64,000 nt of DNA from Persicimonas caeni (GTDB lineage Bacteria; Myxococcota_A; Bradymonadia; Bradymonadales; Bradymonadaceae). Both the position numbers and the translations under genes were made by a program. Of the stretch, positions 1-64,000 are shown one piece after another. The stretch covers positions 3,561,074-3,625,073 of the forward strand of contig NZ_CP041186.1 of the NCBI RefSeq assembly GCF_006517175.1, given 5' to 3'. Every line of letters starts with the position of its first letter. Position 1 is the stretch's first letter. Below the pieces are notes generated by a model. The model saw only the letters and a list, made by a program, of their open reading frames with translations, was not told the origin of the DNA and did not search any database.

Positions 1-249
1 GACTGCATCCAGCGTGGTCCACAACCCGTCGGTGCGCACCTTGTCGAGCACCTGCTTGACCTTCTCGGGCTGCTTGCGCGCCTTCTCGAGGTAATTGGCC
101 TGCCCGAACTCCACCAGCATGCGCTCGGTGCCCGCCGACACCAGCGTGCGGCGGGTCTGGATGAGCAAGTGGCCCGGTTTGACCGAAGGGCAAGGAATCT
201 CGACGATCTGGGTGTCGCCGGTTTTGAGGCTTTGGAGAACCTGTTTCAT
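1..249 (-). CDS. Bidomain Zn-dehydrogenase/Gfo-Idh-MocA oxidoreductase, N-terminal part
   Basis: Only the first 83 codons lie in the window; the gene runs off the left edge. The start (MKQVLQSLKTG) and the later SAGTERMLVEFG stretch match from memory the N-terminus of the large oxidoreductases of polysaccharide loci, which fuse a zinc-type alcohol dehydrogenase domain to a Gfo/Idh/MocA domain. The catalytic parts are not visible, so substrate is unknown. The ATG overlaps the TGA of the upstream asparagine-synthase gene (ATGA), indicating one minus-strand operon and translational coupling. Confidence 0.7.
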   Translation of the reverse strand, partial: MKQVLQSLKTGDTQIVEIPCPSVKPGHLLIQTRRTLVSAGTERMLVEFGQANYLEKARKQPEKVKQVLDKVRTDGLWTTLDAV

Positions 250-2180
250 AACTGTACGTCCACGGGAGCTGGGCGGTCGCGGTCGACGAAGGTGCGACAC
301 CACAGCTCGATACACATCAGCGAAAAGATCGGGTAACTCGCATCGATCTGGCGTTGGGCGTCGAGATCGACGAGGTGTCGCACGGCCTCCGGGTCGAAGA
401 TGCCGCGCCGTTTGAGAGACTGCTCCCCGAGAAGCTCGTCGAGTAAGGGACGCAGATCGCTTCGAAGCCACCCTCGAAGCGGAGCGCCAAAGCCGCTCTT
501 TGGCCGGTAGACGACCTCTTCGGGCAAATAGGGCTCCATCGCTTTCTTGAAGATCCATTTCCCAGTGCGACCGCGTTGTTTGTACCGCACCGGTAGGCTG
601 GTCGCAACGCCGATGAGGTCGGGATCCAGCAGCGGGACGCGTACCTCCACACCGGTCGCCATGCTCATCTTATCGGTGTAGTTGAGGTTATGGTCAGCCA
701 AAAAATGCTTGGCCTCCAGGTAGAGCATGCGGTTGAGCGGATCCGTCTCTCTCGGGATGCGCGCGAGGCTGCGAGCTAGCGGCGCCTTCGGTCGGCTCCC
801 GCCGAGCACAGTCCGAAAGTGGTCGCTGTAGAGCCCGTCGCTTACCTCAGGGTTGAGCCAGTAGAAATAACTGATGAGCCGCGCATCATCGTCCAAGCCG
901 GCATACTCGAAGGCTTTGCGCGCCCGGCGCGCCAACGGGTTGGCCGCGGGTACCGTCCGAGCGGCGGCGCTCATCGTCGAGCGCACCCCTGCAGGAAGCC
1001 AGCGCCACATCCGCTCGAGCGTCAGGGCGTAATGGCGCCGGTAGCCGGTGAAGATGTCGTCACCGCCGGCGCCCGACAGCAACACCTTGATGCCCTTCTG
1101 GCGCGCCAACTCACTGATGAACAGCGCATTGATAGGCGCCGGATCTGCTTGGGGCTCGTCGAGCAGGTAGATCATCTCCGGCAGCCGCTCGATCATGTCC
1201 GGGCCGACGTCGATGCGGTGCAGGTCGACTCCGAGGTGCTCGGCGACGCGCTCGGCGTAAGGGAGGTCTTGCGCGAACCCCTCGAAATCACCTGTCTGCT
1301 CGCCGGTAAACCCGATCGTAAAACACTGGATATTGCGGTCGGGCTGGAGCTTTCGATACATCGCCACGATCGACGAAGAATCGAGTCCCCCCGACAGGAA
1401 GGCGCCGACGTTGACGTCGGCGACCAACTGGCGGCGAACAGCCTGCTCCAGACCGTTGCGCACCCGGTCGACCGCCTCGTCGACGTCGATCTCGTCTGGG
1501 GGGGCTTGATAGGGAAGGTCGTAGAAAACCCAACGCCGGGCCACCGCCCCATCGCGCACCAGCATCGCCTCGCCAGGCTCGAGCTTTCGCACCGCGCGGA
1601 GCATCGTATGCGGCGCGGGGCACCAGAGGTAGGTCAGATGGTACTGGATTGCCTGGGGGTCGAGCTCGCGGCTAACCACGGGACTCTGTAAGATCGCCTT
1701 GAGCTCGCTCGAAAAGAGGAATCCGTGGTCGGTCTGGGCGTAGTACAACGGCTTGATACCGAGCCCGTCGCGAGCCACAAGCAACTCGCCTCGTTGCGGA
1801 TCCCACAGCGCGAAGGCAAAAATGCCGTTGAGCGCAGAGAGCATCTCGGCACCGTCTCGTCGGTACAAATTGAGCAGCACCTCGGTATCCGAATCGCTCC
1901 GGAACCGAAAACCTTGTTCGGCGAGTTCTTCTTTGAGTTCTCGATAGTTGTAGAGCTCGCCGTTATAAACGATGCACACGCTCTTCGAGCTGTCCCACAT
2001 CGGCTGGTGGCCGGCGTCGGAGAGATCGATGATCGACAGACGCCGATGGGCGAGGCCCAAGCCGAGCTTCGCGTCGAAGAACTCGCCGGCGTCGTCGGGG
2101 CCGCGGTGCGCCACGGCGTTGTTCATCCGCTCGAGCAATCCGCGGTCGAACGTCCCCCAAAATCCTCCAATGCCACACAT
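246..2180 (-). CDS. asnB: Asparagine synthase-like glutamine amidotransferase (first copy)
   Basis: The 644-aa protein has the two AsnB domains in order. An N-terminal class II glutaminase domain starts MCGIGG, with Cys2 as nucleophile after Met removal, and carries HRGPDD (25-30) and NGELYN (73-78). A C-terminal synthetase domain has the ATP PP-loop SGGLDSS at 263-269. The family transfers glutamine-derived ammonia to an adenylated carboxylate, classically aspartate. In surface-polysaccharide loci, relatives such as WbpS are thought to amidate uronic acids, which fits this context better than housekeeping Asn synthesis (inference). It is followed by a 4-bp overlap with the oxidoreductase gene. 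Confidence 0.88.
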   Translation of the reverse strand: MCGIGGFWGTFDRGLLERMNNAVAHRGPDDAGEFFDAKLGLGLAHRRLSIIDLSDAGHQPMWDSSKSVCIVYNGELYNYRELKEELAEQGFRFRSDSDTEVLLNLYRRDGAEMLSALNGIFAFALWDPQRGELLVARDGLGIKPLYYAQTDHGFLFSSELKAILQSPVVSRELDPQAIQYHLTYLWCPAPHTMLRAVRKLEPGEAMLVRDGAVARRWVFYDLPYQAPPDEIDVDEAVDRVRNGLEQAVRRQLVADVNVGAFLSGGLDSSSIVAMYRKLQPDRNIQCFTIGFTGEQTGDFEGFAQDLPYAERVAEHLGVDLHRIDVGPDMIERLPEMIYLLDEPQADPAPINALFISELARQKGIKVLLSGAGGDDIFTGYRRHYALTLERMWRWLPAGVRSTMSAAARTVPAANPLARRARKAFEYAGLDDDARLISYFYWLNPEVSDGLYSDHFRTVLGGSRPKAPLARSLARIPRETDPLNRMLYLEAKHFLADHNLNYTDKMSMATGVEVRVPLLDPDLIGVATSLPVRYKQRGRTGKWIFKKAMEPYLPEEVVYRPKSGFGAPLRGWLRSDLRPLLDELLGEQSLKRRGIFDPEAVRHLVDLDAQRQIDASYPIFSLMCIELWCRTFVDRDRPAPVDVQL

Positions 2181-2224
2181 GTCGACTCGCTAGGTATCGC
2201 TGGAAAAAGAGTAAATGCGTCGCC

Positions 2225-3388
2225 TCACAACGCGGCCGCGAACAGGTCTCGGTACTCCGAGGCGGTGTCGTCGGCGAAAATGGTGTCGAAGGCAAGCTGT
2301 CTGGCGCCACGCTGGAGTCGCTCGAACTGGTCGGGTCCCATCTCGACGAGGCGCTCGAGCACGTCGACGAACGTCTCACGGTCATCGAGCGTGATGTCCC
2401 AACCGGCTTGCTTCTGCTCGAGCTCGCGCCAGGGGGTCGCCTGGCCGATGAGCACCGGGCAGGCCGCCATGAGCGATTCGAGGATGGCGTGGCCGAAGCT
2501 CTCGCTCTTCGAGGGCAAGAACATGACATCGTACTGGCGCAGGGTTTCTTGGACCTGCGGGTGGGGGAGCGCCCCGTGGAAGGTTGCCGTGACGTGCTCG
2601 GGCAAGCGATCGGCCACACGCTCGCAACGCTTATGGTACTCGACGTCGGAGAGCGGCCCATAAATGTCGAAACTGACTGCACCCTTCGAAATCTCGCCGA
2701 GTACGTCGAGGGCGAAGTCGATATTCTTGATGGGCGAGACTCGGCCCAAGTAGCCGACGCGCAGCTCGCCTTTGCGCTTTGGCCGTCTATCTTCCGGCAC
2801 TTGCGGCGACTCGAGATGGGGCAGGGGAACCCCGGCAACCCCGACATGAACTTGCGGACCGAAAACCCGCTGAATCTGGGCCAACTCCTCCTCGTCGGAG
2901 GCATGCCACGTTACATCCGAATACAGCCCGAGGACCTTGGCCGCGGTCAGAAACGCATTCTTTTTGGCCGCCTTGAGCTGGAGCGCGGACTCGGAGAACT
3001 CCCCGCGGGGGGCGACCACCGCCGGCACCTTTGGCGCCAACCCGAAACGACGAAGGAGAAGCGGCAAGATGGTATAGTTCGCCGAGAAAAAGCTGTTGTA
3101 GTACGCAAGATCGTAGTCGGTCTCATTGAGCAGTCGATGCATCGCCAAGGCGATATTGTCAGCGGCTGACAGATAGAAAACCTCGGCCTTTCCCACCTGA
3201 TTCCAAGCGTTAAGCTCGACGGAGTCGTATGGGGCGGTGTCCCCCTCGTCGCGGTCGGCGGTGACGATCTTGAAGCGGAAGTCGTCACCCAGATGGCCCA
3301 CGAGGTTGGCGAGCGACTGGACCGGGCCGCCGGACTTGTAGCCGGGCAGATAGTAGTCCCGGAAGATTAGAATCGTGTCGGTCATCAT
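2225..3388 (-). CDS. GT4-type glycosyltransferase
   Basis: This 387-aa protein starts MMTDTILIFRDYYLPGYKSGG. The N-terminal GG-containing acceptor region and the C-terminal half (VGYLGRVSPIKNIDFAL, then PSKSESFGHAILESL with the family E-x7-E region) are typical of GT-B fold, family 4 retaining glycosyltransferases. Sugar and acceptor cannot be told. The reading frame is open upstream to 3493, but a start at 3388 or 3385 is chosen because it forms an ATGA overlap with the preceding asnB-like stop. It probably builds part of the repeat unit at the cytoplasmic face of the membrane. Confidence 0.82.
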   Translation of the reverse strand: MMTDTILIFRDYYLPGYKSGGPVQSLANLVGHLGDDFRFKIVTADRDEGDTAPYDSVELNAWNQVGKAEVFYLSAADNIALAMHRLLNETDYDLAYYNSFFSANYTILPLLLRRFGLAPKVPAVVAPRGEFSESALQLKAAKKNAFLTAAKVLGLYSDVTWHASDEEELAQIQRVFGPQVHVGVAGVPLPHLESPQVPEDRRPKRKGELRVGYLGRVSPIKNIDFALDVLGEISKGAVSFDIYGPLSDVEYHKRCERVADRLPEHVTATFHGALPHPQVQETLRQYDVMFLPSKSESFGHAILESLMAACPVLIGQATPWRELEQKQAGWDITLDDRETFVDVLERLVEMGPDQFERLQRGARQLAFDTIFADDTASEYRDLFAAAL

Positions 3389-5262
3389 TGGCTGGTGGGT
3401 TCGAGAACGTTGGCGATCCAGGAGCCCAGGCAATTGAGCAGCCAGACGCGCGACCACGACACCGAGGCTTTGCCTGCCAGAAAATCCTCCCACAGCGTCG
3501 CAATAGCGTGCTCGCGAAAGCTGGGAATCGCCGCCACCCGCTGCAGATTTGTCCGGCAGGTGTCGCGCAATGGACCTTTGAGCCAGCGCTCGAAGGGCAT
3601 GCGAAAGCCCTGCTTGGGACGGTGGACGATCTCGTCGGGCAGAAGCCCGTCGAGGGCGTCTACCATAAGCTGCTTGGGGGCCATTTTCGGACGCTTGACG
3701 GCGTCGGGAATACGCACCACGTATTCGGCCAACTCGTGGTCCAGAAGTGGCACGCGCACCTCTAGGCTGTGGGCCATGCTCATCTGGTCGGTGTCGCGCA
3801 GCAAGATGTCGTGCATATAACTGGTCGCCTCGGCGTAGCTCACCTGGGATAGGGTCGGCATATTCGGCCGGGCGAAGAAGGCCTGGCGGAGCCGCCGGGT
3901 CACCCCCAAAGTCTCGTCCCCAGGCTCGTGCAGCAATTCGCCGAGCTGCGCGCGAGACAGCACTCGGCGCACCACAGGATAGGCTTCGGCAATCGATCCG
4001 TCCGAGCGAAGCAATTCGGCGATCTTCTGAGCAGCGATCGGCCGGGTAGGGCCATCACAAACCGTGGCGACGGCGTGCCGAAGCGGGGCCGGCACAGCGG
4101 CGAGTCCCGACTGGAAACGCCCCAGGCGCTCGAGTCGCGCGAAGTTGGAGTAGCCGGCGAATAGCTCGTCGCCGCCCAAGCCCGACAGGGCGACCTTCAA
4201 CCCGCGGCGGCGCGCTGCCTGCGAGACGATGTAGGTGTTGATGCCGTCCGCGGAGGGATGGTCCTGGGCGCCGAGCGCGGCGTGGGCGTGCTCGTAGAGT
4301 TCGTCGTCGGTCAACTTCACTTCGACATGGTCGGTGCCGAATGCGTCAGCGGCGATTCGCGCAAAGTGGCCGTCATCGAAGCCGGCGTCATCGAAGGCAA
4401 CCGCGATGGTCTGGATGGGACGCTCGACCAGTCGGCTCATCATCCCCACGACCGCCGACGAGTCGATACCTCCGCTCAGGAACGCCCCCAGCGGCACGTC
4501 GCTGACCATCTGGCGTTCGACGGCTCGATACAGTCGCCGCTGGACCTCGCGGCGCATGGTGGCGGGGTCACCAGCCAGCGGCTCGGCGGCGTGCTCGGCC
4601 AGGTCCCAGAACTTGCGGATGCAGACACCGCCGGCGTCCACGCGCATGGTCGCCCCCGGCTCGAGCATCCGCACGCCCTCGACCAGAGTGGCCGGTGGAG
4701 CGACGGATTGCAGTGACAGAAACTCCGGGAGCCGAGCTTCGTCGAGCTGCGCAGCGACGCGGCCGCTTCTCAAGATGGCGCGCACCTCCGAGGCGAAAAC
4801 GAGTTGATCGCCCAGGCGCGCGTAGTACAGCGGCTTGACCCCGAATCGGTCGCGCGCGAGGAGAAGCGCCTGCTCGCGCCCATCGTAAATCGCGAAGGCG
4901 AAGTCACCCACGAGGCGTTCGATGAGTGCTTCTCCCCATTCGAGAAAGCCATACAACAGTACCTCGGTGTCCGAGTCGCTGCGAAAGGTGTGACCTGCCC
5001 CGCCAAGCTGGTCGCGCAGCTCGTGGAAGTTGTAGATCTCGCCGTTGAACACGACCTGGACCCGGCCATCGGCTGCGGCCATCGGCTGGTGACCCAGCGG
5101 CGACGGGTCGAGGATGGACAAGCGCCGGTGACCGAGGACGACCTGCTCATCGGAGAAAACGCCGCGGTCATCGGGGCCGCGATGGGCCAGCGCGCCGATC
5201 ATTCGGCGCACCGCCTCCTCGCCGCCCTCCCCAGGGCGCCAAATGCCTGCTATTCCGCACAT
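3385..5262 (-). CDS. asnB: Asparagine synthase-like glutamine amidotransferase (second copy)
   Basis: This 625-aa protein has the same architecture as the copy at 246-2180: MCGIAG with nucleophile Cys2, HRGPDD (28-33), NGEIYN (73-78) and PP-loop SGGIDSS at 263-269. Outside the motifs the sequence differs clearly, so it is an independent paralogue and not a recent duplication. It overlaps glycosyltransferase genes at both ends (13 bp upstream, 4 bp downstream), so it belongs to the same translationally coupled operon. Likely role: amidation of a carboxyl group on a sugar precursor or repeat unit. True asparagine synthesis is the alternative. Confidence 0.88.
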   Translation of the reverse strand: MCGIAGIWRPGEGGEEAVRRMIGALAHRGPDDRGVFSDEQVVLGHRRLSILDPSPLGHQPMAAADGRVQVVFNGEIYNFHELRDQLGGAGHTFRSDSDTEVLLYGFLEWGEALIERLVGDFAFAIYDGREQALLLARDRFGVKPLYYARLGDQLVFASEVRAILRSGRVAAQLDEARLPEFLSLQSVAPPATLVEGVRMLEPGATMRVDAGGVCIRKFWDLAEHAAEPLAGDPATMRREVQRRLYRAVERQMVSDVPLGAFLSGGIDSSAVVGMMSRLVERPIQTIAVAFDDAGFDDGHFARIAADAFGTDHVEVKLTDDELYEHAHAALGAQDHPSADGINTYIVSQAARRRGLKVALSGLGGDELFAGYSNFARLERLGRFQSGLAAVPAPLRHAVATVCDGPTRPIAAQKIAELLRSDGSIAEAYPVVRRVLSRAQLGELLHEPGDETLGVTRRLRQAFFARPNMPTLSQVSYAEATSYMHDILLRDTDQMSMAHSLEVRVPLLDHELAEYVVRIPDAVKRPKMAPKQLMVDALDGLLPDEIVHRPKQGFRMPFERWLKGPLRDTCRTNLQRVAAIPSFREHAIATLWEDFLAGKASVSWSRVWLLNCLGSWIANVLEPTSQ

Positions 5263-6359
5263 GGGATACGGTCCACTATAGAGATGAAGTCTTGGCGAAA
5301 TCGATCGAAGGAGAACCTCGTGTGCAGCGCCTCGAGCGCCCGCCGACTGAGCTCCTCATACAGCGACGGCTCGCCCAAGCGTTCCAAGGCGTCGGCGAGG
5401 GCGCCCGGATCGGCGTAGGGCACTTGCAGTCCCTCACGCCCATTAATGATCACGTGCTGCGCGCCCCCTTCGGGGCACGCGATGCTCGGCAGAGCGTAGT
5501 ACATTGCCTCGAGGTAGACGAGGCCGAAGCCCTCGCCGGCGCTGGGAAGCGAGAACACGTCCGCCTGGCGAAACTCTTTCCGGAGCTCCTCGTCGGAGAC
5601 ACGGCCGAGAAAGTCGACTCGGTCGGTCACTCCGAGGTTCTGGCTGAGCCGCTCGAGCCGCTCGCGATCATCGCCATCGCCGACGACGCGGTAGGAGGCG
5701 TCGACGCCGCGCTCGGTCAGTTGCGCGATAGCCTCGATGGTGTGGTCGATCCCCTTGTATTGCTCGCCGCTATCGAGGCGGGCGACACTGACCACGCGCA
5801 TTGGCTCGTTGACGGCCCGGGTGCGTGGGGCGTTGTAGGAACCTTGAAATCGCTCCTGTTCGATAGCCAGGGGTAAGACTGCGATACGTGTCGGAACCAG
5901 CTCGTTCATCTGCGCAAACTTGTCACGCGTAAACGGGGTCGTTGCCACGATGCCATCGGCCAGCCGCAGGGCGAGCTCATTGCGTCCGTGGAGCTCACAC
6001 CAAGCCTCGATGCCGTGCAGGATTACTACGTAACCGCGGATGCGCCCCAGGGCTTTGAGCGCCAAGGCAATGGGCGACAAGCCGAGGTGGCCGACGACCA
6101 TGATCTGATCGGACCTGGCGTGGCGTATGCACTGCGATACAAGGTGAAGCTTGTTGCCCTCGGCGCAGTGGGCAGAGCTGCCGGCGCGCTGCAACCACTT
6201 CTGCAGATCGGTGTCGGAGTCGCTGTCCCACAGCGAAAAGACTTCTCCCAAGCGCGCCTCCGCCTCAAGGGCGTGCAGTATGAGCCGCATGTAGGTCTGG
6301 ATGCCGCCCGGCGAGCCGAAAGCTTGCGAGGCCAGCAATGAAATACGTCGGTGTGACAC
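5250..6359 (-). CDS. GT4-type glycosyltransferase
   Basis: This 369-aa GT-B enzyme begins with ISLLASQAFGSPGGIQTYMR, the Gly-rich acceptor loop of GT4 enzymes. It continues with a Rossmann donor domain (MRVVSVARLDSGEQYKGIDHTI, then DVFSLPSAGEGFGLVYLEAM). The frame is open up to a TTG at 6374, but the GTG at 6359 is preferred because GGAG sits five bases upstream of it. Its stop lies 13 bp inside the following asnB-like gene. Specificity unknown. Confidence 0.82.
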   Translation of the reverse strand: MSHRRISLLASQAFGSPGGIQTYMRLILHALEAEARLGEVFSLWDSDSDTDLQKWLQRAGSSAHCAEGNKLHLVSQCIRHARSDQIMVVGHLGLSPIALALKALGRIRGYVVILHGIEAWCELHGRNELALRLADGIVATTPFTRDKFAQMNELVPTRIAVLPLAIEQERFQGSYNAPRTRAVNEPMRVVSVARLDSGEQYKGIDHTIEAIAQLTERGVDASYRVVGDGDDRERLERLSQNLGVTDRVDFLGRVSDEELRKEFRQADVFSLPSAGEGFGLVYLEAMYYALPSIACPEGGAQHVIINGREGLQVPYADPGALADALERLGEPSLYEELSRRALEALHTRFSFDRFRQDFISIVDRIPCAE

Positions 6360-6378
6360 TGGTACTCCAAGCAAGGAA

Positions 6379-7923
6379 CTAGCGCGAGGTCATGCTGGTG
6401 AGGTGAGCGCGCGTAGCAGATGAGCCAGGCCTAACTTCACGGCGGGTGTGCGAAGGGGCGCGGCGAAACAACAAGAGCTGTGCGACGAACAACAGCGGCA
6501 CATACCGGATCATCTCGACGAAGACGGCGTAGAAGGCATTGTCGATGCGCACCATGTTGTCCAACAGGCCCAAGAAGACGATCACTCCGCCGGCGCCGGC
6601 GAAGAGAAAGCCCTCGAGCAATACGCGTTGCGTTAGCCCCAAAACGAGAAAGCCCAATAGCACGGCCAGCGCGCCACCGGCGATGTACAGGTAGCCCACC
6701 GGGCTCATTCCCACGGCGTTGCGGAAGGGATTGCCGAGCACCACGCGGTTGTACCACTCCCCGATATCTTGGGTGGGCTTCGAGCGCCAGATGAGCCGGG
6801 GGATTACGGCGTAGGCGGGTGACAACAACAGGTCGCGCTGAAACACTTGGCTCTTGTGTTTGATCACCCCGTCTTCCTTGGCACGCATGGCCATGGCCGC
6901 GAAGGCGGTGGTGTTCTTGCGGGCGAGCACCTCGATGGCTGTATCAGAGACGTCTGCCGAGTAGCCTGTGTCGACCTTGCCGCTGGCGATGCCCGTAATA
7001 GTGTCGGTCAGGTACGAGGCGCTCTGGTTATCGAAGGAACTGTCCGAGACGCGCAACTGACGGAACGGCTCGACGATCTGGTAAGCAAGGAATACAAGTG
7101 CGAAGGCCGCCAAGATCTGCATCTTGGGTACCCGGCCTTTCACAATGTAGTAACACACCCCCACCACGATGATCGGCATGACCACGGCGCCCTTGAAGCC
7201 GGAGAGCAGGCCGAAGAAGATCTCAGCGCCGAGCACACCCAGCAACAACCCCAAGGTGAACGGGCGTGGGTAGTCGGAGGCAAAGTAGTACAAGGCAATG
7301 CCGACCAGCGACAACATGCCTAGATCGGCGAACAAATTGATGTAAAAGAGGTACGGCCCCAAGGCGTACAACTGGGAGATATCAGCGGAGTAGCCGAAAG
7401 CGCCCAGCTGCACCAAGAGCAGACGTGACCCGACGCTGGCGACGATCCCCGCGATGACAAACCACCAGCGCAGGCGGACTTCGGTGTGGAGCACACGGAT
7501 AAGGAAGCTCGATCGCCGCAGCCGAACCCCGAGACGCTTGCCCAAATTCAAATGAAACCCGGTCCACATGCCGAAGGCCGCTACCATGCCCATTAGAGTG
7601 GCCAGGCTCAGCCACTGAAACCCAAAGAGCTGGTACTGCCACATTCGGGCCTTGGCGACCTCGGGTACGAAGAGCACAAAGTTGGTAAAACCCAGAGTGA
7701 GCGCGAAGGTGGCAAAAGAGGCCATCACTGCTGGGTTGACCAGCCATCGGCTGGGGTGTTCGCGGCGGGCGAACCAGATCTCGATGCCCAGATAGACCAA
7801 CAGCAGCAGCGTCAGACTGATGAAGCCGACTCGATCGGGCACGAGTTCGGCGACCATGCCGCGATAGAGCGCGACGCCGACGACCATGTGAGATAGAGCG
7901 ATGGAGAAGCGTCCGGTGAACAC
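6379..7923 (-). CDS. Wzy-like O-antigen polymerase, integral membrane
   Basis: This 514-aa protein is almost entirely hydrophobic, with roughly 11-13 predicted membrane segments (for example residues about 19-46, 65-90 and 215-260) and a central more polar stretch (FRQLRVSDSSFDNQ) of the kind seen as the periplasmic loop of Wzy/EpsG-type polymerases. Sequence conservation in this family is poor, so the call rests on topology and on the flippase two genes upstream. Start GTG at 7923, three bases after the previous stop; a Met at residue 13 is an alternative start. Confidence 0.68.
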   Translation of the reverse strand: MFTGRFSIALSHMVVGVALYRGMVAELVPDRVGFISLTLLLLVYLGIEIWFARREHPSRWLVNPAVMASFATFALTLGFTNFVLFVPEVAKARMWQYQLFGFQWLSLATLMGMVAAFGMWTGFHLNLGKRLGVRLRRSSFLIRVLHTEVRLRWWFVIAGIVASVGSRLLLVQLGAFGYSADISQLYALGPYLFYINLFADLGMLSLVGIALYYFASDYPRPFTLGLLLGVLGAEIFFGLLSGFKGAVVMPIIVVGVCYYIVKGRVPKMQILAAFALVFLAYQIVEPFRQLRVSDSSFDNQSASYLTDTITGIASGKVDTGYSADVSDTAIEVLARKNTTAFAAMAMRAKEDGVIKHKSQVFQRDLLLSPAYAVIPRLIWRSKPTQDIGEWYNRVVLGNPFRNAVGMSPVGYLYIAGGALAVLLGFLVLGLTQRVLLEGFLFAGAGGVIVFLGLLDNMVRIDNAFYAVFVEMIRYVPLLFVAQLLLFRRAPSHTRREVRPGSSATRAHLTSMTSR

Positions 7924-7926
7924 GAC

Positions 7927-9018
7927 TCAAGCCCCCTGGGCGGCGTGGACTCGTTGACAGGCGATCTCGGGCCGTTCGAATCCGTCACGCTGCCCTTCGA
8001 GGGTGGCGAATAACAACCGCAGACGAGCCTCGTAGGTATGCTCGGCGTGTGCTCGGCGCCGTCCAGCCTGGGCGATACGCCGTCGCTCGTCGGGTCGCTC
8101 CAGATAATAGTCGATCTTGGCACGCAAGTCGTCGACGCTGCGAAAGGAGACGACTTCCTCGCCGTCGGTGAAAAGTTGGTGGAGCCCGGGCTTCGAGTCG
8201 AGCATCAAAAAACCGCCGATGCCAGCAACCTCGAAGGCGCGGCAGTTGATACCCCAAACCTCGGCCGGGTGCATATTGTCGAGCACGATCTTGGCGCCCA
8301 AAAATGCCTCGGCCTTATCAGCCTCCACCACGTACTCTCCCTGGTGCATCGCGCGCACCTCCGGCGCGTCGATCCAAGAGGGCAGGGGGTTGCCCCACAG
8401 TTTGACGTTGTAGTCGGTCAAGTGGCGAAAGAAGGCTACGCGGTAGGCGTACATATTGCCCGCAGTGGTGATGTCACAGTGGTACTTGTTACGCAGTGGC
8501 CCCTCCGACTCGCTGGCGTCTGCTCGATGAACCAGCGGATTGAAGCACTCGGGCAAGTAGAACACCGGACTATCGATGACGCCGTCGAGCTTTTCGACAA
8601 TATACGGGTCCTTGAAGAAAATGGCGTCATAAGGGGCGACCATAAAGTGCGAACGCCCAAAATTGACGAGTGCGTCGGGGTACCACATGACCACGCGCGC
8701 ATCGGCGAGCTTCTTGAGGGAGGCCACCTCGGCCGGGCGCAAAAAATCGTAGCAGCTGATGATCAAATCGGGCCGGGCGCGGCGAGCCAGTTCGGTGAGC
8801 TCGCGCAGGCTCCACTTGCGATACACGTCGATGTGCTCGGCGGCGGCGTGCATGCGGGTGGTCACGCTTTCTAGCTTGCGGCGCAGGAAGCCGCCAGTGG
8901 GCTTGCGCTCGACGCCGGGTTCGAAGCGCAGCACCTCGTGGCCCATCTGCTCGAGTGTCTGGCCGATGTGGCGTGCGAACCCCTCGACGTAGAATTTTCC
9001 GACAACCAGAATCTTCAT
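7927..9018 (-). CDS. CgeB-like glycosyltransferase
   Basis: This 363-aa protein opens MKILVVGKFYVEGFARHIGQ, followed by a DLIISCYDFLRPAEV strand region. It ends with the CgeB/glycosyl-transferase-1-like core: NCRAFEVAGIGGFLMLDSKPGLHQLF, then DDLRAKIDYYLERPDERRRIAQAG and an HTYEAR-LL tail. This family is found in spore-coat and surface-glycan loci. The exact sugar is unknown. It lies three bases upstream of the polymerase gene and 40 bases downstream of the flippase gene, consistent with one operon. Confidence 0.75.
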   Translation of the reverse strand: MKILVVGKFYVEGFARHIGQTLEQMGHEVLRFEPGVERKPTGGFLRRKLESVTTRMHAAAEHIDVYRKWSLRELTELARRARPDLIISCYDFLRPAEVASLKKLADARVVMWYPDALVNFGRSHFMVAPYDAIFFKDPYIVEKLDGVIDSPVFYLPECFNPLVHRADASESEGPLRNKYHCDITTAGNMYAYRVAFFRHLTDYNVKLWGNPLPSWIDAPEVRAMHQGEYVVEADKAEAFLGAKIVLDNMHPAEVWGINCRAFEVAGIGGFLMLDSKPGLHQLFTDGEEVVSFRSVDDLRAKIDYYLERPDERRRIAQAGRRRAHAEHTYEARLRLLFATLEGQRDGFERPEIACQRVHAAQGA

Positions 9019-9058
9019 GATGACTGTGCGTTGGGCAAACGTCGCGGGCTGCTCGAGT

Positions 9059-10327
9059 TCATTTCGCTGCGTCGATGGCGCGTTCCGAGCGCCGCAGAAA
9101 GTAAAAGGCGGCCGCCAACCCCGATGAATATGCCAATAAGGAAGTGATCGCAGCGCCTTTGATCTCCAACATCGGCAATAGGACGTATAATCCAGCCGCG
9201 GTAACCGCTAACGCCATAAACTCGCAGTACAGCGGGATCTGCGGGCGCCCTTGCCCTCGGGCGCCGTTATACAGGATCTGCTTCATGCCGAACACTGCCG
9301 AGGCCAAGCACATGATCTGTGCGGCCGGCACCGCCGGAGCGTACTCTTGGCCAAACATCAGCGGAAGCAAAAGCGGCATCGCCAAGGCGATGAGCACCGA
9401 TGAGAGGATGAGAAATGGAGAAGCCGTTTTCAAGCTTCGTCGGATCTTTTCGTGGCCCTCGGCGTCGCTGTTCGAGCGAGCGACATCGGAGATGATCACG
9501 CGCTGGAAGCCCATGCTCATCAGCTTGACAAACTGGGAGCTGCTGACGGCGACCTTGTAGAGGCCCAAGAGCCGCGGCGCCAGCAGCGCGGAAATGATCG
9601 CCTGATCGAGCTGGTAGTTCGCCTGGCCGGCCATGCTCGCCAAGAAGTTTCGGCTGCCGTACCACAACAGCTCCTTGAGCAAGCCGACGTCGAATTCGAA
9701 CCGTTCAATTGAACGCGCCACGACGCTGACCGCGCCTGTGGTCACCAGAATGTCGGCGATCAGATACGCATAGACGACGTAGTGGACGTGGACCAGATCG
9801 ACCACCCACAACGCCACGATGGAGCCCACGTAAAAGACCTGGCGGAAGACCCGCAGTATATTCCAGGGCTGAAAGCGCCCCTGACCCTGCAGTATAGCCA
9901 GAGCGTTGCCACCGAGGATGGCGAACGGCAACCAGGCGAAGAGCACTTGGGTCGCCAGCAGGGTGCTCGGGCTGTAGTCGTCGATGATGCTGGGGATAAC
10001 CAGCACCCCAATCAGTCCGGCGATGCCTCCCATGACCAGCGAAAGGGCGGTGATACCTGCGGCCAGCGCGCCGATTTGATCGCTGCGTCTTCCCGAGAAG
10101 TACACCACCGCGTGACGCATCCCGAAGTTGGCGAAGGTCTGGAAGAGGCCCGGCCACAGAAGCGCGGCGGTCAGCTCCCCCTTTCCCGCCGGCGCAAGTA
10201 GGCGAGCGGTGAGAATGCCGCTGACAAGGCCGAGGCCGGCCAGGCCGATGTCGGCCCCGGAAGTCAAGGCGACATTCTTCCAACGCTCCCACAAGCGCCT
10301 GAGGTTCGATGTCTGTGGTTGACCCAT
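9059..10327 (-). CDS. Wzx-type oligosaccharide flippase
   Basis: This 422-aa polytopic protein has about 12 membrane segments. The N-terminal GLAGLGLVSGILTARLLAPAGKGEL and the later GLYKVAVSSSQFVKL are typical of the MOP/MATE-like flippase superfamily (Polysacc_synt). It would flip undecaprenyl-diphosphate-linked repeat units to the periplasm for the Wzy polymerase two genes downstream. ATG at 10327 is the only reasonable start. Confidence 0.85.
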   Translation of the reverse strand: MGQPQTSNLRRLWERWKNVALTSGADIGLAGLGLVSGILTARLLAPAGKGELTAALLWPGLFQTFANFGMRHAVVYFSGRRSDQIGALAAGITALSLVMGGIAGLIGVLVIPSIIDDYSPSTLLATQVLFAWLPFAILGGNALAILQGQGRFQPWNILRVFRQVFYVGSIVALWVVDLVHVHYVVYAYLIADILVTTGAVSVVARSIERFEFDVGLLKELLWYGSRNFLASMAGQANYQLDQAIISALLAPRLLGLYKVAVSSSQFVKLMSMGFQRVIISDVARSNSDAEGHEKIRRSLKTASPFLILSSVLIALAMPLLLPLMFGQEYAPAVPAAQIMCLASAVFGMKQILYNGARGQGRPQIPLYCEFMALAVTAAGLYVLLPMLEIKGAAITSLLAYSSGLAAAFYFLRRSERAIDAAK

Positions 10328-10372
10328 CTAAGAAAACACAGCTCCGTGCAGAGATACCGAGCGCCGACGTGC

Positions 10373-11194
10373 CTACTCGAGCACAAGCTTCTCGATACGA
10401 CGCACAATTGGGCCGGGCAAGATCCCTCGAAAGCGCGCTGCTCGTAGCGCATAGGAGCTCGCCTTGGCCTTCAGACTACCGATTGTCTGCGCCAAGCTCG
10501 GCTCGATGAAGTCGTAACCGAAATCGGCCATTAGCTGCGGCTCGCGGCGCAGCACCCGGTTGATCCGGGCGATGTCGCGGCTGGTCAACCGCCGAATCTG
10601 AATAGGGTTGAGGTTTCGGATAATCGGCTCGTGTCCCATGAACGAGTGGTCGGAAGGCTCGTCGAGATCGAGGCACTCCAGCTCCGGCAAGAACTCCAGG
10701 ATGCGATCGCGGATCGCCGCCGGATCCTCGGCGAACTCCTCGTAGGTGAAGAAGAGGATGTGGTCGAGTTCGGCCTTGTTGCGCGTCTGTGCTTGGGCGC
10801 ACTGCAACCAGAACTCAGCGGCGCTGGCCACGTCCATGTCATTGTCCGGCCGGCGGGCCACCCCCTCGCAGAAGGCGTAGGGATTGCGAATCATGCCGAT
10901 GAAGTATGCCGGCTCGAAGTGCTCCTGAATTGCGGCCGCACGAAGCAGGTTGGGCGGGCTCTTCTCGAGCAGAAACTCTTTGCTCGAATCCCATTCCTTC
11001 TCCCACTCCAGTCGAACGCGCTCCCACGGGATCTCGTAGTCGGGGTCCCAGTGACGCCCGCGCATGACTTCGCGAACCGAGTCCATGTGCTGACCCTCTG
11101 CGGGTAGTGAAGAGGCGTGGGGCGAAGAGCCGACCAGTTGCCAGAGGATGGTCGAGCCTGAAAACGGCGTTGATAAGATGAAGAGGAAAGACAT
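10373..11194 (-). CDS. Sulfotransferase family protein (1 of 6)
   Basis: This 273-aa protein begins MSFLFILSTPFSGSTILWQL. STPFSGST (residues 8-15) is the 5'-phosphosulfate-binding loop of PAPS-dependent sulfotransferases. The 3'-phosphate-binding region appears as YFIGMIRNPYAFCEG, with the conserved Arg. It would transfer sulfate from PAPS to a glycan hydroxyl. The start at 11194 is preferred over a TTG two codons earlier because GAAGCGAG lies just upstream. The loop lacks the usual Arg (PFSGST rather than PRSGST), as in several stf-like bacterial families. Confidence 0.75.
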   Translation of the reverse strand: MSFLFILSTPFSGSTILWQLVGSSPHASSLPAEGQHMDSVREVMRGRHWDPDYEIPWERVRLEWEKEWDSSKEFLLEKSPPNLLRAAAIQEHFEPAYFIGMIRNPYAFCEGVARRPDNDMDVASAAEFWLQCAQAQTRNKAELDHILFFTYEEFAEDPAAIRDRILEFLPELECLDLDEPSDHSFMGHEPIIRNLNPIQIRRLTSRDIARINRVLRREPQLMADFGYDFIEPSLAQTIGSLKAKASSYALRAARFRGILPGPIVRRIEKLVLE

Positions 11195-11232
11195 CGACAA
11201 CTCGCTTCAATTCAATGGTGTGATGTGTGCCC

Positions 11233-12270
11233 TCAGGCCCGGGTAGATGCACTGTGGGGAATCACCCAGCGCAGATAGTCGGACCATGACGGCAGATCTT
11301 TGAGAAAGAGGTCGCCCGCCGACGGGTGGCGAACCCGCCATAAGGCGTTGAGCAGTTGGTTGACCCCGCGAAAGGGCAGGGTGAGCGCCTGAGCACGCAA
11401 GCGGGTGCGCGCTGAGGTCGGCCGGTAGTCGTACCCCAATTGCGCCAGCAGCGGCTCGAGGCGCGCCTGCGTCTCGGCGCGCAGCTCGATGGTGCGCGCT
11501 GATGGCTGCGGGCGGATCTTTTGCCAGCCCTTGTAGTGGACCCAGCCAATGGCTTGCGCGACTTCGGGGTCGACGTCGCCGAGCATCGCCTCATCGAAGT
11601 CGACCTGAAGGAAGCTGCATACCCGCGCGAGCTGAGTCGGCGGGTCATCCAGAAGCTCTTCATAGCGCACCTCGATCAAGTTCGCTGGGGGCACCTGTTG
11701 CTTCTGCTGCTCGTAGACACGCTGGTAATGGCGCACGACTTCGGCGTTAACCAACTCGTCGTCGCTAGCGTGAGGAAAACTCGGGTTGCTCAACGACACG
11801 ACCGAGTGTCGGGGATCTCGGTATACATAGATAATCCTCGCCTGCGGGAAGGCCTCGACGATGCTGGCCATGCGCGCGACATTCTGGGGGGTCTTATCGC
11901 CCCAACGCGAGGCGCCTGGCTTGGCCTTGCGCATCTGCAGCCGCATAAACGCGTCGAGAAGGTCGGGCCAGCACGGCTCGACTTGGCCGAGCACATCGAG
12001 AACTTCGTCGCGCGGCAGCGAAATGCAGGACTGCTGCTCCAACCAAGGGGCCAAGCCTTGCAGCGCGACATCGGCAAAACTCTCGCGTGGATCGGCGCCG
12101 CTGTCGACGTGTTCACTCCAGGTAGTTTGCAGCGAATAGAAGGTCGACTGTTCGAAGAAGACGGCGAAGTCGGGATGCTTGTCGAGCAAACATCCCATCA
12201 ACGTATTGCCGCTGCGGGGGCAGCCGACGACGAATACCGGCCGGCGGTTTGTAGGCGCTGAATTACTCAT
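11233..12270 (-). CDS. Sulfotransferase family protein (2 of 6)
   Basis: This 345-aa protein carries a textbook PAPS 5'-loop, VVGCPRSGNT (14-23), and the 3'-loop RIIYVYRDPRHSVVSLSNP. Later it has LIEVRYEELLDDP, a conserved segment of Sulfotransfer_1/3 families. The ATG at 12270 is chosen; the open frame continues upstream only as antisense-like sequence. It lies 38 bases upstream of the preceding sulfotransferase gene. Product: O-sulfation of the locus glycan (inferred acceptor). Confidence 0.85.
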   Translation of the reverse strand: MSNSAPTNRRPVFVVGCPRSGNTLMGCLLDKHPDFAVFFEQSTFYSLQTTWSEHVDSGADPRESFADVALQGLAPWLEQQSCISLPRDEVLDVLGQVEPCWPDLLDAFMRLQMRKAKPGASRWGDKTPQNVARMASIVEAFPQARIIYVYRDPRHSVVSLSNPSFPHASDDELVNAEVVRHYQRVYEQQKQQVPPANLIEVRYEELLDDPPTQLARVCSFLQVDFDEAMLGDVDPEVAQAIGWVHYKGWQKIRPQPSARTIELRAETQARLEPLLAQLGYDYRPTSARTRLRAQALTLPFRGVNQLLNALWRVRHPSAGDLFLKDLPSWSDYLRWVIPHSASTRA

Positions 12271-12313
12271 TGAGTACCATGATCGAGACTGCTGAATGAT
12301 GAGGAGCGCCCGC

Positions 12314-13279
12314 TCAGCGGGAGCGCCGGGGCTCTCGCCACCCCAGGGGCATCTGTCCCAGCTTGCGATAGAGGTTGCGAACCAGGCCAATCGAGGCCCA
12401 CTCGTACTCACTGGCGCCCTCAGCGCTGGTCTCGAGCATGCGCTTTTGGCGGCGGACCACCGCATAGGTCAACCACTTGAAGATGTCGGCGCTGAGCCGC
12501 CCGCGGAACCTCCACCAAGCCAGCGCACCACGCAGGGTGCTTAAGTCGTAGTAATCCAGATGGTTGGCAGCGTGGATCTCGTAGAGCATGCGCTGACGAA
12601 ACCACGAAAACTCGCTGTAAGATTCCGGATAATCCTCCGGCCGCTCCTGGCGCACCGAGATGAGCGGCTCGGGAACATAGCCCACGGCCCAGCGCGCGGC
12701 CAAGCGCATCCAAAGGTCGACATCGGCGAGCAGGTTGAACTGCGTGTGCATCCCACCGACCGCATCCCAGCACGACCGCCGGATCAGTGCGGTACCGCGC
12801 ACCGGGCAGCCCCAGCCGCTGAACAGGCGCCCCTCGAGGAACTGCCGACCGTCGACGCGCTCAGCGTACGGATGGACGTGGACCTCATCGGTATCCTCGA
12901 AGCCGTAGGCGTTGAACACAAAAGCGACGTCGGGGTGGCGCTCGGCGACATCAACCCACCGTTCGAGCAGATCGGTACGATAGATATCATCGTGATGGAG
13001 CAACGCGATATACGGCCGGTCGGACTGCTCGACCGCATAGTTGGCGTTGCCGGGCATGCCACGGTTTTCGGGCGGTTGCACCGCGCGGACGCGCTCGTCA
13101 CCGGCGGCTATCTGCTGGACCAACTCCCAGGTGCCGTCGGTCGAGCAGTCGTCGCTGACGATGATCTCGAAGCCGTCGACCGACTGGTCCATGATCGAGG
13201 CGAGAGTCTCCTCGATCATGTGAACGTGGTTGTAAGTCAGCAGACAAACGGAGATCTTTTCTTCGGAGTTGATGCTCAT
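12314..13279 (-). CDS. GT2 family glycosyltransferase
   Basis: This 321-aa protein has a GT-A fold. It shows VCLLTYNHVHMIEETLASIM near the N-terminus, the nucleotide-binding IIVSDDCSTDGTWE, the DxD region ALLHHDDIY, and a later ADVDLWMRLAARW. These are hallmarks of inverting family 2 glycosyltransferases. The start at 13279 (MSINSEEKIS) fits the family N-terminus better than the longer open frame. Specificity cannot be told. Confidence 0.85.
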   Translation of the reverse strand: MSINSEEKISVCLLTYNHVHMIEETLASIMDQSVDGFEIIVSDDCSTDGTWELVQQIAAGDERVRAVQPPENRGMPGNANYAVEQSDRPYIALLHHDDIYRTDLLERWVDVAERHPDVAFVFNAYGFEDTDEVHVHPYAERVDGRQFLEGRLFSGWGCPVRGTALIRRSCWDAVGGMHTQFNLLADVDLWMRLAARWAVGYVPEPLISVRQERPEDYPESYSEFSWFRQRMLYEIHAANHLDYYDLSTLRGALAWWRFRGRLSADIFKWLTYAVVRRQKRMLETSAEGASEYEWASIGLVRNLYRKLGQMPLGWREPRRSR

Positions 13280-13295
13280 ATCCAATACGACGGAT

Positions 13296-14126
13296 CTAGA
13301 GGAGCCGGAGGTCACGGACAGGAACATCACCTCGGCTCAAACGCCGCTCGCTCATGCCCACATACATCGCCGGCCGCGTAGAGCACGAATCGTAGCGATA
13401 GTCATAGTCAAAGTTCCCGAGAAAGCCGTTAAAGAGTCGAAACAGCCGGTAGGGCTTGTCCTCCAGAAGTTCCACGGCCTCGTGGAGATAGCGCCGGCTG
13501 GCGATCCACCCGCTACCAAACTCGAACATGAATACGTCGACACGTTCCTGTTCGAGAATCTCGGTTGCACCTTCTAAAACGTGGAGGTCGAAGCCCTCAG
13601 CGTCAATCTTGAGGAAGTTGATATGCTCGATGCCCTGTCGCTCGCAGTAGCGATCGAGAGTCGTTACCTCGACCGCGTACGGCTCAGCGCAATCCTTCAC
13701 CGATTGCTCGACACGTTGCGCGAGGCTGTTGCACTCGTTGGCGTAGTCGAAGAAGGTCGCCTGCCCCTCGCTATTCGACAGCGCCAGAGACTCAAAGGTG
13801 ATACGCTTATTCCCCTCAAGTTCCGCGTCGAAGAACTTGCGGGCTGCTTGGGACGGATCAAAGGCGATAACGCGGGCGCTCGGCTGTCGCTGCAGCACAG
13901 CCTGAGTGAACTCCCCCCGAAAAAAGCCCACATCCATGACCACTCCGCGAGGCTCGACGAAGTTGACGATCCACTTTTCACCATTACTCTCGCGCATCAG
14001 CGAGAAGTTGCGGATCACCGTGTCGAAGCGAACCTCCAGTGCCGAAGCGATGGACGCCAGCCGTTCGCCAAGCGGCGACCAGAAAAGACGCTGCGCCAAG
14101 AGATGTCGTTGCTTCTGAGACAACAT
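13296..14126 (-). CDS. FkbM-family methyltransferase (1)
   Basis: This 276-aa SAM-dependent methyltransferase has VMDVGFFRGEFTQAVL as the SAM-binding glycine motif, VIAFDPSQAA as the acidic ribose-binding strand, and LKIDAEGFDLHVLEGA, the diagnostic FkbM signature. FkbM enzymes O-methylate sugars or polyketides; here a sugar hydroxyl is the likely target. The ATG at 14126 is preceded by GGAGAGAAA, which decides the start although the frame is open to 14486. Confidence 0.86.
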   Translation of the reverse strand: MLSQKQRHLLAQRLFWSPLGERLASIASALEVRFDTVIRNFSLMRESNGEKWIVNFVEPRGVVMDVGFFRGEFTQAVLQRQPSARVIAFDPSQAARKFFDAELEGNKRITFESLALSNSEGQATFFDYANECNSLAQRVEQSVKDCAEPYAVEVTTLDRYCERQGIEHINFLKIDAEGFDLHVLEGATEILEQERVDVFMFEFGSGWIASRRYLHEAVELLEDKPYRLFRLFNGFLGNFDYDYRYDSCSTRPAMYVGMSERRLSRGDVPVRDLRLL

Positions 14127-14178
14127 TTTCTCTCCATGCCGTGTGTTAATATGTCGGAGCCCCGGGTGGCTCGCGGTC

Positions 14179-15069
14179 CTAGTGGCTCGCCCCGTAGCCG
14201 AACGCATCCAGGCGCTCGCGTACACCATCAGCAAACGCAACGGCGTCCGCATCGTCGGTGAACGCAAACGCACGTCCGGCGCGCACATTGCTGGCAACCC
14301 CGCGGATGTCCTGGGCCGATGCGTCGAGCGAACAAAACTCGCATAGCCGCTCGAGTTGCTGGGCGGGCTCGGCCAAAAAGTCCTCGTACTGGATCTCGAT
14401 GGCCCGATCATCGAGCCCGGCCAGATTTTGCTGGGCGCGGTGCATATAAGCCTCCCACAGCGAGAAGCCCCCTTCGAGCGACGCACACCGCAGTGATCCG
14501 CCGAAGCCGGACTGCTTCTGCCTCAGCCAGTAGATCGGTGCGAATTTTCCGCGCATGCGCTCATAAGTTGCTCGACCGGCCGCAAACTTCTTGTCGCGAC
14601 GTGTCTGGAGGCTGCGCGCGACGTCAACTCCATGGCGGTGGATATGCACCATTCGCGCCTCGGGGAATACCTCGAGCCAGAGCGGAAGGGTAAAGGTATT
14701 GCGAGGATCTTTCCAACCCCATGGAAAGTCCCACGAGGAGGGGGTCGGCTCGCGCAGGTATCGCTGCCAGCCGATGTAGCTCCCCAGACGCGGCGTGCGC
14801 AACAGGTAGCGCAGATAATCGACCGCAAGTTCACGCTCTTGATCGAACTCCAACAAATAATCAAACGGCTCGGGGATATCCCAGCGGGCGCCGGCCTGTC
14901 TCAACAACCAACCGTTGAGCTCCAGAAAGAACATCGCCTCGTTGTTGGCGTCTTTCTGCTCTCCCACAAACAGTCCCAGCTGCTCGAGCATCCGGCAGAT
15001 CATACTGGTGCCCGACCGGTGCATGCCGAGGATGATGATAGGTGGGCGAGTTGTCCGAGAGTTGGTCAT
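14179..15069 (-). CDS. Sulfotransferase family protein (3 of 6)
   Basis: This 296-aa protein has PAPS-binding loop IIILGMHRSGTSM (11-23) and 3'-phosphate loop RMVHIHRHGVDVARSLQ. A later ALEIQYEDFLAEP-like segment (RAIEIQYEDFLAEP) fits Sulfotransfer_3-type enzymes. A GGAG lies ten bases upstream of the ATG. It is flanked by an FkbM methyltransferase and rmlD, so it is probably another decorating enzyme of the same polysaccharide. Confidence 0.85.
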   Translation of the reverse strand: MTNSRTTRPPIIILGMHRSGTSMICRMLEQLGLFVGEQKDANNEAMFFLELNGWLLRQAGARWDIPEPFDYLLEFDQERELAVDYLRYLLRTPRLGSYIGWQRYLREPTPSSWDFPWGWKDPRNTFTLPLWLEVFPEARMVHIHRHGVDVARSLQTRRDKKFAAGRATYERMRGKFAPIYWLRQKQSGFGGSLRCASLEGGFSLWEAYMHRAQQNLAGLDDRAIEIQYEDFLAEPAQQLERLCEFCSLDASAQDIRGVASNVRAGRAFAFTDDADAVAFADGVRERLDAFGYGASH

Positions 15070-15087
15070 TGAAGAGAGCTCCTCGTT

Positions 15088-16014
15088 CTATTCAGTAGAC
15101 ACGGCCGAGCGCCGATAGGCCCGACAGTCGCTAGCATCCTGGGCGACCATCTGAAGCGCGCTGCTCCACTCGGGAAGCCGCACCGCAAACACATCGCGCA
15201 GCCTGCGACAGTCCAACACCGAAAACGGCGGTCGTTGTGCAGAAGTGGGATACTCCGACGAGGGGATCGGCTCGACATCGGGGCGGTCGTCGGGCTGATC
15301 GATGAACGCCTCGAAGATCGCCCGAGCGAATCCGCACCAACTGGTCTGCCCGGCGCACGTCAGGTGATAGGTACCCGCGCGCGCGCTCGGCTCATCGTCG
15401 GTCAACCAGCGTGCCAATACCACCGCGGTTGTCTCAGCGATAGTACGGCACCAGGTAGGCGCGCCGATCTGATCGTCGACTACGCGCAGCTCCGGATGGG
15501 TCTTCGCCAGACGCAACATCGTACGGAGAAAGTTCTGGCGGCGAAGCCCGTAGACCCAGCTCGTGCGCAGAATCAGGTGCGCGGCGTGCCGCTCACGAAT
15601 GGCCTCCTCACCAGCGAGCTTGGTGCGGCCGTACGTATTGACCGGCTTGGTTGCGTCGTCTTCGGTATACGGGCGATTGGCGGTGCCGTCGAATACATAG
15701 TCGGTTGAATAATGAACCAACGGGGCGCCGAGAGCGGCAGCTTCCTCAGCCAAGATGCCCGGAGCGACCGCATTGACCATCCGAGCGAGTTCGGTCTCCT
15801 CCTCGGCCTTGTCGACAGCAGTGTACGCCGCCGCATTGACCAACAGCGAAGGCTGGGTGTTGCGGATGAGCGCACGGACCGCATCAGAGTCAGTGAGATC
15901 GGCGTGCTCGCGGTCGGCAGCGACCACCTCTCCAAGCGGCCCGAGCACGCGCTGCAGCTCTCGGCCTACTTGGCCGCGGGCGCCGAACAGCAGGATGTGA
16001 CGCGGGTGGGTCAT
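15088..16014 (-). CDS. rmlD: dTDP-4-dehydrorhamnose reductase
   Basis: This 308-aa SDR enzyme catalyses the last step of dTDP-L-rhamnose synthesis, NAD(P)H reduction of the 4-keto sugar. Visible signs are the Rossmann motif FGARGQVGREL (10-20), VNAAAYTAVDKAE, the YSTDYVFDG catalytic region and YGRTKLAGE with the Tyr-x3-Lys pair. The other three pathway genes (rmlC, rmlB, rmlA) lie at 18.1-20.8 kb. Its ATG overlaps the stop of the preceding FkbM gene (ATGA). Confidence 0.93.
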   Translation of the reverse strand: MTHPRHILLFGARGQVGRELQRVLGPLGEVVAADREHADLTDSDAVRALIRNTQPSLLVNAAAYTAVDKAEEETELARMVNAVAPGILAEEAAALGAPLVHYSTDYVFDGTANRPYTEDDATKPVNTYGRTKLAGEEAIRERHAAHLILRTSWVYGLRRQNFLRTMLRLAKTHPELRVVDDQIGAPTWCRTIAETTAVVLARWLTDDEPSARAGTYHLTCAGQTSWCGFARAIFEAFIDQPDDRPDVEPIPSSEYPTSAQRPPFSVLDCRRLRDVFAVRLPEWSSALQMVAQDASDCRAYRRSAVSTE

Positions 16015-16838
16015 TGCCTCTTCTCACTCTTGTCGGCGCTGAAGACACACACCGGCCCGCGACGAGCGTCGAGAGCGAAGCCGAGATCGGTGATGGTAGC
16101 AACGAGGTCGTCAATGCCTACAGCTGTGCCGGCTAGCTGTGTCTCGTGCAGCTCGATGACGATTTGCCGACACCGATCACGCAAAATCTCCGCGTCCTGA
16201 TCGAGGAGCTGAGCTTCGGCCCCCTCGATGTCGGAAACGAGCACGAACTCATCTATTTGCTTCTCTTCGACCAGACCGCCTAGCGTGGTGGCACCGACCT
16301 CGACAACATCCTGCGACGTATCCTCGGCGAGCCGACCCGACACATTGGCCGGGCTGCGGGCGAACCTGACTAGGCCATCAGCATCAGGGTGGTAACTCAC
16401 GGCACGGTTGAGCACTTCGAAGCTCGCCTTCGGGTGGTTGCTGCGTAAGTTATTGTCGGCGATCGTCGCCAGCTCCGGGTCGGCCTCCACCACGAACAGT
16501 CGTCGATGAGGGGCGAGCCGGCGTCGAATATGGCAGGAGACCACGCCAATGCTTCCCCCGACTTCAACCACGTCGAGATCGGCTCGAAGCTGCGAGCGAA
16601 TGAACCGAATTTCGCTGCCCTCGTACAGCCGCCAGAAGACCGACGCCTTTGTCGGCCCGTCGATGCGCGGACTGGATGTGTCGATGTGGCAGTCCCAACT
16701 CGGGATCCGATCGTTGAAGATCGCTCCAACCAAGTTACCTACCAAATCGCTGCACATCCGCCGCGCCACGGCGGTCTTGAGGTCTAGCGGGATAAAGTCA
16801 CGAAGACTCATGGCTTGTACAGATGGGGGGAAACTCAT
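16011..16838 (-). CDS. FkbM-family methyltransferase (2)
   Basis: This 275-aa protein has the SAM motif VVEVGGSIGVVSCHI, the acidic strand LFVVEADPEL, a TLGGLVEE segment and the FkbM-type LVSDIEGAEAQLL. It is distinct from the FkbM protein at 13.3 kb. The start at 16838 is chosen because ATG and the previous gene's TAA overlap (TAATG); an in-frame Met nine codons later (16811) is a possible alternative. Likely a sugar O-methyltransferase. Confidence 0.78.
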   Translation of the reverse strand: MSFPPSVQAMSLRDFIPLDLKTAVARRMCSDLVGNLVGAIFNDRIPSWDCHIDTSSPRIDGPTKASVFWRLYEGSEIRFIRSQLRADLDVVEVGGSIGVVSCHIRRRLAPHRRLFVVEADPELATIADNNLRSNHPKASFEVLNRAVSYHPDADGLVRFARSPANVSGRLAEDTSQDVVEVGATTLGGLVEEKQIDEFVLVSDIEGAEAQLLDQDAEILRDRCRQIVIELHETQLAGTAVGIDDLVATITDLGFALDARRGPVCVFSADKSEKRQ

Positions 16839-18019
16839 TAAAGCACACCCACGGCACGCAACGCGGCGCGCAGGCTTCCGCCATGCGCGAGCTCTTGGTG
16901 GAATTGGGCGAAGCGGCGCGATGCCCCACCAAACTCGGCGCACATCTCGGGGTTGGCGGCGAGGACCGCGAGCTTCTGACTCAGCGCTTCGGGCTCGCCG
17001 CACTCGTAGACGAAGCCGTTGTGACCGGGCCGCACATCATCGGTAGGCCCATAGCTGCCACAACGGTCACTGATGACAGCCGCGCACCCCATAAAGATCG
17101 CCTCGCTGATGGCCAGTGAGTGTGGCTCGTGGGAAGCCGTGTGCACGTATACATCGGTCGCCGCGTAGAACTTGGGCAGCTCGGTGGGCTGGACAAATCC
17201 GGTGAAGATGACGCCCTCTGCCTGCGACCTGTCCACCATCTCGCGCAGCTCGTCTTCGGTCGGCCCCGAGCCAATGATCAGCGTGGTTGTCTTCGGATGG
17301 TTGCGCCGCAGGATCTGTTGTGCGTGGATGAGATCTTGTTGGCGCTTCCAGTCGACCAGCTTGCCGACGACGCTGACCACCATGTGGTCGTTGGGGATGC
17401 CGTACTCGGCGCGCAATTCGGAGCGCATCTCGGCACGCGACTCGAAAGCCTTTTGAAAGTAGTCCCGGTCGATGGGAAAGAAGGTGCGGAAGAACTGCTG
17501 TGGGGGAACCCCATAGGCCCGGTAATAGTCCTCATTGGCATCGCCGACGGTCAGAAAGCCGTCGACCTGCTCGAAGAGCTTGGGCAAGGCCAGCTTCTTG
17601 AGCGCCTCCTTATACATCGGGCGCTCGGTGCGGTCCTCACTATCGGAAATCATCAAAACCCGCTGGCAATGCTTGCTGCCCCAACGAAGCGCGCGGCGCT
17701 GTAACTTCTGGATGTAGCCATAAACGATCACCACGTCCGGACCGTACGCGGCGAGCCTCGTCTCCAACTCGGGAGCGTCCAAGCTCGGCGACGGAGAGAT
17801 GGCCTCGCCGTCGTTCAAGAAGACGTGCGGGAAGTTGAGCTCGAGGCCCTCCCACTTGATCTCTTGGCCGAAATTTTCGTCTTGGTAGGCCTCCATCCCT
17901 GCCGTCGAAGCAAAGAACACCTGCAAATCCCACTCCTCACTCTCACTCCAACTCGCATACTGCGGGCAGAAGTGTTGGATCGGGTGAGAGACAACGACGG
18001 CGATGCGGGGTTTGGTCAT
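16838..18019 (-). CDS. GT4-type glycosyltransferase
   Basis: This 393-aa GT-B protein starts with MTKPRIAVVVSHPIQHFCPQ, typical of a subgroup of family 4 enzymes. It continues to a donor-binding half with MVVSVVGKLVDWKRQQDLI, LIIGSGPTEDEL and VYVHTASHEPHSLAISEAI (the E-x7-E-like region). The longer open frame to 18055 starts at TTG and adds residues unlike the family, so the ATG at 18019 is preferred. It is coupled to the FkbM gene by the TAATG overlap. Confidence 0.83.
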   Translation of the reverse strand: MTKPRIAVVVSHPIQHFCPQYASWSESEEWDLQVFFASTAGMEAYQDENFGQEIKWEGLELNFPHVFLNDGEAISPSPSLDAPELETRLAAYGPDVVIVYGYIQKLQRRALRWGSKHCQRVLMISDSEDRTERPMYKEALKKLALPKLFEQVDGFLTVGDANEDYYRAYGVPPQQFFRTFFPIDRDYFQKAFESRAEMRSELRAEYGIPNDHMVVSVVGKLVDWKRQQDLIHAQQILRRNHPKTTTLIIGSGPTEDELREMVDRSQAEGVIFTGFVQPTELPKFYAATDVYVHTASHEPHSLAISEAIFMGCAAVISDRCGSYGPTDDVRPGHNGFVYECGEPEALSQKLAVLAANPEMCAEFGGASRRFAQFHQELAHGGSLRAALRAVGVL

Positions 18020-18091
18020 GGGTCTACTTCGGAGTCGGTCGCATAACTGCAGCAAGTCGATGATACTTGCAACTACCCGGTGGTCTCGAAT

Positions 18092-18637
18092 TCAGAACAG
18101 CGCATCCTCGGGCACATCGGCCAGCAACGGCGCCTGCGCATCCTTGGCCGACAGGACTGGTTCGTCAACTGGCCAGTCGATATCCAACTCGGGATCGTCC
18201 CAGCGCACCGATCGCTCGGCGTCGGGGTTGTAAAGGTCGGTGCACTTGTAGTGGAAGTAGGCGTATTCGCCGGTGACCACAAATCCGTGGGCGAAGCCGG
18301 GAGGTACGTAAAACTGGCGGCGATTATCCCCGGAGAGGAGCACGCCGTACCACTGCTTGAAGGTCGGCGAGTCTTGTCGAAGGTCGACGGCGACGTCGAA
18401 GACCTCCCCATCGATCACACTGACCAGCTTTCCCTGGGCACTCGGGTTTTGGAAATGCAGCCCTCGCAGCACCCCGCGCTCAGAGAACGACAGGTTGTCC
18501 TGAACAAATTCCTCGTTGAGGCCAGCTTCGGCATAACGCTCGCGATTGTAGCTCTCCATGAACCAGCCACGATCGTCGCCAAAACGACGTAGCTCGATGA
18601 TCAACAACCCCTGCAGGGGGGTCTTTTGGACGATCAT
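18092..18637 (-). CDS. rmlC: dTDP-4-dehydrorhamnose 3,5-epimerase
   Basis: This 181-aa protein has the usual RmlC length. The cupin epimerase features are present: DDRGWFMESYN near residue 21, FVQDNLSFSERGVLRGLHFQ with the catalytic His, and KLVSVIDGEVFDVAVDLR. It converts dTDP-4-keto-6-deoxyglucose to the rhamno form, between RmlB and RmlD. It is divergent from rmlB across a 230-bp intergenic region, which probably holds promoters for both directions. Confidence 0.93.
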   Translation of the reverse strand: MIVQKTPLQGLLIIELRRFGDDRGWFMESYNRERYAEAGLNEEFVQDNLSFSERGVLRGLHFQNPSAQGKLVSVIDGEVFDVAVDLRQDSPTFKQWYGVLLSGDNRRQFYVPPGFAHGFVVTGEYAYFHYKCTDLYNPDAERSVRWDDPELDIDWPVDEPVLSAKDAQAPLLADVPEDALF

Positions 18638-18867
18638 AGCGTCAATACTGCTGAGGGTAGACTATCTGTCTAATGGACGCCGAGTCGGCTCCCCCGCCCG
18701 GCGCTAAATGCAACCCTATCGGAACTTTGTGCGGATGTCATGAAAGGATATGAGGAACAGAAGGCGTTGTTTCTCGTGGAGATTTGTGGTCCACTTTCAG
18801 AGGCCGGTCGCGTCACGCGCGGCACGCATGAGGATCTAACCCCCTTACATCGTTTCGCTTTTCGTAC
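18638..18867. promoter_or_regulatory. Divergent promoter region rmlC/rmlB
   Basis: The 230-bp spacer between the divergently transcribed rmlC (minus) and rmlB (plus) is less GC-rich than the flanking genes and contains no credible ORF. No confident -35/-10 pair, operator or JUMPstart/ops element was recognised. The call rests on geometry alone. Confidence 0.4.
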
Positions 18868-19929
18868 ATGAATCCCACCATCATTGTCACTGGCGGCGCC
18901 GGATTTATCGGCTCCGCGCTTGTTCGCCATCTCATCCACCACACCGACTATGACGTGGTCAACGTCGACAAGCTGACCTATGCGGGCACCCTCGCCTCGG
19001 TGGCCTCGGTGGCCGACGACGAGCGCTACTGCTTCGAGAAGGTCGACGTATGTGACCGCGACGAGGTGGTCCGGTTGTTCGACGAATACCAGCCGCAGGC
19101 GGTCATCCACCTGGCCGCCGAGTCGCACGTCGACCGCTCGATCGACGGACCGGCGGCGTTCATCCAGACCAACATCGTGGGCACGGCGAACCTGCTCGAC
19201 GCCGCACGGACCTACTGGGACGGACTGGCCGACGAGGACGCCGAGCGGTTTCGCTTCCTGAACGTGTCCACCGACGAGGTCTACGGCGAGCTCGGCGAGG
19301 AGGGGTTCTTCACCGAGGAGACTCCCTACGACCCCAGCTCACCGTACTCGGCGAGCAAGGCGTCGGCCGACCACCTGGTACGGGCGTGGCATCGCACCTA
19401 CGGACTTCCGGTGCTGGTGACCAACTGCTCGAACAATTACGGGCCCCACCAGTACCCCGAAAAGCTCATCCCGGTGGTCATCCTCAAGGCGCGCTCCGGC
19501 GAGGACATCCCGGTGTATGGCACCGGCGAGAACGTGCGCGACTGGTTGTTCGTCGACGACCATGTGCGCGCGCTGATGCGCGTGCTCGAACACGGCGAGG
19601 TCGGCCAGACCTACAACATCGGCGGGCATAACGAGAAGACCAACCTGGAGGTCGTCCACGCGATCTGCGGGCTGCTCGACGAGATGCTCGACGAGGCCGC
19701 CGTCGACGAGCACGCCTCGTTGATCACGTTCGTGGCCGACCGGCCGGGCCACGATCTGCGCTATGCCATCGACGCCTCCAAGATAGAGTCGACCCTCGGG
19801 TGGACTCCCGAAGAGACCTTCGAGTCGGGGATTCGCAAGACCGTGCGTTGGTACCTCGACAACCTCGATTGGTGTAAGACGGCGCTGGGAGACTCCTACA
19901 AACTCGAGCGACTTGGACTGGGAGGTTGA
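18868..19929 (+). CDS. rmlB: dTDP-glucose 4,6-dehydratase
   Basis: This 353-aa extended SDR enzyme starts [21 protein letters not shown] (NAD-binding TGGAGFIG). It carries [11 protein letters not shown], the [10 protein letters not shown] region with catalytic Thr/Asp/Glu, and [14 protein letters not shown] with the Tyr-x3-Lys pair. It makes dTDP-4-keto-6-deoxyglucose, the rhamnose precursor. It ends immediately before a strong GGAGG that serves rmlA, so the two form a plus-strand pair. Confidence 0.95.
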
Positions 19930-19931
19930 CG

Positions 19932-20804
19932 TTGAAGGGCATTATTCTGGCAGGTGGAGCAGGCACGCGCCTGTATCCGATCACCCGCGGGCTGAGCAAG
20001 CAACTGCTGCCGGTCTACGACAAACCGATGATCTACTACCCGCTGTCGGTGCTGATGCTGGCGGGCATCCGCGAGATCCTGGTGATCTCGACGCCGCATC
20101 ACCTGCCGCTGTTCGAGGAGATGCTGGGCGATGGCAGCCAGTGGGGCGTGGAGCTGCAGTACGCCGCTCAGCCCAAGCCCGAGGGCTTGGCTCAAGCGTT
20201 CATCATTGGCGAAGAGTTCGTCGGCGACGACTCGGTGAGTCTGATCTTGGGCGACAACATCTTCTACGGACGTGGATTGCGCGAGGTCGTTCGCCGGGCA
20301 GCCGCCCAAAAGCAGGGCGCAACCGTCTTCGGGTACTACGTCAAGGATCCGGAGCGCTACGGCGTGGTCGAGTTCGACGAGGCCAACCGGGTGGTGAGCT
20401 TGGAAGAGAAGCCGGAGAACCCGCGCTCACACTGGGCGGTGACCGGCCTTTACTTCTACGACAACCAGGTCGTCGACATCGCCAAAAGCCTCGAGCCCTC
20501 TGCTCGCGGCGAGCTCGAGATTACCGACGTCAATAAGACCTATCTGGAGCGAAAGAGCCTCGACGTCGAGCTGCTCGGCCGGGGGATGGCCTGGTTGGAC
20601 ACCGGCACCCACCAGTCGCTGCTGCAGGCGTCGAACTTCATCGCTACCATCCAGCAGCGCCAGGGGCTGATGATCGCCTGCCCCGAAGAGATCGCCTGGC
20701 GCGAAGGCTGGATCTCCGACGAGCAGGTGCTCGAGCTGGCCTCGCCGCTGCGTAAGTCCGAGTACGGCCAATACCTGCACCAACTCGTCCACGAAGGCCG
20801 TTGA
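19932..20804 (+). CDS. rmlA: Glucose-1-phosphate thymidylyltransferase
   Basis: This 290-aa nucleotidyltransferase has signature [32 protein letters not shown] at the N-terminus, and [11 protein letters not shown]. It condenses glucose-1-phosphate and dTTP to dTDP-glucose, the first rhamnose step. The frame could begin at a TTG at 19926, but the TTG at 19932 is preferred because the GGAGG at 19921-19925, inside the end of rmlB, is then six bases away. Confidence 0.93.
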
Positions 20805-20831
20805 GCGCCCCGATTGCGTCGCGCTGGTTAC

Positions 20832-23426
20832 TTAGCGAGCCGCACAGCGCTGACTGAGCTCGCGCACCTGGCGTCTCAGCCGCACGTGTCGGTTCGCCGT
20901 GTGCATCTGGGCCAGCAACTGCTCGATGGCCAAGCAGTCGGCCTGGCGTAAATATAGTTTGGCCAGCGGAACCGGCTCGTCGTGAATGCGGTCGAGCCGA
21001 CGCAAAATAGCCTCCGATGCGTTGGTATCGCCGTCTCGCTCGAGCAGCCAGGCTTCGGCGCGCCAACAGATCGCCTGCAGGTCGCGCTCCTCGACCGGAG
21101 CGTTGCAGGTCGAACCGAAGGCCGTACGGGTAAGCGATACGTCACGCTCCCCGGCCGCACGGGGATCATCGGCCAAATACGCCAACCACTGGCGCTGAAG
21201 AGCGTGACTGCTGTCGAAGGACTCGCTCCCTCGCCGCAGCACAGCTCTCGCAGAAGCGGGCTGGCCCGCCGCAAAGTGCGCCCGTGCCAAGAGTACACGC
21301 GCGTGCTCGATTTGCTCTCCGCTCTGCGATCGCTGCTCGTAGAGGACCTGCTCCGCCCACGTCTGTGCGACGTCGAAGAGCCCGACCTCCATATACTGCT
21401 CGACGAGCAACTCACGCGCCGCGAAAGACTGCGGGCGTGCCTCGACGAGTTCGAGGGCAAAGTCGAGCGCGGCATAAGCTCGACCGCTGCGCCGCAGCTC
21501 GCCGACGAAGCTAGACCAGCGAGCTGGCGGCGCATCGCGCAGCGCGGCGGCCTGCGCCCGAGCGTCGGAGAAATCATTGACGAGAAAGCGGCGCCAGTCG
21601 ATGACAAACGACGGCCAACTTTGCCCCAGCAACTCCCGGTAAGCCTCCAGCGAGCGCTCACGCTCGCCTGCCGCTGCCCACATCCTCGCCCTCAGAAGCC
21701 CTAAACGCGGTACAGGTTGCAATTGGTACGCATGCTCTGCGGCACGAGCGGCTCGATTTGACTGGTCTTGGCGGTCGAGTGCGACCGCTGCCTTGGCGAA
21801 GAGCATCGGGTCTCCCGGTGTCAGCCTCACGGCTCGAGCCACCTCTCCGTCAGCTTCGATCGTGGTGTCCGACGAGAACGGCTCCACCGCGAAAGTTCCG
21901 GCGGCAAAACTCCCCAGCGCCAACGCCAGCGCCAGACCAGCCACCACCACTCCGGTCCTACGCGACACTTCTATGACCCCTCGGCGAGCCATCCACTTCA
22001 ACCGCGCCTGGCCAGATTGAGGGGCGCCGGTGCGCTGTGACTGACGCCCGTACTCGAGCAAGAGGATGGCTGGCAGCGAAATGCCCAGGGTGAAGAAAAG
22101 AAAGTGAAACAAAGACAGCATCAGGAAATAGGCTGCCACAGCGAACAGAAAGATATGGGATAACCGCGCCTGGCGCCGATAGAGGCGCAGCGGCATCCAT
22201 AGATACGCCGACAGCAAACCGATCCCGAGTATGGCCGGCAACCATCCGAGGGTCATAAACCACTCTACAGGCTCATTCTCGATAGTCGGAATGCTGGCGG
22301 CGCGTACCGCCGTCCAGTCGACGAAGGAAGGTATGGCAAACGCGCTCGAACCGGCGCCCGAACCCGTCAACCAAAAGCCTTTGCTTGCCTCCAGCGCGGC
22401 TCGCGACAACTCGAGGCGCACCTGTCCGGTTTGATCCAGCCACGCGGGCAAGATATTCTGCAGAGGCCAGTCACGGGCCTGAACCGAGCCGAGTTGAAAG
22501 AAGACGAAGCCAGTGAGCGGTAAACCGACCAGGAGTACCGGAGCGAGCCACCAGATGTTGTCGCGAATTATCGAGAGTCGGTGACGGACTGGCCCGAGAT
22601 AGTTGCTGCCGGCGGCGGCGACGATGATGAGAACCAATGCGAAGATGAGCGGCGCCCCTTGAGAGTCCTGCTCGAACATCACCAGCATAAACAACAAGCC
22701 ACAGACGCTGGCGACGAGCATCCGAACGGGACTCTCTTGGCGGCTGCGAAACGCCAGTGCAAAGGCGACCAAACTAACGAGTCCGTAAAACGTGGCCGCG
22801 TGATTGGGGTTGACGAAACTACTCCAAGTATCCAAAGAGTGTTCAGTTTCCCATAGGCCCAGATACTTGGGTGTCGCCAAGAAGCTTTGAACGCCTCCAA
22901 TGAGCAGTTCGAGCAGGCCGAGCGCGACGAACCCCCATAAAAGGAGTGTCCACTCGCTCGACTCGCGACGAAGGTTGGCTCCGAGCTGAGCAATGGCGAA
23001 TAAGGCAACCCAACGCGCCATCCAGGTGGCAGTATGTTCGGGGGCCATCGACAGCGGCGTGGCGACGGTCGGGGGAGGCGCGCTAAACAGCACTGACCAC
23101 CCATGGTGTAGTAGTTCGGTACGCTCGGGACTCAACCAGCGGTGCCAGGACAGCGGGATCGGTACCAACTGCATCAATGACACGATCGCAAAGAGTCCGA
23201 ACGCAAGCGCGGGAATGGAAATCCACACTCGGTTCGTTCTACCGACGCTTTTCTGCACAGTGTGGAGGAAAGCCAGAAGTGCCAATAGCGAGCCCAGCAC
23301 AGAAGCAGTGATGGCGTGCACGCCGCCAAGCGCCAATGTCGCGCCGGCAACTATCCCAACGGTGCCGAGTTTTAGAAGACGTGCCGACATGAAAAAGGAA
23401 CGGCAATAACGGGAAAAGTTACCCAT
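20832..23426 (-). CDS. O-antigen ligase/polymerase-like membrane protein with C-terminal TPR region
   Basis: This 864-aa protein has two parts. Residues about 13-530 hold around 12 membrane segments and the Wzy_C/WaaL-like core (TWSSFVNPNHAATFYGLVSL, with the large periplasmic loop after about 310). From about 540 to the end is a soluble helical region with tetratricopeptide-like spacing (AARAAEHAYQLQP, ERERSLEAYRELLGQ, SFAARELLVEQYMEVG). It may polymerise repeat units or ligate glycan to an acceptor. It is convergent with rmlA and divergent from wzc. Starts at Met1 or Met13 are both possible. Confidence 0.78.
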   Translation of the reverse strand: MGNFSRYCRSFFMSARLLKLGTVGIVAGATLALGGVHAITASVLGSLLALLAFLHTVQKSVGRTNRVWISIPALAFGLFAIVSLMQLVPIPLSWHRWLSPERTELLHHGWSVLFSAPPPTVATPLSMAPEHTATWMARWVALFAIAQLGANLRRESSEWTLLLWGFVALGLLELLIGGVQSFLATPKYLGLWETEHSLDTWSSFVNPNHAATFYGLVSLVAFALAFRSRQESPVRMLVASVCGLLFMLVMFEQDSQGAPLIFALVLIIVAAAGSNYLGPVRHRLSIIRDNIWWLAPVLLVGLPLTGFVFFQLGSVQARDWPLQNILPAWLDQTGQVRLELSRAALEASKGFWLTGSGAGSSAFAIPSFVDWTAVRAASIPTIENEPVEWFMTLGWLPAILGIGLLSAYLWMPLRLYRRQARLSHIFLFAVAAYFLMLSLFHFLFFTLGISLPAILLLEYGRQSQRTGAPQSGQARLKWMARRGVIEVSRRTGVVVAGLALALALGSFAAGTFAVEPFSSDTTIEADGEVARAVRLTPGDPMLFAKAAVALDRQDQSNRAARAAEHAYQLQPVPRLGLLRARMWAAAGERERSLEAYRELLGQSWPSFVIDWRRFLVNDFSDARAQAAALRDAPPARWSSFVGELRRSGRAYAALDFALELVEARPQSFAARELLVEQYMEVGLFDVAQTWAEQVLYEQRSQSGEQIEHARVLLARAHFAAGQPASARAVLRRGSESFDSSHALQRQWLAYLADDPRAAGERDVSLTRTAFGSTCNAPVEERDLQAICWRAEAWLLERDGDTNASEAILRRLDRIHDEPVPLAKLYLRQADCLAIEQLLAQMHTANRHVRLRRQVRELSQRCAAR

Positions 23427-23531
23427 CCGTTTTGTTGACAGTGGATCACTATCAACCTACGGTTTTCGACTGATTTCTTGCGCGGCTCTTCCGCCCTATA
23501 GAGGCGGGCACCGCAAGTCCAACACGGTAGT
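23427..23531. promoter_or_regulatory. Divergent promoter region upstream of wzc, with palindrome
   Basis: The 105-bp spacer between the ligase-like gene (minus) and the Wzc gene (plus) contains TTGACA at 23435-23440, a perfect -35 hexamer. It is followed after 17 bp by TACGGT at 23458-23463, a weak -10. The -35 overlaps an imperfect palindrome at 23434-23456 (GTTGACAGTG, GAT, CACTATCAAC; one mismatch). This looks like an operator overlapping the promoter, but the regulator is unknown. Confidence 0.4.
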
Positions 23532-25745
23532 ATGACAACCGATTTCCAAGACATTCGAGCCCCCCTTCCGTCCGATCCAGACTCGGAATCGTTGGGAGAG
23601 TTGGTAGCCCACTACTGGTCACTCGTTAAACGATACTACTGGATTCTGGTGCTTGCGGCTATCGTGGGTATCGTCGGCGCGTATCTGTGGACGAAGCAGC
23701 AGCCCAAGATTTATCGGGCCCAGTCCAAGATCATTTTCCACGAATCCAAACCCAACCTCTTTGGCCGTCAAATCGAGCGGGTCGAGATGCTCGACCCGGG
23801 CGGGCGCTGGCAATTCGATCAGTTTTGGAACACGCAAAAAGAAGTGTTCAGGTCGAACTGGTTCGCAGAACGCGTGGTCGAAAATGTCGGACTGCTCGAT
23901 CACCCGGACTTTCTCAATCCACTGCCCGGGGGGAAACAGCGATCCCGTGAGGAGCGTCTCAAGGCCGCTCGCGAAAAAGTCATGGGGATGTTCAAGGTGT
24001 CGCTGCAGCGCGACAGCCGAGTGGCGATTGTCAGTGTGACGGCGACCGACCCGGAACTCGCCGCCAAGCTGTCCAACGGACTAGCTGACACCTATGTCGA
24101 GTATACCCATGAGGTCCAATCGGGAGGACTCAATCAGTTGGTCAACTGGTTTGATTCCTACGTGTCGACCAAGAAGAAGGAACTCGACGCCGCCCAAAAC
24201 AAGCTCCAGCAATTTAAGCGCAAGCACAATATCTTGTCGCTGTCGTACGAAGACCGCCAAAATTTGACCGCCAACAATATGTCGACGGTCAACGAACAGT
24301 TGATGAAGGTACGCACCGAACTCTCTTCTGAAGAGGCTTTGCTCTCTCAAATCCGTGACATGGAGAAGGCGGAAGAGGACATGCGCGCCATCACGGCCCT
24401 CGTCGAAAACGAGGCGTTGGCGAGTCTCTTCGATAGAGAGGCGAAGCTCGAGCAAGATCTTGCGCGTCTACAGACCAAGTATTTGGACAATCATCCCGAG
24501 GTTCAAGCGGTGACAAACCAGCTCGACACCGTTCGGGAAGCGATCCAAGAAGACATCGATCGCATTCGCACCGCCGTCGAGAACCGCGTTCAAGTACTGC
24601 GCCGTCATGAGGGCAACCTCGAGTCCGAGCTCGCGCGCCTCAAAAAAGATGTGTTCGCTCTCAACGAGCTAGGCGTGGAGTACAGCCAGCTCAAGAACGA
24701 CGCCGACAGTGTTCAGAAGCTCTACGAGACGGTTTTGGGACGCTCTTCAGAACTCAACATCAACTCGATGTATGACAGCGATCTCATCCAGGTCCTCGAG
24801 CACGCCGACGTCCCAGAAGCCCCCGTGGGGCCGAATACACCGATGAATATGGCGCTCGGTCTGGTCGCCGGTCTGGCGCTGGGAATCGGTATGATGGTGC
24901 TGCGAGATACTCTCGACACCACTGTGAAGAGCGAAGAGGATGTCAGTCGCGTCACTGACAAGCCGGTGCTAGCGATGCTTCCCGAGTTGGATCGATCCGT
25001 GCTCAAGACGCTCGAGCCGATCGGCGAGTCTCCGGCAGACACCATTACGCACACGGCACCCAAAAGTTCGTTTGCCGAGGGCATCAAGACCCTGCGCACC
25101 AACCTGATGTTTATGGCCCCGGACAATCCACCAAAGCTCTTGTTGGTGACCAGTCCGGGACCCGGTGAAGGTAAGACGCTTTCATCTGTCAACATGGCCA
25201 TTGCCATGGCTCAATCGGGCCAGCGGACTTTGATCATCGACGCCGACCTTCGGCGTCCGCGCGTGCACAAAGCTTTGGGCGTCCCGAGCAAGGAACAAGG
25301 GGTGTCGACCGTGATCCTCGACCGCATCTCGGTGGACGAAGCCATTCAAAAAACTCAGGTGCCCAACCTCGAAGTGATGACCTGTGGAGAGGTTCCACCG
25401 AACCCTTCCGAATTGCTGCACTCGACGCGCTTTCATGAACTGGTCGACGAATTGCGCGGCCGCTATGACCGAGTCATCTTCGACTCTCCGCCTCTGGCCG
25501 CCGTCTCCGATGCGCTGGTGCTGAGCCAGGTGGTCGATGGAGTGCTCTTGATTTTGAAGTTCGGTCAAACCCAACGCGAGTTGTTGCGTCGCTCCGTCGA
25601 GCAACTCAACGGCATCGGCGCCCCTTTCATGGGGGTCGTATTCAACGAGATCGGTGCAGGAGCTGCGGGTTATCGATACTCGTACTACTACCGCTACTCC
25701 TACGAACAAGACCAACCCGAAGGTCCCAGCAAAATCGCCAGTTGA
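23532..25745 (+). CDS. wzc: Wzc-type polysaccharide co-polymerase and BY-kinase
   Basis: This 737-aa inner-membrane protein controls chain length and coordinates export. It has an N-terminal Wzz domain with TM1 about 36-53, a long periplasmic coiled coil (about 170-400), and TM2 about 439-458. The cytoplasmic tyrosine-kinase domain has Walker A TSPGPGEGKT near 540, Walker A' IIDADLRRP near 573, and VIFDSPPLAAVSDAL. The C-terminus has seven Tyr between 714 and 724, the autophosphorylation cluster. No wza exporter or wzb phosphatase gene is in the window. Confidence 0.92.
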   Translation: MTTDFQDIRAPLPSDPDSESLGELVAHYWSLVKRYYWILVLAAIVGIVGAYLWTKQQPKIYRAQSKIIFHESKPNLFGRQIERVEMLDPGGRWQFDQFWNTQKEVFRSNWFAERVVENVGLLDHPDFLNPLPGGKQRSREERLKAAREKVMGMFKVSLQRDSRVAIVSVTATDPELAAKLSNGLADTYVEYTHEVQSGGLNQLVNWFDSYVSTKKKELDAAQNKLQQFKRKHNILSLSYEDRQNLTANNMSTVNEQLMKVRTELSSEEALLSQIRDMEKAEEDMRAITALVENEALASLFDREAKLEQDLARLQTKYLDNHPEVQAVTNQLDTVREAIQEDIDRIRTAVENRVQVLRRHEGNLESELARLKKDVFALNELGVEYSQLKNDADSVQKLYETVLGRSSELNINSMYDSDLIQVLEHADVPEAPVGPNTPMNMALGLVAGLALGIGMMVLRDTLDTTVKSEEDVSRVTDKPVLAMLPELDRSVLKTLEPIGESPADTITHTAPKSSFAEGIKTLRTNLMFMAPDNPPKLLLVTSPGPGEGKTLSSVNMAIAMAQSGQRTLIIDADLRRPRVHKALGVPSKEQGVSTVILDRISVDEAIQKTQVPNLEVMTCGEVPPNPSELLHSTRFHELVDELRGRYDRVIFDSPPLAAVSDALVLSQVVDGVLLILKFGQTQRELLRRSVEQLNGIGAPFMGVVFNEIGAGAAGYRYSYYYRYSYEQDQPEGPSKIAS

Positions 25746-25802
25746 CCGGCGTAGTCAGACCAGACTCTCTGCTCTTCGCCCACTGCTGTACGGAAGTACC
25801 TC

Positions 25803-27107
25803 ATGTCAGACGCCGTATCGATTCTCCGGAAGAAGTTCACCAATCAAGACGCCACCGTCGCCGTCATCGGCCAGGGCTACGTGGGCCTGCCCCTGGCACT
25901 GGAGTTTGTGGAAGCAGGTTTCCGCTGCTACGGCGTCGATGTCGCCGAGGCGAAGGTCGAGCAACTCGCCGCCGGGCAAAGCTACATCACCGACATTGCC
26001 AGTGAGCGCGTGGCTCGCGCCATCGAAAGTGGCCGTTATATCCCCACCACCGACTTCGCGGTGGTCGGCGAAGCCGATGCCATCAGCATCTGTGTGCCCA
26101 CGCCGCTGAACAAAACGCGTGAGCCGGATCTCTCTTTCATCCGTTCGGCAGCGGCGAGCATCACCCCACATCTGCGCCGGCCCTCGCTGGTCGTGCTCGA
26201 ATCGACGACCTACCCCGGCACCACCGAAGAGGTGCTCGTTCCGGTCTTCGAGCGCGCCGGGCACAAGATCGACGAAGATCTCTTCGTGGCGTTCAGCCCC
26301 GAGAGGGTCGATCCGGGCAACGAAACCTACGGGCTGACCAACACTCCCAAGGTCGTCGGCGGTGTTACGCCCGACTCCACCGCGCTCGTCGAAGCCCTTT
26401 ATGGCCAGTTCATCAATCAAGTGCACCCAGTCAGCAATGCCACCGAAGCCGAGATGGTCAAGCTGCTGGAAAATACCTTTCGAGCGGTCAATATCGCCCT
26501 GGTCAACGAGATGGCGGTGATGTGCGACCGCATGGGCATCGACATCTGGCAGGTGATCGAAGCGGCGAGTACCAAGCCATTTGGCTTCATGCCGTTTTAC
26601 CCGGGACCGGGCATCGGCGGTCACTGCATTCCCCTCGACCCTACTTACTTGAGTTGGAAGGCGAAGACCTTCGGCTACTACAATCGCTTCATCGAACTCG
26701 CCTCGGATTTGAACACCAACATGCCGAGGTTTGTGGTCCAGAAGTTGGTGCGCCTGCTCAACGAGCAGCAACGCTCGGTCAACGGCGCGCGCATCCTTCT
26801 GGTGGGCGTGGCTTACAAGCCCGACGTCAACGATCTACGAGAGTCGCCCGCGCTCGATATCTGGAAGTCGCTGGAGGAGTGGGGCGCAAACCTGTCGTAC
26901 CACGACCCGCACATCGAGTGCGTCGACACCTTCGATGGCGCACGCTCAGTAGACTTGGATGCTGCGATGCTCGCCGAGCAGGATGCAGTGGTCGTGGTCA
27001 CCAACCATTCTGCGGTCGACTACAAGCTCTTGGTCGAGCATGCCCCACTCGTGTTCGATACACGTAATGCGCTCGACCACGACTCCCCGAATATCTACAA
27101 GCTATAA
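25803..27107 (+). CDS. wbpA: UDP-N-acetylglucosamine 6-dehydrogenase (WbpA/TviB type)
   Basis: This 434-aa enzyme oxidises C6 of a UDP-HexNAc to the uronic acid with two NAD+. It shows Rossmann motif VIGQGYVGLP (21-30), ESTTYPGTTEE, the central helix TEAEMVKLLENTFRAVNIAL, and the catalytic Cys275 in GPGIGGHCIPLDP. The sequence is closer to WbpA/TviB than to WecC. It probably feeds UDP-GlcNAcA into a diacetamido-uronate pathway with the DegT aminotransferase at 54.6 kb and the acetyltransferase at the right edge. A decayed paralogue lies at 37.4-38.5 kb. Confidence 0.88.
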   Translation: MSDAVSILRKKFTNQDATVAVIGQGYVGLPLALEFVEAGFRCYGVDVAEAKVEQLAAGQSYITDIASERVARAIESGRYIPTTDFAVVGEADAISICVPTPLNKTREPDLSFIRSAAASITPHLRRPSLVVLESTTYPGTTEEVLVPVFERAGHKIDEDLFVAFSPERVDPGNETYGLTNTPKVVGGVTPDSTALVEALYGQFINQVHPVSNATEAEMVKLLENTFRAVNIALVNEMAVMCDRMGIDIWQVIEAASTKPFGFMPFYPGPGIGGHCIPLDPTYLSWKAKTFGYYNRFIELASDLNTNMPRFVVQKLVRLLNEQQRSVNGARILLVGVAYKPDVNDLRESPALDIWKSLEEWGANLSYHDPHIECVDTFDGARSVDLDAAMLAEQDAVVVVTNHSAVDYKLLVEHAPLVFDTRNALDHDSPNIYKL

Positions 27108-27135
27108 CTTCTGCGCTGCCGCTGGTTGGCGCGAG

Positions 27136-27164
27136 GAGACCCGAGCCCGTGGGGCTCGGGTCTC
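27136..27164. terminator. Stem-loop between convergent genes
   Basis: A perfect 13-bp inverted repeat (27136-27148 with 27152-27164, GC-rich, 3-nt loop) lies in the 65-bp gap between the convergent WbpA-type and wecC genes. There is no U-tract on either side, so it is not a classical intrinsic terminator. Position and symmetry suggest a bidirectional terminator or transcript-end stabiliser. Confidence 0.6.
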
Positions 27165-27172
27165 AGGCCGAG

Positions 27173-28504
27173 TCAGAGCGACTCAGCGTGCGATGGAGCT
27201 GCCTGCGGGCTGACGCCCCGGCCCACGTATGTGAACCCCGCCGAGCGCCACTTCTTGGCGTCGAGCAGATTGCAAAAGTCGAAGACGTGATGCCCTCGCA
27301 TCAATCCGATGAGGGCGCTGGGATCGATGAACTTGAATTCGTCGTGAGCAGCGGTGATGACGATCGCGTCCGCGTCCTGCACGGCCTTTTGAAGGCCGAC
27401 GAGTTCGTGCTCGAAGTGACGCACATGCGGATCGTATACCGCTACGTCGACGGGCTCGCCCTCCAAGAGCTCGACGAAATCGCGTCCTGGCGACTCGCGA
27501 GCGTCATCGACATTGCCCTTGTAGGCCACCCCGAAGATCGCCAACTTCGCAGACGATGAGTTCCCGAGCTCGAGCGTATCTTTGATCTGGTGGACCAAGT
27601 AGCGAGGCACGGCTTGATTGAGCAGGCGCGCCTCGCGGATAAGCCGGGCCTGTTCGGGCGCGGACTCGATGACAAACCAGGGATCCAGCGGCAAGCAATG
27701 CCCACCCACTCCAGGACCGGGTTGGTGAAGATTGACTCGCGGGTGGCAATTCGCCAGTTCGATGACGCGGGTGACATCGACGTCGAGGTGATCACAGATC
27801 CCAGCTAGCTCATTCGCCAGTGCGATGTTGACGTCCCGGAAAGTGTTTTCCATGAGCTTGACCAACTCGGCGGTTGTTGCATTGGTCTGATGAATTTGAC
27901 CTTCGACCACCGACGCATAAAGCCGCGCAGCTCGCTGCGCACATGCCATGGTAATCCCGCCGATGACCCGATCGTTTTGGGTCAGCTCACGTAGAATATG
28001 CCCGGGAAGTACTCGCTCGGGGCAATGCGCCACGAAGACATCTTCTCCCGGCGTGAAGCCAGCTTCGACCAGCGGCTTGGCCACCCTCTCCACCGTCGTC
28101 TTCGGCGGACTTGTCGACTCCAAAATCACCAGGTCGCCTTCTTCGAGCACCGGGAGAATGGCCTCGACAGCACTGTCGACATAGCTCAGATCACTGGAGC
28201 GATCATCGTGCCGCTTCTCATTGACTCGGCAGGGAGTAGGCACTGCGATGATGAACGTCTTTGCCGGCTGCGGCGCTCGCGCTGCGCGCAGCTGCCCCGA
28301 CTTGACGGCCGCGCTGACGAGCGTGCGCAAGCCAGGCTCCTCAATGTGGATCTTACCCTCATTGACGATCTCCACCACGTGCGCGCTCACATCGACGCCG
28401 AGTACGTCGAACCCCTGTGCTGCAAACATTGAAGCGGTGGGGAGGCCTATATAGCCGAGGCCGACAACACAAATGTCAGCCTTGGAAGACGACGGATTCT
28501 CCAT
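27173..28504 (-). CDS. wecC: UDP-N-acetyl-D-mannosamine dehydrogenase
   Basis: This 443-aa nucleotide-sugar dehydrogenase has ICVVGLGYIGLPTASMFA at the N-terminus, FIIAVPTPC, ILESTSPPKTTE-type and HCPERVLPG segments, and catalytic Cys in PGVGGHCLPLDPWF. The last of these is the WecC pattern. It makes UDP-ManNAcA from UDP-ManNAc supplied by the WecB epimerase encoded just upstream (51-bp spacer). The clear difference from the 25.8 kb enzyme implies two separate uronic-acid routes. Confidence 0.92.
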   Translation of the reverse strand: MENPSSSKADICVVGLGYIGLPTASMFAAQGFDVLGVDVSAHVVEIVNEGKIHIEEPGLRTLVSAAVKSGQLRAARAPQPAKTFIIAVPTPCRVNEKRHDDRSSDLSYVDSAVEAILPVLEEGDLVILESTSPPKTTVERVAKPLVEAGFTPGEDVFVAHCPERVLPGHILRELTQNDRVIGGITMACAQRAARLYASVVEGQIHQTNATTAELVKLMENTFRDVNIALANELAGICDHLDVDVTRVIELANCHPRVNLHQPGPGVGGHCLPLDPWFVIESAPEQARLIREARLLNQAVPRYLVHQIKDTLELGNSSSAKLAIFGVAYKGNVDDARESPGRDFVELLEGEPVDVAVYDPHVRHFEHELVGLQKAVQDADAIVITAAHDEFKFIDPSALIGLMRGHHVFDFCNLLDAKKWRSAGFTYVGRGVSPQAAPSHAESL

Positions 28505-28555
28505 AACTACTGCTCTTCTCTTAAGAATGACTGGCCGCGTGTATTCAACCCGGCC

Positions 28556-29785
28556 TTACAAGATTTCGTCTTGTCGAAGCTGCCAGATAAATTCACAGAT
28601 GCGTCTCGATGCCTGTCCGTCCCCAAAGGGGTTTTCGACTCGCGCCATCTCGTCGTAGGCAGCGCGGTCTTCAATCAACCTACTGACTTCCCGAAAAATT
28701 CGATCGGCACTCGCTCCTACGAGACGGGCCGTGCCAGCTTCGATCGCCTCCGGCCGTTCCGTGGTGTCACGCATCACCAATACAGGCTTGCCTAGACTGG
28801 GTGCTTCCTCCTGAATGCCCCCGGAATCGGTTAGTATGAGCGTCGCTTGGTCCATCAAGAAGACGAACGGCGCGTAATCCATGGGAGGGACGAGATAGAC
28901 GTTGTCACAATCGGCGAGCGCCGCATGCACCGGCTGCTGCACATTGGGATTGAGATGAACCGGATAGACAAACCGCACATGCGGATAGCTTCGAGACAAG
29001 CGTTGAATCCCGGCAACGATTTCGTCAAAGCCCTTCCCGAAGTTCTCGCGTCGGTGGCCGGTGATGAGCACCATCGGCTCGTCAAACGAGTCCTTGTTCC
29101 GACGCCCCACGAGGAAGTCGGTCAAACGCTCCGGCACCTCAGACGACTCTGCGTTCTGCGATAACAGCCCGGGGAGCTCCGCGTCGTCCAGCGCGCGGAG
29201 GCGCTCGCGAACCCACAGAAGGGCGTCGATGACAGTGTTGCCCGTCACCACCAATCGGTCGTCGGAGACACCCTCGCGATGGAGGTTGTCACGGGCGCGT
29301 TCGGTGGGCGCAAAATAGGCGGCCGACAGCGTGTCGGTGAGTTGGCGGTTCAGCTCTTCTGGCCACGGGCGGTAGGGATCGCCGGTACGAAGTCCCGCTT
29401 CGATGTGCCCGACGGGAATCTGCGCATAGAAAGACGCCAAGCTGGCTGCAAACGTCGTCGTTGTATCTCCGTGCACCAACACCAGGTCCGGTTCGATGTC
29501 GGCGAGCACGTCCCGCAGTCCCGTGAGGATCCGACAGGTCAAGCCCGTCAGATCTTGATTCTCTCGCATCAAGTCGAGGTCGACATCCGGTTGAATTTCG
29601 AACAGCTCCAAGACCTGATCGAGCATCTCACGATGCTGTGCGGTAACGCACACCACCTGCTCGAAACGCTTCGGTTCGTCATCCAACGCTCGTACCAGCG
29701 GTGCCATCTTGATCGCTTCGGGACGTGTCCCAAAAACAGTAAGAACTCGGATCGGCGATTGTTTTGAGGCAGAGATAGTAGTCAT
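28556..29785 (-). CDS. wecB: UDP-N-acetylglucosamine 2-epimerase (non-hydrolysing)
   Basis: This 409-aa GT-B-like epimerase starts with [20 protein letters not shown] and carries [51 protein letters not shown] and the late [23 protein letters not shown]. It interconverts UDP-GlcNAc and UDP-ManNAc. Its order with wecC gives a UDP-ManNAcA module; a WbpI-like role on a uronic-acid substrate is a possible alternative. It sits five bases downstream of the CapD-like gene and is probably co-transcribed. Confidence 0.92.
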
Positions 29786-29790
29786 AGTTG

Positions 29791-31719
29791 CTACTTCGAT
29801 ACACCAACAGCTTTGAACTTCCCACTCTCGATGGAGACGACCTTCTCGTCTGCTTGAGGGTGGCTGTAGCTGGGGACCAATCGCTTGAGCAGCTTGCGCA
29901 CCTCGACGTCGTCGTCACGCTCGGCGGCTTCCAGGAGTGCCAAGTAGGTCGGACGCTGCTCCTCGAAGCGAGCACCTGCGTGATTTCCAATGAAGATCTT
30001 CTTGTGCCGCGTTTTACCTAGTTTCTCGGCGTCGAACGAAAGCTCTTCAAACAACTTTTCGCCGGGTCGTTTTCCGGTAAAGACGATGTCGATATCGTCG
30101 AAATCGAGGCCAGACAGTCGAATCATGTCCCGCGCGAGATCCAGAATCCTCACTGGCTCACCCATGTCCAACACGAACAATTCGCCGCCCTTGCCGATGG
30201 CTCCCGCCTGAAGCACGAGCTGTGCTGCCTCCGGAATGGTCATAAAGAAGCGCGTCATCTCCGGATGAGTCACCGTGACAGGGCCTCCCTGGCGGATCTG
30301 TTCGCGGAAGATTGGTACCACGCTGCCGTTCGAGCCAAGCACGTTGCCAAAACGCACCGCACAAAACTTTGTTTCACAGTTGGAGGCCAGTGCGTGCACG
30401 TAAAGTTCGGTGATTCGCTTGGTCGTACCCATGACCGACGTAGGGTTAACGGCTTTATCGGTCGACACAAGTACGAATGCCGAAGTACTCGCTTGTGCTG
30501 CCAGATCGGCGATATTCTGTGTGCCTAGCACGTTATTACGCACGGCTTCGGAAGGGTTGGCCTCCATCAACGGAACGTGCTTATAGGCAGCAGCATGAAA
30601 CACAACATCTGGCTTGTGCCTCGAGAAGATCGCCTGCATTCGCTTTTGATCGCGAATATCGGCCATGCACGGAACCAACTTATCTGCATGCTCTTCGCGC
30701 AACTCGCGCTCTGTGAAGAAGAGCGGCGTCTCGGCCTGATCAACCATCACGAGCTTTTGTGGGCCAAAGCGAAGCACCTGCCGACACAACTCCGAGCCGA
30801 TCGAACCGGCCGCGCCTGTTACAAGCACAGTGCGTCCTTGCAAGAACACCCCAATGGATTGGGTATCGAGCTCGACAGGATCTCGCCCCAGGAGATCGGA
30901 GATGGAGACCTCGCGCAACTGTGTCAGTGAAATCTCACCGCTGAGCATCGACTCGAGCGCGGGCAAAATCTTGACCTCGGCATCCGTATTGCGCGAGCGT
31001 TCATAGATTTTTCGCAGTTCGTCGCGTCCGGCCGATGGCATTGCGATGATGATCTGCTCGATCTCGTGCGCGTTCACAATTTCTTCAATGAGGTTCATCG
31101 AGCCAAGCACTGGTACGCCGTGAATGCGCAGCTTGTGCTTGTACGGATCGTCATCGAGAAAGGCAACTGGGCGAAACGGGAGGTTCTTATTCTTGTTGAT
31201 CTCCCGGACTAACGTCTCTCCGGTATCACCCGCACCAAGGATGAGCAGACGCTTGGCGTCTCCGTTCGCCGCCATATTTGAACGCAGTGCTTCTCGCAAC
31301 AACCGCAGACTGCCGCGAGCAGCGCCAAGCCCCAAAAACGAGAGACCGAAGTCGATGAGATAGACCGACCGAGGAAAGACTTCCGGGGTCATCACAAAGA
31401 CATTCACCAAGACTAAGGCTCCAGCGGCGAGTGCCAACGCTCGTGCTAGAGCCACAACATCATGCATGCTCACATAACGCCACCACCCTCGAAACAGCTT
31501 CAGCACCGCAAAAATCGTGAGCTTGACGCCGATAACGACGGGCAACAAGTGCCACATCGACTGTTGGTATTTGATGGGGATGTCGAAGTCGAACCGGATC
31601 GCGAACGCGCCCACGAAAGCCGCCGCGAATACCAGCAGATGAAACGCCGCGATCAACAGGACTCGAATGCTTCGGGGGAGGCCTGGAAGCTCGAGAAACC
31701 AATCGGCAGTTTTACGCAT
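29791..31719 (-). CDS. CapD/WbpM-type membrane nucleotide-sugar 4,6-dehydratase
   Basis: This 642-aa protein has four N-terminal membrane segments (about 18-41, 53-74, 86-108 and 118-136). These are followed by a CoA-binding-like Rossmann region ([18 protein letters not shown]) and the catalytic SDR domain ([53 protein letters not shown]). In the last of these Met replaces the usual Tyr of the Y-x3-K motif, as in FlaA1/WbpM. It typically converts UDP-GlcNAc to a 4-keto-6-deoxy sugar for QuiNAc/FucNAc-type residues. Confidence 0.9.
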
Positions 31720-31776
31720 AAAGGTCGCTACAACTTACGGAGCGGGAAACGGCGCGAGCGCGCCTGCGACTTGATC

Positions 31777-31806
31777 ATCTTAAAAAAGAATGTCGCGTTC
31801 TTCCAA
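31777..31806 (-). promoter_or_regulatory. Candidate sigma70-type promoter for CapD-like/wecB/wecC operon
   Basis: On the minus strand, TTGGAA (31806-31801) and TAAGAT (31782-31777) are separated by 18 bp, in a locally AT-rich 162-bp gap between the fcl stop and the CapD-like ATG. Each hexamer matches the consensus at four of six positions or better. Transcription would begin roughly 50 bases before the start codon. Confidence 0.33.
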
Positions 31807-31881
31807 CAGAGCAGTAAAACATATGAATTGAGCGGCGTTGCTCCACACGTACCATAGATCTGTGCGATGCCTTCTCGCTCT

Positions 31882-32847
31882 TCACGGTATCCAATTCTCC
31901 ACAAACCATCGATACGTCCGCTCCACGCCCTCTCGAAGCCCCACCTTCGCTTCCCAGCCCAGTCCGTTGAGCTTGCTCACATCGAGCAGCTTCCGCGGCG
32001 TACCGTCCGGCTTCGACGCATCGTTGACGATCTCCCCCTCGAATCCGACCACATCCGCCACCAACTCGGCGAGCTCGCGAATCGAGATGTCCTCGCCCAC
32101 GCCGATATTGGTCAGTTCGACCTCGTCGGTCTCCTCGAGCAGATAAACGCACGCGTCGGCGAGGTCGTCGACGTACAGAAACTCGCGCCTGGGCGAGCCC
32201 GTACCCCACATCACCACCTCGTCGTCACCCTGCACCTTCGCCCGATGGAACTTGTGGATGAACGCCGGCAGCACGTGGCTCGTCTCCAGGTCGAAGTTGT
32301 CGCCCGGGCCGTACAGGTTGGTGGGCATCACGCTCAGATACCGAGTGCCGTACTGCGCGTTGAACGCCTCGCACATCTTGATGCCGGCGATCTTGGCGAT
32401 GGCGTACGGCTCGTTGGTCGGCTCGAGCGGGCCGGTGAGCAGGTGGTCTTCGCGCATCGGCTGGGGGCACTCGCGCGGGTAGATGCAGCTCGACCCCAAG
32501 AACAACAGCCGCTCGACGCCTGCTCGGCGCGCCGCGTCGATAAGGTTCGTCTGGATGAGCAGATTGTCCCTGATGAATTCGCCGCGGTAGGTGTTGTTGG
32601 CGAGGATGCCCCCGACCTTGGCGGCCGCGTCGATGACGAAGCCGGGCTTATCTTGTTTCGCAAAACTCTGGGCGAAGAAGGCCTCGACGTCGGCTTGACG
32701 GGTGAGGTCGAGTTCAGAGGAGCGTCGGGTGACGATATCTTCGTAGCCGGCGTCCTGCAGGCGGCGGACGATGGCGGAGCCGACGAGGCCGGTGTGGCCG
32801 GCGACGTAGACTTTGGCGGACGCGGTCATGCGCGCGTGTTTGGTCAT
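31882..32847 (-). CDS. fcl: GDP-L-fucose synthase
   Basis: This 321-aa SDR epimerase/reductase has VYVAGHTGLVGSAIVRRL (nucleotide binding), AAAKVGGILANNTY, LFLGSSCIYPRECPQPM with the catalytic Ser/Cys region, and YAIAKIAGIKMCEAF with Tyr-x3-Lys. It converts the GDP-4-keto-6-deoxymannose made by Gmd (next gene upstream) to GDP-L-fucose. The ATG at 32847 is supported by AAGGA six to seven bases upstream; an in-frame ATG six codons later is less well placed. Confidence 0.95.
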   Translation of the reverse strand: MTKHARMTASAKVYVAGHTGLVGSAIVRRLQDAGYEDIVTRRSSELDLTRQADVEAFFAQSFAKQDKPGFVIDAAAKVGGILANNTYRGEFIRDNLLIQTNLIDAARRAGVERLLFLGSSCIYPRECPQPMREDHLLTGPLEPTNEPYAIAKIAGIKMCEAFNAQYGTRYLSVMPTNLYGPGDNFDLETSHVLPAFIHKFHRAKVQGDDEVVMWGTGSPRREFLYVDDLADACVYLLEETDEVELTNIGVGEDISIRELAELVADVVGFEGEIVNDASKPDGTPRKLLDVSKLNGLGWEAKVGLREGVERTYRWFVENWIP

Positions 32848-32880
32848 TGTTTTTCCTTTTCGCTATCCCTTGCTTTCTGG

Positions 32881-32970
32881 CGGGGCCCCTCCGTCGGCTT
32901 GGCTACGCCGCGCCGACACCTCCCCTGGCGCAGGAAAGCGCGCTGGGGAGGGGGATTGCGGGGAAGCAGC
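32881..32970. repeat. Intergenic palindromic element, copy A (incomplete)
   Basis: The fcl-gmd spacer contains a GCCCCTCCG start, a GTCGGC/GCCGAC hairpin and the diagnostic CCTCCCC (32919-32925) paired with GGGGAGG (32945-32951). The matching right-hand terminal repeat seen in copies B-D is missing, so this copy looks truncated or decayed. It lies between genes that are probably co-transcribed. Confidence 0.6.
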
Positions 32971-32981
32971 GTGGTTCTGGA

Positions 32982-34070
32982 TCAATCGACGCCCTGCTCG
33001 ATCACGTCGTAGCCCGCCTCGCGAAGCGTCACCAGCCGCGAGACCATCCCTAGGTCGTGGTCGACCATGATCTCCACGAGCTTTTTGACGTCGGTCTCCG
33101 CCTCCCAGCCGAGCTTCTCTTTGGCCTTGGACGGGTCGCCGATGAGCAGATCGACCTCGGTGGGGCGGAAGTAGGCGGGATCGACCTCGACGAGCAGGTC
33201 GCCGGTCTCGGCGTGGTAGCCCTTCTCGTCGACGCCCTCGCCTTCCCAGCGGATGGGCATGCCGGCGTGCTCGAATGCCCAGGCGGTGAACTCGCGCACC
33301 GAATACGTCTCGCCGGTGGCAATGACGTAATCGTCGGGACCGTCGGCCTGGAGCATCAGCCACATCGCTTCTACATATTCAGGGGCATAGCCCCAATCGC
33401 GGCGAGCGTCGAGATTTCCCAAATAGAGACGCTCCTGCACACCGTGCTTGATGCGGGCGACGGCTCGGGTGATCTTACGAGTGACGAATGTCTTGCCGCG
33501 CCGCGGGCTCTCGTGGTTGAAAAGGATCCCGTTAGAGGCGTGTAGGCCATAGGCTTCGCGGTAGTTGACCGTAATCCAGTAGGCGTACAGCTTGGCAGCA
33601 GCGTAGGGTGATCGCGGGTAGAACGGCGTTTGTTCGTTCTGTGGCGTCTCCGCCACCTTGCCGTACATCTCACTGGTCGAGGCCTGATAGAACTTCGTGG
33701 TGACCCCGGTCTCCTTGATCGCGTCGAGTAGCCGAAGGGTGCCGAGAGCGTCCACCTGTGCGGTGTACTCGGGCACTTCGAATGAGACTTTGACGTGGCT
33801 TTGAGCAGCGAGGTTGTAGATCTCGTCCGGCTCGATTTTCTCAATGAGACGCGACATGTTCGACGAGTCGGTCAGATCGCCGTAATGCAGGAAAAGCTGC
33901 TGTGCTTCGGTATGTGGATCTTCGTAAACATGCTCGATGCGCTGCGTGTTGAACGAACTCGATCGACGAATGATCCCATGCACCTCGTAACCTTTCTCCA
34001 GGAGAAGCTCGGCAAGATACGACCCGTCTTGGCCGGTGATGCCGGTGAGGAGGGCGGTCTTCTTCGTCAC
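32982..34070 (-). CDS. gmd: GDP-mannose 4,6-dehydratase
   Basis: This 362-aa SDR enzyme has [19 protein letters not shown], the Gmd signature N-terminus. It also has [36 protein letters not shown], the catalytic [13 protein letters not shown], and [22 protein letters not shown]. It makes GDP-4-keto-6-deoxymannose for Fcl. The GTG at 34070 is taken as start since ACGGA precedes it; the frame also allows a TTG at 34094, which lacks a ribosome site. Confidence 0.94.
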
Positions 34071-34102
34071 AATCTGATCCGTTTTGCTGGGCAAAGGAGA
34101 GG

Positions 34103-34179
34103 TTCACCACGGGGAGCACGGTGCCCACAGAGGAAAAACAAAATGCATCTCTCCGTGTTCCCCGTGTGCCCGTGGTGAA
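34103..34179. repeat. Palindromic TTCACCACGGG element
   Basis: A 77-bp element has perfect 11-bp terminal inverted repeats, TTCACCACGGG (34103-34113) and CCCGTGGTGAA (34169-34179). The inner arms are partly complementary around an A-rich centre. It fills the gmd-cysNC spacer. Elements of this CCACxGxG/GTGG type occur between genes in many bacteria (from memory). It is unrelated to copies A-D. Confidence 0.75.
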
Positions 34180-34187
34180 AATGTTGT

Positions 34188-36071
34188 TTACGCCGTCTGC
34201 GGCTTTACCACCGCCTCGCGCATCATGGTCAGATACCCACCCTGCTCGAGGAAGTCGACGATCTTGGCCGCGCTTTTCGCAGCGCTCTCGTCGGTCACCG
34301 TATCGATGACGATCTCGGGATTTTCCGGCGCCTCGTACGGCGCGCTGATGCCCGTGAAGTTGTCGATCTCGCCGGCGCGTGCCTTCTCGTACAGGCCCTT
34401 GGGGTCGCGCTCCTCGCACGCCTCGACCGAGGCGTCGACGTGGACTTCGATGAATTGGCCGTCTTCCATCGACTCGCGCACCCGGTCGCGCACGCGCTGG
34501 TAGGGCGAGATGAACGCCGAGACGACGATGGTGCCGGCGTCGACGAAGAGCTTCGAGACCTCGCCGACGCGGCGGATATGCTCGTCGCGGTCGGCGGCCG
34601 AGAAGCCGAGGTCGGCGCCCAGGCCGTGGCGCACGTTGTCGCCGTCGAGGATGTAGGTGTGGATGCCGCGGCGGTGCAGCTGCGACTCGAGCTCGACGGC
34701 GATGGATGATTTGCCCGCGCCCGAAAGCCCGGTGAGCCACACGCACGCGCCGCGGTGGCCGTTGAGGCGCTCGCGATCTTTGCGGGCGACCTTGCCCTCG
34801 TGCCAGAAGATATTCTCCTGGTGGAGCTCCGGCTCGAGCACGATGCCGCCGCCGGCGACGTCGTACTCGTCGACGATGACAAACCGGCCCACCTCCGGGG
34901 TCTGGTCGTGGCGCTCGACGGCGATGGGGCGCTTGGTCTCCAAGATCACCTCGGCGACGTCGTAGCGCTCGATGTTGTCGCGGTCCTCGCTGACGACCTC
35001 GAGGGTCGACCCGTCGATGATGCGCACGACCTCGCGGATGGTGCACTCGACCTCTTGGGTGGCGAGCTTGAGCTTGTAGGGCCGGTTGGCCAGCAAGTCT
35101 TGCTTGCCCATCCAGAAGACATTGGCCCGAAAGCGCGAGGTCTCCTCGGGCGCTTCGGCCGCGTGGCTTGCCACATGACCGCGCTCCACAAAGATCTGCT
35201 CGTCGAGGGTCACGCCGATGGACTCGCCCGCATGGGCGGTGTCGCTGGCGGGCGCGCTCCACCGCTCGATGGTCTGCACGCGGGCGGTCTTGCCGTGGGG
35301 GGTGAACACGAGCTCGTCGCCCACGTTGAGCGTGCCGGCTTCGACGCGGCCCGCCAGGATGCGCCGCTCGTCGAAGCGGTAGACGTCCTGGATGGGGAAG
35401 CGAAGCGGGCGGTTTTCCAGGGTCTTCGGCGTCTCGAAGGCGTCCAAGACTTGGACGACGTTCGGTCCGTCATACCAAGCCATGTTCTCGGCAGGCTTCG
35501 AGGCGACGTTGTCGCCTTCGCGCGCCGAGATGGGGATGAACGAGCTCGGCTCGATGCCGATCTCGTTCAAGAACTCGGTGTACTCCGAGATGATATTCTC
35601 GAAGCGCTCCTGGTCGTAGTCGACCAGGTCCATCTTGTTCACGACCACGGTCACCTGCTCGATGCCCAGCATGCTGAGCATGTGGCAGTGGCGCCGGCTC
35701 TGCTCCTGGATGCCCTCGTCAGCGGCGATCAGGAGCAGGGCGGCGTCGGCCTGAGCGGCGCCGGTGACCATGTTCTTCAAGAACTCTTTGTGCCCCGGCG
35801 CGTCGATGATCGTGTACGGACGCTTGTCCGACTCGAACCAGATTTGCGCCGTGTCGATGGTGATATTCTGGTTGCGCTCGGCCTGCAGCGCGTCCATCAA
35901 AAACGCCCACTCGAAGGGGACGCCGCGGCGCTCGCAGGTCGCCTTGATGGCCTCGTATTTGCCCTCTTCGAGGGAGTCGGTCTCGTACAGAAACCGGCCC
36001 ACGAGGGTCGACTTGCCGTGGTCGACGTGGCCGACGATGACGATTTTTAGCGGTGTGGTCTCGGATTTCAT
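34188..36071 (-). CDS. cysNC: Bifunctional sulfate adenylyltransferase GTPase subunit/APS kinase
   Basis: This 627-aa fusion begins with the GTPase CysN: G1 loop GHVDHGKST (14-22), [12 protein letters not shown] and VVNKMDLVD, followed by an EF-Tu-like barrel. From about residue 440 comes APS kinase CysC with P-loop GLSGAGKSS near 447, [18 protein letters not shown] and [13 protein letters not shown]. With CysD it makes APS, then phosphorylates it to PAPS, the donor for the six sulfotransferases in the window. Its placement inside the glycan locus argues for a dedicated sulfate-activation supply. Confidence 0.95.
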
Positions 36072-36105
36072 GTATGTTTTGCGTGTGTTCGTTTGGGTTG
36101 CTGGG

Positions 36106-36257
36106 GCCCCCCATCCGCCCTTCGCTTCGCTACGGGCACCTTCCCCCAGGGGAAGGGATGCCTTAGCGCGCCTGAACAGAGTTGCTTTCCGCAGGGGCAG
36201 CCCTTCCCCGTGGGGAAGGTGCCGAGCGCGTAGTACAGCGCGAGGCGGATGGGGGGC
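36106..36257. repeat. Intergenic palindromic element, copy B (complete)
   Basis: This 152-bp element in the cysNC-cysD spacer has perfect 14-bp terminal inverted repeats (GCCCCCCATCCGCC at 36106-36119; GGCGGATGGGGGGC at 36244-36257). It has two inner hairpins, each CCTTCCCC pairing with GGGGAAGG (36139-36156 and 36202-36219). Folded, it would form a two-armed cloverleaf. Copy C at 55.7 kb has the same plan. Confidence 0.85.
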
Positions 36258-36287
36258 GTCAGAAAGCTACGCCTTACAACGTCGCCC

Positions 36288-37199
<912 letters not shown>

Positions 37200-37377
37200 G
37201 GGTACTTCCCTTGAATTGTCTGAAGCTTATGTGCGTCGTGCGTGATCACGCAATTTGAAACGCCCCCGTGCTAACTTCGCGGTATATTGACGTTTTGGGG
37301 TGGATAAGTCAATTGAGTCTCGTCTACACGCCTGTAGCTGCTGATAAGGATCATATCTTTGATGAGTCAAGCCGCTC
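37200..37377. other. Intergenic region upstream of cysD and of the pseudogene
   Basis: This 178-bp spacer is AT-richer than its surroundings. It should hold the promoter of the minus-strand cysD-cysNC-gmd-fcl run, but no convincing -35/-10 pair was identified. The pseudogene homology begins abruptly at its right end. Confidence 0.4.
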
Positions 37378-38497
37378 CAACGCTACATCACCGACGTAGC
37401 TACCGAGCGATTGGCCGCCGCGCTGGCGACGGGGCGCTTCGAGCCCACGAGCGACTACGCCTATACCGCCGACGCCGACGCAGTGTGCATTGGCGTGGCC
37501 ACACCGCTCAACAAGACTCGTCAGCCCGATCTTTCATTTATCCACGCCGCCCTCGACATGCTCGCCGTCCACCTGCGCGAGCCATGCCTGTTGGTGCTCG
37601 AGTCGACGACGTTTCTCGGCACCACCGAAGAGGTCGTCGCCCCCCAAGCTCGCCCATGCGGGCGCTGATATTTTTGTGGCCTTCAGCCCCGAGCGCGTCG
37701 ATCCCGGCAACCCCGACTACCACATCGGCAACACCCCCAAGGTCGTCGGCGGCGTCGACGAAGCCTCGACGGAACTGGTGAACGCCCTCTACGAGCAGAT
37801 CATCGACGAGGTCCACCCGGTCAAAAGCACCACCGAAGCCGAAATGGTCAAGCTCCTCGAGAACACCTTCCGCGCGGTCAACATCGCGCTGGTCAACGAG
37901 ATGGCGATCATGTGCGACCGTATGGACATCGACATCTGGGAGGTCATCGAAGCGGCGAGCACCAAGCCGTTCGGATTCATGCCGTTTTACCCGGGGCCAG
38001 GGATCGGTGGACACTGTATCCCCCTCGACCCCTCATACCTGAGCTGGAAGGCCAAGTCGGTGGGCTTTCACAACCGGTTCATCGAGCTCGCCACTGACCT
38101 GAATACCAACATGCCCATGTTTGTGGTCGACAAACTGGTCCGGCTGTTGAACGAGCAGGGCAAGGCGGTCAAAGGGGCGAAGATCTTGCTGCTAGGCATG
38201 GCGTATAAGGCCAATGTGCATGACACCCGGGAGTCGCCGGCGATCGATATCTAGCGCCTGTTGGATACATGGGGGGCGGATTTGGCGTATCTCGATCCGT
38301 TTGTGCCGGTAGTAGAAGAGTTGGGAGGGGTGAGGAGTGTGGAGTTGACGGAGGCGGTGGTGGCGGAGAGTGATGCGGTGGTGGTAGTGGTGGCTCATGG
38401 GAGGGTGGATTATGAGGTGGTGGCGTATCAAGGGAACCTCGTGTTGGATACGCGAAATATTCTCTGCCGCTTCCCGCTCCAGATCAGTCGACTGTAG
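37378..38497 (+). pseudogene. Decayed WbpA-type nucleotide-sugar dehydrogenase
   Basis: This sequence parallels the intact enzyme at 25.8 kb from its YITDIASERV region (about residue 61) to the C-terminus, including catalytic GGHCIPLDP. Three lesions are visible. The 5' end, with the NAD-binding Rossmann motif, is absent. The frame shifts at a run of six C (37640-37645), consistent with one extra C. A TAG at 38252-38254 stands where the homologue has Trp, after which homology resumes (RLLDTWGADLAYLDPF) to a TAG at 38495. The last 240 bases are strikingly C-poor. Confidence 0.88.
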
Positions 38498-38509
38498 AGG
38501 CTAGCACCC

Positions 38510-39442
38510 ATGTCATTGCGACTTCTTGCCAATTCACCAATCCTCATTACGGGCTCTCATCGAAGCGGAACGACGTGGGTAGGCAAAGTACTATCTCAGC
38601 CAAGACGTTTGCACTACGTCCACGAGCCTTTCAACGTCAACGCGGCTGGCTTCGCCGAACTCGAGCACTGGTACACCTACGTCTGCGCAGACAACGAACA
38701 CCGCTGGGCCGCCGCTTTCGAGACGCATATGGGGATGGCGTTCAACCCATGGCTGCGGACGCGATTGGCCTCCCGCGTCTCGCTGACCCGCCAGGGACAA
38801 TCGGCGCGCGCCTTCGTCTACAACCGTCTGCCCGGTTGCCACGTGATCCTCAAAGATCCGCTCGCATTTTTCTCGTCGGAGTGGCTCTCGCAGCGCTACG
38901 GCTTTCAGGTCGTGGTATTGGTACGTCACCCCGCCGCCTTTGCAGGAAGCCTCAAACAGCGCAGCTGGGATTTTCCGTTCGCACACCTACGGGATCAACC
39001 GCTGCTGATGCGGGACTTTCTATCGGAGTATCGCACACAGATTGAGGACTTCGCTGACCGACGACACGACATAATCGACCAAGCGGCACTGCTCTGGAAC
39101 CTCATCTATGGGACGGCGGCGAAGCTTCTCGAGCGCCACCCTAATTGGAATGTTGTGCGCCACGAAGATCTATCGCGCGAGCCCGTCGCCGAATTTCGCA
39201 CGCTGGCTTCACGCTTGGGGGTGCCATTTACTCGCGCCTCGCAGCATTTCCTTGAGCGCACGAGCGCGGCGAGCAATACGGTCGAGACGGCGAAGCCGCA
39301 CCAGCTGGCCCGAGACAGCCGCTCGAATGTATGGTCATGGACCCAACGGCTCAGCCCCGAGGAGATTGCGCGAGTGCGCGGGCAAACCGAAGCAACTGCC
39401 AGACACTGGTACGGTCCAATTGATTGGCAGCCCCCGATGTGA
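38510..39442 (+). CDS. Sulfotransferase family protein (4 of 6)
   Basis: This 310-aa protein has PAPS 5'-loop ILITGSHRSGTTWVGKVL (11-28) and 3'-loop VVVLVRHPAAFAGSLKQ, followed by NVVRHEDLSREP. GAGG lies nine bases before the ATG. It follows the pseudogene by 12 bp and is convergent with the glycosyltransferase at 39.5 kb. Likely a glycan sulfotransferase; the acceptor is unknown. Confidence 0.87.
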   Translation: MSLRLLANSPILITGSHRSGTTWVGKVLSQPRRLHYVHEPFNVNAAGFAELEHWYTYVCADNEHRWAAAFETHMGMAFNPWLRTRLASRVSLTRQGQSARAFVYNRLPGCHVILKDPLAFFSSEWLSQRYGFQVVVLVRHPAAFAGSLKQRSWDFPFAHLRDQPLLMRDFLSEYRTQIEDFADRRHDIIDQAALLWNLIYGTAAKLLERHPNWNVVRHEDLSREPVAEFRTLASRLGVPFTRASQHFLERTSAASNTVETAKPHQLARDSRSNVWSWTQRLSPEEIARVRGQTEATARHWYGPIDWQPPM

Positions 39443-39548
39443 GTTCAGACTACCGCAATCGAGTTGGTTGTGGATGGCGCGACTTTTGCCCTATCGCCGG
39501 ATTATGCGTGCCGATGAGTCGCTATTTACAAACGATAAGATGTTGCTC

Positions 39549-40796
39549 TTAGCCACCACGCCGGCTGAGAATCTCCTCGTAGAGTTCGGTATACTCGGAG
39601 GCGACTGTCCGGATGCCATAGCGGAACTGCGCTGTCTCGAGACTCGCTTCTGACAGGCGCGCCAGCCGTTCGTCCTCTTCGAGGCACCATAGAATTCCTT
39701 CGGCGAGCCTCTCAGAGTGACCGGTGGGCGCCAAGAAGCCATTCTCCCTATGAGCGATAATGTCAGCCGGGCCTCCGGTATTAAATGCGACCACAGGCGT
39801 CTGGCAGGCCATTGCCTCGATGACTGTTTTTCCAAACGCCTCTTCGAGGGACGGCACCACCATCACGTCTGCCGCGCTGTAGGCGAGCCGAAGCCTCTCA
39901 TCGTTGTCGATATAACCGAGGTGGACGCTTGGCAGCGGCAACTCCAACGGGGTCCCCTGACCGAAGACGACTACACTAATGTCCTCGGCCTTCGAGGTCT
40001 GCGCGATCCTCTCGAGGGCCTCTAGGAGTTGCCGACCACCCTTGCGAGACTCCCGAGCGTTCATTGCCCCGAACAAAACAAGCTTACCATCGACAGGCAA
40101 CCCGAGCTTGCGGCGCGCTGCTGCCGCTGGCTCGGGGTAGAAAGTGTCGAGGGAAACGCCGTTGGGGATGACTCGCACTGGGTAATCACGCAGCAGGCTG
40201 CTAGCGCGTATGCAGTCGGCCATCCACTCGCTCGGCGCCACTAGATGCACATCCAAATCGCGCCAGCAATGTTTTTTCCATCGCCACACCAGGTGGCTGA
40301 GATCATAGGAGAAGTCGCCGCGCAACTGCGGGCAAGCGCCACACTGGTAGTGATAGCCGCTGCACTGCTCGGAGTAGTGACATCCGCCGGTGAAGGGCCA
40401 CATATCCCGAATCGTCCAGACCAAGGGGGCCTCGATGCGTGGCACCGAAGCAATCGGTACAAACTCCCGACCAACCCAGTGGAGATGGACGAGATCCGCA
40501 CCGAACTCGTTGATCGTCTCACTGATCGTATTCGGCACGAGTTGTAGCGACCAGAATCCCCCTCTATCCTTATGTTTGAGACGCCGAAGGAGTCGATAGA
40601 GGCGTCGACTGACCCGCTGATGAACCTGCCAGCCGAGCGTGTCAGGAACGGCCTCGGCGGCCAGAGCCGACTCCTCTTTGGGGCGGCTCAGAAAACTCGA
40701 ATCCACCCCCGCGGCACGCAGAGCCTGGTGCAGCCAGTAGGCTCCCCTGGCTGCACCGCCCGAAAGGTGGGAGTTGACGTGAACAACTCTCGTCAT
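39549..40796 (-). CDS. GT4-type glycosyltransferase
   Basis: This 415-aa GT-B protein has the N-terminus RVVHVNSHLSGGAARGAYWLHQAL. It has a Cys-rich central motif, DMWPFTGGCHYSEQCSGYHYQCGACPQL, seen in a recognisable subgroup of family 4 capsule enzymes. The donor half has MVVPSLEEAFGKTVIEAMACQTPVVAF. The four or five closely spaced cysteines suggest a metal site or disulfide, but this is not established. It is divergent from the small methyltransferase gene at 40.8 kb. Confidence 0.85.
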   Translation of the reverse strand: MTRVVHVNSHLSGGAARGAYWLHQALRAAGVDSSFLSRPKEESALAAEAVPDTLGWQVHQRVSRRLYRLLRRLKHKDRGGFWSLQLVPNTISETINEFGADLVHLHWVGREFVPIASVPRIEAPLVWTIRDMWPFTGGCHYSEQCSGYHYQCGACPQLRGDFSYDLSHLVWRWKKHCWRDLDVHLVAPSEWMADCIRASSLLRDYPVRVIPNGVSLDTFYPEPAAAARRKLGLPVDGKLVLFGAMNARESRKGGRQLLEALERIAQTSKAEDISVVVFGQGTPLELPLPSVHLGYIDNDERLRLAYSAADVMVVPSLEEAFGKTVIEAMACQTPVVAFNTGGPADIIAHRENGFLAPTGHSERLAEGILWCLEEDERLARLSEASLETAQFRYGIRTVASEYTELYEEILSRRGG

Positions 40797-40837
40797 AAAG
40801 GTGTTTTCTACTGTGTAGCCGGGCTCAAGGATCTGAC

Positions 40838-41578
40838 TTGAACATCACGAAGAAAATCTCAGGCATCTCTCAAACTCTCCAGCGCGTGCTAAAGCGGCCG
40901 GTCTCCGAGCTGCTGATGGTTCAGAACGACGTTCTCGCAATGCAACGTCTCCAGCCGTTATACTCCGAGTTCATCCCCTGGACGAGCTCGGCGCTGCGCC
41001 CAGCGGCAGTCGAACTGCTGTTAAATGATATCACGATCAACGACCGCCGCGTTATTGTCGAGTTCGGTTCCGGTGTCTCGACGTTCTTCATCGCCGCTCT
41101 GCTGCAATCTCGCCGCGGTCACCTGTTCAGTGTAGAACACGATCCTAAGTGGGCCTCGATTGTCCGCAAGGAGCTCGAACGGCGAGGACTGCTCGATCAC
41201 GTCACCCTGATCAAAGCACCTCTCGAAACCTCTCCTTTCGGAACCCAGCAAGGCGATTGGCACAATGAGCCAGTGGTCTATACTTGGTACGACACTGCCG
41301 TACTCGAGCAGAAGCTGCCACCGAAGGGTATTGATCTGGTCGTGGTCGATGGTCCCCCCGCATTTAAGGATCAATATCGGTTTGCCCGTTTTCCGGCCCT
41401 GCCTTACATCGCCGACAGGCTAGCCTCCTGCTGCACGATCGTCCTCGACGATATCGATCGGGAAGGCGAGCAGACTGTGGTTGCGAAGTGGGAGGAACAG
41501 ACCTCTTTTCGATTCCAGGTGCTCACTTCTCGTGGGAATATTGCAGTAAGCCACACCGGACGGGCTTTTAATATCTAA
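40838..41578 (+). CDS. Class I SAM-dependent methyltransferase-like protein
   Basis: This 246-aa protein has VIVEFGSGVSTFFIAALL (SAM-binding motif I), HLFSVEHDPKWASIV (motif II with acidic residue), and DLVVVDGPPAFKDQYRFARFPAL, the motif of Methyltransf_24-like proteins of polysaccharide loci. The TTG start at 40838 is supported by AAGGA seven bases upstream. Its stop overlaps the convergent sulfotransferase gene by four bases. Substrate unknown. Confidence 0.72.
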   Translation: MNITKKISGISQTLQRVLKRPVSELLMVQNDVLAMQRLQPLYSEFIPWTSSALRPAAVELLLNDITINDRRVIVEFGSGVSTFFIAALLQSRRGHLFSVEHDPKWASIVRKELERRGLLDHVTLIKAPLETSPFGTQQGDWHNEPVVYTWYDTAVLEQKLPPKGIDLVVVDGPPAFKDQYRFARFPALPYIADRLASCCTIVLDDIDREGEQTVVAKWEEQTSFRFQVLTSRGNIAVSHTGRAFNI

Positions 41579-42360
41579 CCCAGCCGCGCCAGTGCATCGC
41601 CGTGACAATCTAGGAACCGACGAAGCTGCCCATCGCTGAACATCTCCTGCCACTGGTCAGTCTGACCTTTGCGCACCGCCTTGAGCGACTGGCCGTCGGC
41701 GCTCGTTTGAAGATTGCGTTGACGCATGATCCTTTCTTGGCGCTGCATTCGCTCGAAGCGCGCATCGGTCACGGCACGCTCGACGCGGTCGACATTGATA
41801 TCAAGCCCCGCGAACTCGAGGATGCGGCGAAGTTGTTGTGCCGTATCTTCTTTCAAATCTCGATAGCGGATGAGCAGAAGGCGACCCGATGGTTCTAAGT
41901 TGTCCAACCACGAGTTTAGATGGGTACTCCAGGAGCCGTAGGGACCAACCTGACCACGGTTAAACAACGTTAGATAATCGTCGAAAGACATCTCTTGAGA
42001 AATGGTCCCACGCTGCCGGCAATAAAAGTAGTAGGAGACGGCAACATCTCGCCCATCGCGTACGATGTAGATCACCCTTCGATACTCGGGCACATAAGGC
42101 TCATGGCTCTTCAAAAACCTCGGCGACGGCAATTCGGCACAGCGCTCCGGGCTGACATATAGATCCGGCACGCAGCGGTACACGGCGTCAAAGTCACAAG
42201 CCTCGCCCGTCAGGTAATTGGCCAACAGAAAACGGGTCCATGTGTTTCCCGATCGAGGATAAGAGGTCAGGTAGATATCGTTCGGCCTCGGATCGGGAGG
42301 CAGATACGTTTTCCTGTTCCCCACGATTGCCCGCGCCCGGTTGAACCACTCGACTAACAC
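41575..42360 (-). CDS. Sulfotransferase family protein (5 of 6)
   Basis: This 261-aa classic Sulfotransfer_1 protein has LTSYPRSGNTWTRFLLANYL, with the PAPS 5'-loop at 34-41, and VIYIVRDGRDVAVSYYFYCRQRG as the 3'-phosphate loop. The C-terminus has the RKGQTDQWQEMFS-type RKG-x2-x-W motif that closes over PAPS. The GTG start at 42360 follows CAGGAG at six bases. It is the family member closest to eukaryotic-type cytosolic sulfotransferases, and is encoded 27 bp downstream of the wzt stop. Confidence 0.9.
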   Translation of the reverse strand: MLVEWFNRARAIVGNRKTYLPPDPRPNDIYLTSYPRSGNTWTRFLLANYLTGEACDFDAVYRCVPDLYVSPERCAELPSPRFLKSHEPYVPEYRRVIYIVRDGRDVAVSYYFYCRQRGTISQEMSFDDYLTLFNRGQVGPYGSWSTHLNSWLDNLEPSGRLLLIRYRDLKEDTAQQLRRILEFAGLDINVDRVERAVTDARFERMQRQERIMRQRNLQTSADGQSLKAVRKGQTDQWQEMFSDGQLRRFLDCHGDALARLG

Positions 42361-42387
42361 GTTCTGCTCCTGGGAGAGGAAACGACT

Positions 42388-43716
42388 TCACTCTATACCA
42401 GCGACGGCCGCCAGCTGCTCACGGGAGTCGACGAGTGGCTCGTCGACTTGCCATTCGAGTTCGGGGGCCACCACTCCGGGCCACTTTTCTGGATACCTGG
42501 AGCCATGGGCGGTTTGGCCTTCAGCGGTAAAGCCGACCCACTCTTGACCTTGCAGTAGCACTTTTTGGCCCGGAATACCGGCATGTAATGTGATGTAATA
42601 CCGGCCTCGATTAAGCAGCTTGCCTGGAATCTGACAGGCGCCACGATAAACTCCGGGCGACAAGGTCTCGGTACGCTGGAGATGATCGGTCGAGGCCAAC
42701 ACCAGCTCTCCCGTAGCTCGGCGCATTTTCATCACAAAACGCATGCCGCGCACTTCTTCGAGGACCCGGTAGACGAACTCGATGGTGATGGGGTCCTGAA
42801 CCGACATGGTCGACGTGCGCCTACCCGTGCTATCTCGAAGTGCGATCTGACATAATCGCAACTGCTCTCCTCCCGGAGCCGTCCCGAGGTCGCTCCAACA
42901 GCGACTGCCATCCGAATTCATCTGTTGGTCAACAGTTGCAAAGTAATGGCTGATCACTTCATCGGTCGGCCCTGCGCAAACCAACTCCCCCTCGTCTAAC
43001 AACACGGTCCGATCGCATAGGTCACTCACTGCTCCCATGTCGTGACTGACAAAGAGAATGGTACGCCCCTGACTGGCGACCTCCTCCATCTTGCCCAAAC
43101 ACTTTTTTTGGAACGCGATGTCACCAACGGCCAGCACCTCGTCGATAAGCAAGATCTCGGGCTCGAGGTGTGCGGCGACTGAGAAGGCTAGCCGTACGCG
43201 CATCCCGGAAGAGTATCGCTTGACGGGGGTGTCGATAAATTTGCCGACTCCCGAAAACGCGACGATCTCGTCGAACTTCTCGCTGATCTCAGCCTTACTC
43301 ATACCGAGTATCGTGCCGTTAAGGAAGATATTGTCGCGGCCAGTCAACTCGGAATGAAACCCGGTGCCAACCTCGAGCAAGCTGGCGACGCGCCCGTTGA
43401 GCACAGCTCGTCCGCTGCTCGGTTCAGTGATGCGAGACAGTACCTTGAGCAATGTGCTCTTACCGGCTCCGTTGCGGCCGATGACGCCGAGCACCTCTCC
43501 ACGCGCCACCTCGAAGGAAACTTCCCGAAGTGCCCAGATCAGGTCGTCCGCCTGCGGCCCGTCGAATCGCGACAGCCGTCGAATGCGACGAAAGTTCTTC
43601 AACGGCGCTTTCAGCCAAGAATTCAACGCCCCGATGAGGGTATCTTGCTGCTCATCCCGCGTACCGATGCGATAACGTTTGCTTAGCTGGTCTACGCTGA
43701 TGGCTACATCGTTCAT
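42388..43716 (-). CDS. wzt: ABC polysaccharide exporter ATP-binding subunit (Wzt type)
   Basis: This 442-aa protein has Walker A GRNGAGKST (80-88), the shortened signature YSSGMRVRLAFSVA and Walker B EILLIDEVLAVGD. After about residue 250 comes an extra C-terminal domain (SDLGTAPGGEQLRLCQIALRD, then VYRGACQIPGKLLNRGRYYI) that matches the Wzt glycan-terminus-binding domain. It drives export of finished, undecaprenyl-linked polymer through the Wzm permease encoded upstream. The ATG at 43716 is preferred to a TTG six codons earlier. Confidence 0.92.
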   Translation of the reverse strand: MNDVAISVDQLSKRYRIGTRDEQQDTLIGALNSWLKAPLKNFRRIRRLSRFDGPQADDLIWALREVSFEVARGEVLGVIGRNGAGKSTLLKVLSRITEPSSGRAVLNGRVASLLEVGTGFHSELTGRDNIFLNGTILGMSKAEISEKFDEIVAFSGVGKFIDTPVKRYSSGMRVRLAFSVAAHLEPEILLIDEVLAVGDIAFQKKCLGKMEEVASQGRTILFVSHDMGAVSDLCDRTVLLDEGELVCAGPTDEVISHYFATVDQQMNSDGSRCWSDLGTAPGGEQLRLCQIALRDSTGRRTSTMSVQDPITIEFVYRVLEEVRGMRFVMKMRRATGELVLASTDHLQRTETLSPGVYRGACQIPGKLLNRGRYYITLHAGIPGQKVLLQGQEWVGFTAEGQTAHGSRYPEKWPGVVAPELEWQVDEPLVDSREQLAAVAGIE

Positions 43717-43749
43717 CGCTGGAAATCCGCACAAAGTGAGTCGGTTCGT

Positions 43750-44571
43750 CTATGCAACATCTGCAAAGACACGCTCCACGCGCCGAAAATAGAACGCCCC
43801 TGAAATAACGATGACGGTGGTACTTATCGCCCCCATCCCAATCAACTCCCACGGCATGGCGCCCGTCCCCAATAAGCTTGCTCGCATGCCCTCAATGACC
43901 CCGGCCATGGGATAGAGCCCATACAAAAGCCGGTACTGATCGGGCACCAGCGAAGCAGGCCAAACTACCGGTGCGGCATACATCAACAGTTGAACCAAAA
44001 ACTGCGCCACATACTTGACGTCACGGTACTGAATCGCCAACGCCGAAAGCCATAAGCCAGCTCCTGTCGCTGTGGCCACCATCATGACGACGAGAATCGG
44101 CAGAAACAGTATCTTCCAAGTGGGGGCGTATCCGTACCCCAGCATCAGAGCGATTAGCAGCAAGAAGGCGATGGCAAAGTCCATCAACTTCGCCAATACA
44201 GGCGCCAAGGGAACAACCAGCCGCGGAAAGTAGACTTTCGTAATCATTCGACGGTCTTTGACCAAGCTTTCCGTCGAGGCGGTCATCGCTGTGGCGAAGT
44301 AGGTCCATGGCACCAGCGCCGCATATGAAAAAATTGGATAGGGGATGCCGTCGCTGGGCACTTTGGCCATTTTGCCGAAGACGACCGAAAAGACAATCAT
44401 ACTGAACAACGGACGAATGATCGCCCAGCCAATTCCCAAAACAGTCTGCTTATAGATGACACGAACGTCACGCAGCACTAAAAAGGTGAGCAGATCCTTG
44501 TAGCGAACTAGCTCTCGCCAGTCGATGAGTCGCCACCCGCTGCGAGCCTCGATGACGGTCTGAACCGGCAT
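43750..44571 (-). CDS. wzm: ABC polysaccharide exporter permease (Wzm type)
   Basis: This 273-aa ABC-2 permease has six membrane segments. The typical amphipathic start is RELVRYKDLLTFLVLRDVRVIYKQTVLGIGWAIIRPL. Later it has YPIFSYAALVPWTYF, the PRLVVPLAPVLAKLMDFAIAF region and PAVVWPASLV-like motifs. The frame is open up to 44721, but the Met at 44571 gives the normal family length. It is followed 33 bp downstream by wzt, forming a complete ABC exporter. Confidence 0.9.
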   Translation of the reverse strand: MPVQTVIEARSGWRLIDWRELVRYKDLLTFLVLRDVRVIYKQTVLGIGWAIIRPLFSMIVFSVVFGKMAKVPSDGIPYPIFSYAALVPWTYFATAMTASTESLVKDRRMITKVYFPRLVVPLAPVLAKLMDFAIAFLLLIALMLGYGYAPTWKILFLPILVVMMVATATGAGLWLSALAIQYRDVKYVAQFLVQLLMYAAPVVWPASLVPDQYRLLYGLYPMAGVIEGMRASLLGTGAMPWELIGMGAISTTVIVISGAFYFRRVERVFADVA

Positions 44572-44779
44572 CTGCTCGTGGTGCCCACGGGGCTCATCGC
44601 TCAATTGCTTGGTGGAGGGACGATCCAACGGTGCCTTCAGACGTTGAGACGGGACAGAAACCGCTGCGCATCTGCTTGGAGAAGTTCCCCAGATAGATTC
44701 GCGCGCCCTCGATTCTAACACCTATCTTCGCTTGCTGAAACCGAGAGTCTGGCATGTCACAATCTTGCCACTGCGTTTG

Positions 44780-46114
44780 ATGCCCTTTACTTTCGTGCTG
44801 TCGCAACTCGTCCCCCCTGACCGTCGTATACCGGACAAGATGCCTTTACCGGACAAGATGCCTTTACCGGACAAGATGCCTTTACCGGACAAGATGCCTT
44901 CGAAAAGCCCGCTTGGTGTCTCCAACCACCCTGAACTCGTCCTGATCGAGCCCAATATCGCCCGGCTCAACGGCCACGAGGTCGAGTATTTGGTCGCGCT
45001 GCACAAGGCCGCGCGTCATCGCGGCGTCGAATTGAGCGCTTGGGTTAACTCCGATATCGATCACCAGGCTCGCACAGTACTCGAAGAGGCCGGTGTTCGC
45101 CTGCAGGCAGTGCTTCCGGCGTTCGCCCGCCCCAACCTGGGCCTGCGCTTGCTGCGCTGGCTCGATGAAGGCTTGCGCCTATTTCGTTCCCTGCAGACGG
45201 CGAGCGGCACTGGAGCCGGAGGCGACCCTCAACGAGTCTTTTGCATGCTCGGTGGACGCCCCGAGTATTTGCTCGCGGCCAGTGTGCACTATCTCCTGGC
45301 GCACCGTTCGAATCCGATGGTGATGCTCTTCTTCACCTGGAACGACGAGCCGATTCGCACCAGCAGGCTGCCGATGCGACCGCTCTTCGAGGCCACCATC
45401 GCCGCAAGCCGTCGGGCCCGAGCCGGGCGCGCGCTGCATCTGGCGGGCCAAACTGCGGTGGTCGCTGACCAGCTCGAAGGCGTCCTCGACGGCCCGGTGC
45501 ACTCGCTTCCGATGGTCATCGATTGGGAGTCGTTCCCACAGCAATCATCCTCGTCGAGTCGGCCCACCGTCGGCTATACCGGCGCGCTGTCGCCTCGACG
45601 TGGCGCCTCCCAGCTCAGCGGGGCGCTCGAACGGCTCGATGCGGACGTGCACTGGGTTTTCAACGTTACGCTGCGGCCAGGAGAATCGGGCTCTCTGGGG
45701 CAGCATGTGTTGGAACGACTTCGTGCACATCCCGGCACCGACGTGCGCGTCGGCCCCTTTTCGAGGGCTCAGTACAAGGCAAATCTCGCAGGGATGGATA
45801 TCTTGGCGCTGCCCTACGAACCGGCGATCTTCGCCCATAAGACATCGGGGATCTTCGCCGAAGCGGTCGGGCTGCAGAAGGTCATGGTTGTGCCGGCTGA
45901 AACTTGGATGGCTCGCATTGTCCAAGAGCACCAGATCGGGGTGGTCTATGATGACTACAGCCCGAGTGGGCTGGCGCGTGGGCTGCGCCGAGCCATCGAC
46001 AATCATGCACAGTACCAGACGCGCCTCGCGGACTTCAGCCCCACCTGGCGCCGCCAGAACTGTGCTGCGGCGTTCATCGACCAACTGCTCGCCCTAACAC
46101 GAAGTCGAACCTGA
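44780..46114 (+). CDS. Glycosyltransferase-like protein with N-terminal hexapeptide repeat
   Basis: This protein of about 444 aa has a GT-B-like C-terminal half (VGYTGALSPRRGASQL, GMDILALPYEPAIFAHKTSGIFAEAVGLQKVMVVP) and an acceptor-side segment, LIEPNIARLNGHEVEYLVALH. The N-terminus is odd: four near-perfect PDKMPL units encoded by an 18-bp tandem repeat. The true start is uncertain: frame open from TTG 44732, ATG 44780, or any of four in-frame ATGs inside the repeat. No good ribosome site was seen. Function and sugar unknown. Confidence 0.72.
   Translation: MPFTFVLSQLVPPDRRIPDKMPLPDKMPLPDKMPLPDKMPSKSPLGVSNHPELVLIEPNIARLNGHEVEYLVALHKAARHRGVELSAWVNSDIDHQARTVLEEAGVRLQAVLPAFARPNLGLRLLRWLDEGLRLFRSLQTASGTGAGGDPQRVFCMLGGRPEYLLAASVHYLLAHRSNPMVMLFFTWNDEPIRTSRLPMRPLFEATIAASRRARAGRALHLAGQTAVVADQLEGVLDGPVHSLPMVIDWESFPQQSSSSSRPTVGYTGALSPRRGASQLSGALERLDADVHWVFNVTLRPGESGSLGQHVLERLRAHPGTDVRVGPFSRAQYKANLAGMDILALPYEPAIFAHKTSGIFAEAVGLQKVMVVPAETWMARIVQEHQIGVVYDDYSPSGLARGLRRAIDNHAQYQTRLADFSPTWRRQNCAAAFIDQLLALTRSRT
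44831..44900 (+). repeat. 18-bp in-frame tandem repeat, about 3.9 copies
   Basis: CCGGACAAGATGCCTTTA is repeated exactly three times, followed by a fourth unit lacking its last two bases. It encodes PDKMPL repeats near the N-terminus of the glycosyltransferase-like gene. Perfect identity between units implies recent expansion by slipped-strand replication. Confidence 0.95.
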
Positions 46115-46376
46115 AATGCGCGGAATGAAAGCGGCTTTCGCCGATGGCGGCGTGCCTGATAAGCTCTCCGCATGAAACTGTCACGGGGCAACGTTAGGTG
46201 CACACGCGACCAGTTCTGACCAAGATGCAGCGCTCGTCGAAGAAGACCGACTACTCGATAGCAAGCGAAGTGCCTTCGAAGGGCTGCGAAAACAAAGCAA
46301 ATTTGGCAGGACTCTCCTTCGGCAATTGATGCCTCCCGTACTCTGATAATTTGCCAAATCAGTGGGACAAGACTAG
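46115..46376. other. Intergenic region without a recognised gene
   Basis: This 262-bp gap lies between two plus-strand glycosyltransferase genes. It contains a 50-codon open stretch ending at TGA near 46346 with no start context and no recognised homology. It is AT-richer toward its right end, where a promoter for the next gene may lie. Nothing else was recognised. Confidence 0.4.
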
Positions 46377-47483
46377 TTGGACGTCTACTTCAGCCATCAC
46401 ATCTTCGATCGACAGACCTACGGCGGAATTTCGCGCTACTGCACAGAACTTCACCGTGGGCTTCGGCGCGCGGGAATGCAGTCCAGAATTGCGGCCGGGC
46501 TGCACATAAACGCATATTTGGACGAAGTCGACGAAGTGTGGGGAGCGAGAGTTTCAAAAAGGGCCGGGACCAATACGGCACGTCTCCAATTCAACCGCTG
46601 CACGGATTCACTCTTACGTGCATTGTTGCCAGAAACGGCGATCTACCACGTTACGTTTCACGACCGAGTTGTGTTGCCAAAGCGGGCGCGTTTGGCGTTT
46701 ACCGTTCATGATCTGATTCGCGAGCGTGTCGCCGGGCCTGAGGCATTTGCGCAGCCACTTAGCACGCGGAAACGTTCCCTGGCCGAACTCGCAGACGTGG
46801 TGTTCACCGTTTCGCACTGCACCAAGCGCGATCTTGTCGAGCTTTTCGACATCCCCGCCGACAAAATCTTCGTCACCCATCTGGGCACGTCGTTTTCCCG
46901 CTTCACTGACGTGCGGCCCGACGACGCGCTCGCGCCCTATGTCCTCTATGTCGGCGCGCGCCAAGGCGCGGCTGACTACAAGAACTTTGCGCAAATGGTG
47001 CGAGCGCTTTCGAGCAGTCGTGTTGGTCAAGAAGCAAACCTGGTGTGTTTTGGTGGAGGGGAATTCACGTCCGAGCAGGTCGACCTACTCGATAGATGCG
47101 GGCTGCGCGAACGAACTCACCTGATGAAAGGCGATGACCGGTGCTTGGCTCGTCTCTTTGCGGGAGCAAGATGCTTGGTGTATCCTTCGCTTTACGAGGG
47201 CTTCGGGCTTCCCCCGCTAGAAGCGATGACGATGGGCTGTCCCGTCGTGTGCTCGGAGCGTAGCTCCATCCCTGAGGTTGTCGGATCAGCCGCCGTTTTC
47301 TTCGATCCTGAAGACGTGGAGTCGATGAGCAGTGCGATCGAGCAAGTTTACTTCGACAATCAGTTGCGCACTACACTGAGCCGGCGTGGACGCGAGCGTA
47401 GCCGCCAGTTTCAGTGGAGTACGACAGTGAAGAAGACGCTTGACGGATACCACTACGCGTTGCAGCGAAAGACAGCCCGTTGA
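46377..47483 (+). CDS. GT4/GT1-type glycosyltransferase
   Basis: This 368-aa GT-B enzyme begins MDVYFSHHIFDRQTYGGISRYCTELHRGL, with the GGI acceptor loop. It continues with FTVHDLIRER, VVFTVSHCTKRDLVELF, IFVTHLGTSF, YVLYVGARQGAADYKNF and LVYPSLYEGFGLPPLEAMTMGCPVV. This is the mannosyltransferase-like pattern of family 4 enzymes. The start is TTG at 46377, with only a weak upstream purine run. It is followed two bases later by a methyltransferase gene. Confidence 0.85.
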   Translation: MDVYFSHHIFDRQTYGGISRYCTELHRGLRRAGMQSRIAAGLHINAYLDEVDEVWGARVSKRAGTNTARLQFNRCTDSLLRALLPETAIYHVTFHDRVVLPKRARLAFTVHDLIRERVAGPEAFAQPLSTRKRSLAELADVVFTVSHCTKRDLVELFDIPADKIFVTHLGTSFSRFTDVRPDDALAPYVLYVGARQGAADYKNFAQMVRALSSSRVGQEANLVCFGGGEFTSEQVDLLDRCGLRERTHLMKGDDRCLARLFAGARCLVYPSLYEGFGLPPLEAMTMGCPVVCSERSSIPEVVGSAAVFFDPEDVESMSSAIEQVYFDNQLRTTLSRRGRERSRQFQWSTTVKKTLDGYHYALQRKTAR

Positions 47484-47485
47484 TA

Positions 47486-48304
47486 ATGACCCAGTCGATG
47501 TCCAGATCTGAATATTGCCTCATCTGTGACACTCCGGTCGATAACTACCAAACCACAACCCTCTTGGGGCGACACACGGCGAGCTTTTTCCGCTGTCCGA
47601 ACTGTGGTTTCATACAGACGGAAGAGCCGCACTGGTTATCTGAGGCCTACCAAGACGCCATTACCTCCACTGATGTGGGGATGGTTTCTCGCTCGCAGCA
47701 CTGCGCAAGGTGGACATCGGCGCTCATCCATCTCTTCTTTGATGCCTCTGGCGAGTTTCTCGACCACGGTGCCGGATACGGGCTTTTCGTTCGAATGATG
47801 CGCGATCGCGGGTTCGACTTCTATTACCGTGATCAATACTCTTCGAACCTGTTTGGGGGGCAGGTCGAAGTCGCGCTCACGGACACGCGCGTCTACGACC
47901 TGATAACCTGCTTCGAGGTGTTCGAGCACATGCGCAACCCGCGCGAGCAAATCCACAGCCTCTGGGCACAGAGCAATGCAATCTTTTTCAGCACCTTACT
48001 GGTGCCGTCGACTCCACCTAGGCTCGACGAATGGTGGTATTTTGGTCGAGAACACGGGCAGCATATTTCTTTTTTTACACACGCTGCGCTGAGCGAACTG
48101 GCCGATCAGTTGGGATGTCACTTGACCAGCGACGGCGCCGGATTGCATCTCTTTTCCGAGCGAAAAATTCCCGACCTGGCGCTCGACCTGATCAAGCGCC
48201 CCATTGTCTCTCGAGTGCTCAAACGGCTCTTCGATCGACCCAGCCTTCAACCCCACGACTATGAACTTGCCCTCGCGCAAGCCCTCGAACACCGAACCAA
48301 ATGA
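47486..48304 (+). CDS. Class I SAM methyltransferase with N-terminal zinc-ribbon-like motif
   Basis: This 272-aa protein starts with a Cys4 zinc-ribbon pattern (CLICDTPV, then CPNCGF). Next is a methyltransferase core, FLDHGAGYGLFVRMMRDRGFDFYYRDQY, and ITCFEVFEHMRNP, the usual EHxxxP loop of Methyltransf_23 proteins. Zinc-ribbon methyltransferases of this type modify nucleotide or lipid-linked sugars. The ATG at 47486 lies two bases after the previous stop; an upstream TTG is less likely. Confidence 0.78.
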   Translation: MTQSMSRSEYCLICDTPVDNYQTTTLLGRHTASFFRCPNCGFIQTEEPHWLSEAYQDAITSTDVGMVSRSQHCARWTSALIHLFFDASGEFLDHGAGYGLFVRMMRDRGFDFYYRDQYSSNLFGGQVEVALTDTRVYDLITCFEVFEHMRNPREQIHSLWAQSNAIFFSTLLVPSTPPRLDEWWYFGREHGQHISFFTHAALSELADQLGCHLTSDGAGLHLFSERKIPDLALDLIKRPIVSRVLKRLFDRPSLQPHDYELALAQALEHRTK

Positions 48305-48324
48305 CTCGTTCACGGGGCTAAATT

Positions 48325-49293
48325 TTGTCTCCGACTTCCCAAGCGTCGCGACCTGCCATTGTTCTTTTCATTTTCGATCGCCCTGAGACCACCCAGCGAG
48401 TGCTGCGTGCGATCAAGAAAGTCACACCGTCTCGTCTCTATGTCATCGGTGATGGCCCTCGCACTTCGCTTCCTGGGGAGCATGCCCGCGTCGAGCGCAC
48501 CAGACAGTTGGTCGGTGACATCGATTGGAACTGCGAGGTGAAAACCAACTTCGCCGAAGAGAACCTCGGTTGGCGCCGCCGGGCTTCCACCGGCATCGAT
48601 TGGGCATTCGAGCACGAAGAAGAGTTGATCATTCTCGAGGATGACTGCGTCCCCGACCCGACCTTCTTTCGCTTCTGCGCCGAACTTCTCGACCGCTACC
48701 GCCACGATTCGCGGGTCATGGCCATCTCTGGCGACAATTTCCAATTCGGCCGCCACTCGACCCGTTTTAGCTACTACTTCTCCCACTTCAGTCACTGCTG
48801 GGGCTGGGCGACCTGGCGACGCGCTTGGAAGTTGTACGATCGCGATATGTCGCTTTGGCCCGAGGTACGCGATGACAATTGGCTCGACCAATACTTCGAA
48901 ACCGCGGCCGCCTGCCACTACTGGAGCGAGATCTTCGAGCGAGTCTACCGCGGCGACATTGATTCATGGGCCTATATCTGGCAATTCACCATGTTTGTCC
49001 AACGCGGCCTCTGTATTTTGCCCGCGCATAATCTGGTCACAAATATTGGGTTTGGTTCGAGCGCGACTCACACAAAAGCCGCCGACAGCGTGCTTGCCAA
49101 CCTCGAGACGAAGCCAATGCATTTCCCGTTGTGTCACCCCGACTTTGTGATTCGTCACTCACAAGCCGATCAGTTTAGCCAACGGCACCACTTCGATCCT
49201 ATTGTCGGTGTCCGGAGTTTGCTTCGGCGCGCGGCTCGATACACCAAATATAAAACTCGGCACATCATCGATGATCTAGTCCGTGAGAACTGA
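48325..49293 (+). CDS. GT-A-like glycosyltransferase (HlpA-like)
   Basis: This 322-aa protein starts with AIVLFIFDRPETTQRVLRAI. It has a GT-A nucleotide-binding arrangement: LYVIGDGPRT, then EEELIILEDDCVPDPTFFRF, where EDDC serves as the DxD-like metal site. The CWGWATWRRAWKLYD segment is conserved in proteins often annotated as hemolytic protein HlpA-like. In this context glycosyl transfer is far more plausible than hemolysis. The TTG start is not strongly supported. The gene overlaps the next one by 11 bp. Confidence 0.7.
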   Translation: MSPTSQASRPAIVLFIFDRPETTQRVLRAIKKVTPSRLYVIGDGPRTSLPGEHARVERTRQLVGDIDWNCEVKTNFAEENLGWRRRASTGIDWAFEHEEELIILEDDCVPDPTFFRFCAELLDRYRHDSRVMAISGDNFQFGRHSTRFSYYFSHFSHCWGWATWRRAWKLYDRDMSLWPEVRDDNWLDQYFETAAACHYWSEIFERVYRGDIDSWAYIWQFTMFVQRGLCILPAHNLVTNIGFGSSATHTKAADSVLANLETKPMHFPLCHPDFVIRHSQADQFSQRHHFDPIVGVRSLLRRAARYTKYKTRHIIDDLVREN

Positions 49294-51271
49294 TGTGGCT
49301 TTCTTGGTCGACATCGCCCACAGAATCCTTCGGTCACCTGCGCCCAAGGTAGTCTCTTTCGACGTCTTCGACACCCTGCTTAGGCGGCAGGCGAGCACAT
49401 CGACGGTCGATCGGCTCACCGTCCGGCAACTACATGCCTCGTTGGAGCGAGTCGCCGAGGTCCCACTCGACCTCGAAGCACTGCTCGACCACCGACGGGC
49501 GTTCGCACGCCGACACGAAGCCATCGCACGTAAGACCGGGGTCGAATGGAGCGTCGAGGACTGGCTCGACGAGCTCGCCGTCGAGTGGGCCCTTGATCGC
49601 GAGACGGTCCAAGCCTTGGGTTTGGAAGCCCAATCGTATTGGGAAAAGTGTCTCACCGCCGCGATGCCCGGCGCGAGCACAGCGATCGAGTTGCTCGAGG
49701 AGCACGACATTTCCGTCGTCGCGATCAGTGACACCTACCTTCCCAAATGCCTTCTCGACGAACTGCTCCATCACCATGACTTGCCGATTGACCGGGTATT
49801 CAGCTCCGCGTCTATCGGCCTCTCCAAACGTCACGGGCAACTCTTTGAGTACGTCGTTCGTGACATCGGCATCAGCCCACACCAACTGGTACATGTCGGG
49901 GATAATCTTAAAAGCGATGTGATTCGCGCGGCCGGTAGCGCCTGCCGTTATATCTGGGTTCCTCGAACCACACTGGCACCTGGCCCTCCGCCGTACGTGC
50001 CTCCTCTGGCCACTGTGGATCGGGGACTATCCGCACACGAAGTTGCAGAATTAGTCGTCATCCCCGAAGCCGAAAAAGAGACTGACGCCCTCTACCGGTT
50101 CGGAAAGAGATATATCGCGCCGGTGCTCTGCTTGTTTAGCTATTGGCAATGGCGTCACTATCGGCGCCACGGGATATCACACAGCTTCTATCTCGCCCGG
50201 GAGGGACGTCTTCTGTTGGACGTCTACGAAAAACTAGCGGATGTGCTCCCTGATTCACCGCAGCGTCACTATGCCCATTTATCGCGCCGAGCAGTCAGCG
50301 GCGCACTTCTCTTGGACTTATGCCGTCATGACGCCGGGTTTCCCGGGAAAATCGGACGAAATTCTGCCCGGCAACTTCTCGAGCAGTACCCGTTAGACGA
50401 CTCGTTGTGCGCCAAGATCCTCGCCAAGGCCGGCATCGCCCCCCACACTCCTCTTTCACAAGCAACCCGTGCGGAAATCTCCGCTGCTTGCTCGAGCCTT
50501 CGAGCTGACATGGACGGCATCTGCGCAGAGCACCGTCAACTGCTTGCCGGCTATCTGCGCGACTTCGTCGGCGACTCACCGCTCGAAACCATCGCACTCG
50601 TCGACTCTGGTTGGGCTGGCACCACACAACGTGCGATCAACCAGAGCCTCGACGGTACCACTATTGTCGGCCTCTACCTCGGCGTCTCCGCCCAAGGCCC
50701 CGCCTCGACTCCCCAAAACCTCAAGTTTGGCTTGTTGCGAGATGATCATCGCACGCGACCCTCCACAGTACCGCTCTTCAAGTCAGCGGGCGTGATTCGA
50801 GCCTGGGAACTTATCTTGTCGAACCCTGCAGAGCCGACAACTATCGGCCTGCGGCAGGCCGATTCGGGGCGCATCGAACCCCTTCTTGGAGAGAGGGTCC
50901 CGCTTTCGCCTTCCTTGCGCTCCTCGAGGGCAAGCCTGACCTGCGGTGTGCTCGATGGAGTCGAAGCACTGAAGCCATCGGTAGAGATTCTCGTAGAACT
51001 CAGCGATTGTCTCGACGAGAAGTCCGTTGTCATCGCCGCGCGTCTGCTCGCCCGACGCGCCCTGTGCTTTCCTCCGCGAGAGGCCGCCGAGAAGTTGCTC
51101 GACTTTCGCTTCCACGAGGGCGCGGTGACGTCAACGTGGTCGTCTCTCGACCTCGGCGGACTCCCTCAGGGGGTCGCCTGGCTCCCAGGCATCCTCGCCA
51201 AGTACCGCCTCAGCGCTCTACAAGGACCTCTCGATACAGCTGCGTTTATCGCCGACCGGCTGTTCCGCTGA
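49283..51271 (+). CDS. Large HAD-superfamily protein of polysaccharide loci
   Basis: This 662-aa protein has HAD motif I VVSFDVFDTLLRR (Asp27, Asp30), motif II/III region VVAISDTYLPK and motif IV HVGDNLKSDVIRAAG, all within residues 1-220. The next 440 residues form a second region of unknown fold with YLAREGRLLLDVYE, HLSRRAVSG and LVDSGWAGTTQRAINQ. Such long HAD proteins recur in capsule and O-antigen clusters (COG5610-like, from memory), but their substrate is unknown. Start GTG at 49283, inside the previous gene. The stop overlaps the convergent GT2 gene by 26 bp. Confidence 0.72.
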   Translation: MRTDVAFLVDIAHRILRSPAPKVVSFDVFDTLLRRQASTSTVDRLTVRQLHASLERVAEVPLDLEALLDHRRAFARRHEAIARKTGVEWSVEDWLDELAVEWALDRETVQALGLEAQSYWEKCLTAAMPGASTAIELLEEHDISVVAISDTYLPKCLLDELLHHHDLPIDRVFSSASIGLSKRHGQLFEYVVRDIGISPHQLVHVGDNLKSDVIRAAGSACRYIWVPRTTLAPGPPPYVPPLATVDRGLSAHEVAELVVIPEAEKETDALYRFGKRYIAPVLCLFSYWQWRHYRRHGISHSFYLAREGRLLLDVYEKLADVLPDSPQRHYAHLSRRAVSGALLLDLCRHDAGFPGKIGRNSARQLLEQYPLDDSLCAKILAKAGIAPHTPLSQATRAEISAACSSLRADMDGICAEHRQLLAGYLRDFVGDSPLETIALVDSGWAGTTQRAINQSLDGTTIVGLYLGVSAQGPASTPQNLKFGLLRDDHRTRPSTVPLFKSAGVIRAWELILSNPAEPTTIGLRQADSGRIEPLLGERVPLSPSLRSSRASLTCGVLDGVEALKPSVEILVELSDCLDEKSVVIAARLLARRALCFPPREAAEKLLDFRFHEGAVTSTWSSLDLGGLPQGVAWLPGILAKYRLSALQGPLDTAAFIADRLFR

Positions 51272-52304
51272 CTTCATCTGCTGCGGTAGTGTGTTCGGAT
51301 TTCATCGGGACGAATCCACCACGAAACTTCTTGTCCAACCAACTCTTCGCCGCGAGACCTGTCTCCCGCGGCCGAGTGCTCAATAGCTGGACGAGGTCGC
51401 CCAATGCCTCGGCTCGTCTGCCAAAGGTGCGAAGTCGCTTGAAGCACCAGCCTAAACGAAGCTCCATCGCGCGGAGAGCAAACGCGCGGCGCAAAGCCGT
51501 GTCGAGTGATTCGTCCATGCTCCAAGTCTCGAACAAGCGCCAACCGGTCTGCATGACTCGCTCTGGTGCATCCTCGCCGCTGGTACGAGAGGACGCATGA
51601 CGCCGAAACACGTAGGCGGGCTCGTCCAGCACAACTGCGTCGATTTTGTTGCGCAGCAGACGCATCTCGAAGTCGATGTCGGCCGCTGTCGGATAGGTGG
51701 ATTGGTCGAAATCTCCGACCGAACGCAGCAGATCTGTGCGAAAGACCGCCGAGTTGATGTTGAAGAAATAACCCTGCGCGCAGGCCCACAGGTCAACGGC
51801 ACGGTAGGGCTCATAGCGCCACGTCTCCTCGACGACACCCGCGGCGTCGATGAACAACGTGGAGCCGAGGACGAGGTCGATATTGTCGTGTGCTTCCAGA
51901 AGCTCGACTGCGCGTCTGGTAAAGTTCGGGCAGAGCAGGTCATCGGCATTGAGCCACTGGACATATCGCCCATGAGCATGCCGAAGTGTCCAGTTGAGCG
52001 CACTGTAGAGACCATCGTCTGGCTGAGACACACCTCGCACGTATTCGGCGCCCGAAAGGAGTCCCACTGAGCCGTCTGTGCTGGCACCATCGGCGACCAC
52101 ATGTTCGAAGGCGAACTCCTCACCGAGTGCCTCGGTCGATTCGATGGCCTCCGCCAAGTACGGCATGGCGTTGTATGTCGGGGTGACGATCGACAAGACC
52201 GGCTCTCGAGGAACCCGTTGGCCATGAAAGCAACGCTCGGGCCGGTCGTCTTTGTCCCGGCATGCTTTGACATGTTCCCCCGTGATGATGGTCTGCTCTT
52301 CCAT
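51246..52304 (-). CDS. GT2 family glycosyltransferase
   Basis: This 352-aa GT-A enzyme has PVLSIVTPTYNAMPYLAEAIES, VVADGASTDGSV, QWLNADDLLCPNF (DxD-like) and YPTAADIDFEMRLLRN. These are typical of family 2 enzymes, in the WcaA-like branch with an ADGxSxDGT loop. It ends inside the convergent HAD gene. A short minus-strand coding remnant stops only five bases upstream of its ATG. Confidence 0.85.
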   Translation of the reverse strand: MEEQTIITGEHVKACRDKDDRPERCFHGQRVPREPVLSIVTPTYNAMPYLAEAIESTEALGEEFAFEHVVADGASTDGSVGLLSGAEYVRGVSQPDDGLYSALNWTLRHAHGRYVQWLNADDLLCPNFTRRAVELLEAHDNIDLVLGSTLFIDAAGVVEETWRYEPYRAVDLWACAQGYFFNINSAVFRTDLLRSVGDFDQSTYPTAADIDFEMRLLRNKIDAVVLDEPAYVFRRHASSRTSGEDAPERVMQTGWRLFETWSMDESLDTALRRAFALRAMELRLGWCFKRLRTFGRRAEALGDLVQLLSTRPRETGLAAKSWLDKKFRGGFVPMKSEHTTAADEVSGTAGRR

Positions 52305-52309
52305 GGCAG

Positions 52310-52474
52310 TTACTCGTGCCAGTCTCGTCCGATGTGGCTGATCTCGTCACCAGAGAATAGGTCCCGCCATCCTAGCGCGAACCCGAGCGCGCCGTACAGC
52401 AAGCCGAACGCCGAGAGCCCGCCCCCAGGCGGCTTCTGGACGGATGGCAAGCTGGAGAATAAAAGGCGGCTGGC
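52310..52474 (-). pseudogene. Possible 3' remnant of an upstream gene, 54 codons
   Basis: A minus-strand open stretch bounded by TAA at 52475-52477 and ending with TAA at 52310-52312 reads like a genuine protein C-terminus. It has a Gly/Leu-rich hydrophobic helix (LSAFGLLYGALGFALGW) followed by a charged tail (RDLFSGDEISHIGRDWHE). It has no start codon with ribosome site, and its stop is placed in operon-like fashion just before the next ATG. It may be the tail of a deleted membrane-associated gene; a chance open frame cannot be excluded. Confidence 0.35.
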
Positions 52475-52523
52475 TTATGCTCACAACCGGCGACAGACGT
52501 TCCCCGAGTAACTGAGAAATAAG

Positions 52524-53513
52524 ATGCCCAAGCCTATTTTCATCCTCGGAATCACACCCCGGAGCGGCACCGCATTTTTGGGCCGGCTGCTGTCACAACA
52601 TCCGTCATGCACAAGCAACCACGGTATTCCCGAACCCTATTTCGTATACGGTGCCGACCATCTGGTTTCCTTTGTCGAACTCCTCAGTGAATTGTGGGGG
52701 CGCCACGCGTCTGACGAAAAGCGAGCTGATTTGCTCCGCTCACTCGGCGATGGGTTGGTCCAATTTCTCCAGCGACGTTGCGGTGCCCCCGACAAGCGAG
52801 TGATCGTCAAAACACCGACGGTTCACAATGTGGAGCTGTTCTTCGAACTCTTCCCCGACGCCCAGCTGGTCATATTGGTACGCGATGGGCGTGCGGTCAC
52901 CGAGTCGTCGGTAAAGTCATTCCAGATACGCTACGAAAAGGCCATTCGTCGTTGGCGTCGTGCCGCAGATACTATTTTGGAGTTTGTCGAAGAGAGCGAT
53001 GTCAATGACAACCAGTGGATCGTGGTGAGGTATGAAGATCTCGTGGGCGACCTCGAGCGCGAGTGTCACCGGATCTTCGATTTTCTCGATCTCGATCCGC
53101 AGGTGTATGATTTCGAAGCCGCGCAGCGCTCGCCCGTAATGGGCTCATCTGAGGCACGGGGTGGCGCCGATCAAGTCCACTGGAAGCCGGTCGAGAAATC
53201 TGCCGACTTCGATCCCCTCCAACGCTTCGCCCACTGGAGTCCACACCGTCACAGGCGATTCAACTGGATCGCAGGCAAACAACTCGAGGCATTTGGGTAC
53301 GAGCGCAAACAACCCGAGACTGAAGAGGTTTGGAGGCTGGCCAATCGATTCCTCGACCTGCTCTGGGCGCCGCAAAATGTCGCGGCCAAGCTCTATCACC
53401 GCCGCCGTCGACTACTCCAACAGGCGCGGGAAGTCTGCAGCAAGGGTAAGCCCTGTTTCCAGCGGCTTCGCGAGCTACTCTGGGAAGTCAGCCACGTCGA
53501 CGCCCTCCATTGA
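52524..53513 (+). CDS. Sulfotransferase family protein (6 of 6)
   Basis: This 329-aa protein has the N-terminal PAPS loop IFILGITPRSGTAFLGRLL (5-23) and 3'-loop LVILVRDGRAVTESSVKSF, followed by WIVVRYEDLVGDLERE. The spacing is that of Sulfotransfer_3-type carbohydrate sulfotransferases. GAGAAATAAG precedes the ATG. It lies between two GT2 genes on the opposite strand. Confidence 0.87.
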   Translation: MPKPIFILGITPRSGTAFLGRLLSQHPSCTSNHGIPEPYFVYGADHLVSFVELLSELWGRHASDEKRADLLRSLGDGLVQFLQRRCGAPDKRVIVKTPTVHNVELFFELFPDAQLVILVRDGRAVTESSVKSFQIRYEKAIRRWRRAADTILEFVEESDVNDNQWIVVRYEDLVGDLERECHRIFDFLDLDPQVYDFEAAQRSPVMGSSEARGGADQVHWKPVEKSADFDPLQRFAHWSPHRHRRFNWIAGKQLEAFGYERKQPETEEVWRLANRFLDLLWAPQNVAAKLYHRRRRLLQQAREVCSKGKPCFQRLRELLWEVSHVDALH

Positions 53514-53529
53514 ACCTGACCCGGCTCGG

Positions 53530-54459
53530 TCAGTTAGAGCGTTGGAGTATCCAACGTGCTCGATTCCACCACTCAGCGCTGCGGTCGATGAGCGGAGAAC
53601 TGGCTCGCATCCAATTCTTCAATCCCAAGTACAGATGTCCACGACAGGCGCGTGTCAGCATCTGGCGCTTGTTCATGCCCGGAAAGAACGGGCGTAATTC
53701 CTCGAAGTACTCGTCGATTAGCATCGCCAAATTGGCCGTGATACTGCCCAACTGCGCCAACACCGACGAGTAATCACGGGTGCCGGCGCCAGCGCCCTTC
53801 TTCTTAGCCAAGTGGAACACCGTGGCCGCGGGTGTCACGTACAGCGGATACCCGCTCTTTCTGAGCCTGAGTTGCAGTTCGGCATCCTCGCGCATGAAAG
53901 ATGGGCCACCGTAGTGGGTGCTAAATAAGTGCTCCTTCACCAAATCGGTGGGAGCCAAAAACAAACAGTGTGCAAACGGAACCTCGACCGGCTCACGCAC
54001 ACTGGCCGTGGTCACCGAAATAATCCGGCGGTTGTAGAGTGCCTCGTGCGTTCCCTCTACACGACGGCGCGCTTGCTCGAACGTCTCATTGGATTGCTGT
54101 TGGATCAGTCGGCCACAGATCACTTCCACGCCGAGGCGCTCTCGTTCGGCCAACAGCCCTCCGATATGCCCATCGTCGAGCACCGCGTCATCTTCACCGA
54201 AGAAGACAAAAGGTGCGGTCGCCTCGTTGATTCCGGCATTTCGTGCCGCAGCAGCTCCCAAAGAACGAGGCAAACGCAAGATTCGGACCCGCTCATCGTC
54301 GCGCCACCGCCCCTTGAGCGCCGACTCGACAGAACGAGAGGATCCATCGTCGACTATAAGGATCTCGCGGACCTTCGGCTGGCCCACATAAGATGCCAAT
54401 ACCTGGTTTAACAGTTTCGGCCGATTTCGGGACGGAATGACAACACTTACCTCAGACAT
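53530..54459 (-). CDS. GT2 family glycosyltransferase
   Basis: This 309-aa GT-A protein has VSVVIPSRNRPKLLNQVLASY, ILIVDDGSS, a PRSLGAAAARNAGI segment, and FVFFGEDDAVLDDG as the metal-binding DxD region. A later FMREDAELQLRLRKSGYPLYV is also characteristic. It is convergent with the sulfotransferase gene (16-bp gap). Donor sugar unknown. Confidence 0.85.
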   Translation of the reverse strand: MSEVSVVIPSRNRPKLLNQVLASYVGQPKVREILIVDDGSSRSVESALKGRWRDDERVRILRLPRSLGAAAARNAGINEATAPFVFFGEDDAVLDDGHIGGLLAERERLGVEVICGRLIQQQSNETFEQARRRVEGTHEALYNRRIISVTTASVREPVEVPFAHCLFLAPTDLVKEHLFSTHYGGPSFMREDAELQLRLRKSGYPLYVTPAATVFHLAKKKGAGAGTRDYSSVLAQLGSITANLAMLIDEYFEELRPFFPGMNKRQMLTRACRGHLYLGLKNWMRASSPLIDRSAEWWNRARWILQRSN

Positions 54460-54573
54460 ATCCTGATCCGCATGACCACCATTGCCTTGATAAACAACGA
54501 CCTAGCTATCTCTCACCCTTCGTACATCATGGCATGATGTCGCAAATTCCACCGAGCGCACAATCAAGAGAGG

Positions 54574-55659
54574 TCAGGACATCGTACGCGCCACCAAGTC
54601 TACCGCAATCTGCTCCCCCCCCACCGGCAAACTCACCACCTCCCCACAAACCATCTCTGTCACCCCCAACCCCTCCGGCACACACCGCACACCCTCATAC
54701 GCAGCCTGCGCCTGCAACCCCTTGCGATAATACACCCCAAACCCCACCCCCGCATCCTTCAACCGCCCACACACCGCCTCGCGGTCGTCCACCCGCACCG
54801 TATACTGGTTATACGTGTGCCAACACCCCTCCGCCTCCACCGGCGTCACAACCCCCTCGACCCCCGCCAACGCCTCATCGTACGCGCGCGCATTCTGCCG
54901 CCGCACCCCAATCCACTCGTTCAGATGCTCTAATTTCACGTCCAGCACCGCCGCCTGAATCGCATCCAACCGGAAGTTCCCGCCGGCCATCACCTGGTCG
55001 TACTTCTCGGCACACCCATGCGAGCAGACCACTCGAATCCGCTCCGCCAAGGCATCATCGTCACACGTGATCATTCCGCCATCACCCACGCCACCGAGGT
55101 TCTTCGTCGGAAAAAAGCTAAAACAGCCCACGTCGCCCATCGATCCTGCCTGCTGCCCCCGGTACTTCGCGCCCATCGCCTGGGCGCAGTCTTCGACCAC
55201 GAACAAGTCATGAGCACGCGCCACGTCCATGATTGCGTCCATGTCGCAGCACTGCCCGAACAGGTGTACCGGCAAGATCGCGCGCGTTCGATCAGTCACC
55301 GCCTCGGTGACCAACCCGGCATCGAGGTTGAACGTCGCCGGGTCGATATCCACGAACACGGGTTCGGCGCCCACCCGCAAAATGCACTCGGCCGAGGCGC
55401 AGAACGTGAAAGGCGTGGTGATGACTTCGTCGCCTGGGCCGACGCCCAGGGCCATGAGGCTCGCCAAGAGCGCATCCGTTCCGGATGAGACGCCGATGGC
55501 GTGCTTGACCCCGACATACTCCGCGACCTTCTCCTCGAAGCGCCTTACAAAAGGCCCGCGGATGAACTGGCCCGAGTCGAGGACTTCGGCGATGGCGCGG
55601 TCGATCTCGGCACGAATGGGTTGGTGTTGGGCGTGGAGGTCGATGAAGGGGATCGTCAT
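54574..55659 (-). CDS. wbpE: DegT/DnrJ/EryC1/StrS aminotransferase (WbpE-like)
   Basis: This 361-aa PLP enzyme starts MTIPFIDLHAQHQPIRAEI and has GVSSGTDALLASLMALGVGPGDEVI and VVEDCAQAMGAKY. The PLP lysine is Lys186 in CFSFFPTKNLGG. It resembles WbpE, which aminates a UDP-3-keto-HexNAcA, and a WbpD-like acetyltransferase lies at the right edge of the window. The last 130 codons are markedly depleted of C on the coding strand, unlike the rest of the gene. ATG at 55659 chosen; the upstream open frame runs through a repeat element. Confidence 0.85.
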   Translation of the reverse strand: MTIPFIDLHAQHQPIRAEIDRAIAEVLDSGQFIRGPFVRRFEEKVAEYVGVKHAIGVSSGTDALLASLMALGVGPGDEVITTPFTFCASAECILRVGAEPVFVDIDPATFNLDAGLVTEAVTDRTRAILPVHLFGQCCDMDAIMDVARAHDLFVVEDCAQAMGAKYRGQQAGSMGDVGCFSFFPTKNLGGVGDGGMITCDDDALAERIRVVCSHGCAEKYDQVMAGGNFRLDAIQAAVLDVKLEHLNEWIGVRRQNARAYDEALAGVEGVVTPVEAEGCWHTYNQYTVRVDDREAVCGRLKDAGVGFGVYYRKGLQAQAAYEGVRCVPEGLGVTEMVCGEVVSLPVGGEQIAVDLVARTMS

Positions 55660-55687
55660 GGCTTTGTAATGTTTGGGTTGTTGTGGT

Positions 55688-55840
55688 CCCCCATCCGAGT
55701 CGCGCTGTACGGCGCGCGACTCACCTTCCCCCAGGGGAAGGGATTTCCTTGCATAAACCAAACACGTAGCTTCTCGCAGGGGAATCCCTTCCCCACGGGG
55801 AAGGTGCCGAGCGTGCGGTTTAGCGCGAGGCGGATGGGGG
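55688..55840. repeat. Intergenic palindromic element, copy C (complete)
   Basis: This 153-bp element has the plan of copy B. Outer repeats are CCCCCATCCG (55688-55697) and CGGATGGGGG (55831-55840). Inner hairpins CCTTCCCC/GGGGAAGG lie at 55724-55741 and 55787-55804, and AAGGTGCCGAGCG follows the second hairpin as in B. It lies at the junction between the aminotransferase gene and the helicase gene of the island. Confidence 0.85.
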
Positions 55841-55869
55841 GCGCCATCAAGCTACGCCTCACAAGATCG

Positions 55870-57945
55870 CTACGCATCACATATCCGAAACCCCGCCACC
55901 ACCTGCGCGAACTCCTCGGGCCGCATGCACGCGCGCACCCAGCGGCGCATCAGGTCGGGGGGGACGAATCGCTTCCAGGGGCCGGGTTGCAGCCGCTTGG
56001 CGAGCTTTTTGTAGCCCTTCTCGAGGTAGTCGTCGACCGTCGATTCGATGGCGGCGGGCGTGCCCAGGTTCTTGGGCAAGCGGCGAGGGCGGCGGGTGAC
56101 GGTGGCGTGGAAGGCGCCGACGCGTTTGAACCGGAATCCGTGGCTGCGCAGCACCGCGGCCAGGAGTTGGCCCCACAGGGTGCCGAAGAAGTGCTCGAGG
56201 CGCCATTCGTCGTGCCTCGAGATGTGGCCGCCGGTGCGGCTCAGCCAGAGGGTGTCGTCGCCTAGGTCGGCGAAGGCGGCGAGGTCGCGCGCGAGCGCAA
56301 ACGAGTAGTTGGGGCCCATGCGGCTCAGGAAGCTCGGGGCTTCATCCATCGCCCCCGCCTCCACAAACACGCGTCGGTCGCGCACGCGGGTGACCTTGCG
56401 GCCCTTGCCGCCCAGCAAGATCCCTTCGCCGTCAGCGTCGGCGCGCGACACGTCGTCGCCGCTCCAGTGGGCGGTGCCGATGGTGCGTCCGGTGGTCTCG
56501 TCGACCACCTCGACCTCGGCGTCATCGCCGATGTGGGCGTGGATGCGGCCGTGGCGCCAGTCCTTGCGCGCCGGTTGGTCGGCTACGAACCGTCCCTGCG
56601 AATCGGCGTGCAGGTAGCCCTCGGCGCGCATCACCTCGAGCACGTCCTCGCAATCAGCGCGCGACCACATCTTCTGGGCGCTCGGCGGCAGCCTCTTGTG
56701 GAGCGCCTTGGCCGACACCCAGCCCCTGGGGTTCTGGAAGATCAGCGAGACGGCCTGCTGCGGGAGCATCGTCGGGCGAAAGACCTGCGGCTCGACAAAG
56801 AGCTTGCCCGCCCGGGCGCACGCGATCTGGTGCTCGAAGCGCATCCGGTCGAACGCGGTCGAGTGCAAGCAAACCACCCGGATCGCGCCCCCTCGGCGGT
56901 TGCTGCGGCCCACCCGCTGGGTGAACGAGGCGACGTTGGGCGGCGGGTTGACCAGCACGACCCGGTCGACGTCGCCGATGTCGATGCCCAGCTCGAGCGT
57001 CATCGTGGCCACGCACACCCCGCTGCCCGCCCGCAAAAAGCCCTTCTCGGCGCGCAGCCGCTCGGCTTTGGCCAGGCTTCCGTGGTGGGCGAAGACCTTC
57101 GTGGCGCCCAGGCTTGCGGCGAGTGTGGCCGACAGCCACTCGACTTCGGCGCGGGTGTTGGCGAAGACGAGCGTCTTCGAGCCCGGCTCGTCATGCATCA
57201 GCCGCTCGAGGGCGCGCGCCGCCTCGAATGGATCGATGATCTTCTCGAAGAGCGCTTGCAACTCGCGGTCGCGGCCACCCTCGACGCGGACCACCCGAGC
57301 GCCCTTACCTCCAGCACCGCACCATTCATCCGCAAGCCGCTCGGCGTCGGCGGCCGTGGCCGAGGCGCAGCACACCTGCAGCTCGGGCCGAAAGCTCCTC
57401 AGGCGCCAAACCAACGCCAAGAGATGATCGCCGCGCGGGCTGCCGTCGAGCAGGTGAATCTCGTCTAAAAAGATCCCCGCGATCCCCTTGAGCGCGGCCG
57501 GCTGGCGGCTCAACAGCGAGTCGAGCGACTCGGGCGTCGTCACCAGCAGTTGGGGCGGCGCGTCGGCCGAAAACGACGGGCTGTCGCCCGTCTTCAGGTC
57601 CACCGTCCACCCGCACGCCTCCACCGGCCGGCGCACCCGGCGCAAAAAATCGTTGCACAGAGCGCGTGTCGGGCACACCACCACCAGTCGAAGCGCCTCC
57701 TTCGAGGCCGTGCCCGAACCAAAACAACGCTCCATCATCGGCGCCACGAGAGCCTCGGTCTTGCCCGACGCCGTCGGCGCGCACAACACCGCCGACTCGC
57801 CGCGTGCCACCGGCGCTGCGGCCTTGGCCTGCGCCTCGGTCAGCCGGCCAAACCGCCCGAAAAAGGCGTGCCAGGTGTGCCGCAACAGCGCGCGCACGCG
57901 CCTCTCGTCCGACCCCGCCCCATCCGATGCCGACTCGCCGCTCAT
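55870..57945 (-). CDS. Lhr-like superfamily 2 DEAD/DEAH-box helicase
   Basis: This 691-aa protein has a complete SF2 core: Q-like LTEAQAKA, Walker A APTASGKT (56-63), VVCPTRALCNDFLRRV, TTPESLDSLL, DEIH (161-164), SAT (195-197), TLVFANTRAEVEWL, VCVATMTLELGIDIGDV and QRVGRSNRRGG (343-353). The last 300 residues form a family-specific accessory region with winged-helix-like segments. It resembles Lhr and the BREX-associated BrxHI helicases. It is translationally coupled (ATGA) to the ATPase gene upstream, which points to a joint DNA- or RNA-remodelling complex. Confidence 0.88.
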   Translation of the reverse strand: MSGESASDGAGSDERRVRALLRHTWHAFFGRFGRLTEAQAKAAAPVARGESAVLCAPTASGKTEALVAPMMERCFGSGTASKEALRLVVVCPTRALCNDFLRRVRRPVEACGWTVDLKTGDSPSFSADAPPQLLVTTPESLDSLLSRQPAALKGIAGIFLDEIHLLDGSPRGDHLLALVWRLRSFRPELQVCCASATAADAERLADEWCGAGGKGARVVRVEGGRDRELQALFEKIIDPFEAARALERLMHDEPGSKTLVFANTRAEVEWLSATLAASLGATKVFAHHGSLAKAERLRAEKGFLRAGSGVCVATMTLELGIDIGDVDRVVLVNPPPNVASFTQRVGRSNRRGGAIRVVCLHSTAFDRMRFEHQIACARAGKLFVEPQVFRPTMLPQQAVSLIFQNPRGWVSAKALHKRLPPSAQKMWSRADCEDVLEVMRAEGYLHADSQGRFVADQPARKDWRHGRIHAHIGDDAEVEVVDETTGRTIGTAHWSGDDVSRADADGEGILLGGKGRKVTRVRDRRVFVEAGAMDEAPSFLSRMGPNYSFALARDLAAFADLGDDTLWLSRTGGHISRHDEWRLEHFFGTLWGQLLAAVLRSHGFRFKRVGAFHATVTRRPRRLPKNLGTPAAIESTVDDYLEKGYKKLAKRLQPGPWKRFVPPDLMRRWVRACMRPEEFAQVVAGFRICDA

Positions 57946-59249
57946 GCGTACATGCTCCTCAAATCACCCACCACCTGCTTCATCGACTCGGGCCGAAAGA
58001 CGGTCAGGTCCAGAAACTCGACGATGAATTTCATCGCCTGGCGCGGGTTCTCGACATAGCCCGAGCCCAAAAGCCCCGAGACCACCTGTCCCAGCGCCCC
58101 CACGACCCGCTCGTCGATCTCGTCCTCGGGGCGCGCTCGCCCGTAGTGGTCGAAGACGCGCTCTACGAGCGCACGATAATCGCCCATCTCGAACGCCCCC
58201 AATTCGGCGGTCGCCTGGGCGGGCACCGCCTCGCCCAGCGCCTCGAGGCCCTGCTCATTGGGCGTCATCGCAAAGACGGTGTAGAGCCCGGCGCCCCCCT
58301 CCAACTCCGCCGGTCGATACTGCGGCGGCAAGTCCTGCAAGATCCCCATGCCGCCCAGGTCGAGCTCTTCGCGCCCGAACGGCAGCAGCCCATCTTCGCC
58401 GCCCACCGACGCCCACGCCAGCGCCTTGAACAAGACCCGGGCATAGTCGCGGTTTTCGCTCGACAGGAGCGAATAAAACTCGGCCTCGTCGACCAGCACC
58501 ACGAGCCCCTCGTAGCCCGCCAGCCGCGCCAGCGCCGACAATCCGCTGAGCAGGTAGCCGTAGATGCGCGCCCACGGCCGATAATCCTTCATGCTGTAGA
58601 TGCGCCCCTTGCGCCCGACCATGCGCCGCAAGACGTCGTCGATTTCGCCGTTCGAGATCGTCGGGTGCCCCTCGAGCCAGTCGAAGAGCAGGCTCAGCCC
58701 GTAGTCGCGCTCGTGCTCGTCCAGCTCGGCCTGCACGAGCGCCTCGTAGTAGCGAAGCGCCGGGGTCAGGTACAGGTGCGCCCCCTCATCGAGGGTCTCA
58801 CGGGCGCGGGTGGAGCCATCGAGCAAAAACGCCTCGCGCACCGCCTCGCTCCCCAACGCCCGCTCGAAAAGGGGCACCAAGCTTCGCTCCGTGCCGGCGC
58901 GATCGGGGTACTCCAGCGAGCGCACAAGTTCGCGGTAGACCCGCTTGGGGTGGCTCGGGGCGGTCTCCTCGGGGTCGAGCACCACGTGGGCCACCATAAA
59001 GCCGCGTCGAAGGGCGTGCTGGCCGATCAGCTCCAGAAGATGCGTCTTGCCCGTGCCGTAGCCGCCCAGGAACGCCCTGAGCGCGCCACCTCGCGTACCT
59101 ACCGCGTCCAAATCGGCCTCGATGAGCTCGATTTCGGCGTCGCGGCCCACCGTGTAGGCGTCGAGGGCGGTGTGCGGCACCACGCCCAGCCGCATCGCCT
59201 CGAGGGTGAGCATGGCAGGGGTGACCTCTGTTATGGGTGTCGTAGCCAT
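57942..59249 (-). CDS. BrxD/DUF2791-like P-loop ATPase (second of pair)
   Basis: This 435-aa AAA/STAND-like ATPase has Walker A LGGYGTGKTHLL (61-72) and Walker B GLVVLVDEAEF (248-258, acidic pair 254-255). The region between (HVVLDPEETAPSHPKRVYRELVRSL) matches from memory the BREX-type BrxD ATP-binding family, formerly DUF2791. C-terminal GSGYVENPRQAMKFIVEFLD is a conserved lid-like segment. It overlaps the other ATPase by one base (TGATG) and the helicase by four. The two ATPases share little sequence outside motifs, suggesting a heteromer. Confidence 0.82.
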   Translation of the reverse strand: MATTPITEVTPAMLTLEAMRLGVVPHTALDAYTVGRDAEIELIEADLDAVGTRGGALRAFLGGYGTGKTHLLELIGQHALRRGFMVAHVVLDPEETAPSHPKRVYRELVRSLEYPDRAGTERSLVPLFERALGSEAVREAFLLDGSTRARETLDEGAHLYLTPALRYYEALVQAELDEHERDYGLSLLFDWLEGHPTISNGEIDDVLRRMVGRKGRIYSMKDYRPWARIYGYLLSGLSALARLAGYEGLVVLVDEAEFYSLLSSENRDYARVLFKALAWASVGGEDGLLPFGREELDLGGMGILQDLPPQYRPAELEGGAGLYTVFAMTPNEQGLEALGEAVPAQATAELGAFEMGDYRALVERVFDHYGRARPEDEIDERVVGALGQVVSGLLGSGYVENPRQAMKFIVEFLDLTVFRPESMKQVVGDLRSMYA

Positions 59250-60565
59250 CAGAAATCCTGGAAGTCGTCCTCGGTGTCGGCGCCGACTGCCAGGGCCTCG
59301 TGGCCCTCGAGCACCAGGTCAATCGCTGCGTCGACGTCGAGCTTGTGCTCGCCGTCGACCATCTGCAGGTGCAGAAAATCGACGAAGGTTTTGACGAAGA
59401 GCCGGCGGTGATTGACCTCGAACTGGGTGTTCACGCAGGCGCTTGCCAGCATGGCGGCGTTTTCGCGCTGCAGCTCGTCGTCGAAGTCGACCCCGCGCGC
59501 CTCCTCGAAGATGGGCACGAGCTTTTGGCCCACCGCGCTCAAAAGCTTTTTGGGCGCCAAGTCGAGCTGCTCCAGGTCGATGAGCACCGCCTGGGGGCTG
59601 CGCACGCTCAACGGCACCGGGGTTTTGAGCCGCTGGTACAGCGCCGGGTAGTCGGGCACCACCGTGCGCATGAACTCGGGGGGCACCGCGTACATGAACA
59701 GCGTGTTGGGAAGCTGGTGGCGGCCGCACAGGTCGATGACCTGGCGCAGGTTGTCGCCGATGGTCTGGCTTCGCTTGGCGCTGACCGACAGGTTGCGGTC
59801 GACCTCGTCGAACAACAACGCGGTGCCCGCAAAGCCCAGGCCCTTGATCATCTGGGTGAGGCTGCGCAGCATCAAAAAGCCGTTGGCCCGGCTCATCTCC
59901 TCGTAGACGCCCCAGTCGCGCACCTCCCCGCGGGGCACCGGCTCGCCGCGAAGCCACGCCTCCAGGCGCCCGACGCGCTCGTAGTCCTCCTCGAGCCAGC
60001 CCAGAGCGAACTCGACGACTGCCTTTCGGTACGAGACGCTCTCGCACGGGGTGCGGGCGACGTCGCGGCGCAGCCAGCGAGCCACCGACCGGCGCGCGTC
60101 CTGCGCGGGTTGGGCGACGCCCTGGGCGCGGTAGTCGACCTCGGCCTCCTCGACACGCCGGTCGACCAGATCACGCAGCAGGTCGCTGATGCCGTAGCGC
60201 GGCCCGCCCATCTCGTCGTCCGCCGGCATGGCGATGCGGCGGGCGACCGTCGAGTAGACCTTGAGCGTGTCGTCGTAGGGGCACTCGGTGGGCGACAGTT
60301 CGACCACCGCCACCGCGAAACCGTGGCGCCACGCCATGTCGCGCACGCAGTATAAAAAGTGGGTCTTGCCACCACCGAAGTAGCCCTGCACCAGCTTGAA
60401 GCTCGCCCCTCCCTTGAGTTGGCGGTCGAAATACTCCTGCTCGAGCACGTTCAGGTAGCTCTCGTTGCCCACGTTGATCAGCTCGACGCCCCGCTCGGGC
60501 GGCTGGCCGCTCTCGCCGAGGCGCTGGAGGATATGGGAGGCGGTGATTGGGTTGATGGAGGTCAT
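59249..60565 (-). CDS. BrxD/DUF2791-like P-loop ATPase (first of pair)
   Basis: This 438-aa protein has an N-terminal ITASHILQRLGESGQPPERG, then Walker A QGYFGGGKTHFL (60-71). AVVELSPTECPYDDTLKVY follows, and Walker B is GTALLFDEVDRN (247-258). PLSVRSPQAVLIDLEQLD is near 330. This is the pattern of BREX-system ATP-binding proteins of the BrxD type. The ATG at 60565 is chosen, with GGAGG-like sequence absent but the family N-terminus fitting. The longer open frame to 60691 runs into a palindromic repeat. Confidence 0.82.
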   Translation of the reverse strand: MTSINPITASHILQRLGESGQPPERGVELINVGNESYLNVLEQEYFDRQLKGGASFKLVQGYFGGGKTHFLYCVRDMAWRHGFAVAVVELSPTECPYDDTLKVYSTVARRIAMPADDEMGGPRYGISDLLRDLVDRRVEEAEVDYRAQGVAQPAQDARRSVARWLRRDVARTPCESVSYRKAVVEFALGWLEEDYERVGRLEAWLRGEPVPRGEVRDWGVYEEMSRANGFLMLRSLTQMIKGLGFAGTALLFDEVDRNLSVSAKRSQTIGDNLRQVIDLCGRHQLPNTLFMYAVPPEFMRTVVPDYPALYQRLKTPVPLSVRSPQAVLIDLEQLDLAPKKLLSAVGQKLVPIFEEARGVDFDDELQRENAAMLASACVNTQFEVNHRRLFVKTFVDFLHLQMVDGEHKLDVDAAIDLVLEGHEALAVGADTEDDFQDF

Positions 60566-60936
60566 TGGGTTGTCCGGTTGTCTATGTTCAGAATGCAGCT
60601 CTTTAGGTTGTTGTGGCTGCCCCTCCGGTCTCGGGCGAAGCCCTCGACCACCTCCCCAGCGCAAAGGCGCTGGGGAGGAGCCCCTCGTCAAATTGCTACG
60701 CTTCGGGCTCGCGTCGAGAAGCTACCACTGCTCGATCGCGAAGGAGCTCCTCCCCGCGGCCTTTGCCGGGGGGAGGTGCCGAGCGCGAGCTGCCGCAGGC
60801 AGCGGCGCGCTTGGCGGAGGGGCCGCCTCAACAACCCATCCCTCTCATTACGGTTATCGGCAATTTCCCAAAATCGTTGCGTCGATCGCCCCAACAACCC
60901 CGCCACGCCGCGATTTCTCTAATGCGATCGCGTCAG
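60566..60936. repeat. Intergenic palindromic element, copy D, with flanking spacer
   Basis: The 371-bp gap between the two ATPases' operon and the unrecognised upstream gene is mostly one element (60606-60836). Its 22-bp outer inverted repeats are imperfect (GGTTGTTGTGGCTGCCCCTCCG against GGTTGTTGAGGCGGCCCCTCCG). The inner hairpins are CCTCCCCAGCGC/GCGCTGGGGAGG (60651-60678, perfect 12-bp stem) and CCTCCCC/GGGGAGG (60749-60776). It has the same architecture as copies B and C, with CCTCCCC replacing CCTTCCCC. No gene was seen. Confidence 0.8.
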
Positions 60937-61806
60937 TCACCCAAAACGAAGCGACCCATAATACTGCCCGTTTTTGGCCCCCACCGGGATATACAGCACG
61001 TTTTGCTTGTTCTTGGTCGAGCCCCCGGTCGCCGCGCCCAGGTCGAGGCGCACGCCGCCGCGCTCCAACACGCCGTCGCGGCGCAATTTGGCGAGTTGCC
61101 AGGCGAGCAGGTGGCGCGGGTAGGGCTCGAGCGCGCCGGGACCTTTGTTGCGCCAGTCTTTTCGTTCGAGTCCGAGCACCGACAGCGGCACGAGCACGTC
61201 GACGAGATCGACACGATCGCCCTTTTCGGTGCCGTCGGCGGCCAAGACCATGCGGTAGGCGGCGCGCAGCCTGTCGAAGAAGTCTTCGGAGGGGATGGTG
61301 CGCCGCTCGAGCTCTTCGACGGTCGTCTGGTGCGCGCCCAACAGTTCCTTGGCGTCGAGCGGCAACTCGCAGATCGGCTCGTGGCCATACAGAAGTCGGG
61401 CGCCGCCGGCGTCGAAGTCGATCTCGAAGGTCAACGGGTCGGCAAAGAGCACCAACGGGGCTTCGGAGAGCTTTTCGAGGGCGATATCCTGTGCCTCGGC
61501 GAGCATCTCGAGCTTCTGCATGAACGCCATGCGCGCCTTGATGCGAAGCTTTTTCATCTCCGCGCCGAGCGCTTCGATGAGCTCGGCGCGCTGGGCGTCG
61601 AGCTCGGGCACGCCCAACTCGTAGCCGCCGAGACCGCGCTCGATTTCGAGCCACTCGGCGTACGACTTCGACGACGGCTCCTTGCCTTTGACCGCCGCCA
61701 GCAAATCTTTGGCGCGTGACACACGCCGGGCGTGGCTGCGAATATCCTTGAGGAGATTTTCGGCGCGTTGGAGAAGACCAACGTCAGCGGTAGTATCATT
61801 TGCCAT
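60937..61806 (-). CDS. Unrecognised 289-aa island protein, coiled-coil N-terminus
   Basis: I do not recognise this family. Residues 10-115 are charged and helical with heptad-like leucines (LLQRAENLLKDIRSHARRV, then AEMKKLRIKARMAFMQKLEML), suggesting a coiled coil. Residues 170-255 (DFFDRLRAAYRMVLAADG, then YPRHLLAWQLAKLRRDGVLERGGVRLDL) could form a winged helix. The C-terminus NVLYIPVGAKNGQYYGSLRFG looks like a conserved end. It is encoded upstream of, and on the same strand as, the ATPase-ATPase-helicase trio, so a partner or DNA-recognition role is inferred. AGGAG precedes the ATG. Confidence 0.7.
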   Translation of the reverse strand: MANDTTADVGLLQRAENLLKDIRSHARRVSRAKDLLAAVKGKEPSSKSYAEWLEIERGLGGYELGVPELDAQRAELIEALGAEMKKLRIKARMAFMQKLEMLAEAQDIALEKLSEAPLVLFADPLTFEIDFDAGGARLLYGHEPICELPLDAKELLGAHQTTVEELERRTIPSEDFFDRLRAAYRMVLAADGTEKGDRVDLVDVLVPLSVLGLERKDWRNKGPGALEPYPRHLLAWQLAKLRRDGVLERGGVRLDLGAATGGSTKNKQNVLYIPVGAKNGQYYGSLRFG

Positions 61807-61953
61807 CAGAAGGGCTCCTATTCGTTGACAATTGGGGGACTCTCGACTTGTTGAGGTTTCGTCGTTGGGATACCACGATCGCCGTGCGCCAAACAATCGA
61901 ACGCCCACACTCATTCGAGCGTGCTCGCTCATCGAAGTTTTTGGGAGGAATCC
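61807..61953. promoter_or_regulatory. Divergent promoter region of the island
   Basis: This 147-bp spacer lies between the unrecognised island gene (minus) and the SEC-C gene (plus). It contains TTGACA at 61825-61830 but no convincing -10 at the right distance. A strong GGAGGAATCC ribosome site precedes the SEC-C ATG. Shared control of both transcripts is possible. Confidence 0.4.
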
Positions 61954-63855
61954 ATGGCTTCCATATTTCGGCTCGACGGTCCCTGCCCATGCGGCAGCGG
62001 GAGCACGCACAGTGATTGTTGCGCCTCGTCAAAGCGACGCTTCTGGCGCCGCATGAGTGAGAAATTCAGTCCCTCGAAGGCGCGATCACCCAAATCTTCT
62101 CGTGGTCGAACAGACGCCCAGCGCCGCGATCTTCCGGTGGCCCTCGGCAAGCCGGATATGCTGCGCCTGCTCGAGTTCGTCGAGGGCTTCTCGGAGCGTT
62201 TTTCCCACGTGTTCAACACCGCCTCGGCCTGGCAGCGCGAGGCGTTCGGCGGCTATACGACCGCTCAGATCCTCGACCATCTCGAGATCTCTCCCGACCG
62301 GCGGCTGACCACCGAGCGAGGCGTGCTCTTGCGCTCCTACGGCGTATTTCGCGCCCGTCGCCCTTACGGCGAAGGCGCCACCGACGAGATTGCCCGGCGA
62401 GTCGGCCAGAAACACGGCGAGGCGAGCGCCGAGCTCCTCGAAGCCATGCAGCACGCTCGCCTGGGCGCCTGGCAGATCACCGAGGCGAGCGACGGCTTCG
62501 AAGCGACCCGGATCGACGGCACCGACGCACCATTTCGTCGCGAGCTCGACGTTTTCACCGACTACCAGTGGGCGGCGATCACGGCTCCCGGGGTCTATGT
62601 CGGCTGGCTCATCGAGCAGGACGAGACCTGCATGCTCTTCTTCGCCGCCGAGCTCGACGCCGCCGCCGTCGACTTTTTGAACCGGGTCGCCCAGCGCGCG
62701 CCGTGGGGTTGGCCCGACGGGGACGCAGACAACGCGTTTCGACGCGTGCATTACGAAGAAGATATCTTGTCGCTGCTGGTTCGCGCCGACTGCATCAACA
62801 CCGGCCGCGACGACATGCGCGTGATCTTGAGCCGCGAAATCCGGCAGGTGTGGTACCTGCGGCAGGCCAACCTCTTTGACGACGTCGAAAAGACGCTTCA
62901 CAAGTACGGGCTTCGCTCGGGGGTCTACGTCGAAGACACCGGCGTCTTCGGCGAGTATGGCGCCGTCCACCCCGACCACTACCAGTGCCATATCTGCAAC
63001 GACTTTCACCGCAAAAACGCCCACCTGGCGCCGGGATGGTCGGTCGACGTCGCGCTGCTCGTCGAGGACCACGTCGAGGCCATCGTCAGCCAACTCGAGG
63101 CGATGCGCCTGTATGCGCTGCCCAAGAGCACCACCTGGCACTATTCGATTCCGGTCGGCCCCCACTCTCTCGAGTACGTCTTTCCCATCGCCGAGATGCT
63201 CGCGATGATCGCGCTCGATCCGTCGGGGCGCATCGAGCATCCGAGGCTCGGGCATGCCGAGGAGTATCCGCTATCGTCGCTCGATATCGACCTCGACGCC
63301 TTTCGCAACGCCGGCTTCGACCTGAACTGGAGCATCGGGCAGGCGAAGTCGTGGGCCGAGCGGCACGCCGCCGAGGAGTTGCAAGGGGCGCTCGAGGAGG
63401 CCGTCGAGCGGTATCATGCGGCCTTTCGGTGGGCGTGCTTGGTCGACCGCCACCGCCAAATGGACCCCAACCAGACCATCGGGATCGGTTACGAAGAGCT
63501 CTTCTGGGGCATCCGCAAACTCTTCCCCACCGCGGTCCTCGAGACGCCCCTGGCGGCGCTGCGAGATCGCCACAACGGCACGTGGAGGCGCATCGAGAAG
63601 GCCACGCGCGAAGACAAAGCGTTCGACACGCCCGTGTTGCGACTCGGGCACCTGCCCCCATGTATGCACACCTTGGGTTCTTTGAGCGGCATCGGCTCCA
63701 AGACCCTCATGGCCCTCGTCGACGGGCTGGTCGAGTATGTCGCCAACTGGCCCGACAGCGCTGGTTACGCGTCGAACGCCACTAGCCCGGAGATGCAAGA
63801 GGCCGCCTCGGCCGAATTGTCGTCCGGGCTCGACGCGCTCGACGACCTCTTTTGA
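61954..63855 (+). CDS. Large SEC-C motif protein of unknown function
   Basis: This 633-aa protein carries an N-terminal SEC-C zinc-binding motif, CPCGSG (11-16) with CC at 22-23, like the SecA C-terminal metal site. The following 600 residues have no domain I recognise; a CHICND motif (about residues 345-350) could be a second metal site. The start at 61954 is decided by GGAGGAATCC. It is divergent from the unrecognised island gene, so it may be a sensor, adaptor or effector of the same system. SEC-C motifs recur in proteins of stress and defence contexts, so functional linkage is only inferred. Confidence 0.72.
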   Translation: MASIFRLDGPCPCGSGSTHSDCCASSKRRFWRRMSEKFSPSKARSPKSSRGRTDAQRRDLPVALGKPDMLRLLEFVEGFSERFSHVFNTASAWQREAFGGYTTAQILDHLEISPDRRLTTERGVLLRSYGVFRARRPYGEGATDEIARRVGQKHGEASAELLEAMQHARLGAWQITEASDGFEATRIDGTDAPFRRELDVFTDYQWAAITAPGVYVGWLIEQDETCMLFFAAELDAAAVDFLNRVAQRAPWGWPDGDADNAFRRVHYEEDILSLLVRADCINTGRDDMRVILSREIRQVWYLRQANLFDDVEKTLHKYGLRSGVYVEDTGVFGEYGAVHPDHYQCHICNDFHRKNAHLAPGWSVDVALLVEDHVEAIVSQLEAMRLYALPKSTTWHYSIPVGPHSLEYVFPIAEMLAMIALDPSGRIEHPRLGHAEEYPLSSLDIDLDAFRNAGFDLNWSIGQAKSWAERHAAEELQGALEEAVERYHAAFRWACLVDRHRQMDPNQTIGIGYEELFWGIRKLFPTAVLETPLAALRDRHNGTWRRIEKATREDKAFDTPVLRLGHLPPCMHTLGSLSGIGSKTLMALVDGLVEYVANWPDSAGYASNATSPEMQEAASAELSSGLDALDDLF

Positions 63856-64000
63856 TACGCCGTCCCGCACCGATCGCACTGCCAGGTCGGCCCGTCGCCG
63901 GCGAGTCGCTCACCGCACTGACACGCCCAGCCGAGCTGGCGCGCCGGGTTACCGACCACCAGCGCGTGGGCGGGCACGTCTTTGGTCACCACGCTACCGG
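63765..64000 (-). CDS. WbpD-like sugar N-acetyltransferase, C-terminal part
   Basis: Only the end of the gene is present; it enters from the right edge. It reads GSVVTKDVPAHALVVGNPARQLGW, the terminal coil of left-handed beta-helix acyltransferases. This is followed by the small CxCGERL...CDRCG zinc-ribbon tail typical of WbpD/WlbB enzymes, which acetylate a 3-amino UDP-sugar uronate. The frame then runs about 29 codons beyond the ribbon, 91 bp antisense within the SEC-C gene. This suggests its natural stop was lost at an insertion junction. Confidence 0.8.
   Translation of the reverse strand, partial: GSVVTKDVPAHALVVGNPARQLGWACQCGERLAGDGPTWQCDRCGTAYQKRSSSASSPDDNSAEAASCISGLVAFDA

Follow-up and report, generated by a model that had tools for sequence, protein, structure and literature searches.

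A locus of Persicimonas caeni carries four genes on one strand, here called COIL, ATP1, ATP2 and HEL, which together form a real, widespread and apparently undescribed module. We consider it an even call that the set is a conserved DNA-processing module in which ORC-like ATPases form an asymmetric loader for an Lhr/Ski2-like helicase, with surveillance of foreign or abnormal DNA as its most likely role. As judged from sequence comparison, the set is a separate lineage that stands beside the BrxD-BrxHI pair of BREX type 2 and the SngB-SngC pair of Shango. The features of the locus are given below, with positions counted in the window, meaning the whole 64,000-nucleotide stretch of DNA that was analyzed.

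54574..55683, minus strand: DegT/DnrJ aminotransferase, wbpE-like, right flank of the presumed insertion
55870..57945, minus strand: HEL, core gene 4, 691 aa, SF2 helicase of the BrxHI/SngC/Lhr kind
57942..59249, minus strand: ATP2, core gene 3, 435 aa, a PF10923 ATPase distinct from ATP1, with both Walker motifs (A and B) intact and the putative arginine finger apparently lost
59249..60565, minus strand: ATP1, core gene 2, 438 aa from ATG, PF10923 ATPase of ORC/Cdc6 type with Walker A, Walker B and a putative arginine finger
60606..60836, no strand assigned: palindromic MITE-like element in the gap between COIL and ATP1, 22-nt ends that are 91% complementary
60937..61806, minus strand: COIL, core gene 1, 289 aa, helical/coiled-coil, beta and winged-helix-like parts, no known family
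61954..63855, plus strand: SECC, recurrent partner gene, 633 aa from ATG, SEC-C-motif protein, divergent from COIL
63852..64000, minus strand: 3' end of a wbpD-like acetyltransferase, left flank of the presumed insertion, the rest lying outside the window

All four core open reading frames are intact at 55870-61806 on the minus strand, in the 5'-to-3' order COIL, ATP1, ATP2, HEL, as the initial annotation had described, and the start-stop overlaps that it pointed out are present, with TGATG at the ATP1/ATP2 junction and ATGA at the ATP2/HEL junction. Its remark that pglX, pglZ, brxC and brxL are missing also holds, as none was seen in the window. The four-gene boundary that it drew was too tight, however, leaving out the linked fifth gene SECC at 61954-63855 on the plus strand, and it also missed that a conserved sugar operon of three genes is interrupted by the set. 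No recognized nuclease or other effector is found in the gene set. Copies of the MITE-like repeat lie at 60606-60836, 55688-55840 and 36212 and have the motif GCTCGGCACCTYCCCC in common, which has 44 exact matches genome-wide versus none for a reversed control. The element probably accounts for the 371-nt gap between COIL and ATP1.

A profile search of species genomes with ATP1 returned 263 relatives, and the best 80 of these 263 were read as loci. Among these 80, which are the top-scoring relatives, many of them metagenome-assembled, and so describe the close family, COIL lies immediately upstream of ATP1 in 69 of the 71 loci with room for it, ATP2 immediately downstream of ATP1 in 67 of 69, and HEL after ATP2 in 45 of 57. 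The suggested check on gene order is thus borne out, and the COIL-ATP1-ATP2-HEL arrangement is not a matter of chance. The gene set occurs in at least eight phyla: Myxococcota (including Bradymonadales), Acidobacteriota, Desulfobacterota, Eremiobacterota, Armatimonadota, Planctomycetota, Chloroflexota and Gemmatimonadota. One of the carriers, Lujinxingia vulgaris, has been cultured. Between genomes, the distances of COIL, ATP1, ATP2 and HEL are mutually correlated (r 0.77-0.93). No name or description of the set was found in PADLOC, NCBIfam or Pfam, and no paper naming it was found in the literature searched, which leaves out most subscription journals and preprints.

Nearly the whole window (1-55700) is an exopolysaccharide/LPS-type gene cluster, with asparagine synthases, glycosyltransferases, sulfotransferases and nucleotide-sugar enzymes. 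Here, and in the genome of a sister genus (G008), the set is flanked by a wbpD-like gene on one side and a wbpE-like gene on the other; on the left flank here, the wbpD-like gene and a wbpB-like oxidoreductase extend past the window edge. The wbpB-, wbpD- and wbpE-like genes, named by gene order and fold family rather than by a curated model, are contiguous in at least six other family members, some of which have the set elsewhere in the genome. Because the operon is interrupted in these two genomes and contiguous in relatives, the set was most likely inserted as a unit, most likely before the two genera split. Across lineages the flanks of the set differ, whereas within lineages they are stable.

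The initial annotation recognized two different BrxD-type ATPases, and both the family matches and the tree agree. PF10923 is found in ATP1 at 141.7 bits and in ATP2 at 112.8 bits, against a Pfam cut-off of 22.2 bits, and BrxD is the best PADLOC match of each. With scores above the cut-off and conserved Walker A and B motifs, both proteins belong to PF10923; the Walker A Lys and the Walker B Asp-Glu are retained throughout the aligned ATP1, ATP2, BrxD and SngB rows. In a maximum-likelihood tree, ATP1 (25 rows) and ATP2 (25 rows) each form a single clade outside BrxD and SngB (100/99). A C-terminal, sensor-2-like arginine is kept in both ATPases. At the column of R312 of ATP1, which the alignment suggests to be the arginine finger, an Arg is present in 25 of 25 ATP1, 6 of 6 BrxD and 8 of 8 SngB rows but in 0 of 25 ATP2 rows, in which the surrounding loop is shortened. 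ATP2 thus appears to have lost the putative arginine finger still present in ATP1, BrxD and SngB, so that the two ATPases probably work as an asymmetric pair in loading or activating the helicase.

HEL was likewise correctly placed among SF2 helicases of the Lhr/BrxHI kind. It has DEAD and Helicase_C domains (Pfam), PADLOC ranks BrxHI first and SngC next, and the best matches of its profile among solved helicases are 5v9x and 7lhl, both annotated 'ATP-dependent DNA helicase', which we take to be Lhr-type. The DEAD and Helicase_C core with its Lhr-like profile assigns HEL to the Lhr type; it differs from Lhr and Ski2-like SF2 helicases in being shorter (691 aa) and in belonging to a family tied to the ATPase pair. 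Together with the plasmid-form helicases described below, HEL splits from BrxHI and SngC (100/100).

COIL has no family match in Pfam, PADLOC or NCBIfam, in keeping with its first description as an unrecognized 289-aa gene with coiled-coil and possible winged-helix parts. An AlphaFold2 model built on a 41-sequence alignment is confident (mean pLDDT 93.9) and predicts long helices at the N-terminus, followed by a small beta domain and a C-terminal part that resembles a winged helix. In VIA structure comparison, residues 171-289 weakly resemble the winged helix of ORC1 (Z 5.2-6.6) and COIL weakly resembles a Mediator subunit (Z 8.5), resemblances that we left out as family evidence. Foldseek gave no significant match for COIL (best E 0.09).

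SECC is a fifth component of the system. In several Myxococcota and two Acidobacteriota, a SEC-C-family gene comes after HEL (after ATP2 in one genome) and overlaps it or almost does; some relatives of this gene have no SEC-C motif and are similar in the C-terminal region only. In one family (f5), HEL is not beside COIL-ATP1-ATP2 yet is encoded elsewhere in seven of eight genomes, and a SECC-type gene adjoins this unlinked HEL in six of the seven loci, the contig of the seventh stopping there. This co-occurrence away from the other genes is independent evidence for counting both HEL and SECC as parts of it. The predicted structure of SECC is poor (pLDDT 56), and a SECC search across 379 genomes was dominated by the short SEC-C motif. 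In five Desulfobacterota-type loci (L118, L119, L122, L123 and L142), COIL is adjoined by a RapA/DrmD-like SNF2 helicase, whose best PADLOC match is DrmD, and by an unannotated zinc-cysteine protein. Separately, two distant lineages encode, directly 5' of COIL, a large protein that has no annotation and whose C-terminal end is winged-helix-like (L116:3910-6069 and L121:3376-5934).

The working model that we propose takes as observed the gene content and order, the separate ancestry, the motif asymmetry, the HEL-SECC linkage and the insertion as a unit, and from these we infer complex formation, loading, a DNA target and a biological role. COIL would hold DNA via its winged helix and scaffold the complex, while ATP1 and ATP2 would form an asymmetric hetero-oligomer with the arginine finger supplied by ATP1. 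Hydrolysis of ATP by this assembly probably serves to load or activate HEL on the DNA gripped by COIL, and HEL would then translocate along the bound DNA and remodel it, with SECC as a helicase-linked auxiliary. The whole may survey foreign or abnormal DNA, as a module long retained on the chromosome.

The initial annotation was right about a BrxD-type pair with a BrxHI/Lhr-like helicase, and about an undescribed, conserved unit outside BREX, but that the set acts against mobile DNA, as it suggested, is a possibility rather than a finding. A defense role is plausible: the set is kin to BREX-2 and Shango, it most likely moved in as one block, and a plasmid carries a divergent version next to BREX-2. 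Counting against it, the immediate neighbors in relatives are mostly non-defense genes; the set was not found in the phage and viral collections; and long retention with RpoB-like divergence also fits chromosomal maintenance. We give anti-invader surveillance, the role that we favor, roughly even odds; its main rival is chromosomal maintenance.

In its specific form, this rival holds that the set is a chromosomal DNA-repair or replication/transcription-conflict machine, with no part in defense, in which the two ATPases would load the helicase onto host DNA that is damaged or stalled; we consider it rather unlikely. It is consistent with an ATP1-type gene that is essentially single-copy in each genome and with the housekeeping neighbors conserved within lineages (inosine kinase/TrpS in family f5, MutY/cardiolipin synthase in another clade). 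The main form also went unmatched in mobile collections: COIL was not found on 72,556 plasmids, where the ATPase searches gave distant matches only, and no relatives were found in 50,697 phages or in viral contigs. Divergence of the set tracks that of RpoB as well (r 0.66-0.83, with 0 of 500 permutations as high), whereas BrxD-type control genes of the same phylum give r 0.20 (36 of 500 permutations as high), a contrast that is indicative, as these controls come from 17 genomes that are on average more distant. However, presence is patchy, at about one-sixth of the 379 genomes of the phylum (a single COIL query matched in 55), and the set interrupts an operon that is unbroken in relatives. Plasmid relatives adjoin BREX-2 and AbiE genes, and the closest characterized relative, Shango, is anti-phage (PMC10250203).

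Two plasmids carry divergent versions of the four-gene cassette, in an order identical to that of the main set. On the Aulosira laxa NIES-50 plasmid AP018310 (12393-24287), BREX-2 PglZ-BrxD-BrxHI is followed at once by a COIL-ATP1-ATP2-HEL cassette, and on the Desulfomonile tiedjei plasmid NC_018026 (8880-15641) the cassette follows an HTH protein and lies near AbiE genes. Their helicases are the sister group of HEL (100/100) and their COIL is homologous to the main-form COIL (hhalign probability 97.8, E 1e-12), but their ATPases are very divergent and fall outside both the ATP1 and ATP2 groups.

The set is built like two known systems. Shango consists of the TerB protein SngA, the ATPase SngB and the helicase SngC (PMC10250203), and, as in the present set, a PF10923 ATPase gene is followed in one operon by a DEAD/Lhr-like helicase gene, with a non-enzymatic-looking protein upstream. 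In BREX type 2, an ATPase of ORC-Cdc6 type is tightly linked to an Lhr/Ski2-like helicase, and this ATPase, BrxD, is described as having an arginine finger; it is suggested that BrxD loads or activates BrxHI (PMC12839542). That the set is nevertheless a degenerate or rearranged form of either system is improbable. Its best PADLOC matches are indeed BrxD, BrxHI and SngC, and Shango too pairs an ATPase with a helicase (PMC10250203), but the proteins in common fall in separate clades, the ATPases and helicase lying outside those of BrxD and BrxHI as well as those of SngB and SngC. Shango has one ATPase where the present set has two, and it is found on plasmids, where the main form was not found. 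The reference SngA has TerB_N, TerB and TerB_C domains and is unrelated to COIL; Pfam finds no TerB domain in the set, and neither COIL nor SECC has profile similarity to SngA. Compared with BREX type 2, the set lacks PglX, PglZ, PglY/BrxC and PglW, and it has two ATPases in clades of their own, one without the aligned finger arginine. Neither the cassette nor its flanks showed a PglZ, PglX or PglY/BrxC. For 102 immediate neighbors, no PADLOC family has more than two matches and PglZ is absent from the 25 of 50 families listed, which were taken by number of members, whereas 12 of 33 neighbors of BrxD-gene controls match PglZ. The separate clades and the lack of COIL or SECC similarity to SngA indicate, as far as sequence can tell, that the set belongs to neither BREX-2 nor Shango.

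The BREX genes of this genome do not lie a few genes away, as in a rearranged locus, but about 530 kb from the set: PglX and PglZ, both type-5-like, are accompanied there by a helicase resembling BrxHII (L085, 4.14-4.16 Mb). A BREX remnant was rejected on the strength of the trees, the neighbors and this separate BREX-5 locus, and Shango identity on that of the lack of SngA kinship. A 1771-aa open reading frame with a kinase-like match adjoins the BREX type 5-like genes. Elsewhere in the same genome, at 5.04-5.05 Mb (L081-L083), three open reading frames of about 1200 aa each have a short, weak PF10923 match at the P-loop.

That the set regulates or switches surface-sugar genes is very improbable: the whole window is devoted to polysaccharide biosynthesis and the set lies inside the wbpB-D-E-like operon in two genera, but in other lineages it is found among unrelated genes, and the sugar operon is unbroken where the set is not inserted.

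An ORC-like ATPase with an Lhr-like helicase is common to BREX-2 and Shango. The present set has the same pair together with a second ATPase, apparently finger-less, and has no methylase, phosphatase or TerB, so that it provides a pared-down natural system for testing whether BrxD-type ATPases load these helicases, as has been proposed (PMC12839542). It is also one more widespread gene set without a name, from phyla that have received little attention. It is possible, although we lean against it, that the set provides anti-invader or self-DNA surveillance across phyla, with a heteromeric ORC-like pair, one member finger-less, as a dedicated helicase loader for immunity. Such a loader would be analogous to that of replicative helicases but serve immunity.

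Finally, on the Deinococcus psychrotolerans plasmid NZ_CP034187 (38023-45437; L093), a BrxD/BrxHI-like pair lies behind two long coiled-coil proteins, with no TerB or PglZ in view, and is possibly another variant.
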